NCBI GenBank assembly: GCA_964036195.1 | Contig: OZ038460.1 | Coordinates: 19,989,526 to 20,053,525, forward strand | DNA: 64,000 nt | From: Sphaerolaimus hirsutus | Lineage: Eukaryota > Nematoda > Chromadorea > Monhysterida > Sphaerolaimidae | Reading direction: 5' to 3' | Shown: positions 1 to 64,000 of the stretch, piece after piece | Position numbering within the stretch: position 1 is the stretch's first letter | Layout of the letters: the number at the start of each line of letters is the position of its first letter | Translations under genes and position numbers: made by a program | Notes under the pieces: generated by a model | What the model saw: only the letters and a program-made list of their open reading frames with translations | Database searches by the model: none | Told to the model about the DNA's origin: nothing

Positions 1-740
1 GGACATTTTTGACGAAATCGTACACTTTCCTGGAATTGCCCAAATCACAGCCCTCGCACTCACAGAGGGAAAAGTGTAGCTGCCCGGGCATAAAATGCGG
101 AAAATCATTTTCATTTCGGAAATTCATCATTTGCTGGTCATCGCTTTCGTAATAAGCCTGCAACGAGAGAATAAAGCGAAATTAAGACAATAAAAAACTT
201 AATTTAACCAAAAGAAATAAACGAGAGTAAGGAAACTCACAAAAATTTGATGATAGTCGGGCCGCTCTACGCGCCCGTCACCGTGCAAAATGATCTCGGG
301 CGGGCAAGGGCGATGGCGGAAGGAAAAAATGAGCACATTGATGTGATTATACAGCTTTTCTTTGACTTCATACCAGTTGTGCCCTTCCAACATCCCCGTG
401 AAGTCGTAGGTTTGGTGAAATTGAGTCTGAATGGGGGTTCGATAAAATTTGGAATCGATGGGAATCCAAATAAATAAATGTCAAAAAAATTGTAAACACT
501 GATACTTTCTATGACAACACAATACACCAGTATTGGGAGAAATTAACAACATAACTATTATAAATGCTTAAATATACCACCAAGCAACACGTAACCAACG
601 AACAAAAGTTGGAACAGTGCCAATAAAACCGAACGTACCACATTCAAATTGGGCATCTCGAAAGGGCGCAAAACGGACGCCCTATGATCGAACCGCGAAC
701 GGTAGGGGTGCGGACGGTCAGCAAGGGGAGCAACAGACAT
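1..740 (-). CDS. M1: uncharacterised protein, paralogue of M2, 3' end off the window
   Basis: I read three exons on the minus strand: 740-639 (34 codons from ATG), 426-241 (62 codons) and 157-1, which runs off the left edge. The splice sites are GTACGT/TTCAG and GTGAGT/TGCAG, both introns are phase 0, and the frame stays open. The protein has an RPFEMPNLNV motif in exon 1, a block ending PEIILHGDG..DYHQIF in exon 2, and a Cys-rich CECEGCD segment after F-PG in exon 3. M2 (9097-10006) matches it block by block with identical intron positions, which is the main proof that it is a real gene. It faces P1 across 376 bp. I do not recognise the family and see no signal peptide or membrane segment. 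The joins come from splice consensus and paralogy, not from transcript data. Confidence 0.62.
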
Positions 741-1116
741 CCTGAAAATTTTGGAACAATAAACATTCACGTAACCAATATTACAACCATTTACGTAATT
801 TTCTCATGTAAACTTCTGATATTTTTAGATAATACATGGAACTGCCAGACAAAAGGTTATCATTGAAATATATGCCAACTAACTTTGGCAGAGAAGTTAT
901 AAAAATTGGAACACAGCCACGGACCTGTGTCTCACCAAAGTTTGAATTTTTTTGTTTTCAAGAATAAGAAAATAAAAAATAAGTTTTGGATACATCCGTG
1001 TAAGATCACTCCAAGACACCACCCAACCGTTTCCCAAAGGGTCACCCATATAATATCTCAGCGACACTACAAAACAGTCGAAAATCAGCCAAAAAAATCC
1101 CGGAACATCAACAAAC
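741..1116. promoter_or_regulatory. Divergent intergenic region of pair M1/P1
   Basis: The two start codons (740 minus, 1117 plus) point away from each other across 376 bp of AT-rich DNA. The equivalent gap of pair M2/P2 is 337 bp. A shared bidirectional promoter is inferred from this layout. I see no convincing TATA box or conserved operator. Confidence 0.35.
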
Positions 1117-2212
1117 ATGTTCGCTGCCTGTAGAGCCGCGGGAGATTTAGTAAAAAAACTGTTCCAGGGATTTTGCGGCTATCATGCAAACTTTTTGCGC
1201 CGCTGCACGATCTGCACCGCACATTTGGAAGGGCTAGCGAATGCCGTTACAAAAACGGAACAAGACTACCGCGAATTGACCCAGAAGTACACCGAACTTC
1301 AGGTTATGAGAACAAAACTTTGAGGTGCTAAGATACAACAAAAACATACCAGAAAACACCATAAGAATTTTAAAAAATATCAATATAGGTTCTGCACTGC
1401 AAAGCCTTGCAGCAATTGAGAGATTTTGGCTACACCGAACCGCTTCCAGTGTCCCAGGTAGTATAACACATACTTTTATAACACGAGTTATAATTACTTA
1501 TGTTATGGAAAATACAAAACCACTTTTAGGTGGGCGTTGTCGACTATCTGACACGCACGGATCAGCTGAAAAATTCCCCCATCTCGGGAGGACTGGTCGC
1601 CAGGAATGACAACCAAAATTTCAAACACCCACGGGGTAAAAGTTTTGACCATCGCCCAAGACCTTACAACAGGGGAAATAGGGGTGCCGGACGCTCAGGG
1701 TATCCCAGGGGAAAGTTCTGGGCCGAAAACATAGCAAATGTTAGATATCAGATTGCCTTGGAGTTTGAGTTTGCATTTAAATGTGTAAAATCACCATGAA
1801 ATTCACCTATGAAACTTTTTCATAACAGATACACGGAAATCTGACCCCAGTGGCGGCCTCGACCCCCTCACCCTCGAATACAACCAATGATGGGAACGGT
1901 TCCCGAAACCCGGAGGCATTCGAGGCAGCCGTGGCCGAGGCCACCAGACGTATTGAAGAAAAAATGCAAGAAAAAATGCAGACCTCCATCGCAAACACAA
2001 CGGGAGCGTCTGTAGTCAACAAATTGACTAAAATGGATCTGAAAAAGGGAACTCAGGAAAATGATAAAAACACCCCAGGTCTCTTCACATTGCCAAACGC
2101 TGGGGATGAAACGAATAAAAACATTGAAGCTTTTTTGGTGCCAGAAATACCAAATGCTGGAGATGAAACAATTGCTAATGTGTCAAATTTCCTGGGTATC
2201 CTACCAGCGTAG
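1117..2212 (+). CDS. P1: uncharacterised coiled-coil protein, N-terminus related to P2
   Basis: Three exons: 1117-1302 (62 codons), 1530-1739 (70 codons) and 1829-2212 (127 codons plus stop), giving about 259 aa. The acceptors are TTTTAG and CATAACAG, and the introns are phase 0. Exon 1 is helical and charged. Exon 2 holds an Arg/Gly/Tyr-rich stretch (RPYNRGNRGAGRSGYPRG) typical of RNA-binding or disordered tails. Exon 3 holds a charged helix (ATRRIEEKMQEKMQ) and two copies of a PNAGDET motif. The N-terminal part (VKKL..CGY..FLRR..LEGLANAV) aligns with P2 (VDRL..HGY..LFARE..IEGLETAM). An alternative 3' end would splice from about 2078 to a charged exon at 2492-2595 that ends in TAG. It is head-to-head with M1. 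The function is unknown. Confidence 0.55.
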
Positions 2213-2863
2213 CCGTTGTCTCCATTAAGGAGTTAGATTGTTAAAGTTTTACTAGTACATATAAAATAATGAGTCATCCACACACCAGATTTAATGCATT
2301 GTTCAGGGTTCGACAACAAATATTTAGATAAAAATTTTTTAAATAAAATAATATTTAAAGTAAAAATTAGATTTTATTTCATAAAAAAAGGGACAAAATA
2401 GTATTAAAATCACTATGGATCCATAAAAACGCTTTAATGAAAAATGGTCGAAGTAAGTCAATGTCATCACATATATAAACACCCATTTAACTCAGATTCC
2501 AAGGATCCGAACGTCAGCAAGGATACCACAGACCAGGACACCAAGAACCAGGATACCAAGGATCATGTCGCCGACAAGCCCGAGAACGGGGTTTAGATGT
2601 TGTCAATAAAAGTTAAAAGGTTGAATGTGTTAGATCCACGATGTGTGATGTCATTGTGACAATGTCTTTTCCTGTAAATGATCTATGTAAATCTGATATA
2701 CCAGTAATCAGTACGATGCGACAGCCTAATAAACGCGACTACAACAACATCAACACTGCATTAACATGCACCCACATCTAATCATCCAATCAATCGGCCG
2801 CCCGTTGAAATAAATACAACTGAATCCCAATTAGATCCAACAAGTTCATCTAATGAAACACCA
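2213..2863. other. AT-rich gap with a possible 5' LTR
   Basis: A short charged open stretch (2492-2595, stop TAG, acceptor AACTCAG) may be an alternative last exon of P1. Bases 2628-2766 begin TGTTAGATCC, carry AATAAA near the end and finish in AACA. They resemble in size and layout the 141-bp LTR of the minus-strand element at 17.9-27 kb, which starts TGTTGGGATCC. I find no matching copy downstream of the polyprotein and no clear TGG primer-binding site, so the LTR call is weak. Confidence 0.3.
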
Positions 2864-5800
2864 TTGGAAGCTCCACAAATCAACTTTCATTCATTTGCAC
2901 AAGAAATGCGTGCTAGCATGGACCTAAATCGACAGTTTTTAGAATCAAACGTCGACGAAATAAAAACACAAATTGTGCAAGTTCATGACTCTTTGGCAGA
3001 ACGCCAAAAACAGGTGATGCAGACTTTTACAGGACAAATATTTTCGACTATTGACGAAAAATTGAAAAATGTCCTAACTCCAATTTACGCAGAATTGGAT
3101 GAATTGCGCTTTGCAATTGACGCCAACAAATCCACTATGGAAAACGAATCCTGTAACAAAAAGGGAACAACTGAAATGCACATCAACACAGAACCGGAGA
3201 ATTCAAACAAAAACAACAAAAACGAAAAAAATAGAAATGAAATTGAAAACAATTCAAGCAACTCATCAACAACTTTGGACGAAATGCAAAGTTGGCATAC
3301 GTCTGCACTACAAATGATTCTAGCTCAAATTCCTGACTTTGAAGGCGGCCCAGAAGATAATTTCAAAGAATGGAAAGCCCAAGTTACATGCAACCTGACA
3401 ATGTTTCCATCGCGATTCCTACAGTCAATTTGGACTTTGATTTTTCGCGCGAAATTCAAAAAATCAGCTAAACACATTTATAAATCCTTAACTGAAAATC
3501 AAAAAACAGATCATTCCTATGTACTGACCGAATTTGAGGGTTTGTACAATCCTTTCGATAGTCGATTGACCATGGAAGATTGGCAAAAGTGTAGACAAAG
3601 ACCCATCGAAACGGCTATGCAGTTTTGCTCACGCCTACTCGCCAAATTACCAAGAGAAATTTTTGAAGACATGGAACCGAAAACATGGAAAATTTTTGTG
3701 TGCAATCAATTTTTGCGGGCTTTAGGACAAGGCAGATATGATTCCCTGTTTGTTTTCAACTTACGAAAACAATTAAAAGATAAAACACTACTAGAACCAC
3801 GTCAATTGGCATTGCAACTAGATACATACACTCGGGAAATGAAAGAGTCTGGTTTAGACACACAGCCAAATACACTGATTAAAAAATGCACAGATTTGCC
3901 TTTCAAACCTTTCAATAATTCAAAATTTTCTCAGAAAAGAGGCGAAAAATGTGACTTTCAGGGCCATGAAGGACATTATAAAGATCAGTGTATTTTGCGA
4001 AAAAAGTTACAATTACAAGCTAAGTTAAATCCGACCACAGACAACGACACAAATAAAAATTCGATGCCTGCCAGTGCTGGGTATTCAGGTGTGAAATCTG
4101 TCGGGCCTGCACCTACTCATAATGCTGCCATGACAAATAAAGTACCTTTCACCAAAAGGTTTGCATTTCCGCAGAAAAAACAATTTACTTCCACACATTA
4201 TCATGAGCCAGAAATAGCTGAAGAAACTTCTAATGAAACAAATACCGAGGGACAGAATTCCATGACTTTTGACTCATTTATGAATGAATTGGCCACTCAA
4301 TCAAATGACATTCCAGAGGAGCTGCAAAACCATTTGGCACAAACCGTACAAAATTTTTTGGCAGGTAAGGTAAACACTAAGCGCGTATCTTTTTCAAATA
4401 AACAACTTGATCCATTTTTACAGAAAACAACACTTTCAGCACCGATTCTGGCGAATATTCTGAGCAGTTGGCAACAGAGGATGACTACAAATCTGAATTG
4501 TGACTATGTGAATAATATTTCTAAAAATTCATCGTTATTGAAAACTGATTGTAAATTAAGTGTGAATTCTATTGTTACAGATCAAGTTGCCACTACTTTG
4601 GGAAATAAACACCTAAAAGATAAAACAAGCCAACAAAATTACTCAAAACGAAACTATCCACTCGCTACAATGAAAAGTGATTTTGGACATTTAGGCACAA
4701 AAAACGGGAAAATCGAAAAAGAATCGACCGATTTACATTTTACAAGCCGATGGCTTGGCAAATTACCAAAATTGGGAAAATTGTTGGAAATACCACTGTT
4801 TATCATGGGAACTATTTCAAATGTTGTGTTGGATCCCGGCGCAATGAAATCGGTCATTCCTTTCACATTTTTCAATAAAATAAAAAAACAATTTCCGACT
4901 TTGAAAATTCTGCCGTCAAATATTCGCTTGAAACAAGCAGTAGGCGAATCAGCAGTAGGAGATATTGACACTGCAATTTTGCCAATAACCTATTATGATC
5001 GATTGAAAAATACAGCTGTGCATAGTGTTGCCGAATTTTTGATAAACAAAGCACAAAATGCTTCTGAAAGAATTCTACTTGGAGCTGATATTTTACCGCA
5101 TATCGGAATTACAGAATTTTTGAAAAACTCATATGATTCTTTAAATGAAATGTTATACCCAAATACTCAATTATTTCAAACCCTTTCTAAAACAGCTGCT
5201 GATTGGATGAATCCAGCCAATATAAACTGGAAACAATGGAATACAGATTTTTCAAAGTCAAACTCAAAAAAGTCAAAACAAAAAACCCGAATTTATCCAG
5301 TCAATAAAATTTCAATTCCTCCAAATAGCGCACGCTGGATTTCTCTGGGAATTGATCATACTTTGCCACCTGGAAAATACATTGCGGATTTTTTGAGAAT
5401 ACCGAATACATTTGGACACACTATCGATGCTTACAATACAATATTAGATACCACATCTAAACAAAATTTTGGCACAATTGTTCTGAACAATTCTGAAAAA
5501 TGCATAACCTTGAAGAAAAACTTTCCTTGTGGAAAATTATTTTGCTCTAACAATTTTAACCATTTTGTGCAAAATCGAGAAAATATACAAGAGATAAATC
5601 ATGCTACTTTGATGCCACATCCACCAGATTTTACTCCTCCCAAGCCGACACATCCCACAAATGCAAATGAACGATTTGCACATATACAAGCTTTTTTACC
5701 AACAGAAAAAATGATTACTTTAACAAGTAATCAAAAGTCACGTTTTTGGAATTTAATCAAAGATTTTCAGGACATTTTCAGCTGTGGAGAATATGATGTG

Positions 5801-8422
5801 GGGTGCACCCCCTTGGTTCAACATGTTATAAAAGTCGATCCTCAACACAAACCAATAAAACAATCAGTTCGCTATGAATCTCTTCAAAAAAGACCATACA
5901 TAACTGATGCAATAGAACAAATGCTGGAACAAAAAATTATAGAGCCATGTGATTCCCCATGGTCCAGTCCTATTTCAGTTGTAAAAAAACCAGATGGAAG
6001 TTGGAGACTAGTGGTGGATTTCAGACAATTAAATAACATAACTTTGACTCAATCATGGCCTTTGCCTCAAATAGGACATATATTGTCAGAATTGGGGGGT
6101 CAGAAGGTTTTCAGTTCACTTGACTTGAAACATGGCTTTTACAACATCCCATTAGAAGAAGAATCCAAGGATAAAACAGCATTTGTTTGCTCACAGGGAC
6201 AATTTCGTTTTCTCAGAATGCCCATGGGAGCTTCTGGCAGTCCAGCTACATTCCAAAAATTAATGAACATATTAATACGCGGGTTAAATTTGAATACAGA
6301 TAGACCATGGTGCAGAGCATATTTAGATGACATTCTAATAAGCTCAGAAAATGTAGATAACCATCTAGATCATTTGAAAACATTATTTCAAAGATTACGC
6401 TGGGCTAAATTGAAATTGGGTCCAAAAAAATGTCTATTACTGGTCAAAGAACTGAAATATTTGGGGCACAAAGTAAACTCAGAAGGAGTACAAATGCTTG
6501 AGGATCGCGTTTCAGCTGTTTTGAAACAACCAAACCCAACTACTAAACAGGATTTGAGGCGTTTTCTGGGAAAAGTTACTTATTTTTCTCATTTTATTCC
6601 TAAATTCTCTATAGTGGCTGCACCTTTGCACAAAGCAATTACTGGAATAGTAGACAAAAATGGTAAAGACTTACTACAATGGAATGTTGAAATGGAAAAA
6701 GCATTTTTTGACTTGAAAAATAGTTTAACACATGCTCCTGTGCTGGCACACCCTGATTATACTTCAAATGAACCTTTCATTCTACAAACAGATGCATGTA
6801 AGGAAGGAAGATCAGCTGTTTTGTTGCAAAAGTCAAGTGACCAAAAACTTCACCCAATTGCTTACATAAGTAAACGTTTGAGAGGAAAATATCAACTGTG
6901 GAGTGCTGCACAGCTAGAAGCTTTAGCTGTATGTTTTGCTCTAAGAAGATTATCCCCTATTATAGAAGGCCAACCAATTGTGGTACAAACTGATAATTCA
7001 GGAATTGTCCAAGCTTTTAAAACACCACAATCTTCAATTTTGGAACGTTGGACAATGTACCTACAACAGAAAATTTCCCGTATTGAACATAGGCCTGCAA
7101 ATTTTAATAAAGTTGCTGATCAACTTTCTAGAAATCCTATAGATAATGAACATGATGACGATCTTTTGGCACAATGCGCTACATTGATAGATACTATGCC
7201 ACACTTGCAAGAATTAGAAGAAAATTTTTCAAATATTTTTGAAACTTTTTCAGTAGATACCTCAAATCATTTCGATTGGCAAATTGAGCAAAGTAAAGAT
7301 ACAGAACTAAAAGAAATTTATCAAAATTTAGCTAATGGAAAACCAGTGGATGGACATACTTTGCTTGATCATGTCATTTTTATGCAAAACAATCACGGAC
7401 ACTTTGTCAGAAGAATTCCAAAACACATGCAACAGACATTTTTGCAAAATTTTCATGGTGGAATGTTTGGAGCTCATTCTGGGATTGATAACACCGTGAA
7501 AACAATTCTAAATTATGGCACATGGCCAAATATTAAGAATGATGTAAAAAAATTATGTCAAAACTGTGCAGTTTGTTTGCAATATAAATCTCACATAACA
7601 TGTCCGAAAATTGTTCGAGAAACACCAACACCTGTTGAACCAAATTCTATCGTTCATGTAGATTTGTGTCAAATGCCAACATATCGTGGATTTACTCATA
7701 TAATGTTGATTGTAGATGCTTTGACTAGATTTTTGATTGCAATTCCACTAAAAGGACATACAGCTGCTGCATGTACACGAACTTTTTTAAAATATTACAT
7801 TTGGGTATTTGGTCCACCAGAAAAAGTAATGACTGACAATGCACCAGAATTTTTGAGTAAAAAATTTCAATCTATGTTAAATTCATTTAAAATAATTCAT
7901 GTAAAAATACACCCCTATCATCCACAATCAAATGGAATAGTCGAAAGGGTAGGACAATCTTTAATGTCAATTATCCGCACTTTATTACAAGGAAAGTCTG
8001 ATTGGCCAGAATGGTTGCCACAAGCAACGTTACAATATAACTTACAAACACACACAGCTACTGGACGACCTCCATATATGTTGACATTTTTTAGATTGCC
8101 CAGAGAAAATAATTATCAAATTTCAAATTTTATTGACGAAAGTCCGATGAAATTATGGCGGGAGGCCAATTATAAAACACAATTATTCAAAAACACTTAT
8201 CTAAAATGGCTCAACAAGCAAAAATGTTCTAAATTGCAACCAGGAGATGAAGTAATGGTTAAGAAAGTAGGAAATTCAAAATTGGCCCAAAAATATGATG
8301 GACCTTTTAAAATTGAAAAACTTAAGAATGGCTTTGCCACTGTTAGTCCATTAACCGATGAGTTACAAGCAGAAGGTATTTTAGAAATTCCAGAAACAGA
8401 TCTTTTCATCATAAAAAAATAA
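2864..8422 (+). CDS. Ty3/Gypsy Gag-Pol polyprotein, intact frame
   Basis: One uninterrupted frame encodes gag, protease, reverse transcriptase, RNase H and integrase of a Ty3/Gypsy retrotransposon. Counted from the TTG at 2864, the gag knuckle is at 363-376 but its second Cys is Gln (C-X2-Q-X4-H-X4-C). The protease active site is D657-P-G instead of DT/SG. The RT catalytic YLDD is at 1153-1156 and RNase H begins with D1310 (QTDA). An integrase HHCC zinc region is followed by the DDE triad D1600, D1658, E1694 with the standard 35-residue spacing, and then a GDEVMVKK..GPF chromodomain-like/SH3 tail. The first in-frame ATG is at 2906; the frame is open back to 2767 without an earlier ATG, so the true start may lie upstream through splicing. 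An intact frame suggests recent activity or constraint, yet no LTR pair could be shown. Confidence 0.93.
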   Translation: MEAPQINFHSFAQEMRASMDLNRQFLESNVDEIKTQIVQVHDSLAERQKQVMQTFTGQIFSTIDEKLKNVLTPIYAELDELRFAIDANKSTMENESCNKKGTTEMHINTEPENSNKNNKNEKNRNEIENNSSNSSTTLDEMQSWHTSALQMILAQIPDFEGGPEDNFKEWKAQVTCNLTMFPSRFLQSIWTLIFRAKFKKSAKHIYKSLTENQKTDHSYVLTEFEGLYNPFDSRLTMEDWQKCRQRPIETAMQFCSRLLAKLPREIFEDMEPKTWKIFVCNQFLRALGQGRYDSLFVFNLRKQLKDKTLLEPRQLALQLDTYTREMKESGLDTQPNTLIKKCTDLPFKPFNNSKFSQKRGEKCDFQGHEGHYKDQCILRKKLQLQAKLNPTTDNDTNKNSMPASAGYSGVKSVGPAPTHNAAMTNKVPFTKRFAFPQKKQFTSTHYHEPEIAEETSNETNTEGQNSMTFDSFMNELATQSNDIPEELQNHLAQTVQNFLAGKVNTKRVSFSNKQLDPFLQKTTLSAPILANILSSWQQRMTTNLNCDYVNNISKNSSLLKTDCKLSVNSIVTDQVATTLGNKHLKDKTSQQNYSKRNYPLATMKSDFGHLGTKNGKIEKESTDLHFTSRWLGKLPKLGKLLEIPLFIMGTISNVVLDPGAMKSVIPFTFFNKIKKQFPTLKILPSNIRLKQAVGESAVGDIDTAILPITYYDRLKNTAVHSVAEFLINKAQNASERILLGADILPHIGITEFLKNSYDSLNEMLYPNTQLFQTLSKTAADWMNPANINWKQWNTDFSKSNSKKSKQKTRIYPVNKISIPPNSARWISLGIDHTLPPGKYIADFLRIPNTFGHTIDAYNTILDTTSKQNFGTIVLNNSEKCITLKKNFPCGKLFCSNNFNHFVQNRENIQEINHATLMPHPPDFTPPKPTHPTNANERFAHIQAFLPTEKMITLTSNQKSRFWNLIKDFQDIFSCGEYDVGCTPLVQHVIKVDPQHKPIKQSVRYESLQKRPYITDAIEQMLEQKIIEPCDSPWSSPISVVKKPDGSWRLVVDFRQLNNITLTQSWPLPQIGHILSELGGQKVFSSLDLKHGFYNIPLEEESKDKTAFVCSQGQFRFLRMPMGASGSPATFQKLMNILIRGLNLNTDRPWCRAYLDDILISSENVDNHLDHLKTLFQRLRWAKLKLGPKKCLLLVKELKYLGHKVNSEGVQMLEDRVSAVLKQPNPTTKQDLRRFLGKVTYFSHFIPKFSIVAAPLHKAITGIVDKNGKDLLQWNVEMEKAFFDLKNSLTHAPVLAHPDYTSNEPFILQTDACKEGRSAVLLQKSSDQKLHPIAYISKRLRGKYQLWSAAQLEALAVCFALRRLSPIIEGQPIVVQTDNSGIVQAFKTPQSSILERWTMYLQQKISRIEHRPANFNKVADQLSRNPIDNEHDDDLLAQCATLIDTMPHLQELEENFSNIFETFSVDTSNHFDWQIEQSKDTELKEIYQNLANGKPVDGHTLLDHVIFMQNNHGHFVRRIPKHMQQTFLQNFHGGMFGAHSGIDNTVKTILNYGTWPNIKNDVKKLCQNCAVCLQYKSHITCPKIVRETPTPVEPNSIVHVDLCQMPTYRGFTHIMLIVDALTRFLIAIPLKGHTAAACTRTFLKYYIWVFGPPEKVMTDNAPEFLSKKFQSMLNSFKIIHVKIHPYHPQSNGIVERVGQSLMSIIRTLLQGKSDWPEWLPQATLQYNLQTHTATGRPPYMLTFFRLPRENNYQISNFIDESPMKLWREANYKTQLFKNTYLKWLNKQKCSKLQPGDEVMVKKVGNSKLAQKYDGPFKIEKLKNGFATVSPLTDELQAEGILEIPETDLFIIKK

Positions 8423-9096
8423 ATAAATTTCTTTCGTTTCATCTACTGGTTACACATCTTTTGAAACTTACTCATTTTTTCGATGAATTCTTTTTAACCA
8501 CGACTTGGCGACCAGCCAAACTGCTACTTGGTCCCGGTTCGGGACCGGGCACAACAAAATACTGCATTACTTCAGTGACGCCACTTTCTGCCAAATCTGA
8601 GTTTTTAATCACTCATTCAAATGAATTATGAATTTTCAGGTTTTAAATAAAATAAAATAAATAAATAAAATGTTAGAACCGTAAAATTTCGCGTGGGAAA
8701 TAGTTGTCCATTCATTTTCGGTTACCCAATTTAGTTGCACATGCAATTCTGGCACGGTGACAACAATTCCCATCTGGAAAATATACACTTACAATAATTC
8801 GTTTCATTTTAGAATACACTATTTCATAAAAGACACAAATCGTCCTGCAACAAACCATTTCATTCGAGAAGCGACTGCACATTTCATTTCCGGAATTTTC
8901 AATTTTTCGAATTAGCTGAAATTTCGGGCAAATTCCACCAATGGAACGATTGCAAATTCTCAAAAGTTCACCATAAGCCACTTTTGACATTGCAGGGGGG
9001 CCATTCATTCCCATTCCGAATCTAGCCGAAGAAAGGGACAAATCAACTCTATAGGGAACCAAATTTCGTTTAATAAATACCAGTGAAACTTTAAAA
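8423..9096. other. Gap between the Gag-Pol frame and M2
   Basis: AT-rich. It contains a perfect 7-bp hairpin around 8531-8547 (GGTCCCG GTT CGGGACC), a candidate structural element near the 3' end of the retroelement transcript. A minus-strand open stretch (9062-8712, about 116 codons, no ATG at its start, Cys-rich) overlaps the M2 3' side. It has no paralogue and I do not accept it as a gene. No polypurine tract or 3' LTR was found. Confidence 0.3.
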
Positions 9097-10006
9097 TTAA
9101 ACCAACTCGCTAAACAGCTTTACATCGGACATAGTGACAGGGCCAATATCCATGTCAGTGCCCAAAATGCGCCTAGCTGCCATGCCCTCTAGAATCGCTA
9201 CAGCATATTCCACGGGTGGAGCTAAATACTCCATACCCAAGCCATCACCCGATAGAGCGATCTACAAATAAATGATAATTTTTTTAAATAAAAAATCGGG
9301 CAAGCCGGCAAGTGGATACAAACATTGAAACATAGAATTTGGCTACAATTTAATTTACCAAACCAAACAATTTCTAAATATTAACAGACCGTTACACCAG
9401 CTCTAGGGCCGCGGCCTTTGTCGCTAAAAAGCCCGACATTTCCCACCGGATTTCCGAATTTGAAATTTTTGAGAAAATAGTACAAACGTTCACCATTGTG
9501 CAATTTACATCCAGCGCAAACACAAAAAATTAAACGCATTTTTCCGGGGACAAATTTAACGCAATCATCCCGATCCAAGCAGAAACGGCCGAGCGCCTGA
9601 TCATCGGGATCATACTGGACCTTAAGTTGATTAAAGTTATTTTAAAAAATTCAATATGATCAACCAAAATAGTAAATGAAGTAAAATAACAATTATTTGA
9701 TGAAAAGCCCCAGTTTCAGCACCCATCACTATTTCCGGCGAATCTTCTCTTTCCACAACAGTAATGCTCAAGCCATTAATGTGCCCGGTCAATTTTTGCT
9801 CTACGGCGTGAAAATTCGACAATTCCAATAAGCCAGTCAGCGATACCGGCCCATTTTGATAGCGCGTCTGAATAATACATGATATTTCTCGAAACTTTTT
9901 CTAGCTGTGAAGTTCATTTAAATTCCCAAATTAATTTAAACCCAACCATGTTGATATTTGGCATGGAAAACGGGCGCACGACTTTTTTCAGCCCACGCGA
10001 GTCCAT
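9097..10006 (-). CDS. M2: uncharacterised Cys-containing protein, paralogue of M1
   Basis: Four exons: 10006-9947 (20 codons), 9867-9691 (59), 9620-9396 (75) and 9261-9097 (54 plus TAA), a 208-aa product. All introns are phase 0 and short (79, 70 and 134 bp). The donors include a plain GTTGGG. Exon 1 carries RPFSMPNINM. Exon 2 carries HINGLSI..SPEIVMG..HQII. Exon 3 carries DPDDQ and FVPGKMR followed by CVCAGC. Exon 4 carries GDGLGMEYLAPPVEYAV. M1 shares the first three blocks at the same exon borders with roughly one third identity, so the duplication is old. It is head-to-head with P2. I do not recognise the fold; the CxCxxC cluster could bind metal. Function is not assigned. Confidence 0.65.
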
Positions 10007-10343
10007 TTTGGGAGATTGCGGAAAATTCGGAATAGTTGAATGATTGGAAATAATTAAATTTAGTTAATTTTCGACTTTTCGACGCTCAACACCGAAGACT
10101 TTTTTCACTTTTTTGAATTTACCGCCTTCAATCAATAAAATAGACATTTCTCCGGAAAAGTACATCTGTAACATGACTGAAAAGACACTACATTTGCAGC
10201 CTTGCTACTCAGGGAAACACGAACAACACTTCTACTTCCAATGGAAAAACGTAAAATAAACTTTCACAAACAAAATGTGGGAAAAGTAAAATTCCGAACT
10301 TGAATAAACATTGTAAAAAGTAAAAAAAAAATTAAAAAAAACA
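10007..10343. promoter_or_regulatory. Divergent intergenic region of pair M2/P2
   Basis: 337 bp of AT-rich DNA separate the opposed start codons at 10006 and 10344. This mirrors the M1/P1 gap in size and orientation. A shared promoter is inferred from layout only. Confidence 0.35.
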
Positions 10344-11881
10344 ATGTCAAATCAACAAGAAGACCCAGAATGGTTTGTAGTGGATCGACTTTGTCGCAAA
10401 CATCATGGCTATGTTAGGTGATGCAAAGATTGCAAATCAGTAAAGAACTGTTTGCCAGAGAAGCCACTGATGAACAAAAGGGTAAAACTATTGAAGGGCT
10501 AGAAACAGCTATGGCCAAACTCAAGTGCAAAAACTATGAAAACAAAATGGCTTTGACTAAGGTGGAAAATGAAATGTCGAAAATCAGTGACATTTACGAC
10601 ATCCCCGGATTGCCGGTACATTCTCATAAATTTACATGAATTTTTCTCATAAATTTACATGAATTTAATAAATAAAATTTTATAAATAAATCTATCTAAA
10701 ACTTTAAATAAATGTAAACTTAGTTAGTCTGGTTAATTAACTTAATACAATTTGGACTTTGGTTTTTAGGGTGTATGCTGGCCGGTCAATGTTTGCCAGT
10801 CCAGATACAATGGCGCCAGACTTGTGGTGCATACAAATTTGGTGGCCACACAACCCGATTGTGCAGTAGACATAAACGGATTTGGAAAAAAGGTTGTTAA
10901 CATTCTTAAAATGAATTAAATTATAAAACAGAAATTGTAATGGTTAATTATAACATATTTCGAATAAATAGAACTTTTAAATAAAAACCTTAAAAAATTT
11001 TAAATAAAAAAAACTCGCATGCATTATAAAATAAATAAATTTGACAGGATTTGGATGTTCTGGTGACACGCAAATTGGCAAATGACTACTACCGCCCAGA
11101 GAAGAAAAATGTCAAGTCTTTCAAAGATTTCAAACTGCCTGAAATGGAACACAAGCCAAAAGGGGTGCACAATCTGTTTGCGGAAAAAAACGTGAATCTG
11201 CAGTCAGTTTTGGGTGGAAATTGGCGCCATGACCGGCATGTGAAGAGGAAACGCCAAGAAACATTCATGGAAAAAATGTTCAGTTCATTTGGTATGGCTA
11301 TTCAGAACAAACAGCCAGAGGATGACCAGCTAAGTGTCATTAGCTATACTTCCACGGATCAGAGGAATTGCAATATCAAACTGCCAATGGCTGACCCTAT
11401 TGAGAATAATGCTTCTGTTTTCAAGAGGGCGAAAAAAGGTGACAGTAAATGAAAAACCGTTTTTAAAATAAAAAATTTAATTTGAAAAAACAGATTTCAA
11501 TTTGACGTTTTTTTTTAACTTGAAATTTAAATAAAATCGAAATTCTGAAAAGTTTTAAATCAGTTTATTCAACAATATAAAATAAAACTCTTTGAATACA
11601 AAATATAAAATTATAACTAATATATATTAAATTTTAAAAAAAATTTTTTTTTTTTATCTAATTAATTATTATTTTTCTCTTTTCTTTCAGCGGGCAGTGG
11701 CAGTGGGGTCGTCGTTGGTGGTGACGTTGCGTCTTCCAGTCATGCCGCTGAAAATGACGTATATGACAACATGGAGCAGTCTGATGAGAGTGACCCAGAG
11801 GAAAGTGAGAAAGACAAGTATGAGCGCATGAAACAGAAATTGGGTGCTATCGATCCGTCGTCTGGACACAGGGAAAATTAG
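10344..11881 (+). CDS. P2: uncharacterised protein related to P1
   Basis: Five exons fit one frame: 10344-10417, 10441-10615, 10770-10892, 11048-11438 and 11691-11881 (TAG), 317 aa. The first break is only 23 nt. The other introns are 154, 155 and 252 bp, AT-rich and GT-AG. The N-terminus (VDRL..HGY, then LFAREATDEQKGKTIEGLETAM and a long charged helix) matches P1 exon 1. Exon 3 is a compact Cys-containing block (GVCWPVNVCQSRYNG). Exon 4 is basic with KRKRQ. The last exon is Gly/Ser then acidic (SDESDPEESEKDKYE). No signal peptide or membrane segment is visible. A role in RNA or chromatin binding is possible from the basic and acidic tails, but I cannot assign one. Confidence 0.6.
10418..10440 (+). 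other. Candidate 23-nt intron inside P2
   Basis: The segment starts GTGATG and ends AATCAG. Reading through it gives an immediate stop (TGA). Removing it keeps the frame open and restores the alignment to P1, which is continuous at this point (CGYHANFLRR against HGYV-SKELFARE). Alternatives are a longer intron using another donor (for example at 10370) or a start inside 10418-10440. Confidence 0.4.
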
Positions 11882-12053
11882 TTTGGTTTAAAAAGGTAAA
11901 GCGGGATGGTGTTGTGATGCACCGATTTAGTGACTTCTTGTGAAATGAGAAACTTTGTGAATCCTCTTGTGTGATATAAATGTGATAGTAAACGTATACG
12001 CGAGCAGCATTTGGGACAAATAAAAGCTATAAAGCTCTGACCAAAACAGATAT

Positions 12054-12251
12054 ATGTGTAGTCAACAGAAAGCCTGTTTACCGCTGTGCGTGGGAGACTC
12101 GGTGTATAAAAAGAAAGATTTTAATCTATCCGTAGAGAAAAAAATCCAACCCCTCTGCACCGGTCCTCACACTATTGTGGGAATCGATAACTCAATTGCT
12201 ATTCTAGACATCTCCGGAAAATTGGTAAGAGTGCCACATTACCTGGCATGA
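12054..12251 (+). pseudogene. Retroelement integrase C-terminal fragment
   Basis: The 65-codon stretch contains VGDSVYKKKDFNLS..KKI..LCTGPHTIVG..NSIAIL and ends VPHYLA. This is the SH3-like tail pattern of Ty3/Gypsy integrases (GD-V, then GPH/Y-IV). The integrase core is missing upstream: the DNA from 11882 to 12053 has stops in all relevant frames. It is therefore the truncated 3' part of an LTR element whose accessory frame and LTR follow. Confidence 0.55.
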
Positions 12252-12282
12252 TCTAATTTTAGCACTGAGCCAGCGAGACATG

Positions 12283-13113
12283 ACTGGTGCCTCAACAGGC
12301 GACCTGCGGCAGGCAGCCATTGCACACCTGGTGCCAGCAACGCCCCAGGGGTCGGTCACCGCTGAAGCCATCCGAGCAGCCTACATGCCCAGTGAAGTCT
12401 ACGCACTCGCTGATGCTGAGTTGGAGCGGCAGCTGTAGTCCTACATCCAATTGTCCGACTGGCAAGCATCGGAACTTAATGCCGCCTGTTATGAGATATC
12501 CTCCCTCAAAGAGCAGATTCGGGTCCTGTCAGCAGGTTTTGACAAGTTGAAATCCGACCCACAGGAAGCTGTTTCACTTTTCTGCGGCTCCCTGAATGTG
12601 GAAGTGCAATTGTGCAGTGAGATTGATGGACTATGGGCAGAATTGACTTGACTCCTCTTGTGAGCTGAACTGGCCACACATCATAAGGCCGTCACCACTA
12701 CGCAGTGGCACCCGGGCAGACGTCCGGTTGTTATCATGCAGCCTAGTGACGAGCAGACGCGCCGCAGCCACGCAGAGTCATTGCAAACGGCGCGGGCTGA
12801 CTGCAGTGACAATGGTGCCAGTATGGGCAGCAGGTCCAGCGTCCGCACCAGCGCCCTTGGCCCCCTGTTGGCTGCATCCAGCGGCGATACAGCGAATGAC
12901 CCCTTGCTGACAACTTGTCAACTGAATGCAGATGTGTATCTATCAGGCAGCAAGTGTGGAGACTCATCATACGCACTTATCAAGCAACTCTGCGAGCCGG
13001 CCATCAAGCCTGCCCATATGGCGCGTCCCCCCTCTGCCAGGAAAAGTTCACAGAAGGGTTTGAAGTCAGTATGCCAGCGCGGGGAGGAGATGCTGCAGCA
13101 GGGTGATTTGTAA
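12283..13113 (+). pseudogene. Degraded accessory frame of the truncated LTR element
   Basis: Markedly more GC-rich than its surroundings. The frame from the ATG at 12283 runs to a TAG near 12436 and then continues in the same frame as a helical segment (LSDWQASELNAACYEISSLKEQIRVL). It stops again at 12649. A second open stretch (12736-13113) is Ser/Ala/Thr-rich with scattered Cys. The position between the integrase tail and an LTR parallels the coiled-coil accessory gene of the minus-strand element at 18105-19112. I infer a broken extra ORF of the same type; no known domain is visible. Confidence 0.4.
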
Positions 13114-13241
13114 ATTGTGCCGCTGTGATTGGTGTTTGTTTTGTTTAGGCATTTTACAACTTTCTCAGGTTTTTAAGATGTTCCGTTTCTACATTTCATT
13201 TGGTAGTCAGCCCCCTGTGGTGCAGGTGACTTGGAGGGGGT

Positions 13242-13695
13242 TGTTGTGTGAGCACATGTTATCTGTTGAGTGCGGTATTATTAAGTGACACATTACTTAT
13301 TACCTGTTATGTACTGCACATAGGTTGTCTGTTAGTGCAGTGCATTTTCACTATTTAAGAAACCATGTGTAATCCATGTTAGAGGGCTATGCAGTAGATT
13401 TAGGTGTTTCACTGGTGATATAAAAGCAGCCCTTGTTGTCTGTTAGATCAGTTGTGCACCAAGCCAACTCAATTGTTCTAGGCTGTTACTTAGGCACTCA
13501 ATAGTGCTGTCTATTTGCGCACCTACGGATTTGCATTTGAAGCGGTAGTTTGGAGTAGAATTACATCATTGTGGTGAAGGTGTAAGACGGGCATAGGAAA
13601 CGAGGTTCAACTCGACGCACTCGTCTCGTCTTCTCGCTTCAGCCTTTTGACTTTCTAGCAAGCGTAGCTACACGGCCAAGCTCACGCTTGTAACA
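13242..13695 (+). repeat. Probable 3' LTR of the truncated element
   Basis: A purine tract (GGAGGGGGT, 13233-13241) abuts TGTTGTG at 13242, and the block ends TTGTAACA at 13695, giving the expected TGTT...AACA ends. A TATAAAAG box lies near 13419. No partner LTR is present in the window because the element is 5'-truncated near 12.0 kb. Confidence 0.45.
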
Positions 13696-14890
13696 CCATC
13701 TAACCCATGCAGAGCCAGTGGTTGGATATCTTATAGTTCAGCTTGCCCGCATGCTAGCCATGTTTTTAGAAAAGCAATATGTAATGTACCAACAATACAA
13801 ACAATAACAATACCAAATTACAAATCATGACATGATCCATGTGGGTTTTTGATACAGTGACTACAGGTGTTTCTGATATTGCTGATGGTAACTTGCACTG
13901 CATTGTGTCACTACATTACCATAAATTTTAAAAAGAACCCCTTGTGCTTACAATATTTCAAATAATGGGGTCTTATTATGTGGCGTAGATAATGCACCAG
14001 TTTTGACACGACATTACCATAGGCCGAAATAGAAAGCAATGGGAAAAACTGGCAAATAATTAGATGGTGGACCCCGCGGGTTTTATTTTCAAAGGGATTC
14101 ATAATTGATGTGGTAACAAGTGTCCATTAGTATTCATTAAAGTATAGTAAAACATGAAAACCTGACCAAAGGTCAGAGAGAATCCTGCTAGTCTCTTATA
14201 TTTACATGTGTAGGTTTCAGAAGTAGGGTTAGCAAGCAATGTTTAAGTGATCTTTTTAATTCCCTTTTTTTCAATGCACCACCCAAGTCTGATTTTTAAA
14301 AAATTGTTGGCTAAATTCTTTGGTACTCGTGCATTAGGTAAAATGAAAAAATTTGACACACAAGTGTGCAGTTTCATGCAAGCATCTGTTGCTTTTTTCA
14401 TAGCTTTACAGCAAATTTGGCAGTGTAGCAACCTTGGCATTAAAAATGGTTTTTTTAAAGACCGCTGGGGCCAGATTTAATACTCCCTACAGATTTGTAG
14501 GGTAGGGCGTACACCCGATAGATTTTTAATTTTCAGCTGCATCAGCACACATGCACTGAGAGCAAAGCGGTTCGTAAAATACACAAAACTATCCCTTAAG
14601 GTCGCTGATATTGCAATATGACTTATATCACTTCGATTTTGGCCTTCAATACTTCACACAACGCAAACACAACACTTCACAATCACTTTACAACTATCAC
14701 TCGATATATCCACCATCCTTCACCAATGACAGGGGACCTTTCACTCTGATCTCAGTGCTCAACTCTTTGAATCTGATCTGAGCATCTGTGACTTCTGGCT
14801 ATGGGGACATGTCAAGCAGCTTGTCTTAAGCAAGAAGACAACAAAGGTGACACCAAGTCACAAAATTACACTAAAAACGGTGTGTTCCAC
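13696..14890. other. No gene seen
   Basis: AT-rich DNA with short open stretches on both strands that lack start context, splice partners and paralogues. I see no repeat ends that could be placed with confidence. Confidence 0.4.
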
Positions 14891-14894
14891 AACT

Positions 14895-15175
14895 AGGGTT
14901 GGTTTTATAAAAATTCATTTTAGTAAAATTGCATAAAAATTGTATAAAAATTTTATTTTATTTTTATTTTATTCTTGTTTCATTTTATTTTATTTTATTT
15001 TATTCCATAAAGTCATTAATAAAAAAAATGACACATTTTACAAAATTTTTACAAAAATTGTACAGAAATTTTACAAAAAATCAGAAACATGCATGCAAGG
15101 CCAGAAAAATTTTATAATTAGACCTATACATGAAAAACCTGTGACAAATTTTTCCCTTACTTTTCAAAAGTTGCA
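14895..15175 (+). repeat. TTTTATTTTA-type dispersed repeat, copy 1
   Basis: An AT-rich repeat with the order GGTTGGTTTTxxTAAAA, runs of TTTTA, a GTCATTAATAAAA motif, then ACAAAATTTTTACAAAAA and ATGCAAGGCC. The same order recurs at 52690-52880. Related TTTTA runs, in an inverted arrangement, lie at 17395-17600. Confidence 0.5.
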
Positions 15176-15269
15176 TGCAGTATGTATTGTTAGCTAGCTG
15201 CAAGTGTAAAGTTACAATTATTGATAAGAATGGTTTGCATTTTCAGTAGAAGGACTACTGAAGTGTGCT

Positions 15270-17352
15270 TGGCACATTTGTAAAATGTCATGCAAAGTGT
15301 CAATTGTCATGACAAATGTAAAGTAAAGTACCAATTTTCATGCAAAATGTCAAATGTCATGTAAAATTTCAAGCAAAGTGGCAATTGTCATGACAAATGT
15401 CATGCAAAGTGTAAATTGTGTATCCAAATCTTGTGTTTTTGTATCCATAGTTGTTTTATATCCAAATCTTATGTTTTTGTATCCAAATGTTCACATAAAA
15501 TTTGGAGTCAACAACAACATAATTTTGATACAAAACATAAGATTTTGAAATAAAACATGAGATTTGTCAGATATTTTACGTTTTTACTAATTTTACTAGC
15601 TTCCGTTTTTTACCACAAAATACTCCACTTGTCGAACCGCTGCGGCGGAGAATTGTAGTTTCCGGTCCCTTTGCGCTAAATGCGTGCGTAATTAAATAAA
15701 TGGTTGTTTTTTTATGGTACGGAGATTTTACACGCAATTCAGGAACAGCACCAGTACCCCTTGGGGTCCTGGCAAGTTCCCAAGGACAGACACGGCAACT
15801 TACCAATCCCTTTTGTATTTGCAGCTGGTGCTTTACTTCAATGAGTCGTTAATTAAACCAAAATTAAACTGTTAATCAATTAAATTAGAATTAAAAAGCA
15901 GTTAGTTGCTTCAGGGGGACTAAGTTGATGTTCACGGGAAATTTATTTAGCAGTAATCAGAGTCAAATCACAGTAGCACAAGTAAGTCATAAACCTCTAG
16001 TTGGTACAAAAAATGCAAAATCAGCGCATTTTATAATCACCAAAATTCTACCATATCATAGCTGAATACTAGTTTCAAGACACAACAAAATGACTGTAAT
16101 AAAAAATTATAAGGCAAAAATTTGATCACTGGAGAACGAAACAGTATAAAATATAAGGCACAAGAAAATAGGTTATGGCCGGAGAAATGACAGAATACAA
16201 TCCAAAATAAAATGAACAAATGAATGAAACGTAAATGTAATTAATCTAACGTAATTAAAATATCTCAGCGGTAAGTGTCATAAACTGCGCTTTTATTCAA
16301 CAGTTACGGTACAATTTAGAACAGGTGCTGTGACACTATGTTATCACCTCGCGCCGTTCTAGGTAAAATATTTTATGGCGCGCCCGACCAAGGCCACTGA
16401 AAGAAATGCTCATTGTGGGGGTTTATTCAAGGTTACTTCATTGCCGGGTAAGGGGTGGGAACTTTGGGCATGAGCACACGCTACAAAGACACTAGCACTT
16501 TTGAGTTCACCTATCACCCTGGGTGATGGGAATAATTAATTGGCACTGCTGTGCTCTTCACTTCATGCTGTGCTCTGCATGTGTCTTGTAGGCGCACTTT
16601 GATAATAATTGACTTTTAGCCACTTTCCCGCCCATTACCTATCCTAAATAAAATGCACCTGGTTGGGGAAATTTCCGAATGTTATCTCTTGGGGTGCTAA
16701 AGAGTGTCTAACAAAGTGCACACCTTTAAACTTAGCAAGAAATTTCAAAACCTTTCTAGCCCATTTTCAGACACTACACCTTTTCGGACAACTATGCAAA
16801 ACCAAATCACGTGAAAAAGAATAAGAATAACTTGTCCAAAAGTGCAAAGAATGGGAAATAATCACTTCAGTCTGCTTAATCCTAATGCAGGTAGGAAACA
16901 AATTTAATTATGCAAAAAAATTCGGGAAAACAATTAAAAATACGTGGGAATAATAACGTAATTAACGGAAAAGTTACTAATTAGTTTCATGGCCGCAGCA
17001 GTTTCCATTCGGGCGTACCGTCCTGGGGCTGCAGCCTCGTTGGCGAATTGCAGTGCACAGCAAACTCCGCGTTCACTGTGACTTCCCTGTGCACCGCGTG
17101 TCTTCATTCAGTCACGCATGGTCGTTTTCGAGTCGTCGGAGTGTCTGCACAAAACTGTCGTTACGTTTTTACGCATGATTGGCTAGCCATATTTCCACCT
17201 ACAGATTTGAACACAATTTGCTTGACAATTGATACTTAAAGTTTCACATCATGACAATTTACACTTTACTTTACATTTGTCATGACAATTGGCACTTTGC
17301 ATGACATTTTACATTACATTTGATACTTTACAATGCTTGGGACTGCCCCCAG
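15270..17352 (+). mobile_element. Interrupted introner-like fold-back element
   Basis: The left half (about 15270-15545) holds TAAAATGTCATGCAAAGTGTC and the central TGTATCCAAATCTT.. GTTTTTGTATCC motif. The right half (17225-17352) holds the inverse (CACTTTGCATGACATTTTAC) and ends GCTTGGGACTGCCCCCAG, the family's right terminus. About 1.7 kb of unrelated AT-rich sequence separates the halves. The left terminus is degraded, and no exon is evident at either side, so this copy seems intergenic. Confidence 0.5.
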
Positions 17353-17925
17353 ATCCATGAATAAACAGGTAGAGACTTAAGCAATGAGACAAAAAAAATA
17401 TGAATTTTTACACAATTTTACAAAAATATGAATTTTTATACAATTTTACAAAAAATTTACAAAAATTTGAATTTTTATACAATTTTATTTTTATTCTTAA
17501 ATTTTCCATTTTATTTTATTTTATTCTTGAATATTCCATTTTATTTTTATTTTATTTTTATTTTTTTCTGAGATTTTGCCAACCTTGTCAACAACCACAG
17601 CAAAAAATAGGTGTGTGATGCGTCGTGAAGCTTCTTGAAGTGCCTTCACGGTTCGCTTCCTGACGCTTCACGACGCTGGTCCGCACTTCCCGACGCTTCA
17701 CAAAAATAGTTGTGAAGACACTTCACATAGCAAAAATGCTTCACAAAGGTGCACAATGTTGGTGAAGAGTCTTCACTTCCGACGTCCCACTGTGATATGT
17801 CTTCACAATGTCAGAGCTGTAGTGAAGGCACTTCACATGAAAAAAGTGTGGTAATTTTAGTATTTATATGCTGATTGACTTCAGAACATTTTTATGAGGA
17901 TGCGACGATAAGGTACATATGAAAA

Positions 17926-18066
17926 TGAAAAGCTGATGAGTCAAGCGGTGGTGAAGGATTTAGGTTTATTCGATGTCGTGTACCAGTCCCGTTTTACGTC
18001 CCAAGTGGACATTAAATAGCTTTAAACAAGAAGAACAATAACTGTGCAAATCACCGGATCCCAACA
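17926..18066 (-). repeat. 3' LTR of the minus-strand Ty3/Gypsy element
   Basis: The 141-bp partner of 26890-27030 with the same TG and CA termini. It is immediately preceded in element direction by the purine tract at 18067-18080. Confidence 0.92.
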
Positions 18067-18080
18067 TGATCCCCCTTTTA
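18067..18080 (-). promoter_or_regulatory. Polypurine tract
   Basis: The minus strand reads AAAAGGGGGATCA right before the 3' LTR, as expected for plus-strand priming. Confidence 0.7.
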
Positions 18081-18104
18081 AAATCGTTTTTTCAAGCCCA
18101 ACAA

Positions 18105-19112
18105 TCATGCATGATTCGACAAAAAGCCTTCCGGATCAAGATCACACTCGACCGCCGCCCCCTCGTTGACGACAACCTCCTTAACCACCACCTCTGGTTT
18201 TTCAACAGATTTTTCAACGGATTCAACCGAACTCTCATCAGAAGAGTCCTCCAAATGCTCAACCCTTTTTTCCAACTTTTTCACACACACGAGAGTGGCC
18301 GTATGTGAATCTATGAAAATACTGAATTTCCACTCTAACTCGACCACCTCTTTTTTGAGATCAAAAAATGCTGCACTTTTGCCCTTGGCGGCCAAAGCAT
18401 TAGCTTTTGCATCGATTTGAAAGCAGTGCGTCCATTTTATGTGACGCTCTAGGACTTGAACACGGTCTGTCAAAGTCGCAATGAGCTGAAAAAGATTGAA
18501 AAAATTGAGTGAATAACTTTAAATGGTTAAATTTTAGAAAAATTTATGAAAATTATGTCAATTGTAATTAAATTCATTTTCTCAACAGAAATTTGGACGA
18601 AATTCGAAATTTTGATGTCTTTTCAGTTAAATTCAATTTTAATTAAATTTATTAAGTGTATTTTCTTAATTTCAAATAAAGATAAATATAGACCGCGTCT
18701 TTATCAACGGCTTGGACCGGTTCAGGCTCTGCAGTGAGCTGTGACTCTACCGCAGTTGGCGTAGTGGGCTGCGGCATTTCAGCCTCCACCGCGGGTGTTT
18801 GCGGCGGCGGCACGACCACTTTGATGATCGGTCTCGGTGACGCAGCGACCACATGCTCCGTGTCCACCGTAACACGAATGTGTGACGGGTCCGGTCCGGG
18901 GGACTGGACCGTATGTGCCGAAGGCATGTTTGGCGCCGCGATGGTCACCCGAGGCTAATGAGTTTGAAAACAAAAATAAATTGCTAATTTTATTCTAAAA
19001 ATTCATATTTATTTAATGTGTTTTCGAGACAAACTTTATTTGGGCGTTTGACAGCAGATTGCAGAGTCATGGCTGTTTGAGCATGACGTTTGAACGAGCA
19101 GCCCAATTGCAT
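18105..19112 (-). CDS. Accessory coiled-coil gene inside the LTR element, three exons
   Basis: Exons 19112-19035 (26 codons from ATG), 18954-18694 (87 codons) and 18485-18105 (126 codons plus TGA) join in frame into about 239 aa. The donors are GTTTGT and GTCTAT; the acceptors are CTCATTAG and CTTTTTCAG. Exon 2 is Pro/Val/Thr-rich and probably disordered. Exon 3 is a heptad-like coiled coil (LKKEVVELEWKFSIFIDSH, VKKLEKRVEHLED) followed by an acidic Ser/Glu/Val tail. The stop lies 38 bp before the 3' LTR, in the position of env in retroviruses, but there is no signal peptide or membrane segment. Finding intact introns in an element that moves through RNA implies that the full-length RNA escapes splicing. 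The function is unknown. Confidence 0.6.
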
Positions 19113-19337
19113 CTTCAAAAAATGAAATCACTCAAAATTGTGATAAATGGAATTCAAATTACTATTTTAATGAACCGTGTTCGAGTTCGGGTCGTATTGT
19201 GGTCGTGTCCAATTTATGAGGTGGGCCATCAGAACAGCGAAAGTTTTTTTTATTTTGGTGCGGAAGATTTTGATTGTGGTTGACTAGTAAAATTCTTGAA
19301 TAAATTCAAATCAGTAAGGATGTAAAATGATGTAAAA

Positions 19338-22300
19338 CTAAACGTGCGCTAACTTCCAAGTGTGACGTTGTGGTACAGTAAAAAAAGTTTCATTTTCATT
19401 ACTTTTTAACAATAAATTTGGTCCCTTGATTTCAGAGATCAAATAAGGACCATCAAATTTTGGTGCCAATTTATCATTTGAGAAATTTTGAACCATCACA
19501 GACTCGCCTGGATGCATTAAAACTGCATTTTTTTGGTCAAAATATCTTTTGTATTTTAATTTATTTTTATTACTCAAATTTTGTGCAAGAGAACGTGCTT
19601 CATTGACGTCCAAATTTTTTGCTGCCACATAGAAAAGATTCCAGTGTGGTAAATAACCAAAAATCAAGAAAAACGGGCAACAACCCGTCACTTTATTCAT
19701 TGTCATATTATGTTTTAAAATGGCCATTGGAGGTAAATCTTTCCATGTACACGTTGGGTAATCTTGCATGCATGACTTCATCATCATGCTGACTTGTTGA
19801 TTTGTTCTCTCGACCAATCCATTTGCTTCTGGATTACGAGCTAAAACAGGTTTGTGTGTAACTCCAAATTTAGTGCACAATGAACAAACTTCTGTGTTAC
19901 AATATTCAGTACCCCTATCAGTTATGATGATGCGGGGAGCGCCAAAAACAAGGAAAATATGTTTTCAAATGGCTTTGGCCAGAACTGTAGCATGCAATGA
20001 TGATATGGGTATTGCGATGGTGTAGCGCGTTAAGGCATCTACAGCCACCAAAATCTTTGATTTAATATTATTTGAACACAATTGCATTGTGTCCAAATGA
20101 ATCACTTCAAATGGTTGTGATTGACTATCCACAAACCCTAAAGGAGCCGGATGTAATCTGTGTGGTTTGAATCAATGCGAACATTGAGTGCAAAATTCCA
20201 TGATATCAGACTTCATATCCGGCCAAGCAAAATACTTGCAAAGTAAATGTAATGTCCTATGTTGGCTGCCATGACTGGCATATATCCCCATGTGGGCCTG
20301 AACTAAACAGGCATGTTGCCAAGTTTTGGGTGGCCAGATTGCGAAATGACTCGGTTGGATTGGAGCTTTGTAGTATAAAATATCTTCTATCAACAATACA
20401 TCTGAAAAAGTTTGTTTTTTACTTTTTATAGAGTCAATTATGACCGACAGTTCCGGGTCATTTTGTTGAATATCTCTCCAATTGAAAGAATTCTCATGAA
20501 ATTTTTTTGATTCATCTGAAATAGCTGTAGCCACTACTCCCTTAACAATGTCAGTGGGAATTTTCAATTCATCACCAAAAATGGTACTTTCGTCAATTGG
20601 ATTTTGTGAAAGCGCATCAGCTACTTTATTCATAGCCCCTGGTTTGTGAATGAAGTGAGTTACCTTATCTTGTAACCATGTTGCCCAGCGTTCTAATTTA
20701 CTGCTGGATGGCGACTTCAAAATTTGTTGTAAACCTGAATTATCAGTATACACCGTCAATTTTTGTCCCTCTATGTAATCCGCCAGGCGACGAATCGCCC
20801 AACAAATGCATAAACTCTCGAGTTCAGCCGCAGAAAATTTTGTATGCGGATGTGACAATCGTTTTGAAATGAAAGAAATTGGGTGTAGTTTTTTATCATC
20901 ACCCATTTGTGAAAGTACAGCACCCAAACCAATCCCACTGGCGTCACATTCCAAAACAAAGCCTCGGTCATCATGATATGTTGGGTGTTTTAGAATTGGT
21001 GGATTAGTAATCAAATGTTTCAACATATCCCATGATGTTAACATTTCATCTGTCCACTCAAAAGGAGTTTGGCCATGTTTTGGAAAAGTGCCAGACAAGA
21101 TTGAGTACAGTGGCGCTGCCACTGTGCTAGAATTTGGAATAAAGTGACTGTAAAAGACACATTTACCAAGAAAACGGCGTAAATCTTGTTTAAAATGTAC
21201 TTTTGGTTGCTCTGTCATTGCAGCAACACGTGATGGCGTAGGTGAGATGCCCTCAGCACTTATTTGATGACCCAAGTATTTTAAACCCGATGTAAATAAA
21301 TTACATTTTGCAGGCTGCATTTTGAGATTAGCCCAGCGTAATCATTCAAAAAGACGTGTTAAATGTATTATATGTTCCGGAATGGTAACGCTGCAAACGA
21401 GTACATCATCTATGTACGTTTTACACCATGGGCGGGACAAATTTTCATTTAACCCTGATATCATTAATGACATCATTCTCTGGAAAGTAGCGCCCGCGTT
21501 TACGGTACCAAATGGGAGATGCGTGTATCTATACTGTCCTAAACTGCACACAAAAGAAGTACGCTCGCGCGTGTCCTCGTCAGCGAGCTCTACGTTGTAA
21601 TATCCGTGGCGTATGTCAATAGCTGAAAAAATGGTGTTCCCAGACAATTCCGCTAACAATTCCCCTATTCTGGGTAAAGGATAGCTATCAATTTTCGTAA
21701 CTGAATTTACTAATTTGAAATCGATGCAAAATCTAAAATTGTCAACCCCTTTAGGGGCTATAGTTATTGGACTCGCCCACGGTCCATCAGAGGGTTCAAT
21801 AATGCCCTCTTTGAGCATTGCAGCGACAGATTTTTGTATAAAATCTCTATGTCTTTTTGCTTCATAACGAACAGACTGTTTAATCGGTGGCTGATTCAGA
21901 TCAGTGATAATTTTGTGTTTTATCAGAGGAGTTTTGCCAACATCATATTCATGACATGAAAACACATCATGAAATTCAAACAAAAGTTTCTCAAATTGTT
22001 TTTGATATTCTTCAGGCAATTTTATTCGGTTTTTATTTTGCAAATTCTCTAAAATGAATTTAAAGCGTTCCTGATGTGTCACAGGCACCGGTTCTACTGT
22101 TTTTGGTGGTGCATCAAATTGAGAAATTGGAGGTTGTGGCAAAACTATAGCTTTTGCCGCCGTGGTTGTCTGTGACAAATCAGTAATGTAAACACCAAAC
22201 AAAGCCAAAGCATTTTCATTGCCCAATAAATCATGAAAATTTTTCCCTTGTTGAAAAGAACAGTGTAAAGGGTACACATCACAGTAAGCAAGAATATCAC

Positions 22301-22678
22301 CTTTTTTAATTTTAAGGGAGCATTCGATGAATTAAATAATTGTAAATATGCTTTTTCCGATTCTGATGCAGCAATGGCAGTATTATACAGTGAAAATGAG
22401 GTTTTGATTTCCGTGTTGGAATATAATGCAAATGATGATTTCCAACTTATTATTGGGACTTTTGAGGGTTTTTGTGGATATTTCACTTGCAATGTATACA
22501 TTGAATTGGCTGGCACAAAAATATCTCTTGATGAAATCAATTTTTTTGAAACAAATTTCTTGAAATTTTGTTCATTTTCGACCACATTTGACGCCAATTT
22601 GACATCTGAAGGCAATTTGAAATCAGTTGATTTGTCCATGGTCAAGGGTATTAACCATGAGAGTTTCAGAAAAGGCAT
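19338..22678 (-). pseudogene. pol (RT, RNase H, integrase) of the minus-strand element, broken
   Basis: Several open pieces lie in the element direction. 22678-22145 covers the protease-RT linker. 22277-21342 covers most of the RT, with the catalytic YIDD and VCSLGQYRYTHLPFG. 21320-20172 carries the RT thumb, RNase H (ECDASG, ELESL, YTDNSG) and the integrase zinc region. 19880-19338 carries the integrase end (NPEANGLVERTNQQ) and a GESVMVQ..GPY tail. The last three share one frame and are separated by in-frame TGA codons at about 21340, 20170 and 19975. The first piece is in another frame, so there is also a frameshift near 22.2 kb. The enzyme cannot be made as a single chain. Confidence 0.88.
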
Positions 22679-23094
22679 GATATCGGTTCCCAGTAAAATT
22701 TTGTTAAAGTGCCATCTACCATATTCACCAAAAATGTGACTAAAACCTTTCGAGAAATATTGTCAAATGGTGATGTGTGCTCCACATGTAGCGATGTTTC
22801 ACGCATAGCACCGGATCGAGTCTCTCCACTCACCATGCGGAGAACCACATCCGTGGGTTGTAACAAATCTTCTAAATCCCATTCTAAACGATCCGTTAAT
22901 TGTTTAAGAAATTTGAGCGGAATTATAGATCTAGTACATCCAGAATCCAAAAGTGTTCTACATGGTATGTTTTCTATTTTCACTGTGGCATGTATTTGTG
23001 GGCCATTTGATGGTGCAACACGGATACACAATTTTTGATTTTCTCCGACCATAGAAAATGCACAACATGGAATTTTTATTTCATCAGAAAACAT
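22666..23094 (-). CDS. Aspartic protease frame of the minus-strand element
   Basis: The frame carries TLLDSGCTRSIIPLKFL, the DSG active site and flap-side motif of retropepsins, and VVLRMVSGETRSG downstream. It overlaps the gag frame by 19 nt and lies in a different frame, consistent either with programmed frameshifting between gag and pro or with a decayed junction. Unlike the plus-strand polyprotein (DPG), this copy keeps a canonical active site. Confidence 0.8.
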   Translation of the reverse strand: MFSDEIKIPCCAFSMVGENQKLCIRVAPSNGPQIHATVKIENIPCRTLLDSGCTRSIIPLKFLKQLTDRLEWDLEDLLQPTDVVLRMVSGETRSGAMRETSLHVEHTSPFDNISRKVLVTFLVNMVDGTLTKFYWEPISCLF

Positions 23095-24320
23095 GAGGTT
23101 TTTTTCAACAAATCAGTATCAGAAAAAGGTAGATTTTTCACTGCATCAGAAAATTCGCTATTCAATGTCGGAGTCATGATCGAAAATCTTGTGGAAGAAG
23201 TTGGTGACACGCCCCTCATAGGCATCTGAGTGTCGTGAAACGTTTTTCTGATGAAATGTGTGTGTTGCCAACGTGCAAACTGACCAGGGTCATGATCATA
23301 CATCTGGACAAGTCGATGTCTGAATTCAGCGCAGTAAGCATCATACTTGTCGTCTCCAGCGTGTTCTCCTTTGTCATCCTGCACATCTATAGGATCAAGT
23401 TGAGGAGTTGTTGTGGAGGCTGATTTTTTCCCCATGAGTGGCATTTCAGTTGCCACCTTAGCTTCCACTTTTCGCAGCGAAATGTCATGTGTATTCGCTG
23501 GGCCAAACTTTTGCACCTGCCCATGACCTTCAGATTTGTTGGAGGGATTAGGTAAAATAGGTTGTGTTTGTGGGCGGTTGAAGAAAGGTTGAGGGCCAGA
23601 ATTTTCTCGCTGCGCCAGACGACACTGGCTGACTCTATGTCCCGCGTGTCTCAACCGCGGGCACCATGGGTCTAACGCAGTTTCACGAAGCATGTTTCTC
23701 ATGGTAGCACGTGGATTCATACCACGTGGGCTTGGTGAATTTTTTGGCTCTGAAGCACTTTTTTTTACATGTCTGAAATAATCGTCAATTTTTTGGACAA
23801 TGGAATTCATTTGTGAATCCGTATTTTTGAATTTTGCGCGAAAATTAGCTACGACAAACTTGTCATACCGTGTGTCGTCAAATCTCGACCACACCTTGTT
23901 TCCCACCAAATTGTCAATTAGATCGCGATCAAATTTCACGCTATTTTTAATTTCGATTGGAATTTTTGAAATCAGTCTCAAATAGAAGTCCACGAACGTC
24001 TCCGTGCGCCCCATGGCGGCATTTTCCCATTCCACATAAGTGTAAGTTTTTGAGTGATCGCGAAAAATGTCACCCAAAGCTGACAAAACTGTCTCGTGAT
24101 CGGACATTTTTTCCGGTGGGAACAAAGCCACCATAGTTTTGAACGCCTCGCCTCCCACTTTTGAAGCAAACACTTCTTGCCAAAATTGTGGCAACAAATC
24201 TGGGGATGGCACCGATAATAGTGCTGTTTGCACCGTGCGGCGCCAATCAGAAAGAAAGCACCTCAGATCTCCCCCGGAAAATTTGTATTTTATCCAAAAT
24301 GTGTGATGAAGCCACCGAAG
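23076..24320 (-). CDS. gag frame of the minus-strand element
   Basis: Open from about 24320 (after a TGA) to 23076. It begins with the gag helix pattern FSGGDLRCFLSDWRR...PQFWQEVF.., continues with F..KMSDHETVLSALGDIF and RTETFVDFYLRLISKIP, and has a knuckle-like C-PRLRHAG-H-RVSQ-C at the C-terminal side. The second Cys of the CCHC box is Leu here and Gln in the plus-strand element, so its loss is shared by the clade. The gag start is missing: the frame is cut upstream by a stop and an AT-rich stretch. Confidence 0.75.
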   Translation of the reverse strand, partial: LRWLHHTFWIKYKFSGGDLRCFLSDWRRTVQTALLSVPSPDLLPQFWQEVFASKVGGEAFKTMVALFPPEKMSDHETVLSALGDIFRDHSKTYTYVEWENAAMGRTETFVDFYLRLISKIPIEIKNSVKFDRDLIDNLVGNKVWSRFDDTRYDKFVVANFRAKFKNTDSQMNSIVQKIDDYFRHVKKSASEPKNSPSPRGMNPRATMRNMLRETALDPWCPRLRHAGHRVSQCRLAQRENSGPQPFFNRPQTQPILPNPSNKSEGHGQVQKFGPANTHDISLRKVEAKVATEMPLMGKKSASTTTPQLDPIDVQDDKGEHAGDDKYDAYCAEFRHRLVQMYDHDPGQFARWQHTHFIRKTFHDTQMPMRGVSPTSSTRFSIMTPTLNSEFSDAVKNLPFSDTDLLKKTSCFLMK

Positions 24321-24433
24321 TCAGCATCTTCTACCACCGAATCCAGCAGCTCCAAGACCGTAGTGAGAAATGGCCTTTAGAGTGGTTGATTTCTCGTTGT
24401 AGCCGAACGTCCACTTGTCGACAGCCAAGTTGA

Positions 24434-25604
24434 GTTTATTTCGTAGTTGTGTGTTGAAAAAGGGGGTTTGAATTGTTCCAGGTACTTTATTTCGATCAGA
24501 TACAGCGTGTTACAAAAGCGCAAAGTCTAGCGTGCTTCCTAATCGAAGTTTCTATTGCTAGCTTATTTTCGTTCAGTAGCTTGGGGTCTGCAGACTGAAA
24601 TAAAAACTTCCAAAGTAGCTAAGACACGGAAATCAGGTATAGAAAAACAGCTACAGTAATTTCCTAATACAAATACACAAATAAGTCATAAATGCAACAA
24701 ATAAACACATCTAGCCGAAACAGTTGCCTTATACTGCGCGTGCATACATTCAAACAATTATGGTAAAGAAATACCAGGTACAAATTGGGCTAATGGAAAA
24801 ACTATTAATCTTGAGAGGCGCGAAGTCGGCAAACTCGGCCGATTTACTAATTTGCTTCAATTTGTCAGAAAACATTGACGCACATTGGAACTAATATAAT
24901 AGGGTTCGAAAACTGTAAATAGTAGTGCAAATGTTCCTAATGACGTAAATAGAGCAAGGTATATTCAATAAAATAATAACAATCACTTCCTGGAAACGTA
25001 TAATAATGGACAAATTGGGACTTACTCAAGTAAATGGGTATAATAATTGAGCAGGGTTTGTAATATATTCTTTGGTATAATTTGAGCAGGGTATTTACCA
25101 TAATGACAAAGTAAATATAATATAACTTGTGAGCAGGGTTATAATAATTATGCCTACACGAAGGGCTTCATAAATACGTACAGTAAATGCTAGTTGCACA
25201 CAGGGCACTATTTCTCTATTAGGACGCTGGCCTAAGTACATACGTAGTACATAAATATTTACAAGTTTTGACTTTCCCAAATTGCAAGTAAACCATGTAA
25301 ATGTATATATAATAATGATCAGAAAATTACGGCGAGTTGAATGAGCCTAATTTCATGTTAATACACCTAATAATAACTTATTTGACCTTTAAACCTAAAT
25401 ATTCCACATAAATGTTTCGATAACTTATAAAACACTTTCCTAATTAAATATTCTCCATGGATAAATAATATAGTGCAAGAAATATATTTTGCATGGTAAA
25501 TAAATATAGTGCATGAAAAGTAAAATAGTGCAAATAAGTAAATGTGCGAATATGAGCCTAATTATCAATTCTCTGTATTTCTTTATCCATCCATTTTGCC
25601 ACGG
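24434..25604. other. AT-rich segment within the LTR element
   Basis: No long frame on the minus strand. Short repeats (GAGCAGGGTTTGTAATA, TATAATAATTGAGCAGGG) are present. It lies between N-terminal gag-like frames and gag proper, so it is either a long intron/untranslated stretch or a later insertion; I could not find insertion ends. Confidence 0.4.
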
Positions 25605-26819
25605 TCAGCACAAAATGTGAGGTTTCAACAACATCCAAAATTGCATATTTTCAGCATTTGATTTCGATGCAAAAGCAGATGGCAAATAAGCCAATTTTCT
25701 AGCCATCCAACCCGAATCATCTTTTTTCTGTTCATTTTCATTTGAAATTAGTGATTTTTTTTCCGCCTTCAAATCCGTCAACTGATCGGATAATTTAACC
25801 AAACATGATTTGACATCAGTCAACAACAAATTTTCAATGTTGGCACCCGGTAAACCCGGTGCCTGTTCTACTGCAGGAATTTGAGAATTTAGAGGTTTCA
25901 ACAATTCCGTTTGAGAAAAATAAGTGTCTGTGTTGACAAGACAACATGGTTGGATTGGCGGTGAACAAAAGTTTATATCAAATCGCTCTGCCACATGTTT
26001 GACAAAGGGGGTGGCTGAGTAGGCATAGCGCGTCAAACGGCCCAAAATATTGGGGGATGCACCCCCCCCTGACCGTCAGACTCAGTCCCCTCACACAAAT
26101 CGTTCACCTGAATTCCGGGCACCTGTACCTGTGCGATTTTAGGCCGCGGTGCCATGGCCGCAGCCAAACGTGTCCCTTGTCGCTGCGCGCGCACTTCATC
26201 AATGGTGCGCCGCACCGACGCATCGATTCGAGCATGGCGTTCCAATTCTGCTGAACCAGGGGGTTTATAACAAGGTATTTTAATGAACAAGGTATTTGAT
26301 TTCCGGCACCAGCCGGCGCCATACTGGAAGAAATTGATTCCCCCCCACGCCAGGCATGTGTGACCACAGGCACATTTTCGTTTTGAACCATTGGGACCTG
26401 AACCGTGTTAGGACCCCCCCATGCCAGCCACGCGTGACCGGATGAACATTTTCGGTCTGTACATTTGGAACCGGAACCGTCGGAATGTATTCCGGTCTGA
26501 CCGCGTGATGTTGCGGTACCCCCCGCGAAACAGTGTCATCAGCCCCTGAATACCAACCCCTAGCCGTGTGAACTGATGACGAATTACCCAACATGTAGCG
26601 AGTTGACACTTGCGAATTGACTCTCGCTGCAGTGCAAACTGAGTTGGGACCAGTCACAATTGGTCCCTCAACTACCGGCATTTTCGGACGCCATGCCATT
26701 TGCAAATTCAAATTCTCAACGAAACGTAACGCCGCTGAATGTGGTGCAAATGGCGGTACCCCCTCCCCGGGATGTGCACGCGTGTGGCAACGCGGCAGAC
26801 TTTCCGAGTCACTTGACAT
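25605..26819 (-). pseudogene. 5' gag-like frames of the LTR element, frameshifted
   Basis: Three overlapping frames follow the 5' LTR: 26819-26280 (ATG 70 nt after the LTR; contains degenerate repeats of an ENVHPVTRGWHGG/VPVVTHAWRGG motif), 26290-26033 (ARIDASVRRTIDEVRAQRQGTRLAAAM, helical) and 26045-25605 (DVKSCLVKLSDQLTDLKAEKKSL, coiled coil). Their succession in different frames suggests one original N-terminal gag or leader protein broken by indels. No recognised domain. Confidence 0.45.
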
Positions 26820-26871
26820 TTCGAAAACTGACTTGACACTTCGAACAGAACCTTCACAAGGGTGTTGTTGT

Positions 26872-26889
26872 AATCCAGGTCGTCCACCA
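26872..26889 (-). promoter_or_regulatory. Primer-binding site
   Basis: Directly after the 5' LTR the minus strand reads TGGTGGACGACC. This fits pairing with a tRNA 3' end ...GGTCGTCCACCA. A tRNA-like 3' half elsewhere in the window (29885-29925 minus) ends almost identically (GCTCGTCCACCA). Confidence 0.7.
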
Positions 26890-27030
26890 TGAAAAGCTGA
26901 TGAGTCGAGCAGTGGTGAAGGATTTAGGTTTATTCGATGTCGTGTACCAGTCCCGTTTTACGTCCCAAGTGGACATTAAATAGCTTTAAACAAGAAGAAC
27001 AATAACTGTGCAAATCACCGGATCCCAACA
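26890..27030 (-). repeat. 5' LTR of the minus-strand Ty3/Gypsy element
   Basis: 141 bp, reading TGTTGGGATCC at the start and CATCAGCTTTTCA at the end on the minus strand, with an AATAAA signal inside. It matches 17926-18066 except at about two bases. Confidence 0.92.
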
Positions 27031-27123
27031 AAAATAAACTTTATGTGTGACAAGATAATGGGAGATGGTAAATACTACCTAAATAAAGCAGCGTGAAATG
27101 TGACTTAACATGGCTCATTGAAC

Positions 27124-27551
27124 TACCGTATTACCTCGAAATACCCCCAGGGGGTTTATTATTTCGCCAGCAAAATTTGAGGGGGGGATAATTCAAGGGG
27201 GGGGTTTATTCGAGGGGGGGGTCTATTATTTCGCCAGAAATTTTCGGAAATTCCCCATACGCAGACGTAGAAAAATCAAACAATTACATAGATGTATATA
27301 TGTTTATAGGCATATATAACTGTAAATACACAAAAACCCTTCCCTATCGTCACTCAATCATCAGTTTTAACGTATGTTCTGCATTGTACAGATCACAAAC
27401 TGCGGTATCTGTCATGTACGTTCACCTTACACTCAATTTTAGGGGGGGTATTTCGAGGGGGGGGTTTATTATTTCCTCAGCCGAAATTTAGGGGGGGTAT
27501 TTCGAGGGGGGGGTTAATTCAAGGGGGGGGTTAATTCGAGGTAATACGGTA
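27124..27551. mobile_element. TACCGTATTACCTC terminal-inverted-repeat element (T family)
   Basis: Ends TACCGTATTACCTCGAAATA and its inverse; the interior is rich in CCCCC/GGGGG runs and TATTTCGAGG. Non-coding, 428 bp. Many relatives occur across the window. Confidence 0.75.
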
Positions 27552-27964
27552 TATGGCACACATGCCCATCCATCCATCCTTGGCATTTGAATCATTTTTT
27601 GTGGTAAAATACAATTGGAAGTGTCTTCACTGTGATTATCGTATGTGAAGTGCCTTCAAAAATCTCTCTTTTCTGAAGTGTCTTCACCAAGTGTCACAAC
27701 GCTTCCACTGGAACTTGGCATCAGTTTGATGCATGTGGAAGCGTCAGCGTCGGGAAGTGCGCTTCACAAAATTACAGGCTTTGTGAAGCTAGGTGAAGTG
27801 AGTGGAAGACACTTCACCGAAAACTTTGTGAAGTGTGTGGAAGTGAGTGGAAGTGCCTTCACAAAGCGCGCTTCCACACACTTCAAACTTATTTTTTGCG
27901 GTGAACTCACCCAAAATGTGGCCATTTCGGTTGCAAACTTCAGAATAGGTGTCCTATGGAGTCT

Positions 27965-28401
27965 TACCGTATTACCTCCAATATAAGGCATCCCTCTAAT
28001 ATAAGGTACCCTCTAATATAAGGTATAACTTTTGGCTATTTTGTACGCGACGAAATAAATAAAATGTACCCTCTAATGTAAGGCATACATCTAATAAGGC
28101 ACATCTGGCTGCGTGCCAAAACGCGCAAAAAAATAAAAACGGTTGCTAAACATGGCAGAAAATGATGAAAACGGTGCCGAAGGGCTCTTCGTCGACTTCT
28201 GCCGCTGAAAAGTGTGTCAGTTTACGGCGGCACTATTCACTCAAAGAGAAATCTTGAATTGTTGACCAGACGAAAATCTGGTGAAAAAAATTGAAGGTAC
28301 CCTCTAATATAAGGTACCCTCTAATACAAGGTATAACTTTTGGCTCTAAAAATCTGACGAGAACAATATAAGGTATACCTTTTATTAGAGGTAATACGGT
28401 A
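27965..28401. mobile_element. T-family element, TATAAGG variant
   Basis: 437 bp between TACCGTATTACCTC and GAGGTAATACGGTA. The interior repeats CCCTCTAATATAAGGTA instead of the GGGGG blocks. Non-coding. Confidence 0.75.
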
Positions 28402-29266
28402 TCTATTGTGTTGAAATTTCATTGTGATAGCTCAACTGTAGCTCAGGCTACCGCGTTTTTCCAGCGGCAACTTAAAATAAAAATAAATGGTTATAAATTT
28501 GTGTAAATTAATTGCATTTGCATATGAATTTACAGTTTTGAGATACTGAATCGAAAATAAAAACATATCTTTATGGCAGACCAACATACGTAAATCTTTA
28601 AAATAAATCGTTAAATTGTAAAAATCGGTTGAGGGATGACCGAGTTGTCGAGTTGCTAATTCTGCATGGATGAGCTCCAAATTTGAAAATGGAAATCATT
28701 ATATTGATGTAGGTATTCGACTTGGCAGGTGCACTGGACTGGGCATGCTCAATAAAATTTTGGGCACAGCTGTAGCACAGCACAGTTGTTAATGCGTATT
28801 TACTTTTACTCAAAAAGTACACATTCTTGAGTACCAAGTATCTTGAGAAAAGTATCCGTACTCGACTGTATGCTTAATTTTTGAGAGTACTCGAGTACAG
28901 TAGAGTAATTATTGCAAGTACAGAAAGAGTATTTGTCTGGGGGTTGTCTTTCTCCAGCTCGCTCAGACCTATGAGTATTTCGAAGGGGACTCCTTAATTC
29001 AAGGAGTATTGGAAGAAATATTTACAGTAACATATTACTCTTCTTTTACGATATACGTGCTAAAATAGTGACTTTTATCATTGGCGCCATTTTTTCTGGC
29101 GCCCTTTGGCGCCCGGCGCCATTTTTTTAGATGGCGCCGTGGCGCCATTGGCGCCTGGCGTCATTTTCTTTGGTAAATGTCGCCAAGAGTAAAGTAAATA
29201 AAGAGTCAAGTGTCAAGTACTTGTCAACTTGCGGGACTGGCGCCTGATCAGTAGAATACACCTGAC
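28402..29266. other. No gene seen; fragment of a GCGCC repeat
   Basis: AT-rich. 29080-29165 contains TGGCGCC-rich sequence belonging to the hAT-like GCGCC family (compare 47492-48048), without recognisable ends. Confidence 0.4.
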
Positions 29267-29763
29267 TAGGATGTCAACTTTCCGTTTTCTGTTTTCCGTT
29301 TCCACTTTCCACAGGCAAATTTTTTTCCGTTTCAGTTTTTTTGTTTTCCGGCTGCTAAATTTTTTTTCCATTTCCATTTCCGTTTTTTCCGGTCCATTTT
29401 CCGTTTTCCGGCTAAATTTTCAGTTTTTCCGTCTTTTTTCCAGTTTCCGGCTCAATTGTCTGTTTTGCCAACGTTTTTTCATTTTCCAGCTAAATTTTCC
29501 TTTTCTGTTCCAGCCAAACTGGTAAAAATGCATGCAGGTTCTAAATTATGTGAATTTTTTCTATTTCTAGCATGATTTCAGCAAATTTTTTTATTTCCGG
29601 ATAAATTTCTGCAATTTTTTTTCCGTTTCTGGCAAAAATTTTGCAAATTTTTTCCGTTTCTGGCATAATTTCAGCAAATTTTTCCGTTTCCGTTTCCGTT
29701 TTCCGGCAAGTGCAGATTTTTTCCGTTTCCGTTTTCCGCCAAAAAGTTTTTGTTGACACCCTA
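29267..29763. mobile_element. hAT-like non-autonomous element, TTTTCCG family, copy 1
   Basis: Ends TAGGATGTCAAC and GTTGACACCCTA, flanked by the exact 8-bp duplication CACCTGAC (29259-29266 and 29764-29771). The interior is built of degenerate TTTTCCGTTTTCCG repeats. The 8-bp duplication and TAG ends point to hAT transposase mobilisation. Confidence 0.85.
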
Positions 29764-29879
29764 CACCTGACTGATACATTGATGTTTACACTTAATTGTT
29801 TATGTTTGTATCTAACAGCACATCAACCGAATGAACGTGACAATCTATATCTTCAACACGTTAACAAGTGGTGGACGAG

Positions 29880-29932
29880 CAGGGGATCGAACCCTGGACT
29901 TCTCGCATGCAGAGCCTGTGTAGGATCTGTGT
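29880..29932 (-). other. tRNA-like 3' half
   Basis: The minus strand has a perfect 5-bp T stem (CAGGG/CCCTG) with loop TTCGATC, then CTCGTCC-A-CCA. No matching 5' acceptor strand or D arm is present, so it is not a tRNA gene. An encoded CCA suggests a reverse-transcribed tRNA fragment or SINE-type tail. Confidence 0.5.
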
Positions 29933-29936
29933 ATCC

Positions 29937-30197
29937 TTTCAAGTATACTCGGCGTACATGATACTCTGCCGTCGCACTGATTTATGTCTTGTGTTGGAAG
30001 CGTGCCAATGATTGTTAAATCATGCGATTTCCGTAAAAAGATAAAAAATTCATTGATGTGAATATGTTAATGAAAAACATTATAACAACAATCAACTTTG
30101 TCATCCTTTTATGAAACTCGCAAGCGCTCACCATCGTTGGCACACTTCCAGCGGGAACCACGCGTGCAGGGTGTAAAGTAACCGGAGTATAACAGGA
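29937..30197. mobile_element. TATACTC-ended element, copy 1
   Basis: A roughly 260-bp repeat between TATACTCGGCG and CCGGAGTATA, containing AAGCGTGCCAATGATT. Inverted or divergent copies lie at 43318-43575 and 34867-35105, with a partial copy at 41370-41450. Confidence 0.6.
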
Positions 30198-30381
30198 AAC
30201 ACAGCACAGCCTTTTTATTATTTCAATTGCCAATAGTACTCAAATAACTTAATAGTAAAGTCGGCGGACATTTCACCCTACAAAATCGGAGAGTTAGAAT
30301 TCGCTCGCGAATAGAGCGAACACAAAACTTGGGTCCCACCCGGACGCTCGGAATTGAAAAAGAAAAAAATATTAAAAGAGA

Positions 30382-30618
30382 AATGGACGCTTCGCCGTGT
30401 CCGTGTGTGCACGCCGCCCGTTTCAACGTTTTGTTTCAACGTTGTCCGTTGGAAGCGAACAAATTTGACTGTTTAAATGACCCTTTTACCGTTTTTGTTA
30501 ATTTTTCATTCGTTGGCTCCATTCCAATGGAAGAGTCCCCATATGAGAACTTGGCAGCCAGCCAAAATTGCGAAATCCGCTATAAATGTGAAGAAAAAAG
30601 GCTAACACTAACTATATA
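30382..30618 (+). CDS. Small Cys-containing ORF, uncertain
   Basis: 78 codons from ATG, starting MDASPCPCVHAARF and containing SFVGSIPMEESPYENLAASQNCEIRYKCEEK. It lies outside recognised repeats and has higher complexity than neighbouring DNA. There is no paralogue and no clear splice partner; it could be an exon or chance. No function assigned. Confidence 0.2.
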
Positions 30619-30619
30619 A

Positions 30620-31380
30620 CCATGTATATAAACAAAAATAGCGATTATAAAGGTGGAAATTGGCAAAGTGGAGCAACTTTTAACGATTTTTAGTAAACTT
30701 TGACTTTTCACTCGCATTTGTAAAATACGCAACTGGAAACTGGGATAAGAGCCAAGTTTTCATACGTGACCCGATCCATTCCAATCATTAAAATATTGCG
30801 TCACAATAATGACGACATGGACTCTCCACTGGAGAGACTGACGCAAATGTTTGTAGGGCGATACGTCTGCCGACTTTACTAAAATAATCAGGTAATGACA
30901 TGGTGGTAATGAAAAACGATCAATATCACTATAATTTCATGCATCACTATAACTGTAGAACGCAATAGACAATGTACCTATGTAAAAATGTACCATTACA
31001 AAATAGAAACATAAGCGACAGCAGGTACTTCATTGTGAAACGTCAGCTAGAAATGAAGAGTGCATGTAGACTTTAGCACAAGCCAGACAACTTCCTGCAT
31101 ATTAACTGCACAGGCTTATGATAGCACAAGTGCTTGTGCTTGGGCTCACACCAACCACTATCCTTGCAGCCACCTGACGAAATGCATGGATAAGACTTGT
31201 GAACTGGTCATCACAATTTACAATGTGCTTGCGAATGCACAGGTCTTCTTACGATAAATGCTCATACATTATGTTCGGTATTTCCAGGAGATATGCTACT
31301 CATAAACCGTCCTAATGTCACCCAGTCATTGGTTTCAACGTGTGTTCTGCATCGACATACAGATCACAAACTGCGTTATT
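30620..31380. other. No gene or placed repeat seen
   Basis: AT-rich sequence with short unsupported open stretches only. Confidence 0.4.
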
Positions 31381-31383
31381 TGT

Positions 31384-31982
31384 CATGTGCATTCTCTTTA
31401 TAAAAAAAGAAAATACACTCAATTTGGGTGGCGGTATTTCGGGGGGGGGGGGGTATTATTTCCTCAGCCTAAATTTAGGGGGGTATTTCGAGGCAGGTGT
31501 TAATTCAAGGCGGTTTAATTCGAGGTAATACGGTATGTCGATACATGCTTATATTTACATTACCGTATTTCCTCGAAATACCCCCCCCCCCTCGAAATAC
31601 TCCCCTCAAAATGGGCACTATGAATTTGTGGTCCGGGAAATGCATAACAGACGCTCAAAACACTTACTGTGTTATGTTAGAACATCGTTTATACCATCTA
31701 CATCCTTATATAACGCTGTAAAAACTTACAAATGGTGGTTATTGTTGCATTTTTCACGTTTTTCTCTCAAAATTTTCACTCTGAAAAAATAAATTGGGGT
31801 AATTCGAGGAAATACGGTATGTTATTATTGAATTTAGCTACCTATGAGTATGTGGAATTTCAAGAGAGATAACAAACAGATCCTGGCGAGATAAGAAACA
31901 CGCCTTTTACCCTCAAAAAACCCCCCTTAAAATGTGCTGTTGAAAAAATGAACCCCCAGGGGTATTTCGAGGAAATATGGTA
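31384..31982. mobile_element. Cluster of T-family elements
   Basis: One complete copy is at 31561-31819 (TACCGTATTTCCTCG to CGAGGAAATACGGTA). A right half ends at 31535, and another right half ends near 31982 (GGGGTATTTCGAGGAAATATGG). Their interiors carry G/C homopolymer blocks. Non-coding. Confidence 0.65.
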
Positions 31983-31992
31983 GGTATCTATA

Positions 31993-32102
31993 ATGAGACT
32001 CAAAACATGTGAAGGGTGCACCTTTCTTGTTGCCTTTGCCTCGGCCGTTATTTCCACCCCGCTGGTTGCGGCTGCCTGTGATGTTGTTGGAACCGATTAC
32101 AG
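31993..32102 (+). CDS. Candidate first exon encoding a signal peptide
   Basis: An ATG at 31993 opens 36 codons plus 2 nt before a CAG|GTATTT donor. The encoded start has a short basic N-region (MRLK), a hydrophobic core (TFLVAFASAVISTPLVAAA) and a small-residue cleavage context before CDVVGTDY, so it looks like a secretion signal. It could be exon 1 of the lectin-like gene at 46.9 kb and beyond, but the next exon (phase 2) was not found. Confidence 0.4.
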
Positions 32103-34190
32103 GTATTTATCCCCCCATGGACATCTTCCCCCGGGGGATGATATAGTCCTCGAGGACTATATTGCCCAACAGTCCTTGAGTTATGAGGACTATATCAACC
32201 CATTATGTGTTACATTGACCCGCTGCACGCGGCCTTGCTTTACAAATTGACCCATTCCCTGCGACCCAGGGGCATCTGTTCCCGTGCATCCAGTTATAGG
32301 GTTGTCGCGATATTGGATTTTTGAGGGGTCAATGGCATGTGCAGAATAATATGGTTTTTGCCTGTGTTATGCAAACATTGTGGTTAAGTTTGACTTCTGG
32401 TTTGTATCAGCCATGGTCAGCGTTGCAGCAGAGTTCACACGTTTTTACGTTCACACATTCACACAAGTCAATAAAAATCACACAAAAAATTCACACACTC
32501 CCATTTTTTGCTGTTTTACAGTGGAACAGCTTTTCACACACTATGTAACTGTGTGCTGCAATGTGTTAAATTGTGTAGATTCACACACAGCAGAAGGTCA
32601 ATATTTAGGTGACCTCTGCATGCTGAAAACTATAGTGCCCATCACATTACAGTGTGGGTCAAATAGCAATGTGAGAGAATGTGTTAAATTGTGAGAGCAA
32701 TGTAATTGTAATGAGAGTTAAAAAAGTGGTTTTATTTGGATGGGATATGGTAGTTTATATTGTATATTGTGTAGTCAGTGAAGCGAGAAAAAAAGTCTGA
32801 GTGCAAATTCAATTTTATTGTGTATGTAAAGAGCTGTATAACCACATCTATACATAGAATTAGAAATGCAAAACACAATTAAAAGAATCCCATTCTAAGT
32901 TAAAATATGTCTACATAAATAAATGAATGTATGAAATGCATTTCGATGAAAATGCAATTTGAGTTTGCACTTTCAATGTGGGCCACCCTCCTTTTGACCC
33001 ATTTGTCTTAACTGCTATGTAACGTGAGACAACAGATGCATTTACACACAAGCAATACAATTATAGCAATATTATTCACACAGTGTTCTAAATTAACACA
33101 TGTTTTATGTCTATTTTTTAAACTAATAACACACTAGATTAAACTTAAATCATGCCTCAAACATTTTATGCAGGTAATTATAATGGTTCTACTTCACACG
33201 CACACACGGAATGTTTGCATAACACAGGCAAAAAACATATTATTAGAACAACACTTGCATCAGTTTAAAATTATTTATTGATGCGTGGTGCTCCACAATT
33301 ATGCACGCGTCTGTGAGGCCCATTGGCATTGATTATCGATTGTGTGAGTGCATGAAGAAAAATGCATGCAACTTCAAAACTCAATTTCTCGGCCATTTCT
33401 CAGCCGATTTTCACCACTGACCACTTAAAATGATCAAAATCACATTGAGATTCCATTTTTAATGGTGTTGCATGTGTTGCATTATGGTAATCATGACAGG
33501 CAAAACATCAATGCAACACAAACAAAACATTAATGCAACACGGACAAAACATCAATGCAACACAGACAAAACACCAATGCAACACAACAAAATGCCAAAG
33601 TATTTTGTCTGTTGGTGTTTCGTCTGTGTTGCATAAATTTTTTGTCTGTGTTGCATTAATGTTTTGTCTGTGGTCCATTGGCGTTTTGTCTGTTATGATT
33701 ACCATACTGCTACACATGCAACACCGTTAAAAATGAAATCTCCATGTGATTCTGATCATTTTAAGTGTTCAGTGGTGAAAATCGGCTGAGAAATGGCCAA
33801 AAAATTGAGTTTTGAAGTTGCATGCATTTTTCTTCATGCACTCACACAATCAATAATCGATGCCAATGGGCCTAACAGACGCGTGCATAACTGTGGAGCG
33901 CCACGCGTCAATAAATAATTTTAAACTGATGCAAGTGTTGTTCTTGCATCACATTAGATAAAATAAAAGATCACATAGCACACATTCCCGTGGCTAAACA
34001 GACGCCCCAATAGAGTAATTAGAGTGGGTGGGGGTCAATGTACTATTTAATACTATTTTGTATGGAGGACTACTTCCCCCCACGTTATAAAAGTCGGGTC
34101 CAAGTAGTCCTCGGGCTGATGTAGTCCTCAAGGGCTATATCAACCCAGGGGGGAAGATGTCCATGGGGGGATAGGGTACGTAACCCGTTG
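32103..34190. mobile_element. Large fold-back element with nested palindrome
   Basis: The outer arms match in inverse: 32103-32200 (ATCCCCCCATGGACATCTTC, ATATAGTCCTCGAGGACTAT) and 34080-34187. A second palindrome inside (about 33266-33950) carries ACCACTTAAAATGATCAAAATCACA arms and a centre of AACACAGACAAAACATCAAT-type short repeats. Between them (32418-33260) is TTCACACA-rich DNA beginning CAGCGTTGCAGCAGAG, whose inverse recurs at 41190-41258. Non-coding. Confidence 0.6.
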
Positions 34191-34412
34191 GAACCTTGCT
34201 TATTGTAGATATATTATAGGTATACTCGGCGGTCAACACTCTTAGTATGGTAACCTAACGTAACCCATCTGAATAATGAACCAAAATTATACAGTGTTTT
34301 CATCGTAATATCCCTTTTTTTACTATGGAATAATTAATTACGAAATTAATCACAAGATTTTTTTCATAAAATTATGGTAGGATTCTGCGCATACTTTGCG
34401 GTCCGCGGAGTA

Positions 34413-34866
34413 TACCGTATTTCCTCGAAATACCCCCCCCTCGAAATACCCCCCCCCCCTCGTTTGACCCCCCCCCTCTCGAGACCACTATGAAACAATC
34501 ACCCCCCCCCTCGAAATACCCCCCCCCCAAATTGAGTGTAAAGAGAACGTACATGACAAATACAGCAGTTTGTGTTCTACGTAGTGCAGAACACACGTTA
34601 AAACAATGTCGGAATCACGTTAGAACAGTGTACATACCATCTACATACTAATATTAGTCTACAGAACCTTATAAATGGCGGTTTTTGTTGCATTTTTCGA
34701 CGTCTGCGTACGTTTCAGACGACAATTTCGTACTTGGTTTTCAAAATTTTTCTTGTGAAACAATCACCCCCCCCCTCGAAATACCCCCCCCCCTCGTTTA
34801 ACCCCCCCCCTCTCGGGACCACTATGAACAATCACCCCCCGGGGGGTATTTCGAGGAAATACGGTA
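34413..34866. mobile_element. T-family element inserted in a TATACTC element
   Basis: 454 bp, TACCGTATTTCCTCGAAATA to its inverse. The flanks are GGAGTA and TACTCC, the terminus of the TATACTC family, so the element split that repeat (rest at 34867-35105). This gives a TA or TATA duplication. Confidence 0.75.
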
Positions 34867-35105
34867 TACTCCAGTCGTTTTACACCCTGCACGCGTGGTT
34901 CCCTCTGGTAGCGTGCCAGCGATTTTAAAAAAAGTTGAAAAAAGTCATCTGTGTATAACGCTATACGTTAACTTATTCACAACAATGAGTTTTTCATCTT
35001 TTATACAAAAATTGCATGCTTTATCAACATTGACAGGCTTCCAACGTGAGACATAAATGAGTGCGAAGGATAAGTCCCATGTGACCATGTCCGCCGAGTA
35101 TGCCA
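34867..35105. mobile_element. TATACTC-ended element, copy 2
   Basis: Contains CCTGCACGCGTGGTTCC and TTCCAACGTGAGACATAAAT in the same order as 43318-43575 and ends CCGCCGAGTATGCC. Confidence 0.55.
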
Positions 35106-35440
35106 ATGGATATTTTCTGGTATTCAAATACTTCATAAGTGATTTTCAGTGAAAATTGCAACAAAATTGCTTAAGATTACTTAGTTTCGTGTTTTCGAGC
35201 AAAAAAAAACATTCAACTCACGTTTACTCGTGAGTAAAAGTAAAAAATTGTACTTTACGTTTTCTGTACCCAGTGGTGAGTAACAAATAAATTCTTTACG
35301 TTTACATTTACTTTGAAAAAGTACTTTTAACAACTCTGAAAAGGATCTCACTTCACATATTTTCACAACGCATGATGACACAAACCTAAAATTAAACTAC
35401 GTAGTGAAAATCTTCAATTCATCTGCATTTCCAGTCTCAC

Positions 35441-38400
35441 CTAACCTGAATCCGTCTCTGCACTAGATGAATCCTTCGAAGAGCCAGACGAACTCCTCCT
35501 AACTGATTTCCTGGGATAAAACAATCCTAAATTTATTTTGTAAAATTGCAAAAAAATCAAGTAATCTGTCATTGCTTTCCCCCGTCAAAAATACTGACTT
35601 TTTTGCGGAGTCCAGTTCAGCGTGGCACGTAGATAACTTTTCCTGCGTTTCACGTTCCTTTGTCCTTTCACGTTCCAAGTCCCGTTCCGCACCAACAAGC
35701 TTTGTTCCCAAATTGGCGACCTGGGGCCAGTCCCAGACCCTGTAAAAGATCCTGTAAAAGTGTAAAAGACCCTGGAAGTGTATAAGACCATGTAAAATGT
35801 CATGTGTGATGTAAAACACCCTGTAAAGTGTCAGGTGTCATGTAAAGTGACAGGTGTATCCAAATATTTTTGTATCATATTCAAGTGTCATGTTTTTGTA
35901 TCCAAATCTTATGTGCAAAGGTAAGATTTTAGTACAGAAACATAAGATTTGGATACAATGCAATAAAATTTGGTTACGCATGACACTTTACAGGTTTGTT
36001 ACATGACATTTGACACTTGGCAGGGTATTTTACATGACTCAGGACATTTTACCGGGTATTTTACGCTTTACAGGGTGTTTTACATGGTCTGGGACTGCCC
36101 CCTGTGCTTTAGTCTCTTTGTGCTCTGCCAGTTCCCGCGATAATTTGCGGTTGGCCTCTTGCAGCTCTGCTGTAGACTGTAAATGGGTGTGAAGTTGGAG
36201 AATGTAAATCAATTGACATTGCTTAAGTTGAATGGAGAGAAGTTTTTAAAAATGACTTCAACACAAGTGGAAAGGTGCAGATGCGGCGGGGGCAGGTGGT
36301 GCTGGTGCGATTGCGGGCGGCAAGTCCTGGTGCCAGTTCCGCAAAATGAGAAGTGAGAGGTGAAATGGTGTAAGACGGTTTTTTTACGATGGAAAAAGAC
36401 CCACCCCACAAATTTTTAGACACTGAATGCAATAATAATTCACGAGACGTAAACTAAAAGCTAACTCTGTACACTAGTCATTTGAATAAAACCCCTCAGA
36501 TATCTTTTCAGCTATTGGTAGCCTACGGGGCCTGCGCGGCATGTGCAGCCATGCAGTGGGCTGCGCAATGCCCTGACAGAGCGCTGCAAAACAAGATCGC
36601 CCCCTGCTATACTGGCAGACCAAGTTTTCCATGTTCATAGCAGTTGTAGTGCTCTGCACAATGTTTCCATTCATTAATTCAATTTCCCAATGTACCATCT
36701 TCTAATTAAGACTAATTATTTAATTGTCAATTTTCAAGTAAACAACATTCCACGTGTCACAAGGTGAGAGGGGAATTTCACATTTTTCTAAGAATACCAC
36801 TGCGCGGCATGTGGACACTATTGAGTATAATTAGTATTGAGTATAATCACTAACTTTACTCATTTTTTTGTTTGGCTAGATTAACACTGCTTTAATTTCT
36901 GCGCTGCTTGTGCTAGGTGTAAGTGCTGTGAGTGCCGGCAGAAAACGGAGCAGCGTGACCTCCGAGAGGTCACTGCACGCTCTGGAAAACTTGTCATCGT
37001 ACATTTCCCATAATTTGAAAGGCATCACCTGGACCCCCGGGCTTAGTGCAGTGCACACCGAGGGCGAGCAAACGACGGCACAGTGTGGTAGGGAAAAAGC
37101 AGTGCACGGCAAACTTTTGAACCCATACAGCCAAAACAGCGGCACACACAGATTCATGACAATGGCAAAGGCGAAGTAAAGGCGCAAAGGCGAAGTGAAA
37201 TGGCAAGTAAATTGGCAAAAGTGAAGTAAAAAAATAAAAAGTAATTTCTCCTTTGTAATAACTTTAGATAACTTTTCCTGCGTTTCACGTTCCTTTGTCC
37301 TTTCACGTTCCAAGTCCTGTTCCGCACCAATCAGCTTTGTTCCCAAATTGGCGACCTGGGGCCAGTCCCAGACCCTGTAAAAGACCCTGTAAAAGTGTAA
37401 AAGACCCTGGAAGTGTACAAGACCCTGTAAAATGTCATGTGTGATGTAAAAGACCCTGTAAAGTGTCAGGTGTCATGTAAAGTGACAGGTGTATCCAAAT
37501 ATTTTTGTATCATATCCAAGTGTCATGTTTTTGTATCCAAATCTTATGTGCAAAGGTAAGATTTTAGTACAGAAACATAAGATTTGGATACAATGCAATA
37601 AGATTTGGTTACGCAAGACACTTTACAGGTTTGTTACATGACATTTGACACTTGGCAGGGTATTTTACATGACACATGACATTTTACTGGGTATTCTACG
37701 CTTTACAGGGTGTTTTACATGGTCTGGGACTGCCCCCTGTGCTTTAGTCTCTTTGTGCTCTGCCAGTTCCCGCAATAATTTGCGGTTGGCCTCTTGCAGC
37801 TCTGCTGTAGACTGTAAATGGGTGTGAAGTTAGAGAATTAAAAATCAATTGACATTGCTTAAGTTGAATGGAAAGAAGTTTATAAAAATGACTTCAACAC
37901 AAGTGGAAAGTGTAGAAGCGGCGGGGGCAGGTGGTGCTGGTGAGATTGAGGACGGCAAGTTCTGGTGCCAGTTCCGCAAATTGAGAAGTGAGACGTGAAA
38001 TGGCAAAGGCGAAGTAAAGGCGCAAAGGCGAAGTGAAACGGCAAGTAAATTGGCAAAAGCGTAGTAAAAAAATAAAAAGTAATTTCTCTTCGCTTTTGCC
38101 ATTTCACTTGCCATTTCACTTTGCCTTTGCCCCTTCACTTCTCACTTCTCATTTTACGGAACTGGCACCTGGTGCCAGCTCCGCAAGTGGAGAAGTGGCA
38201 AAAGCGAAGTGAAATGGCAAGTAGATTGGCAAACGCGAAGTAAAATGGAAATGACAAGTGAAATGGCATATTCGTTTCTTAACTTGACTTGCAACTTTTC
38301 TTCACCTTTGCCAATTCACTTGCCATTTCACTTGGCTTTTGCCATTTGTGCTTTCACTTCTCCACTTGCGGAACAGGTCCCTGATCGGCAATTGCTCTGT

Positions 38401-38446
38401 AACTAATGGGACGTTGGTTGTAATCCGACCTCACTCCGTTGTAGCC
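35441..38446 (-). CDS. Coiled-coil protein gene with duplicated exons and introner-like introns
   Basis: Minus-strand exons fit one frame: 38446-38381 (22 codons), 37961-37893 (Pro/Ala-rich, 23), 37811-37737 (25), 37355-37263 (31), then a second set 36176-36102 (25), 35720-35599 and 35510-35441 (Ser-rich tail, TAG). The helical core (ELQEANRKLSRELAEHKETK, then GAERDLERERTKERETQEKL) is present twice with a few substitutions. A second Pro-rich exon (36326-36258) has a 1-nt insertion leading to TGA and is probably skipped or dead. The protein would be a short-head coiled coil with a Ser-rich tail; I cannot name the family. Either one gene with an internal exon duplication or a gene plus pseudogene copy. 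Several introns are entirely fold-back elements, described separately. Confidence 0.5.
35721..36101 (-). mobile_element. Introner-like element, family 1, copy a (whole intron)
   Basis: 381 bp filling the gap between in-frame exons ending GCACAG and starting GTCGCC. Termini are GGGGCAGTCCCAGACC and GGTCTGGGACTGGCCCCAG. The arms hold inverted CTGTAAAA/TTTTACAG motifs and the centre holds TGTATCCAAATCTTATG. The first dinucleotide is GG (or GC if shifted by 3 nt), not GT. Confidence 0.6.
36327..37262. other. Intron between exon sets of the coiled-coil gene
   Basis: Begins (minus) at the duplicated block and ends with a family-2 terminus (GGAACTGGCACCAG, boundary 36327). It contains ambiguous open stretches on both strands (36480-36700 and 36897-37180) without splice support. 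Confidence 0.35.
37356..37736 (-). mobile_element. Introner-like element, family 1, copy b (whole intron)
   Basis: Same 381-bp length, position and termini as copy a between duplicated exons. It arose by segmental duplication of the exon-element-exon block rather than by independent insertion. Confidence 0.6.
37962..38168 (-). mobile_element. Introner-like element, family 2, copy 1
   Basis: 207 bp fold-back between CAG|GTGCCAGTTCCG and CGGAACTGGCAC|CAG on the minus strand. It sits directly at the acceptor of the Pro-rich exon. Arms: GAAGTGAGACGTGAAATGGC-type repeats and their inverse. Confidence 0.6.
38169..38380 (-). mobile_element. Introner-like element, family 2, copy 2, abutting copy 1
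   Basis: 212 bp between GATCAG|GGACCTGTTCCG and CGGAGCTGGCAC|CAG. It ends exactly where copy 1 starts, so a second insertion used the CAG|G junction of the first. Together they form one intron of 419 bp. Confidence 0.55.
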
Positions 38447-39420
38447 CTGTCAGAAATGTGATGTTGCCAGGTTAAGTGTTTTTGGTTTGCATTCAAATTG
38501 TAAATATATGCTGCTCCTTACCAGGATTGCCAGAACAAGAAAATTGCAAAATAGCTTCATGTCAGGGGTCTCCAATGGAGGGGCAGGTTGAGGGAGCTAA
38601 ACCGCAAAAATCGTCCAGCTATTAGATAATCTAACCCAGGGGCCGCTCAGCTATCAATCTATCCTGGAAGCAAATTTTTTGGCTAATATCCCCTGAACCC
38701 CTACCAAATCGGCCAGCGCTCTAGCTACCTGGAGTGATTTTTGAGAAATTATACCCATATTTTTGCTCAAAATCGCTTATTTTCATACATTTTATAGATT
38801 TTCACCTTCAAAGTCACTAGTTCATGTGTGTTATTGTCTATTTTCAGCTATTTTGAGTGATTTTCCTTCTTTTTTTTCTCTCTACATCTCGAAAAAGCTT
38901 ATATTTACATTTCACCCCCCGCAAACCCACCCCCGACACCAACCCCAGCAAAAAAAATCAGTTATCTACCCCTCCTGTAAAATTATTTACTGTCTATGCT
39001 ACCCCTGCGAGGGTCAAGATACAAGAATAAGATACGCCAGCTACTGTCCTTGCAGGTATTTTGGATGCGATGAGATTGAAACTGATATTACATGCACAAT
39101 GCGCTTGCACCACTGATGATGCGTTTTAAAGGACAGAACTGTGGTACCAGCTGTTGAAAAATTACCATGATGAATAAGATCTTGGAATCGGCATTTCCTA
39201 CATTTATTTATACCTAGGTAAGTGCTTTATGATCATTGTGCATGTATTTACTATTTACACTCTGCAGTGCAATACTGAAACATAATGTGATACATTTATG
39301 TTTCAGTATTGCACTGCAGTGCGATACTGAAACATAATGTGATACATTTATGTTTCAGTAATACAACAATGCCATTTCAAAAAAAGCTTTTAGGTAATAA
39401 ATTCAATCATATCATTCGTT
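38447..39420. repeat. Dispersed repeat and small palindromes
   Basis: 38700-39060 resembles in inverse 52980-53230 (order: GTGATTTTTGAG, CACTAGTTCATG, TTTTCAGCTATTTTGAGTGA, CCCCCCGCAAACCCACCCCC). 39270-39360 holds two head-to-tail copies of a palindrome (TGCAATACTGAAACATAATG / CATTTATGTTTCAGTATTGCA). Confidence 0.5.
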
Positions 39421-39835
39421 TAATGATCATAATGTGATATACACTAGTGTGCAGAATAGTTGGGACTGTGCATGGTGCAGGATAAACATAGCCAAAATTT
39501 GAAAATGTTGAATGTGGAAAATGTTTGGATACCATTGGTGGGTACTATGGGGAGTAGGCTACATGTGCCCACAATGACCACCCCTCAAATTTGTATGTGC
39601 ATATATTTATTTGTAGTGTAGTAACAAAATTCACTCAGTTTGTTTGTGTTTCAGAATAGTTGGGACTTTCCTTGTTTTGGGCAGTAGCTGCCTAGTATCA
39701 TATTTTAAAGTCTGTATACAATACATATGTTCATTTTTAAACAAAATTTTCAATATGGCAATTGCCTGCCTGTGTTGCTGAGCTCTGTGAGCAGCAACAA
39801 ACATTCTGAGCATGAACAGCAAAATGAGAAAAGAC
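39421..39835. repeat. Probable terminal-repeat element with GAATAGTTGGGACT ends
   Basis: CAGAATAGTTGGGACT occurs at about 39456 and again at about 39654 in the same orientation. The sequence between is non-coding. Class uncertain. Confidence 0.35.
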
Positions 39836-40040
39836 TCTGCAAAGTGTCAAATGTCATGTAAACACCATTTAATGTGTCATGTGTATCCAAATCTTATTGT
39901 ATCATATCCAAATATTATGTTTTTGTATCCAAATCTTATTTTTGTGAAGCAAATTTGGATAAACATAAGGTCCAAACCAATCAATCAAAGGATGCAATAC
40001 AATCAGATTTGGATACACATGATACTTTACAGCAGGCTTG
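39836..40040. mobile_element. Family-1-like fold-back fragment
   Basis: Carries AAAGTGTCAAATGTCATGTAA, the TGTATCCAAATCTTAT core twice, and the inverse ATTTGGATACACATGATACTTTACAG. The typical GGCAGTCCC termini are missing. Confidence 0.5.
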
Positions 40041-41258
40041 CAGCTCCCATTTTCGGTGTGTGAATTAGTGTGTGAATTTGGGTGCGTGTTAATTTTTTAG
40101 GCATTACAAAGCCGAAAAATGACACGTGGTGTGAAAACGCGTCTGTTCTCACATTACATAGCGCCCAAAAAAATGGGGCAAATGGGGGTTGGCTCACATT
40201 GAAAATGCAAGTTGAATTACATTTTCATTGAATAGAAATTTATACATAAATATCCATATATCTCACATAATGTGATATATTTATATATACCTAATGAACA
40301 AATTTCTTCTAATAGAAGAGCACTATTTCATTTTTTCATCAACTTTTTTACTTGCAACTCTATTGGAGGCTACTGTTGTACTTTGTTCACCAATCTTTTC
40401 CCATATTTTGCATATGAACATGTTGTTTTTAATGAAACATGAACAAAATTTTGATTCTAGTGCATCAATTCAAATAAAACCAAATGTAAAAACACCCATG
40501 AATCATAGTTTTAATGATAACCCATATTTTTTATTTGACCCACACTGTAACGTGATGGGCACTCTAATTGTGACGCGTGTAGAGGTGGGGAAAGCTCAAA
40601 ATCCAAGTGCGCATAATCCAATCAGGCATAATCCAAGCAATTTTTGCGCATAATCCAAGCACTATCGGTGTAAAGTTACATGCAATTTTTGTGCTGCTAA
40701 GTGCAGCATAATCCAAGCAGAAATGAGGCATAATCCAAGCATAATTCAAGCAAGCACTCTTCTTATGTAATTATGTATTTAAGTACAGTACAGTGCAAAT
40801 GTGAATGCAGCATTATTAGGGGTGTGCAAAGTTCACACACAGGTCAATGCCATTTATTACAAGTGTGCATTACAGTTAAGCCTGGTTTTTGCCTGGTTTT
40901 TGCTTGGATTATGCTCCATTTTGGGTAGGGGTGTTTTGCTTGGATTATGAGGCATTTTGTTTGGATTATGCTGCACTTATGCTTGGATTATGCCCCATTT
41001 TGTGCTTGGATTATGCCTGCTTGGATTATGCGCACTTGGATTATGCTGCAGACTCTGTAGAGGTCACCTAAAAATCGACCTTCTGTTGTGTGTGAATTGA
41101 TCCAAATTCACACAATGCAACACACAGTGTCATACTGTGATCAAAAATTGATCCATACCATTACACCGAAATATTAGTGTGTGAATATTTTTGGTGTGAT
41201 TTGTGTTTCCGTTGAATTGCGTGTGAAGTGTGAATGCCAAAATGTGTGAACTCTGCTG
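40041..41258. mobile_element. TTCACACA fold-back with nested AATCCAAGC hairpin
   Basis: The outer part has GTGTGTGAATT motifs and ends (41190-41258) with the inverse of the CAGCGTTGCAGCAGAGTTCACAC end at 32418. Nested at about 40600-41050 is a fold-back of CATAATCCAAGC units on one arm and GCTTGGATTATG units on the other. Non-coding. Confidence 0.55.
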
Positions 41259-42391
41259 CAACGCTGCTTTACAGGGTCTTTAACAGGGTGTGGGAGTGGG
41301 ACTGCCACCAAGACAACATCAACAATCATCAAGGGTTTGTAGATTTGGACCGTGGGCTTGTAGTGATCATTGGCACGCTTCCAACGTGAGACATAAATAA
41401 CTGCGAGTGCAAACTATCAAGTCCACCGAGCATATATGTTCTATGTTTTGTTTTCTTGAGTTCCAAAAAAGACGTCTAAAACGGTCAAGTGCACGTAAAT
41501 GAACAATCAGTAATAAATTACCTTCCGCAGAAAACTGAATAAAAGCATAAATATTAAGCGCACAGCTCAAAAAAACGTCTGGACACAAAAAAAACAGTTC
41601 AACTTGCCGCTAAAACGCTGGGGAAGTTGGAAGCACAACAGAGTGATATCGGACCATGTGCCGGCCGCTCGGACGAGTGTTTCTTCTGTGATGAAATATA
41701 ATTAGCGCGACGCTATTTTTTTTGTTGCCCAATTAATTGTGTCAGGACCTGCGCCAACCAGTCTCAGGGGCCGGTGCCGCACTGTTTCAAGTGTCGGATA
41801 AAATCTGTTAAAATAAGTGTGATGAGAAATGCCTGTTAAAATGCGAAAAAGAAGTTTCTCAGAAAACCGAAGTTTCTCAGATGACCGAGGTTTTTTGAAA
41901 GGTTTTTTAAAAAACGGGGTCGTTGAAAAAACGCTTTCTCCATCCCTACTCAGAAGACTTGACATTTTGCACGACCGGTTGGCACCCCCCCCCCATCCTC
42001 AAATTTTTTCAGCTATCTATCCCTCCGGAGGGTCAAAATCTAGGATACCACTAACCTTAGGTATAATGGCCCTGCCCCTGCGCACACTAGTTTTCACACG
42101 AAATTTCGAAAACTCACAAATCAGCTTAGAACGCATTTTCTACTTTTCTACAATGAGGTGGCCATCAACTACAGTTGACGGAGATTAAAAATGACTCATT
42201 GTGGAAAACTCAAACACGTTTACAGCTCATTTATGAGTTTTCGAAATTTTGTGAGAAAACTAGTGTGCGCAGGGCCAATGAGTCCTTTTAAATCTCCGTC
42301 AACTGTAGTTGACAGCCACCTCATTGTAGAAAACTCAAATGCGTTCTAGGTCAACTGATTTGTGAGTTTTCGAAATTTCGCGTCAACCCAG
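41259..42391. repeat. Mixed repeat remnants
   Basis: 41262-41313 is a family-1 right end (TTTACAGGGT..GGGACTGCCACCAAG). 41370-41450 is a partial TATACTC element. 42070-42385 holds two inverted copies of a CACTAGTTTTC..TTTCGAAAACTCACAAAT repeat. No gene seen. Confidence 0.5.
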
Positions 42392-42798
42392 GTGGCAGGC
42401 AATCCCAAGCCCTTTAAAGTGTAAACTAAAGTGTCAAATGTAAAGTCAAGTGCAAAGTCAAATGTCAAATGTAAAGTAGATTGTCAAATGTAAAGTCAAA
42501 TGTAAAGTAGTGTCAATTGTGTATCCAAATCTTATTTTTTCGTATCCAACTTTTCTGTTTCTGTATCCAAATCTTATGTCAAAAAATAAGATTTGGGTAC
42601 AAAAACATACGATTTGGTTACGCAAATAAGATTTGGATACACTATTTCACACGTTACTTTACATTTGACACTTTACTTTACATTTGACATTTGACTTTCC
42701 ATTTGACACTTTACTTTACATTTGACACTTTACTTTTTCATTTGACTTTACATTTGACACTTTACTTTACACTTTACAGGGCTTGGGACTGCCCCCAG
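42392..42798 (+). mobile_element. Introner-like element, family 1, copy c
   Basis: 407 bp from CCCAG|GTGGCAGGCAATCCCAAG to CTTGGGACTGCCCCCAG|TTCC. Inverted CAAATGTAAAGT/ACTTTACATTTG arms and a TGTATCCAAATCTTAT centre. GT and AG lie exactly at the ends, but coding exons at either side are not convincing. Confidence 0.6.
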
Positions 42799-43160
42799 TT
42801 CCGTGTGAGATTGTCGCGCCCAGTCCCAGATTTACTTTTAATTGGTATTTTAGCCTTTCCAAAAAGTCGGAATTACCTAAAATCGGGCAAAGCATAATTC
42901 GCTAATCGACGGGCGAACTTGCCAGAAAAAAATCTGTCGGACCAATTGTATTTCTCCACTGGCGACTTTTGTGATTGCGGTGCGCTGTACAGAATGGACC
43001 AGATTGGTCAGTTGGTTGACTGAAGGATTTGATGTTTTGAACAAATGTTTTTTAGATAAATATAACTGTTTTAAAAAAACGACATTTTTTGGATTTTCGT
43101 CGTGAATTGTTGCAATTTGTCGAATTCTGACAAATATAAAATTTCCTGATAAAAATAAAA

Positions 43161-43280
43161 ATGTTAAAAATATCCATCAAAACTGTGCAGCGGCACCTGC
43201 GCGTGCGCTATCTTCACTCGAGCAACAAATTGGAGCTGTGGGATGAAACGCACAACACCATCGCAGCCGACTCGCCCCTG
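43161..43280 (+). CDS. Possible exon ending at a family-2 donor
   Basis: Open from 43161 (ATG) for 40 codons ending DETHNTIAADSPL, then CTG|GTGCCACTTTCGCAAG, the family-2 left end. The reading is hydrophilic (TVQRHLRVRYLHSSNKLELW). The minus strand is also open here, so the strand is not certain. If real, the intron was created by a family-2 element later split by the TATACTC element at 43318. Confidence 0.35.
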
Positions 43281-43317
43281 GTGCCACTTTCGCAAGTGGG
43301 AAAGTGACGGGAAAAGT

Positions 43318-43575
43318 GCTATACTCCGGTTACTTGACACCTTGCACGCGTGGTTCCAGTTGGAAGTGTGCCAACAATGGCTAACGCGTGTGAGTTTCAT
43401 AAAAAGATGACAAAATTGATGGTTGTTATAATGTTATTCTTTAACATATTCACATCCATGAAATTTTTTCATATTTTTATGGAAATCGCATGATTAAATA
43501 ATCATTGGCACGCTTCCAACACGAGACATAAATCAGTGCGAGGGCAGAGTATCATGTACGCCGAGTATACACTCC
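43318..43575. mobile_element. TATACTC-ended element, copy 3
   Basis: Begins TATACTCCGG and ends GCCGAGTATA. It is inverted relative to 29937-30197 with the same internal order. Confidence 0.65.
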
Positions 43576-44657
43576 AGGAAAAATGTCTTTGGCCTCCTGA
43601 TCGGGAACAAAAAATTCAACGTCTCCCCCGCTAACGTGCGATCTGTGTCGGGATATAAATGGGATGAATTCTTGTAAAGTAAGGTGCCTTTATGTCACAT
43701 GTCGATTTTTAGCTGTCTGGGTGCGTTGCTGCTCATTTGACAGCCATCTAGAGTCAAATTTCCGGTGGAAAAATGTCTTTAGCCTTTTTGTGAAAATGTT
43801 AAAACAAGGAAAAAAACATGTTAAAATGATGAAAAAGACTACGATTCGATGTGAAAAATAGGATGCACTGCTCAAATATTTATCACTTTGCAAATTTATA
43901 TTCAAAATTTATATATACCGTGAACTTGATACGCGGCACTCACACTGATTTCTCATCAAGTTCAAAATTGTCTGCCGTCGGTCGGCAGACAAATATTGAC
44001 CCGGCATGGTGCAGATTTTTGAAATTATGAACAAAATGAAATGTTGGCACCGTGCCAGCTCATGGCTGCGCGCATTTAGCGAAATGTAAAAAAAGCAAAA
44101 AAAATTCGCGGCGCTGCGTTCACGGTTAACAAAATGTTGACTATATACACCATATTTCTACTGTATAGGGTTGACATAATGAGCCCCCCGCCTATGTATG
44201 AGTTTAACCCCTCAGTGACCCATATTTAATGTTTGGTTTGCCATTGAACCAAAAAAACAAAGGGCTAAAGACATATTTCCTGGAGTGTAAGTGACGGATA
44301 TATCCCGTTATAAATAAGTGGAAACTCAGGTGGACCGTGAACTATGCGTCCAAAATTACTTGTGTCTTAGTCGATAACCGGCGAGCGGGGTACTTAAGCA
44401 CGCACTTTCACAAAAAAAGGAAAGCGTTTGCTTTCCTGGACCATTTTTGCTAATTTTTGGAAACATTCTGATTATATTAATGATGACGTCATAATGGAGT
44501 GTTTCCTTTAGAAAAATGCATAGCGTGCAGTCGGCGAAGTATAATTATTTTTATGTGCCTAAGTAAAATGCATCTGACAATTAGGCGTACATTTATGACT
44601 GACAGGTATTTCTTCACTAATACATAGCTTGCTCATATTTATAACTTTACTTGTCAC
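43576..44657. other. No gene seen
   Basis: AT-rich, with short open stretches that have no support. The sequence TGGCACCGTGCCAGC (44045) is a small palindrome. Confidence 0.35.
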
Positions 44658-45607
44658 TAGTGATGTTAAAGGCACCGGGAAAAATGGCACCGCACCGGCA
44701 CCTTTGCCAACACATGAAAAGGGCACCTGGCACCCTGGGGCACCGGCCAGAAAATGGCACCGCACCGCACCGGCACCGGTGCCTTTTGGAAAAAATGGCA
44801 CCGGCACCGAAGGGCACCGGCGGGTTACCGGTGCTAGCACCGAAAGGCACCGCACCGGGCTGGAATTTCTGAAGTAAATATCGGGCAGTTTCTCAGTGGT
44901 CTCACCTTTGGAAGTGCATATTTCCATGAATTTTCAACCGATTTTGATGGTTGAGCACTTAAAATGATCAGAATGATGTGGCAATCACTTTTATGAAGCA
45001 ATTACAATGATTACAAATGAAAGATAAAATATTTAATTCACTACAATGTCCATAGCCACTATTGTCTACTGATCGGAGTCGTTGCTGTACAGAGAATGGA
45101 ACTATCTCTGTCATAAACTGACAACAAATTAAGTAACATAACTAAGTTTTGAACAAAAAAGTAAGATAAATATAAAATATAAAAATTATATAAAGTTCAA
45201 CAAAATTTTAGATTCGCTCATCAGATAACGTATCGGGTATAATGGATTTCACAGTAGGTATATTTATTTGATGGGAGGTTTACAAAATAGGCAAAAACGG
45301 TTGGGTAAATATATCGCTGTTTTTTTTAAATATGAATAAGCACATACTATGGACAAAATTGCACAGCACATGAAGCCTTGGCCGGTGCCTTTCCCGGTGC
45401 CTTTTACTTTGGCCCTGGTGCTAGCACCTTTGGCACAGGCAAAAAAATGGCACCGCACCGTACCGGCACCGGTGCTATTCTGAAAAAATGGCACCAGCAC
45501 CGGCATGGCACCCCTGAAGGTTGCAATGGCACCGCACCAGCACCGGTGCTGGTGCCCTTCGGTGCCCAGCACCGGGGCACCGGTGCCCCGGTGCCTTTAC
45601 ATCACTA
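44658..45607. mobile_element. hAT-like non-autonomous element, GGCACCG family
   Basis: Ends TAGTGATGTTAAAGGCACC and GGTGCCTTTACATCACTA, flanked by the exact duplication CTTGTCAC (44650-44657 and 45608-45615). The arms are CACCGGCACCG repeats and the middle is AT-rich. Non-coding; open stretches in it are repeat translations. Confidence 0.88.
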
Positions 45608-45615
45608 CTTGTCAC

Positions 45616-46032
45616 TTGATTAACGACTAACGACTGCACTTGCCACTTATCACTTTACTTGTCTTTTGCCCACTTACGAATTGGCCCCTGGTCAACATGG
45701 GGTTACATACAGCGTTGCAGGACCAGTGTGACAATGCGCAGAGAATGTTTCAGGGAAATATGGTTGTTGCAAGTTCGTTTCAAGTTGGGGGTGTCCTGTA
45801 ATTAGGGTTCTTTGATGGAACTGTGGACTGCATATAGCATTGGAAAACATTGGTGATTTTGCGGAAATATGATTCAATATGCCTACTCTCAGAAATGTCT
45901 CAAAACGAATTGAAAAGAATATTGAAAATGTAAACAGAATACCAGATAAAAACTATTGATTTTCAGCTCACAAATCCTAGCAAAAATGCCGTGCAAAAAA
46001 ATTGCCGATCAATCCTTCCAGACGGTTCTAAA
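45616..46032. other. No gene seen
   Basis: 45625-45682 (CACTTGCCACTTATCACTTTA..CACTTACGAATTGGCCCCTG) looks like the far end of the family-2 element that starts at 43281. The rest is unassigned. Confidence 0.35.
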
Positions 46033-46826
46033 TACCGTATTTCCTCGAAATACCCCCAGGGGGTTTATTTTTTCAGAGTGAAAATTTTGAGTTGGTATTT
46101 CGAGGGGGGCTTATTCGAGGGGGGTTATTATTTCGTCAGAAGTTTTCATGAAATATCATAGTAAAAGAGTACGCCTTTTCATACCCAAAACCCGTAATAA
46201 ACGCGATAATATAGGATATATTCGGACATATCGGGTATATAGACGTACATCTGTATACATATTAGCATATACCGTAAATCCTCGAATAAGTCCCCGGGGG
46301 AGTTATTTTTTCCTCAAAATTATTTGACGGGGGACTTATTCGAGGGGGGGAGTTATTCGAGGGGGGGAGTTATACTGAGTAAAATACTTGATCAGTATAT
46401 CATCTGAATGGTGTTAGGTAGACTGCATAAACGTGTGAGCCAGAATATAAATCCCGTAATTCATGCAATAAAATCAATGCTAGTGTGCATAAACTGCAAA
46501 ATAATGAATGCTTTTAATGAACATATACATACATACGTTTTTTAAACTTGGACTTCGTTCCCACCCACAAAAGGGGGGGGGGAGTTATTCGAGGGGGGGA
46601 GTTATTTTTTCCTCAGTCAGTTTACAGGGGGGAGTTATTCGAGGGGGGGAGTTATTCGAGGGGGGGGACTTATTCGAGGATTTACGGTAGGTATGTGTAT
46701 CTGCGATGAAAATTGGCGTCAATAAATACATCATGTACAGTGCATACATGATGTACATCATTCCAGACGGGGGTATTTCGAGGGGGGGTTAATTCAAGGG
46801 GGGGGGTAATTCGAGGAAATACGGTA
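46033..46826. mobile_element. T-family element with a second one nested inside
   Basis: The outer copy runs TACCGTATTTCCTCG (46033) to CGAGGAAATACGGTA (46826). Nested at 46270-46689 is a variant with ends TACCGTAAATCCTCGAATAA and TTATTCGAGGATTTACGGTA. G-run interiors, non-coding. Confidence 0.7.
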
Positions 46827-46896
46827 GGTATATTACTGAAAAAAAGTGAAAAATTAGGCATCTCCCCACCAAAAAAACCCTTAAAATTAACCGCAG

Positions 46897-49800
46897 TCCG
46901 ACGTTACTCAAACTGCGAATACCAACCCATGGGCAAGTGGTTCGATGAAGCCAACAGAAAGGGGAAGTGCTTATATTTGCAGAAATTGGAGGGCGCACGC
47001 GGTGCACTCCCGGACCCTGTAAAATATCCTGTAAAATGTAAAATGTCATGCAAAGTGTCTAAAGTCATGGAAAATGCCCTGGAAAATGTCAAACGAGTTT
47101 GCCACTTTGCAGGGCATTTTACATGACTTCTGACACTTTGCATGACATTTTACATTTTACAGGATATTTTACAGGGTCCGGGAGTGCCCCCAGGCCCTGA
47201 GCATTTTATGAAATGCGGCAGCGAGGGCGGCACGGCCTTGGCGATAGCCACGGTCGAGGAATTCAATTACGTGTACGAAAGATGGATTAACACCAGAGGT
47301 GTGTTTTGGTTGTTGTGTTTTTGTGGGGGCAGGTGCCTAATAGGAGATCTATCACAGAGCAAGCACATCCCGAAAAACGTATTTACTCAGTACGCGAGTA
47401 TACATACTTTTTGAGTAAACGTAAATACATTTGAACAACTATGTTAAAATGTCGTTTGAAAAAAACGCTTGCACATTTACGTAGTCACAACTAGTGATGA
47501 AATGGCGCCCTTGGCGCCTGGCGGGCACCCAAAAAAGGGCACCAGAATGGCGTCAACATGGTTTTAGGGTGAGTTTTCACAATATTGACAAAATTAACAA
47601 TATTGAGTGCATCAAGAATAGTTTTTCAACTTAATCAGAGAAATTGTTGTTGTGACATTGGTCAGATTATCTCACAGACATTTGTAGTGTTTGTGTCCAC
47701 CATTTTACCTGTCAGTCTGTTAGGGATACCCTTCCATTTGAACCTATTCCATTCTACTAGAAGAACTATGGTATTCATAAAAATCAGTTACATAAATACA
47801 GTAACATTCTCAACTCACATCAGCATATGACTGTGCTTCTTTCACGTTTTTTTCTGCCTCTATTGTTATTTTGAACACAACGCGATTGTGAAGGGAGTGA
47901 ATTAACAGTTGAGTACTTTCTCCATGGCGCCATTGGCGCCTGGCGCCCCGTTTCTGAATGGCGCCATGGCGCCCCTGGCACTTGGCGCAATTTTTCTGTG
48001 GCGCCCTTGGAGCCTGGCGCCCTTTTTTCTGGCACTTTTCCATCACTAGTCACAACGCAGATGCGGACTACGCGCTAATGGGTGCTGTAAACATGTGGTC
48101 AGTTGAATATTATACCAATCCTGACGGATCTCCTTTCTATGGCGCGCCATACGATGCACGGCATCCCACCAGTGGATTTTGGCGTAAGTTCTTACCGTAT
48201 TTCTCCGTGTAAACCGCCCGGGCGTTATACAAAACCAAGGCACTTTTCAGCAACCTTTTTTAAAACTTGTATAACGCCCGGGCGTTAAATTATTGGGGAG
48301 GGGGGCGTTATACACGGAAAACATTTCGCTTACAAATCTGCATAAATATTTTTTTCCCAGCGTGCAGCGAATTCAATGAAAAACGTGCATATGCTGAATA
48401 ACAATGCATGCCGCAAAGTCACAGCATTCAAAAATTCAAACGACATGAACGCTTCATTACTGTGCAGCTCGATTTGACATAAAAATATTTCAAATTGGCT
48501 TAAGTTTTTGAAACCAAGTATAGCGCCCCGGGGCGCTATAAAGCTGTATAACGCCCCGGGCGTTGTGCACGGGGGGGGCGGTTTACACGGAGAAATACGG
48601 TAATGTGAGCAGAGTAAGTATAGTTGGTTCAGATGGGGGTGCACTGATACGCACATCTGCCCGTTACGCACATTTGCCAGTTTTTTTCACTTGACACTTT
48701 TTTGATTTCTTGACACTTGACACTTCACTCACAAGTGATTTTCGGATATGAGTGAAGTGAAAAACGCAGCGCAATGACATGAGTGAACTTTTTTCACTTC
48801 ACTCATCTGAAAATCACTTGAAAATGTGTCAAGTGAAAAATAGCTATTTTTCACTGTTTTTTTCACTTGACACATTTTCAAGTGATTTTCAGATATGAGT
48901 GAAGTGAAAAAAGTTCACTAATGTCATTGCGCAACTTTTTTTCACTTTACTCATATCTGAAAATCACTTGAAAAAGTGTCAAGTGAAAAAAATGGGCAAA
49001 CGTGCGTAATGGGCAGATGTGCGTATCAGGCGGGCCTGCCCCGTTCAGATTTCGCACAGGGGTTCAGTATGGCAGCGGGTTTTGTGGGGTTACCCCCAGA
49101 AGCTCCAGCTATCTATTTCGCGGCAAAATTTCGAAGGGTTAACGAGGGGTGTATTTCGAGCGGGGGTTTATTTTTTCGTTATTTCGAGTTTTAATCAAAA
49201 AATACAATTTCAGTAAAAGGTCAACCAGAGGGTTGGGGGAAAAAATGTCGATCAAAAAGTATGGTAATTTTCGCTGACCAATGAGCATTTTTGTTTGTAC
49301 AAGTGATTAGTGCAGCAATTTGCGCATTATCTACTGTGGATCTTGTGAATCATGTCACATTTATATCATGTATTGAGCAGGATGGGTCACATATGAGACA
49401 TTTTGTCGTTATGATAGATCTAAGGTTTAAATTATGTCTTTATCATAGTGTATTGAACAGAAATATGAGAAAATTTGAAAACATGTTTTTAAATTTCCAA
49501 ATCATTCTTGAGACAAAATCGATTTTCAATCGATTGTTACTGATCAGACTACATGCTTAAATGTAATTGCACATTAAATAGGAAATAAGAATAGCTTTTT
49601 GAATTTTTCCAATATTTTTGTTGTTTTCACATGAAAATGTAACTTTCACTTTAGATTTCACTTTTCTGAATAAATTCAAAAGCAAAGTTTAAGATTTGAA
49701 AAGTTTCAAAAATTTAAAATGTGAAATGTCATTTTAGTGGGGAAATGGGGATACAGCTGGGAAATGGGCGGCATTTCATGCTGCTGTTGTTTTCCAAATG

Positions 49801-52800
49801 CAGATTTTTAGTTTCACATTCTTTAGCTGTACGCGTGTTGGTGCACACTTTAAACAGATTTCCGGTCTCCGTATGAAACATTTGGGGATTTATCAGGATC
49901 CATATAAATACTTATCTACCACCCAGTATTTTTCATATGCATGACAAACAAAGCTCATGCCGCCAGCGGTTTATACAGCATTAAGCCATGATCAAGCGCT
50001 GAGTTGCACTTCAAAGGCGACGCCGCACTCCGCCGTATTGTGCCTACACACACTAGTTTTCACCGCCTTCGTGTGAAAACTTAAATTTTTTCAAATGCAA
50101 ATTAATAAACACGGTTGAATGATTTCATTTAAATTAAATTTGAATTAAAATTAATGAAAGTTAAAGTTTGAAAATTTGAAAAATAAAACACATATAGCAT
50201 ACGATAAGAGTAGGCTGAATGTCGCCATGTGGCCATTTCAGTTTTCACACGTGTCACGGTGAAAACTAGTGTGTGTAGGGCCATTGGTGTCTACCATATT
50301 CTTTAATCGACCCTTTTTAGGCCCAGAGCAACCACAGTCGGCGCGCGGCGGTTCTTATGAGTACTGCGTGAACCTTATTCGGGGCGACCGCGCACACGAT
50401 TATTATTGCGAGCTGGATCGGACCTTTTCTGCGTGCTCCTTTCATCGTTCGTTTTTAAATCTGCCATTTTTGTATGTTTTTTTGGGGGGTAATTTAGAAC
50501 GATAAAATGTGGTGTGGTTGTAGATCGTGTCTAATCGATATTTGTTGTTTTATAATACATAATTTGATAAAAAGCGGGGCTGTCGAAAAAAGCGCTTTTT
50601 TCTATCCTTAGCAGGTCCTTAAAAAGCACGCTGCAGAGTTGCGAAAGCGTATTTACGCTTACCCGAAATACCCGGGCAAATGGGTATTTATACTTACGCT
50701 TATGCTTACGCTTTCGTAAAATACCCATACGCTTTTTGCGCTTTCCCAGCCTAATTACCCGGGTACTCAAAGCGTAAAAAAAACGTTTCACACGGTCCAG
50801 TTTTATGCTTTTGAAAAAGTGTAAAACAACAAAAAAAGAACAAAAACAGGTACAAAAAAACTGCAGTATCACACTAAAAACAGCAGCAAACGTATAAATT
50901 CTGTTGAAATACATATGTCTCATCAAAATTGTCTTGCCTAGCCATATCGTAGCTTACGAATTTTGTGGCTGAAAATGGATTCTAAAAACAGTCACTGAGA
51001 GCTTTATTTTGAAACAGTTCACTGAACAAAAACAGACTCTGGGATGCATTACCTTTGCCGCCACTTTTTGTGAGTATATATTCATCTGGTATGCATTTTT
51101 ACTTGATTGTGAATGCATACAGAAACTTAATGTATACCGTATTTCTTCTAATAGAACGACATACCTCCAATATACCTACTCGCTATACAAACTGTGTATA
51201 TGTGGTGCATATATAGTGTACTTACACCGCAAATCCTTGAATAAGACCCCCCCCCCCTCGAATAACTCCCCCTTGAATAGGTCCCCCCTGCTGGCGGGGT
51301 GAGGAAAAAATAACTCCCCCCCCCTTGAATAACTCCCCCCTCTTGGATCACTTATCCCTCTGCTGAAAAGGATATGATACAAAACTACAAAAGAATAGTA
51401 GCCTATGGCAGCGACAGTAGATACATAATGTGTATGCAGTGTATACACATTGTATTTTTGTTGTTGGACAGTGAATTACCTGAATTACACGAGTTTACAT
51501 ACTACATCCATACAATGAATTAAGTCCAAGCTTCCTAAGGACAAAAAACGTCCCCCCTCGAATCACTCCCACCCCCTTGAAACACTCCCCCCTACAAAAC
51601 GTCTGACGAAAAAATAACTCCCCTGGGGTCTTATTCGAGGATTGAGGGTATATGCAAACTAGCAGCAATAAGTACATCATGTACATTGTATACATGATGT
51701 ACGTCATTCCAGACAGGGGTATTTCGAGGGGGGGGTTATTTTTTCCCCAGCTCAAAAACACCTGGGGGTATTTCGAGGGGGGTTAATTCAAGGGGAGGGG
51801 GTATTTCGCGGAAATACGGTAAGTATGCAACTGTGTTCTAATTAAATGTGAAAATATGAATGACAATGGTGTTTCAATTCATCTAAAAGTGAAAGCAAGG
51901 GTGTTTTCTGATGCTCAGAAGCAAGAGCACTTTCTAAAAGAAATTTACGCTTACGCTTTTTTTTACGCTTTCCTAGGTATTTCAAAAATACTTTACGCTT
52001 ACAGTATCCATACTCAAAATTTGGAAAGCATATTTATGCCTACGCTTACGCTTTCCAAAAATACCGGTATTTTAACGACTCTGGCACACTCTGGCAATAA
52101 ATTCATCTCATATTTTTCTAGCAAATGTAAAAAAAATTTCAACAACTTGTTTTTCTCTTTGTTCTTACTTTTTAACATGAATAGTAGGTTTACAGCTTAG
52201 ATTATAAATAAGTAGGGGCATGTTCAATTGTCTCCGCTGTCAATCAATTCCCATTTAAAGCTTCCACCAGTTTAGAATACCCCCTTTTAACCCACCCAGG
52301 AGAACAAGTTGACTGTGACTTCTACGCAAATCTTGGGAATGACCTGAGCGAATACGGTCAATGGACAAAACGTCATCTGGTGCCACTCTCAGACCCTGTG
52401 AAGTGCCTGTAAAATGTCAAATGTCAAGCGGAGTGTCCATGTCGAACGTCATGTAAAATGCTCTGTAAAATGTCAAATGTCAAGCGGAGTGTCCATGTCG
52501 AACGTCATGTAAAATGCTCTGTAAAATGTCAAATGTCAAGCGGAGTGTCGAACGTAATGTAAAATGCCATGTAAAATGGCAAATGCATGGTATTTCACAT
52601 GACTTTGCAAAGTTCTTGAAAGTATCAAACTTTTTTTAAAGTATACATAATTGTTAAGTAGATATTTCTTTTTACTTACCCCCTGAGCATGGTTGGTTTT
52701 TGTAAAATTCTTAAAATTTTCTTTATTAAAATTGTATTTTATTTTATTCATGTTTCATTTTTTTAATTCTGAAATGTCATTAATAAAATAGAATGAAACC

Positions 52801-55800
52801 ATTTTACAAAAATTTTACAAATATTTTACAAAATTTGTACAAAAAATCGGAATCTCGGATGCAAGGCCATAAAACAATGTGCACGCCAGAAGCATGCAGT
52901 TGAATACCAAAAATTTAATTTAGACTTGTGACACTTGCGACGTGTCACAAGTCTAAATTTTGGTTGCGACGTAGGTATCTTGAATTTTGACCCTCGCAGG
53001 AGCTGTATTGATGTGTAGCTAATTGCTCCTCCCAAGGGAAGATAGCTAAAAATTTGTTATATTTGGGGGTGGGGGGCTTGCGGGGTTCAATATAAAGGCT
53101 TTTTCAAGGTATGGAATGAAGAAAATGGGGAAAAAATAACATAAATTAGTGATTTTTAAGGTGAAAAATATATTAAAAGATGTGCAAATTCTCAACTTTT
53201 AGCAAAAATACTTTTAAATCACAACAATGAAAGCAATAACAAGGAACCAGTTCTGCAAATGGGCAGATAGAATCTTAAGCAACAGGATAGAAAGCGAGCT
53301 GTCAGTGTTTTGTGGGTCGCTGTGAATGTGCTGTTTGCCTATTACTAGGGTGTCAAATTTCCGTTTCCGTTTTCCGTTTCCGCCTTTCCGCAGGAAAATT
53401 TTTTACCTTTCCATTTTCCGTTTTCCGGCAGCCAAAAAATTTTTACCTTTCCGTTTTCCGTTTTCCGGCAGCCGAAAAATTTTTACCTTTCCGTTTTCCG
53501 TTTTCCGGCAGCTGAAATTTTTTTACCTTTCCGTTTCCGTTTTTCCGGCCCATTTTTCCGTTTTCCGGCTGAAAAATTTTTACCTTTCCATTTCCGTTTT
53601 ACCAGGCCATTTTTCCATTTTCTGGCTCAATTTTCAGTTTTCTGGCATTTTTCCATTGTTTTTTCAATCTGTATTTATCTTCAATTGGCTCATCCCATTG
53701 TGTTGTTTTTGTCTCTTGGAGCAGCATTGACAACTGGGATTTCAGGGTCAGTGAAACAGGTGCTGTGAACCCAATTGGGTCATATGCTGACACCAATAAT
53801 TTATTCAAGTTTCATCTGGTTGGTGTTGTGATGCTGTCAATTTGCAATTTTGGTGTTGATATTGCCAGCATGTCTGTTCGGTGATTTTATTTGATTACTG
53901 CGACAATTTTATTCACCTTTGGATCATGTCATTTTCTGCTATTTCATTCATGACTGATCTGGAGTTTGACAGCCATTCCCTCATGTTCATAGAACATTGG
54001 TTCAATAAAGCTTTGACTTTGTAATATAGTTCTAAAGCTTCAACTTCATTCGTGACACTCATGATGAAGTTATCGATGTAAATGTTGTTTATTATCATCG
54101 CCAACTGGTTTCGTTCCCCTTCATTTTCTTCATATTCATTCATGTTGTTTATTGTCACATTTAAATGGTATTTTATGACTGCTGGGCTGCAGACAAGTCC
54201 AAACAGTATGCGGTCAAAACGAAGTACTATTAAGTTATTTTCAGTTACTGGTTTTGAGGCATCTTTCAGCCAGAAAAATTGTGTGTAGTCTCTAGCTTGG
54301 TCATGCAATCCTATTTGCAAAAATGCCTTTTCAATATTGGCAGTTAATGCTAGATTGCCTGCCCTGAACCTCAGGAGTAGGCCCAGTGCTGATGGTGTTG
54401 TAATTGGTCCTCTAAAAAGGCACTCGTTGAAACTGGGCTTACCTGCCAACCCTTTCGTACACGATTCTGCATGATGTCGATTTGCCCGGCATGATTACTG
54501 GCTGGTGTGGCAGGTAATGAATCCCCTTGTTGTCTGTTTTGTCGTCACAGATCTCAATTATTCCCTTTTCTAGTTGGTCATCCAAAACTTTCCGGTATTG
54601 TTCGAATAAGTTTGGATCTTTGTTGAATCTTCTTATCAGTGATTTAAACTGCACCAAGGCTTCTGCTTTTCCTGTGGGCAGGTCACTGATACTCTCGTTA
54701 TACGGCCAGTCAATATAGTATCGTTTGTTGTTGTCGTTGAATTTTATGCTATTTATTATCATCTCCTCTGCAATGTTGTCATCAATTGCATAGGGGTCAT
54801 CAGTGATCCCCACTGCTTCTAGACTGTGAAATTGTCATAGTGTTTCCTTTCCGATGGCCACTATGGCTACTTTTTGATGATTTTTTGTTGGTTCAGTTAA
54901 GCTTGAACTACAAGTGAAGTTACAGGCATGATCCATAGTTGCAGAATGTACAGCTACCACAATCAAAACCAAACAGGCCAACCTGCATGCAGGTTTTCCT
55001 TCTGCAAATTTGTCTATTACCGTGCTAATTTCACCTTATTTTTTCCGTTTCCGTGAAAATTTTGCTTTCCGTTTTCCGTTTTCCGGCATTTCATTTTTCC
55101 GTTTTCCGTTTTCTGGCCGACAATTTTTTTTTACCTTTCCGTTTTCCGTTTTCCGCTGAGTGAAATTTTTTTACCTTTCCGTTTTCCGTTTTCCGTAAAG
55201 TGAAAAAATTTTACCTTTCCGTTTTCCGTTTTCCGTAAAAAATTTTTTTTGACACCCTACCTATTACCAGCTATTGTTGGACTAAATGTGCTTACCTAAA
55301 TGTGTATATAGGTATACCGATTTTTAGCTTGTCCCCCCTTCATTTTAGGTTTGTCCTATTTTTCTCTCATGCATTGAAAAAATCCTATATAAAAACAACT
55401 TATCTGAAATACGTTTTCTGTACTTGGGTACTTTTAAAAAGTATTCGCACCAACTACGGCCCAGGTAATTTTGTTCCTAGGAACTCGAGTGCGTACGAAT
55501 GTTTTGATGTAACGTGGGTAGTGATGTAAAAGCGCCATGGCGCTGGCGCCTGGCGCTAGCGCCAAAGCAAAAAGCGCCATGGCGCTTTTGGCGCTTGGCG
55601 CCTTTTTGCCGTGGCGCCATTGGCGCTTGGCGCTGTGCTACGGAAAAGCGCCATGGCGCTTTTGGCGCTTGGCGCTATGATGCCGTGGCGCCATTGGCGC
55701 TTGGCGCTAGCGTCCGAAAAAGCGCCAAAAAAGCGCCAAGGAGTTCAAAAAATATATCATTATATTATGTATAAAGACCTTGTGTGCATAATTCGCATTA

Positions 55801-58800
55801 AGTAAATGTGTTAATGTAAGTAAATGTGTTAATGTAAGTGTATTCCAGGACAAAACAAACCCTCTACTTGCAAACCATGTCCATGCTATTGCAATGATAT
55901 TCACAACATTTCCCAGATAATGCGCCTAATGGTTCCTATCCCAATTCAAAGCTTGCTCACGAGCCGATCGGCGACGTTCAAATGCATTCTGTTGCATTCA
56001 TTATGTTGAAAATGACTTTGTTTTGTTGGTATTTTATGTGCAATGTACCAGGGGTCAGTCGCGTCGTGATGGCTTGTGTTTGTTAACCCGAAGTCTCAGG
56101 TGTAAAATAACATCACAAAAAGAAGGAAACTTGATTTGATTTGACGTATATCGTGCGTCTTACACAAATAAATAGCACAGAATTAGCATGGCTGCACTTT
56201 ATGAGCCGCAAAAATTTTTGGCGCTTGGCGCCAACATCCTCTGGCGCCATTGGCGCTTGGCGCCGCGTTCTAGAAAAGCGCCATGGCGCTTTTGGCGCTT
56301 GGCGCCGAAAGTCTGGCGCTTTTTACATCACTAAACGTGGGTACATGTATTAGGTTGTAAACTAAATAACCTTATTTTTTTGCGATTTCACATTCATGCG
56401 TCCCATTCTGTTGTACATTGGCGGACATTAATGCCGTTCGAGTATGTTGGAGTTTGGAGTTGGGGCTATGACGCAATCTTTTTGTTTCCTCAAATAATCC
56501 CCCAGTCCCGAGATAATGGGGGTCTATAAAAAGGTGGTCATTTTGAAAAATCCGATCTGGATGTTGACTTTGAAGCTCCATACATCAGCCATTTCCAGGC
56601 CGATTTGAATCAGTTAACACTTAAAATGATCGGTGAAACCCACAGATTCCATTTTTGTGGTCAGATTAGTGATGTTTGAATTTCGTATGCTGATTTGACC
56701 CGGTTTTTCAACACCAGAAATTTGTGTTTCTGACCATGCTATCATAAACTTTAGATAAAGAGAATTCATCTGACGCAAAGAAATTTTTAAATATCTATTT
56801 CCAATCAAACGTTATAGCACTTTGAAATTTAGCCTCCTAACTATAGAAAAAGTAACCGCATAAAGCCGCGGGAATGCAACTTCTCCATATGCATATCCTT
56901 TACACATCTCCAATGGGAGAAGATTTGCTTAACTTACATCACTAATCCGACAACAAAAATGGAATCCGCAAGTTTTACTGATCATTTTAAGCGTTGATCG
57001 ACCCAAATCGTCCCAGAAATGGCTGATGTATGGAGCTGCAAATATCCGTCCAACATCCAGATCGGCCATTCAAAACGACCACCTTTTTATAGACCCCCCT
57101 TATCTCGGGACTGGGGGATTATTTGAGGAAACAAAAAATTTTCGTCATAGCCCCAACCCCAAACCCCAACATACTCGAACAGCATTAATTTCCGCCAATG
57201 TACAACAAAATGGGACGCATGAATGTGAAATCGCAAAAAAATTAAGGTTATTTAGTTTACAACCTAATACATAGACATAAAATGGTTCAAAATTCTGGCG
57301 GTGACAGTGAGTGACAGGCATTTTGGTGGCGGTGACACCGATATATACCATATTACCCCAACTTAACCCCTTGAATTAACCTGCATCAAAATACACCCTC
57401 CCCCTAAAATTTAGCAGGGGAAAAAATAAACCCCCTTCAAATACCCCCACCCAAATTGAGTGTAAAGAGAATGTACACGACAAATACCGCAGTTTGTGAC
57501 CTGTGTGATGCAGAACACAGTTGAAGTCTAGGGTGTCAAAAAATTTGCTTACGGAAAACGGAAATGGAAAAAAATTTGAGCGACCAGCAAATGGAAAACA
57601 AGGCCGGAAAACCAGAAACGGAAAGATGAAATTTGCATGGAAAAGGAAAAAAATTGCTGAAATTTTGATGGAAATGGAGAAAAAAACATAATTGAAAACC
57701 TGCATGCATGTTTACCAGTTTGGCTGAAACAGAGTGATGTTAAGGCCCCTCAATAAATGTGGCGGTGATTGTCACCGCTATGACACCTCATTTTGTGGCG
57801 GTGACATCGAAAAAGCAGGCGGTGACAATCACTGCATCACCGCCACATTTTATGTCACTGACCTAATACATAAAAAACTATCAACTCTGGCATGAAATTT
57901 TACATGAAATTTGATTATCAGAGGCGCCAGGAACAAAACGCCTGGCGCTGGCGCTTGATGCTAGCACCAAAACAAAATACGCCATGGCGCTTCTCGTGCT
58001 TGACGCCAAAGTAGTCCCGGCGCATTTTCCATCACTACATTTGACATCGTTACAGGTCGTCTCATTTGACATTTGACATTTGACACTTTACAGGGTATTT
58101 TACAGGGCCTGGGACTGTCCCAGGTAGCGAGAACTGGCAAATGCTTTCACCTGCGGTTTGGCGAGGGTGGACCGGCTGGCCGCAATCGCCACACCGTTAA
58201 AAGTCACGCCGATTATTGCCAATATCACGTTCGCGGTATGTTGGCAACCTTCCAAGATGCGAATGAGTTGGATGAAGTTGTGGCTGAGTTGGTGAAGCTG
58301 ATTGAAAGTCAAGTTTCAGGTTTGTTGTGGGTCGGTGTCCTGTTGCTGTTAAAATCGAAAATTAGCACAATTTTTTTTTCCAATCGTGTATTTTAATTCG
58401 CCACATCAGTGTGATCGGAGTTGCATATAACGATGGCAAACCCCCGAGGCAAACCCCCGAGATTTAAATTTTTAAGTGTTTTTTCTAAAACTAATTTTCG
58501 AATTTTTCCCCAAATAAATTTTCGAATTTCGAATTTAATTTTCGAATTTTCGAATCTTTTTTAGCAATTTTCGAATTTTTTTGGCCAGTTTTCGAATTTT
58601 TTCAAATAATTTTAGAATTTTTTTGGAAAAATATTGAATCTGAAGCTTTTAAACACATTATTTGGACTGTTTTCATATTCTCCTCAGTTTTTATAACCTT
58701 AAAACGTTCCATAATTTAGCATTAAAAATGGTGGAAGGAGTTATACGGACCAGGACCAGTGTCCTGCTTCTTCATTTAATTCACACATTGACACATTTAA

Positions 58801-60882
58801 TTCACCAACGCAGCAAAGGCAATAAAGGCAACAATTTAAAAATCGGTGTCAAATAAAATATTGGAATCAAATAGAATATTGGCATCAAATAAAATATTGG
58901 CATCAAATACCGTATTTCCTTGAATTAACCCCCCCCCCCCTGGGGGTCTATTACTTTGCCAGAAATTTTTTGAAATCCCAATTGTTAAATTGTTTTTTTT
59001 TGTAAGTAACACAGATGTAAAAAATGCAACAAAAACCGCCATTTATAAGACTCTATAGACTTATATAAGTATGTAGACGGTACAAACCCTGTTCTAACGC
59101 AACACAGTCATTGTTTTTAACGTGTTTCCCAGATCCCACAAACCGCACAAACGTTCTCTATACACCAAATTTGGGCGCGGTATTTCGAGGGGGGGGGGGT
59201 ATAAATTCATAGGGCAAATATTGAGGGGGGTATCTTGAGGGGGGAGGATATTTCAAGGAAATACTGTATAAAAACGGATGTGCCGAAGTCCGCCTCTTCC
59301 GCCGCGGATGACATTTCAAGGGTTTTTTTTGTTACGTTTCGCTTTTTCATACGCGCCGCATATCAATTGTCGCTTTATTTAGCACGTTGAACTTAAGAAT
59401 GCGTTTTGTTGTCTTGAAATGCCTGAAAAATTCGAAAACTATTTTCGAATTTTTGAATTTTCGAATTTTCGAATTTTTTGAAAAATAAATCGATTTTTAA
59501 GTGTTTTTTCTAGGGGTGAAATAAAAATTCGAAAATTCCGGAAAAATTCGAAAATTCGAAAATGTTTTCGAATTTTCGAATCTTTTTTGGCCATCGTTAG
59601 TTGCATAATATTTATATCACAGATGCGATTCCAGAGATAATATTCCAGTTCATTCTAAATGCTGAACGATTTCATGTTGTCTTGATCACTTCTTAAATCT
59701 GGGAAAACACCTTTCTATTTTTTACCTACTAACAATAATAATGATGATATTTATTTCAACTATAAAAATAATCACTCAATTAAAAATATGTATTTACAGG
59801 GACGTATCCAGAATTTGAGCGGGGGGCTGCTTGTTTACGGAGGCCGGCGAGGGGGGGGGGGGGCTCAGCCCCCCTAAAATTTTAGCTACATAGTGACGGA
59901 ATGGCGTCATGGTACTGGCGCCATTAGTATGCGCCACGCCATGGCGCCATTGGCGTTGGCGTCAGCGCCATGGAATGCTGTATATGTATGTAGATTCACA
60001 TACAAAACAGCAAAAAAACACAACACTGAGTGTATTTACCGTATTTCCTCGAAATACCCCCCCCCCCCTCGAAATACCCACCCCCCCCCCCCCTCGTTTG
60101 AACCCCCCCCCTCTCGAGACCACTATGAAACAATCACCCCCCCCCCCTCGGAAATACCCCCCCCCCCAGATTGAGTGTAAAGAGAACGTACATGACAAAT
60201 ACTGCAGTTTGTGTTCTGCGTAGTGCAGAACACACGTTTAAAACAATGTCGTAATCACGTTAGAACAGTGGTTTATACTGTCTACATACTAGTATTAGTC
60301 TACATAACCTTATAAATGGCGGTTTTTGTTGTATTTTTTGAACGTTTCAGACGACAATTTCGTACTGGGATTTGAAAAATTTTCTTGTGAAATAATAACC
60401 CCCCCCTCGAAATACCCCCCCCCCTCGAAATACCCCCCCCCCTCGTTTAACCCCCCCCTCTCGGGACCACTATGAAACAATCACCCCCCGGGGGGTATTT
60501 CGAGGAAATACGGTATAATGATTTGTGGCCAATTGAGCAAATCCGAATAGCAAATGATAATACCTTATGTGTGGTGAAGAATGCGCGCTTGCGCGCAAAA
60601 TTTTTAACGCTGACGTTGAAAAAGTCACATTTTCCGGTCACTTTTTGGTCTTGCCCCGGGAGGGGGGGGGGGGGGGCTGCAGCCCCCCCGCCCCCCCCCT
60701 GGATACGGCCCTGTGTATTTAGACAATTCAACATTTCAGATTCTGACTGGACATACAGTTTTGCAGTTGGTGGGTATATTTGGTCCGGTTCGACGTCATC
60801 ATACACAGAGCAATTGAAGAAAACTACCGATTGGTCACTGCTGAGGTATTTGGATGGAACAAGACCGGATGTGGCTGCACGC
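46897..60882 (+). CDS. Tandem C-type lectin-like domain gene, partial
   Basis: Seven exons join in frame: 46897-47001, 47194-47298, 48061-48183, 50321-50446, 52300-52379, 58124-58319 and 60740-60882. The first four form one C-type lectin-like domain: GKCLYL, KCGSEGGTALAIATVEEFNYV, DGSPFYGAPYDARHPTSG, EYCVNLI..DYYCELDRTFSAC. Exons 5-7 begin a second (DCDFYANL, TGKCFHL, YCQ..GMLATFQDANELDEVV, FAVGGYIWSG). Such domains bind sugars or other ligands outside the cell, so a secreted or membrane protein is likely. A candidate signal-peptide exon lies at 31993. Calcium ligands such as EPN/WND are not evident, so sugar binding is unproven. The 3' exons are missing or beyond the window. Introns range from 192 bp to 5.7 kb and are mostly transposons. 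Confidence 0.8.
47002..47193 (+). mobile_element. Introner-like element forming the whole of intron 1 of the lectin gene
   Basis: 192 bp: GTGCACTCCCGGACCC ... GGGTCCGGGAGTGCCCCCAG. The two halves are almost perfect inverse copies (CTGTAAAATATCCTGTAAAA / TTTTACAGGATATTTTACAG). The flanking exons read through in frame (GAR|GPEHF, phase 1). The second lectin repeat has no intron at this place. Confidence 0.8.
47492..48048. mobile_element. hAT-like GCGCC-family element in lectin intron 2
   Basis: Ends TAGTGATGAAATGGCGCC and ..CATCACTA, flanked by GTCACAAC on both sides (47484-47491 and 48049-48056). It ends 12 bp before exon 3, so the acceptor now lies just beyond the element. Confidence 0.88.
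48193..48602. mobile_element. T-family element, GTGTAAACCGCCCGGG variant
   Basis: TACCGTATTTCTCCGTGTAA to its inverse, starting 9 bp after the exon 3 donor. Non-coding. Confidence 0.75.
48640..49030. mobile_element. Fold-back element, TGATACGCACATCTGCCC ends
   Basis: Near-perfect palindrome: the left arm starts TGATACGCACATCTGCCC and the right arm is its inverse. Inside are repeated CACTTCACTCATATCTGAAA units in both orientations. Non-coding. Confidence 0.75.
50047..50284. mobile_element. Terminal-repeat element, CCTACACACACTAG ends
   Basis: CCTACACACACTAGTTTTCAC to GTGAAAACTAGTGTGTGTAGG, about 240 bp, ending 36 bp before lectin exon 4. Related ends occur at 42070 and 63160. Confidence 0.6.
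50447..52299. repeat. Lectin intron 4: repeats only
   Basis: 50640-50780 and 51940-52070 carry TTTACGCTTACGCTTT arrays in inverse orientation. 51137-51821 is a T-family element (TACCGTATTTCTTC to ..GAAATACGGTA) with a second, GAATAAC variant nested inside. Open stretches here translate repeats. Confidence 0.55.
52380..52612 (+). mobile_element. Left half of the introner-like element opening lectin intron 5
   Basis: Starts exactly at the donor: CATCTG|GTGCCACTCTCAGACCCTGTG. It includes three direct tandem units of about 60 bp (AAATGTCAAATGTCAAGCGG..GTCGAACGTCATGTAAAATG). The right half lies at 58060-58123. Confidence 0.65.
52690..53345. repeat. Dispersed repeats inside lectin intron 5
   Basis: 52690-52880 is copy 2 of the TTTTATTTTA repeat of 14895-15175. 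52980-53230 is the inverse of 38700-39060. A short palindrome (GACTTGTGACACTTGCGACGTGTCACAAGTC) is centred near 52936. Confidence 0.5.
53346..55259. mobile_element. hAT-like TTTTCCG element carrying a BEL/Pao fragment
   Basis: Ends TAGGGTGTCAAATTTCCG and TTTTTTTTGACACCCTA, flanked by the exact duplication CCTATTAC (53338-53345 and 55260-55267). Both arms are TTTTCCG repeats. The 1.2-kb middle (53599-54813) is retrotransposon pol. Confidence 0.85.
53599..54813 (-). pseudogene. BEL/Pao retrotransposon reverse transcriptase fragment
   Basis: Three pieces in shifting frames: 54813-54439 (LDDQLEKGIIEIC..IHYLPHQPVI), 54449-53913 (SFNECLFRGPITTPSALGL, LTANIEKAFLQIGLHDQARD, FGLVCSPAVIKYHL, NNIYIDNFIM) and 53808-53599 (SAYDPIGFTAPVSLTLK). 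The order and motifs are those of Pao-type RT and its connecting region. The catalytic motif reads YIDN where many relatives have YVDD. There is no gag, integrase or LTR. The fragment sits inside the hAT-like element. Confidence 0.85.
55519..56333. mobile_element. hAT-like GCGCC-family element
   Basis: TAGTGATGTAAAAGCGCC to GGCGCTTTTTACATCACTA with the 8-bp duplication AACGTGGG (55511-55518 and 56334-56341). TGGCGCTTTTGGCGCTTGGCGC arrays at both ends, AT-rich centre. Confidence 0.88.
56346..57271. mobile_element. Large fold-back element, about 330-bp arms
   Basis: Left arm 56346-56680 and right arm 56935-57271 are inverse copies (TGTATTAGGTTGTAAACTAA ... inverse). They contain GGACATTAATGCCGTTCGAG / AACAGCATTAATTTCCGCC and a shared TAGTGATG/CATCACTA at the inner ends. 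A spacer of about 250 bp. Non-coding. Confidence 0.8.
57272..58058. repeat. Stack of partial elements
   Basis: 57273-57855 lies between GACATAAAATG and CATTTTATGTC and is rich in GGCGGTGACA. Inside it are a T-family left end (57350-57460) and a one-ended TTTTCCG element (57531-57735, starting TAGGGTGTCAAAA). 57920-58042 is the right end of a GCGCC element (..CCATCACTA). Confidence 0.5.
58059..58123 (+). mobile_element. Right half of the introner-like element closing lectin intron 5
   Basis: CATTTGACACTTTACAGGGT then TTTTACAGGGCCTGGGACTGTCCCAG, ending exactly at the acceptor of exon 6. With 52380-52612 it brackets 5.7 kb of later insertions; the exons join in phase 0 (RHL|VARTGKC). Confidence 0.65.
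58428..59599. mobile_element. hAT-like TTTTCGAA element with a nested T-family element
   Basis: TAACGATGGC to GCCATCGTTA with the 8-bp duplication GTTGCATA (58420-58427 and 59600-59607). The interior is TTTTCGAATTTTCG repeats. A T-family element lies within at about 58912-59270. Confidence 0.85.
59797..60713. mobile_element. hAT-like CAGGGACGTATCCAG element with nested T-family element
   Basis: CAGGGACGTATCCAG to CTGGATACGGCCCTG with the duplication TGTATTTA (59789-59796 and 60714-60721). It contains a GCGCC fragment (59895-59975) and a complete T-family element (60037-60515). It ends 26 bp before lectin exon 7. Confidence 0.82.
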
Positions 60883-61157
60883 TAGGGTTCAAACGATATC
60901 ACTTTTCGATATCGATATTCGATATTCGATATTTTTTCAAAATTTTCGATATCGATATTCGATATTCGATATTTTTTCAAAATTTTCGATATCGATATTC
61001 GATATTCGATAGTTTTTCAAAATTTTTGATATCGATATTCGATACGATATGGACCCTCGATATCGATATTCGATATTCGATACTAAAAAATGGTCGATAT
61101 TCGATATCGATATTTCGATATTTTCGATATTCGATATTTAGCTTTTGGTATAGCAAG

Positions 61158-61728
61158 TAGGGTGTCAACTTTCCGTTTTCCGTTTTCCGTTTCCGCTTTC
61201 CGCAGGCAAATTTTTTTCCGTTTCCGTTTCCGTTTTCCGGCTGCTAAATTTTTTTTCCGTTTCCATTTCCGTTTTTCCAGCCCATTTTCCGTTTTCCGGC
61301 TAAATTTTCAGTTTTTCCGCCTTTTTCCGTTTTCCGGCTCAATTGTCAGTTTTGCCAACTTTTTTTCACTTTCCAGCTCAATTTTCTGTTTTCTGTTTCA
61401 GCCAAACTGGTAAACATGCATGTAAAATCTCAATTATGGGATTTTTTTCTATTTCTAGCAAGATTTCTGCAAATTTTTTTATTTCCGGATAAATTTCTGC
61501 AAATTTTTTTCCGTTTCCGGTAAAATTTCAGAAATTTTTTTCCGTTTCCGGCATAATTTCAGTAAATTTTTCCGTTTCCGTTTCCGTTTTCCGGCCTTTC
61601 ATTTTTCCGTTTTCCGTTTTCCGGCAAGTGCAAATTTTTTTCCGTTTCCGTTTCCGTTTTCCGGCAAGTGCAAAATTTTTTCCGTTTCCGTTTCCGTTTT
61701 CCGCCAAAAAGTTTGTGTTGACACCCTA
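61158..61728. mobile_element. hAT-like TTTTCCG element, copy 3, nested
   Basis: TAGGGTGTCAAC to GTTGACACCCTA with the duplication ATAGCAAG (61150-61157 and 61729-61736). Confidence 0.88.
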
Positions 61729-62098
61729 ATAGCAAGGCATATTTCAAGCAGCATGTTGTATTTTCATATGGTTGCAAACATGGTTGATTATCTCTTTACT
61801 GAAAAGTACAATTGATTTTAACAAGGTTTACAATGGTCAGAATGAAAAAATCGAAGAAAAAACATGACGAATCAAATTGTATCAGACAAACAAAAATTGG
61901 TATATACAACAATTCATACTTATAACCCAATTGTTTAAGGGCATGTTGCAAAAAAGCAGCATATCAGTATTTTCTGGCTTCAAATATGAGGTAGGTAGTT
62001 CAGTAGGTATGTGGCCAAACCAAATACAAGAAATGTGGAGTAAGCACTCCAACAAAGATAACATTAAATACTTTACTTTTACTCATCAACTTAGATAC

Positions 62099-62416
62099 TA
62101 AACACCTTCCCGGTCACGTCCGGCACCCTATTTTTGATTTTACTTGTGACACCCTATCTCCAGTTCTAGAGCGCCCCAGAGGCTGACACTTGGGGGAGAT
62201 ATTGGCGCAACCCCCCTCTACTTCGCATGAATTTGGCGGGTCGTGGCGACCCCTCTCAGGGTGGGTCGCCGCGACCCGCCAAATTCATGCAAAGTAGAGG
62301 GGGGTTACGCCAATATCTCCCCCAAGTGTCAGCCTCTGGGGCGCTCTAGAACTGGGGATAGGGTGTGAGAAGTAAAATCAAAAAATGGGTGCCGGACGTG
62401 ACCGGGAAGGTGTTTA
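62099..62416. mobile_element. Near-perfect 318-bp palindrome
   Basis: TAAACACCTTCCCGGTCACG ... and its inverse, with about 150-bp arms meeting at GGCGACCCCTCTCAGGGTGGGTCGCC. It lies inside the GATATTCG element. Non-coding; high arm identity implies youth or gene conversion. Confidence 0.82.
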
Positions 62417-62719
62417 TAAGCAAATCAAATTAATCACAAATATCTCAAAACAAAAATAATAACTCAATTAAGGACATTATACAGGTTCGATATATCGAAA
62501 ATATGGTCGATATTCGATATCGATATTCGATATTTTTTCAAAATTTTCGATATCGATATTCGATATTCGATATTTTTTCAAAATTTTCGATATCGATATT
62601 CGATATTCGATATTTTTTCAAAATTTTCGATATCGATATTCGATATTCGATATTAAAAAATGGTCGATATCCGATATTCGATATTCGATACGATATATCG
62701 TTTGAACCCTACTGCACGC

Positions 62720-63408
62720 ACTATTTTACTTATGAAATTTGAAAAATTTAGTAAACTCACTAATAAAAAGACATCAATTTGTCAAGTACAAAAACTCAAA
62801 ATGACAATTTCGATATCTGACTGATGCCGGGGTAGTCGAACCATTTCCATCGATACTCTCATACATACGAACGCGTATTTTAAGAATTAGTAATCTTTTT
62901 AAAAAAATTCTGTTTTGAAAAAACCTTGAGTGTTATTTAAAAAAAAACGACGCACACGCCTCACCCACCCCTAAAGTCAGTAGTCAGTAAATTGAGTATT
63001 ATGAGTAGGTAAAATCTGATATGGATGCATGTGAGTTTACTGGAATGAGCTATTGTTTCTATCCATCAACTGTAATTCAGAAACACCTAATTCCGTCAAC
63101 TCAATTGCGATTCAAAGTTTATTTATGAGTTTATTCAATTTTGAGTTTATTGGCACTAAACTAGTGTGTGCAGCACCAATGTGACTCATCTTCCAATCCA
63201 TAATAAGGGTTGGTGTTTTTGAGTTTGCATTCAATGTTGTTGATTATTTTTTTATCCACTTAGGACTATGGCTGGTGGCAAATGGGGCCACTCTCACCAA
63301 TTTTGATTTCCTATTTATAATTTTTAGTTTTTTAGGTTTAAATTTTGACTTTGTGAGCTGATCTAATGTTCCAATTTTGCCTGAGCAAATGTGTTTTTGA
63401 GTCACCAT
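62720..63408. other. No gene assigned
   Basis: A possible short exon starts after TCCACTTAG at 63264, but its frame is undecided. CTAGTGTGTGCAG at 63164 is a relic of the CACTAGTTTTC family. Confidence 0.3.
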
Positions 63409-63575
63409 TAGTGATAGAATGGCGCCATTGGCGCTTGGCGCCCTTTCCCTGTGGCGCCATTGGCGCCTGGCGCCCACTTTCTGAAAAGCGCCATGGCGCC
63501 CTTGGCGCTTGGCGCCCTTTTTCCGTGGCGCCCTAGGCGCCTGGCGCCCTGCCCTCAAATGGCGCCAAAATGGCC
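63409..63575. mobile_element. Partial hAT-like GCGCC element
   Basis: Begins TAGTGATAGAATGGCGCC and continues as GGCGCCATTGGCGCCTGGCG arrays; the right terminus is absent. Confidence 0.6.
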
Positions 63576-63655
63576 CAGTAGAATTTCTAGGTCAGTGCTA
63601 CGTAAACGTAAAAAAATAAAAAAGCGTGTCTGCGAATGATTCAAAATTCGCTGGA

Positions 63656-63859
63656 AAAATGGACAAAGTTGTGCGAGTTGATGGAAATATTTCGTCCAAC
63701 ATTCATCAGACGTATCTGACAGATCAGACGCTAAGAATGATGAACCGTTTAACATGCAGTCTCGTAAATCAACGCATTCAAATCGTCAAAAAAATTGTCC
63801 ACTTCAAGAGTACTCCATTGGAAAAATCTATAGGAAGTGAATGCATTTTTTTCAAATGA
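63656..63859 (+). CDS. Small ORF of unknown origin
   Basis: 67 codons from the ATG at 63656 (MDKVVRVDGNISSNIHQTYL), outside visible repeats. It contains a mixed polar helix (LRMMNRLTCSLVNQRIQIVKKIV). The opposite strand is also open. No paralogue, signal or domain seen; it may be an exon or chance. Confidence 0.2.
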   Translation, partial: KMDKVVRVDGNISSNIHQTYLTDQTLRMMNRLTCSLVNQRIQIVKKIVHFKSTPLEKSIGSECIFFK

Positions 63860-64000
63860 CAGTTTTCACTGTGTTTAAATTGAATGTATGTATTGAATTG
63901 ACAGTGTATGACATTATGCAAAAAATTTCATTGCTAGTATCGTTTTTGGTGCTTACATCGTGGGGAACGTGAATAAGTAAGCGGATGTGTGCTCCAGTGT

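Follow-up and report, generated by a model that had tools for sequence, protein, structure and literature searches.

In all likelihood, an intron in a gene of the nematode Sphaerolaimus hirsutus is an introner: a DNA element of the cut-and-paste type, non-autonomous and nearly palindromic, whose insertion at a CWG target interrupted a coding exon. The gene lies within a 64,000-nucleotide stretch of contig OZ038460.1 (assembly GCA_964036195.1, positions 19,989,526 to 20,053,525 of the forward strand), here called the window, in whose numbering the coordinates are given. Judged from sequence alone, the element would provide the GT donor, and the duplicated target the AG acceptor. The relevant features of the window gene are as follows.

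46897..47001, + strand: upstream coding exon, seen in the sequence as an open frame, with a putative boundary and a candidate acceptor AG at 46895-46896
46999..47001, + strand: target-duplication position on the upstream side, where CAG has diverged to GCG; the same GCG is found in the paralog (L002)
47002..47190, + strand: foldback element with the 5' end GTGCACTCCC, which carries the GT donor, and the 3' end GGGAGTGCCCC
47191..47193, + strand: CAG at the target-duplication position, read as the AG acceptor; seen in the sequence, its position set by the 92-site family table
47194..47298, + strand: downstream coding exon, seen in the sequence as an open frame and followed by GT at 47299
52380..58123, + strand: second intron of the window gene, with the family left end at 52380 (flank CTG), the right end at 58111-58121 and CAG at 58121-58123

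The first-pass annotation had described the first of these introns as exactly one foldback transposon, and this description holds. Two arms of 94 nt each (47001-47094 and 47097-47190), 93% complementary, are separated by a 2-nt spacer. The upstream frame is open from 46752 to 47123 and then runs into a stop inside the element, and excision of 47002-47193 joins the exons in frame (...KLEGAR|GPEHFMKCGSEGG...). The predicted RNA fold has an energy of -140.3 kcal/mol, compared with -43.1 +/- 4.4 for shuffled sequences (n=200; z -22). In the fold computed for the isolated 47002-47193 RNA, the unpaired bases are the first two (GU) and the last six (CCCCAG), and the internal AGs are held in the stem; the sequence TTTTACAG occurs near the 3' end. 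The splice dinucleotides are GT at 47002-47003 and AG at 47192-47193, and the last three intron nucleotides (CAG) lie outside the palindrome. Since this AG sits in a host CAG at the target-duplication position, the proposal that the element supplies both splice sites has to be rejected in favor of an element that carries the GT donor only. The upstream copy is GCG and not CAG, so that the window insertion's own duplication is no longer intact.

Other parts of the annotation fared less well. The name "intron 1" reflects only the annotator's own numbering, as a candidate acceptor precedes the exon that was counted as the first. The gene had been called a lectin, and we have dropped this name: neither the window gene nor either of its two repeats was recognized by Pfam or PDB, its product yielded no usable match in Pfam, PDB or protein databases and none to the C-type lectins, and the resemblance consists of a cysteine/GG-LA pattern noticed by eye. 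The second repeat had been cited as the intron-less state of the first. Its exon is indeed continuous at the matching place; the match between the repeats covers only 17 columns with an E-value of 0.009, computed for that pair alone. The second-repeat exon is itself preceded by an apparent copy of the same family (52380-58123), and the exons around that copy join in phase 0 (...TKRHL|VARTGKC...). Given the family ends on both sides, the right one leading into the AG of a CAG, the window gene seems to hold two family introns; we infer that both ends of 52380..58123 belong to one insertion, which was opened by later insertions.

In the searched part of the genome, a single paralog of the window gene was found, approximately 36 kb away and in inverse orientation. 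It has the same intron, is 96.6 to 97.6% identical to the window gene in the two longest aligned stretches, and keeps the arrangement. No empty site for the window insertion was found in the searched part of the genome, where the only other copy of the gene shares the intron. Other inverted-repeat elements were seen in and around the gene. Just 5' of the upstream exon, at 46033-46826, there is a repeat-bounded element with the ends TACCGTATTTCCTCGAAATACCCCC and its near-complement and with a nested pair of TACCGTAAATCCTCGAATAAGTCCCC; two more, identified by eye, lie in introns of the gene at 48190-49035, with ends like ACCGTATTTCTCCGTGTAAACCGCC near 48195 and 48602 and like ACGCACATCTGCCC near 48648 and 49010.

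The element is dispersed, as the annotation had supposed. Three genome searches, with the window element and two other copies as queries, were run on a genome of 348 Mb of contigs and returned 3514, 703 and 2723 first-look candidates, which are not copy numbers; with the window element as the query, the 40 candidates scored out of 3514 came from 40 distinct places. The searches listed no place on contigs C5, C8 and C10-C12, and statements on single copies refer to the searched part only. The resulting family table contains 103 loci representing 92 independent insertion sites, which were picked by likeness of the element, irrespective of context; a few badly aligned ends (e.g., L071, L074, L079 and L091) were retained in this count. 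In the window itself, motifs resembling the terminal inverted repeats (TIRs) are in excess, with 25 instances of GGKGCACTCCC (at most 2 mismatches; 12.2 expected) and 36 of GTGSCAGTCCC (14.3 expected), counts reached in 0 of 100 shuffles in either case. A search of viral contigs with one family TIR pattern gave 0 matches. Additional family members in the window include the following.

17333..17349, - strand: family TIR with the GGGGCAGTCCC end, followed by CAG on the + strand
35724..36101, + strand: relative of 378 bp that has GGG at its ends and CTG on either flank; it lies in a coiled-coil-like open reading frame (ORF) of the minus strand
37359..37736, + strand: tandem-duplicate copy of the 35724 element together with its ORF
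42779..42795, - strand: family TIR of a longer copy

The 378-bp members occupy a tandem duplication (35500-37985) of the coiled-coil-like minus-strand ORF, one in each copy; on the strand of that gene, they read CAG|GGGGCA..., and a possible donor lies 6 nt into the element (GGGGCA|GTCCC). At 37965-38168, CTG flanks a related element whose ends are GTGCCAGTTCC; in the duplicate, the same left end occurs at 36330.

Flanking 3-mers are identical at 62 of the 92 sites, compared with a mean of 35 and a maximum of 52 for shuffled right flanks. At 71 sites, both flanks are CAG or CTG, and in 59 of these they are identical (CAG/CAG in 38, CTG/CTG in 21). Identical flanks and CWG on both sides identify the target site duplication (TSD) of the family as a 3-bp CWG. 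In calling the right-hand TSD, priority was given to CWG or to a sequence equal to the left copy, with 2 to 6 nt allowed after GGGASTG, a rule that is biased towards agreement; flank tables at fixed positions display the same CWG pattern. A consensus of 64 elements is a palindrome over 181 nt at 99.4%, and departs from symmetry mainly in the four bases at its termini, with GTGC at the left end versus CCCC (complement GGGG) at the right end. At 85 of the 92 sites, the first two bases of the element are GT. The window site was filed one base early (CGC|GGTGC) and is thus among the 5 "GG" starts, its GT beginning at 47002. In L069, the element start (position 1498) is GA and not GT (CAG|GAGCC), within an LDL-A domain. 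Two pairs of loci represent either recent duplications or assembly artefacts: L009 and L011 (contigs C16 and C2) are 100% identical over 4188 bp, and L081 and L084 (C271 and C2) are identical over 585 bp.

Many copies appear to interrupt coding exons. We joined the flanks of 40 sites after removal of the element and one TSD copy, picked the reading frames by eye (in four sets of 10), located the junction by counting, and compared the peptides with domain families at E<=0.01. At 19 sites, the match spans the junction, as listed below (match, E-value where available).

L007: UDPGT, 0.0037; non-AG 3' end; under the Pfam curated cut-off
L009: Fringe, 1.8e-13
L013: trypsin, 1.5e-5
L020: PAS, 3e-7; non-AG
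L024: WD40-type, 1.6e-4; non-AG; under the Pfam curated cut-off
L028: peptidase M13, 4e-8
L036: FMO, 2.5e-6; non-AG
L044: sulfate transporter (SLC26), 6e-17
L050: Amnionless, 2.4e-5; under the Pfam curated cut-off
L067: C2H2 zinc finger; non-AG
L069: LDL-A, 5.7e-9
L072: C2H2 zinc finger
L076: Kelch, 0.0027; under the Pfam curated cut-off
L089: TSP1, 2.4e-8
L096: VWA, 2.9e-5
L099: VMAT2 structures (PDB), 4.5e-24, without a gap at the junction; non-AG; no family in Pfam
L103: dynein, 6.6e-21
L113: PKD channel, 0.0083; under the Pfam curated cut-off
L116: P4HA, 2.3e-20

The L024 peptide resembles proteins to which their source gives the name IFT172; the top match has 68% identity over 97% of the query. 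Matches that reach only the junction edge were left out (iGluR in L018, nicotinic receptor in L100, bestrophin in L086). At the thresholds used, no family was found for 15 of the 40 peptides (4, 3, 4 and 4 of 10 per set); in the set where L058, L006, L026 and L034 had no family, only L028 among the other six passed its cut-off. Across the 92 sites, the element ends coincide with the putative intron junctions; the case for introns comes from the joined coding sequence and extends to the 19 sites that have spanning matches, not to all 92. The GC content of the flanks is 0.52 within 100 bp and ~0.40 beyond 200 bp, as expected of short exons. Similar copies thus seem to lie at many intron positions, with the similarity reaching the splice boundaries, which would make the family one of introners.

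The element also appears to be oriented with respect to its host genes. One rule was applied to both strands: the longest frame was taken, with at most 38 residues per side, and searched against Pfam at E<=0.01. Among 64 site groups, 55 sense and 53 antisense peptides had the length set by the rule, and 54 and 52 of them, respectively, were scanned, L001 being omitted from the sense set and L002 from the antisense set. Pfam matches were obtained for at least 10 of the 54 sense peptides and for 1 of the 52 antisense peptides (Fisher p 0.008 for 10/54 versus 1/52); the sense count is based on 25 of 33 families listed, assigned by name to at least 10 sites, and includes some matches under curated cut-offs. 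The sole antisense match, L086, has GTGCC at both element ends, so that its gene, too, reads GT first. Open frames alone did not separate the sense from the antisense strand.

These observations bear on two other accounts of the window intron. Its position could be that of an older intron which a transposon later filled, and both the sister-repeat comparison, which cannot date it, and its presence in both gene copies would agree with that. However, the exon ends are separated by nothing more than the element and a single TSD copy, both here and at the other sites with coding flanks, and a VMAT paralog on contig C3 (52% identity) is continuous across the position of the L099 junction and has no intron there. 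We therefore give this account almost no credence, and intron gain by insertion, as the annotation had it, is supported, the window gene itself having no empty site in the searched part of the genome. It is also very improbable that the window gene is a pseudogene carrying an ordinary insertion: the lack of a usable Pfam, PDB or protein-database match for its product would agree with that, yet the exons on both sides are open and in frame, the closely similar paralog has kept the arrangement, and the pattern seen across the family would stand without this gene.

The preferred scenario, insertion of an introner into coding sequence, can be spelled out as follows. A NuwaI-type (PIF/Harbinger-like) transposase probably mobilized the element; the TSD is seen in the family, and the enzyme is putative. 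To go by the consensus and the GGG-ended relatives, the ancestral ends were probably GGGGC on both sides, of which the left one became GTGCC, the donor, probably through base changes in one arm of a GGG end of the kind still present at 35724-36101 and 37359-37736. Insertion into a coding-strand CAG with the GT end first would give an RNA of the form ...CAG|GTGCC...GCCCC CAG|..., with GT from the element and AG from the duplicated target; by removing the element and one CAG copy, the spliceosome would restore the pre-insertion mRNA. For copies at CTG targets, the end would be TG, and the prediction is that they either form GT-TG introns or are removed less well.

At the TSD-defined end, 38 of the 92 sites, some of them in conserved exons (VMAT, PAS, FMO and IFT172), have a dinucleotide other than AG (TG in 32, including 27 CTG; CG in 3; AT, AC and GG in 1 each), and the 19 sites with junction-spanning matches comprise 13 with AG and 6 without it (L007, L020, L024, L036, L067 and L099). 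On the right-hand flank, CAG outnumbers CTG by 53 to 27 (p 0.005), which suggests that AG is favored and not required. One way out of non-AG copies that we considered was an internal AG 9 nt away (GGGAG|TGCCCCCTG); we rejected it as an explanation for all of them, since the exit is missing where GGGAG is absent.

A bolder reading, somewhat less likely than not, is that CAG copies form GT-AG introns and CTG copies form working GT-TG introns, the hairpin setting the 3' end without AG by exposing the intron ends and burying internal AGs, and some CTG copies later turning into CAG. A rather unlikely alternative is that only the AG-ended copies are introns, and that CTG copies damage their genes as insertions that are spliced in part or not at all, or are polymorphic. 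The AG excess across sites agrees with this alternative, as do nearby in-frame AGs that could be used in seven copies: L020, L022, L024 and L026, which have GGGAG and an in-frame AG 9 nt upstream that could leave 9 nt, L004 and L082 (18 and 21 nt upstream, respectively), and L036 (9 nt downstream). Yet of 10 measured non-AG copies that lack the GGGAG end (L004, L007, L019, L036, L041, L064, L067, L081, L082 and L099), 7 have an out-of-frame AG as their nearest both upstream and downstream (L007, L019, L041, L064, L067, L081 and L099), the distances being 19 nt upstream and 7 to 17 nt (76 in L099) downstream. Moreover, the non-AG VMAT copy, L099, is the only close VMAT found in the searched part of the genome, and the UGT duplicates L007 and L019, 95.6% identical, have both kept the CTG/CTG copy; their codon changes (1 synonymous, 3 not, in 100 codons running past the exon) are too few to use. 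Removal by a hairpin-dependent, spliceosome-independent route resembling SOS splicing, in which pairing of the arms is followed by excision of the hairpin and religation of the exons, would make AG unnecessary and would suit the 94-nt arms with their very stable fold and the non-AG copies in conserved exons, which are about as distant from the consensus as the AG copies. Such removal should be indifferent to orientation, yet sense matches exceed antisense ones, and the right-hand excess of CAG over CTG likewise argues against it, making it distinctly unlikely. As for the age of the CTG copies, median identity to the consensus is 0.922 for CTG/CTG copies (n=15) and 0.931 for CAG/CAG copies (n=23), so that the former do not look younger. 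A bias of CTG-to-CAG maturation was not significant (8 sites with CTG on the left and CAG on the right versus 4 with the reverse; p 0.39), and a single polarized CTG/CAG case remains, L087 versus L081/L084.

Animals rarely have introners, and one seldom gets to see a transposon on its way to becoming an intron. In this case, a single genome displays the likely ancestor (the GGG-ended relatives), the donor-making change from GGG to GTG, and the source of the acceptor in the duplicated target. The split between CAG and CTG targets lets one ask, as in a natural experiment, whether an intron whose ends are joined by a hairpin still requires AG, and with over a third of the tabulated copies lacking the usual 3' splice signal, the family offers a direct way into the birth of introns.

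The transposase assignment rests on NuwaI, a PIF/Harbinger-like group of the PHIS superfamily which, in the available text of its description (PMC4482050), has a 5'-CWG-3' TSD and TIRs that usually start with GGG and occurs in 16 animal genomes. The CWG TSD at 71 of 92 sites and the animal host are shared; the right end of the family here starts with GGGG..., whereas the left end starts with GTG..., and GGG at both ends is seen in 35724-36101 and 37359-37736. That text does not describe NuwaI elements as introns, and the transposase of the present family is a putative one. In the open-licence literature, introners and Harbinger came up together only for fungal genomes, judging by the listing, and NuwaI and introns only in human genetics, judging by title. 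SOS splicing also removes transposons from mRNA and is presented, in the accessible part of a review (PMC13247085), as a defense that uses an unknown nuclease and the RTCB ligase; in contrast, the orientation bias and the GT point to the spliceosome here. Non-AG introns have arisen by other routes, according to the portions available, in Amoebophrya (PMC7789003) and larvaceans (PMC13326754). The Amoebophrya introner elements, as described there, share hairpin-forming inverted repeats, direct repeats of 3 to 5 nt at the borders and non-canonical ends, but belong to a dinoflagellate and have varied inverted repeats of 8 to 20 nt, whereas the nematode copies form one family with a conserved GT donor. 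GT-TG introners have been reported in Micromonas (IE-B and IE-D; PMC3879977), where, according to the description consulted, the whole class has these ends; in the nematode family, the choice between TG and AG would depend on which strand of CWG was hit, a distinction drawn from that description.

The closest parallels are the DNA-transposon introner families surveyed by Gozashti et al. (2022; PMC9860276), which, in the sections available, bring one splice site along and obtain the other from the TSD, those of Chrysochromulina carrying the 5' site and co-opting the 3' site, and which are reported from only two animal groups. In common with them, the family here consists of a dispersed element that equals the intron, with TIRs, TSDs and one splice site from the TSD. 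It differs from what those sections describe in its animal host, 3-bp CWG TSD, near-perfect palindromy of the whole element and a choice of 3' end, AG or TG, that depends on the target. On sequence grounds, it may be regarded as a variant of the published introners that carry one site and draw the other from the TSD, a variant whose AG or TG end would be set by the target.
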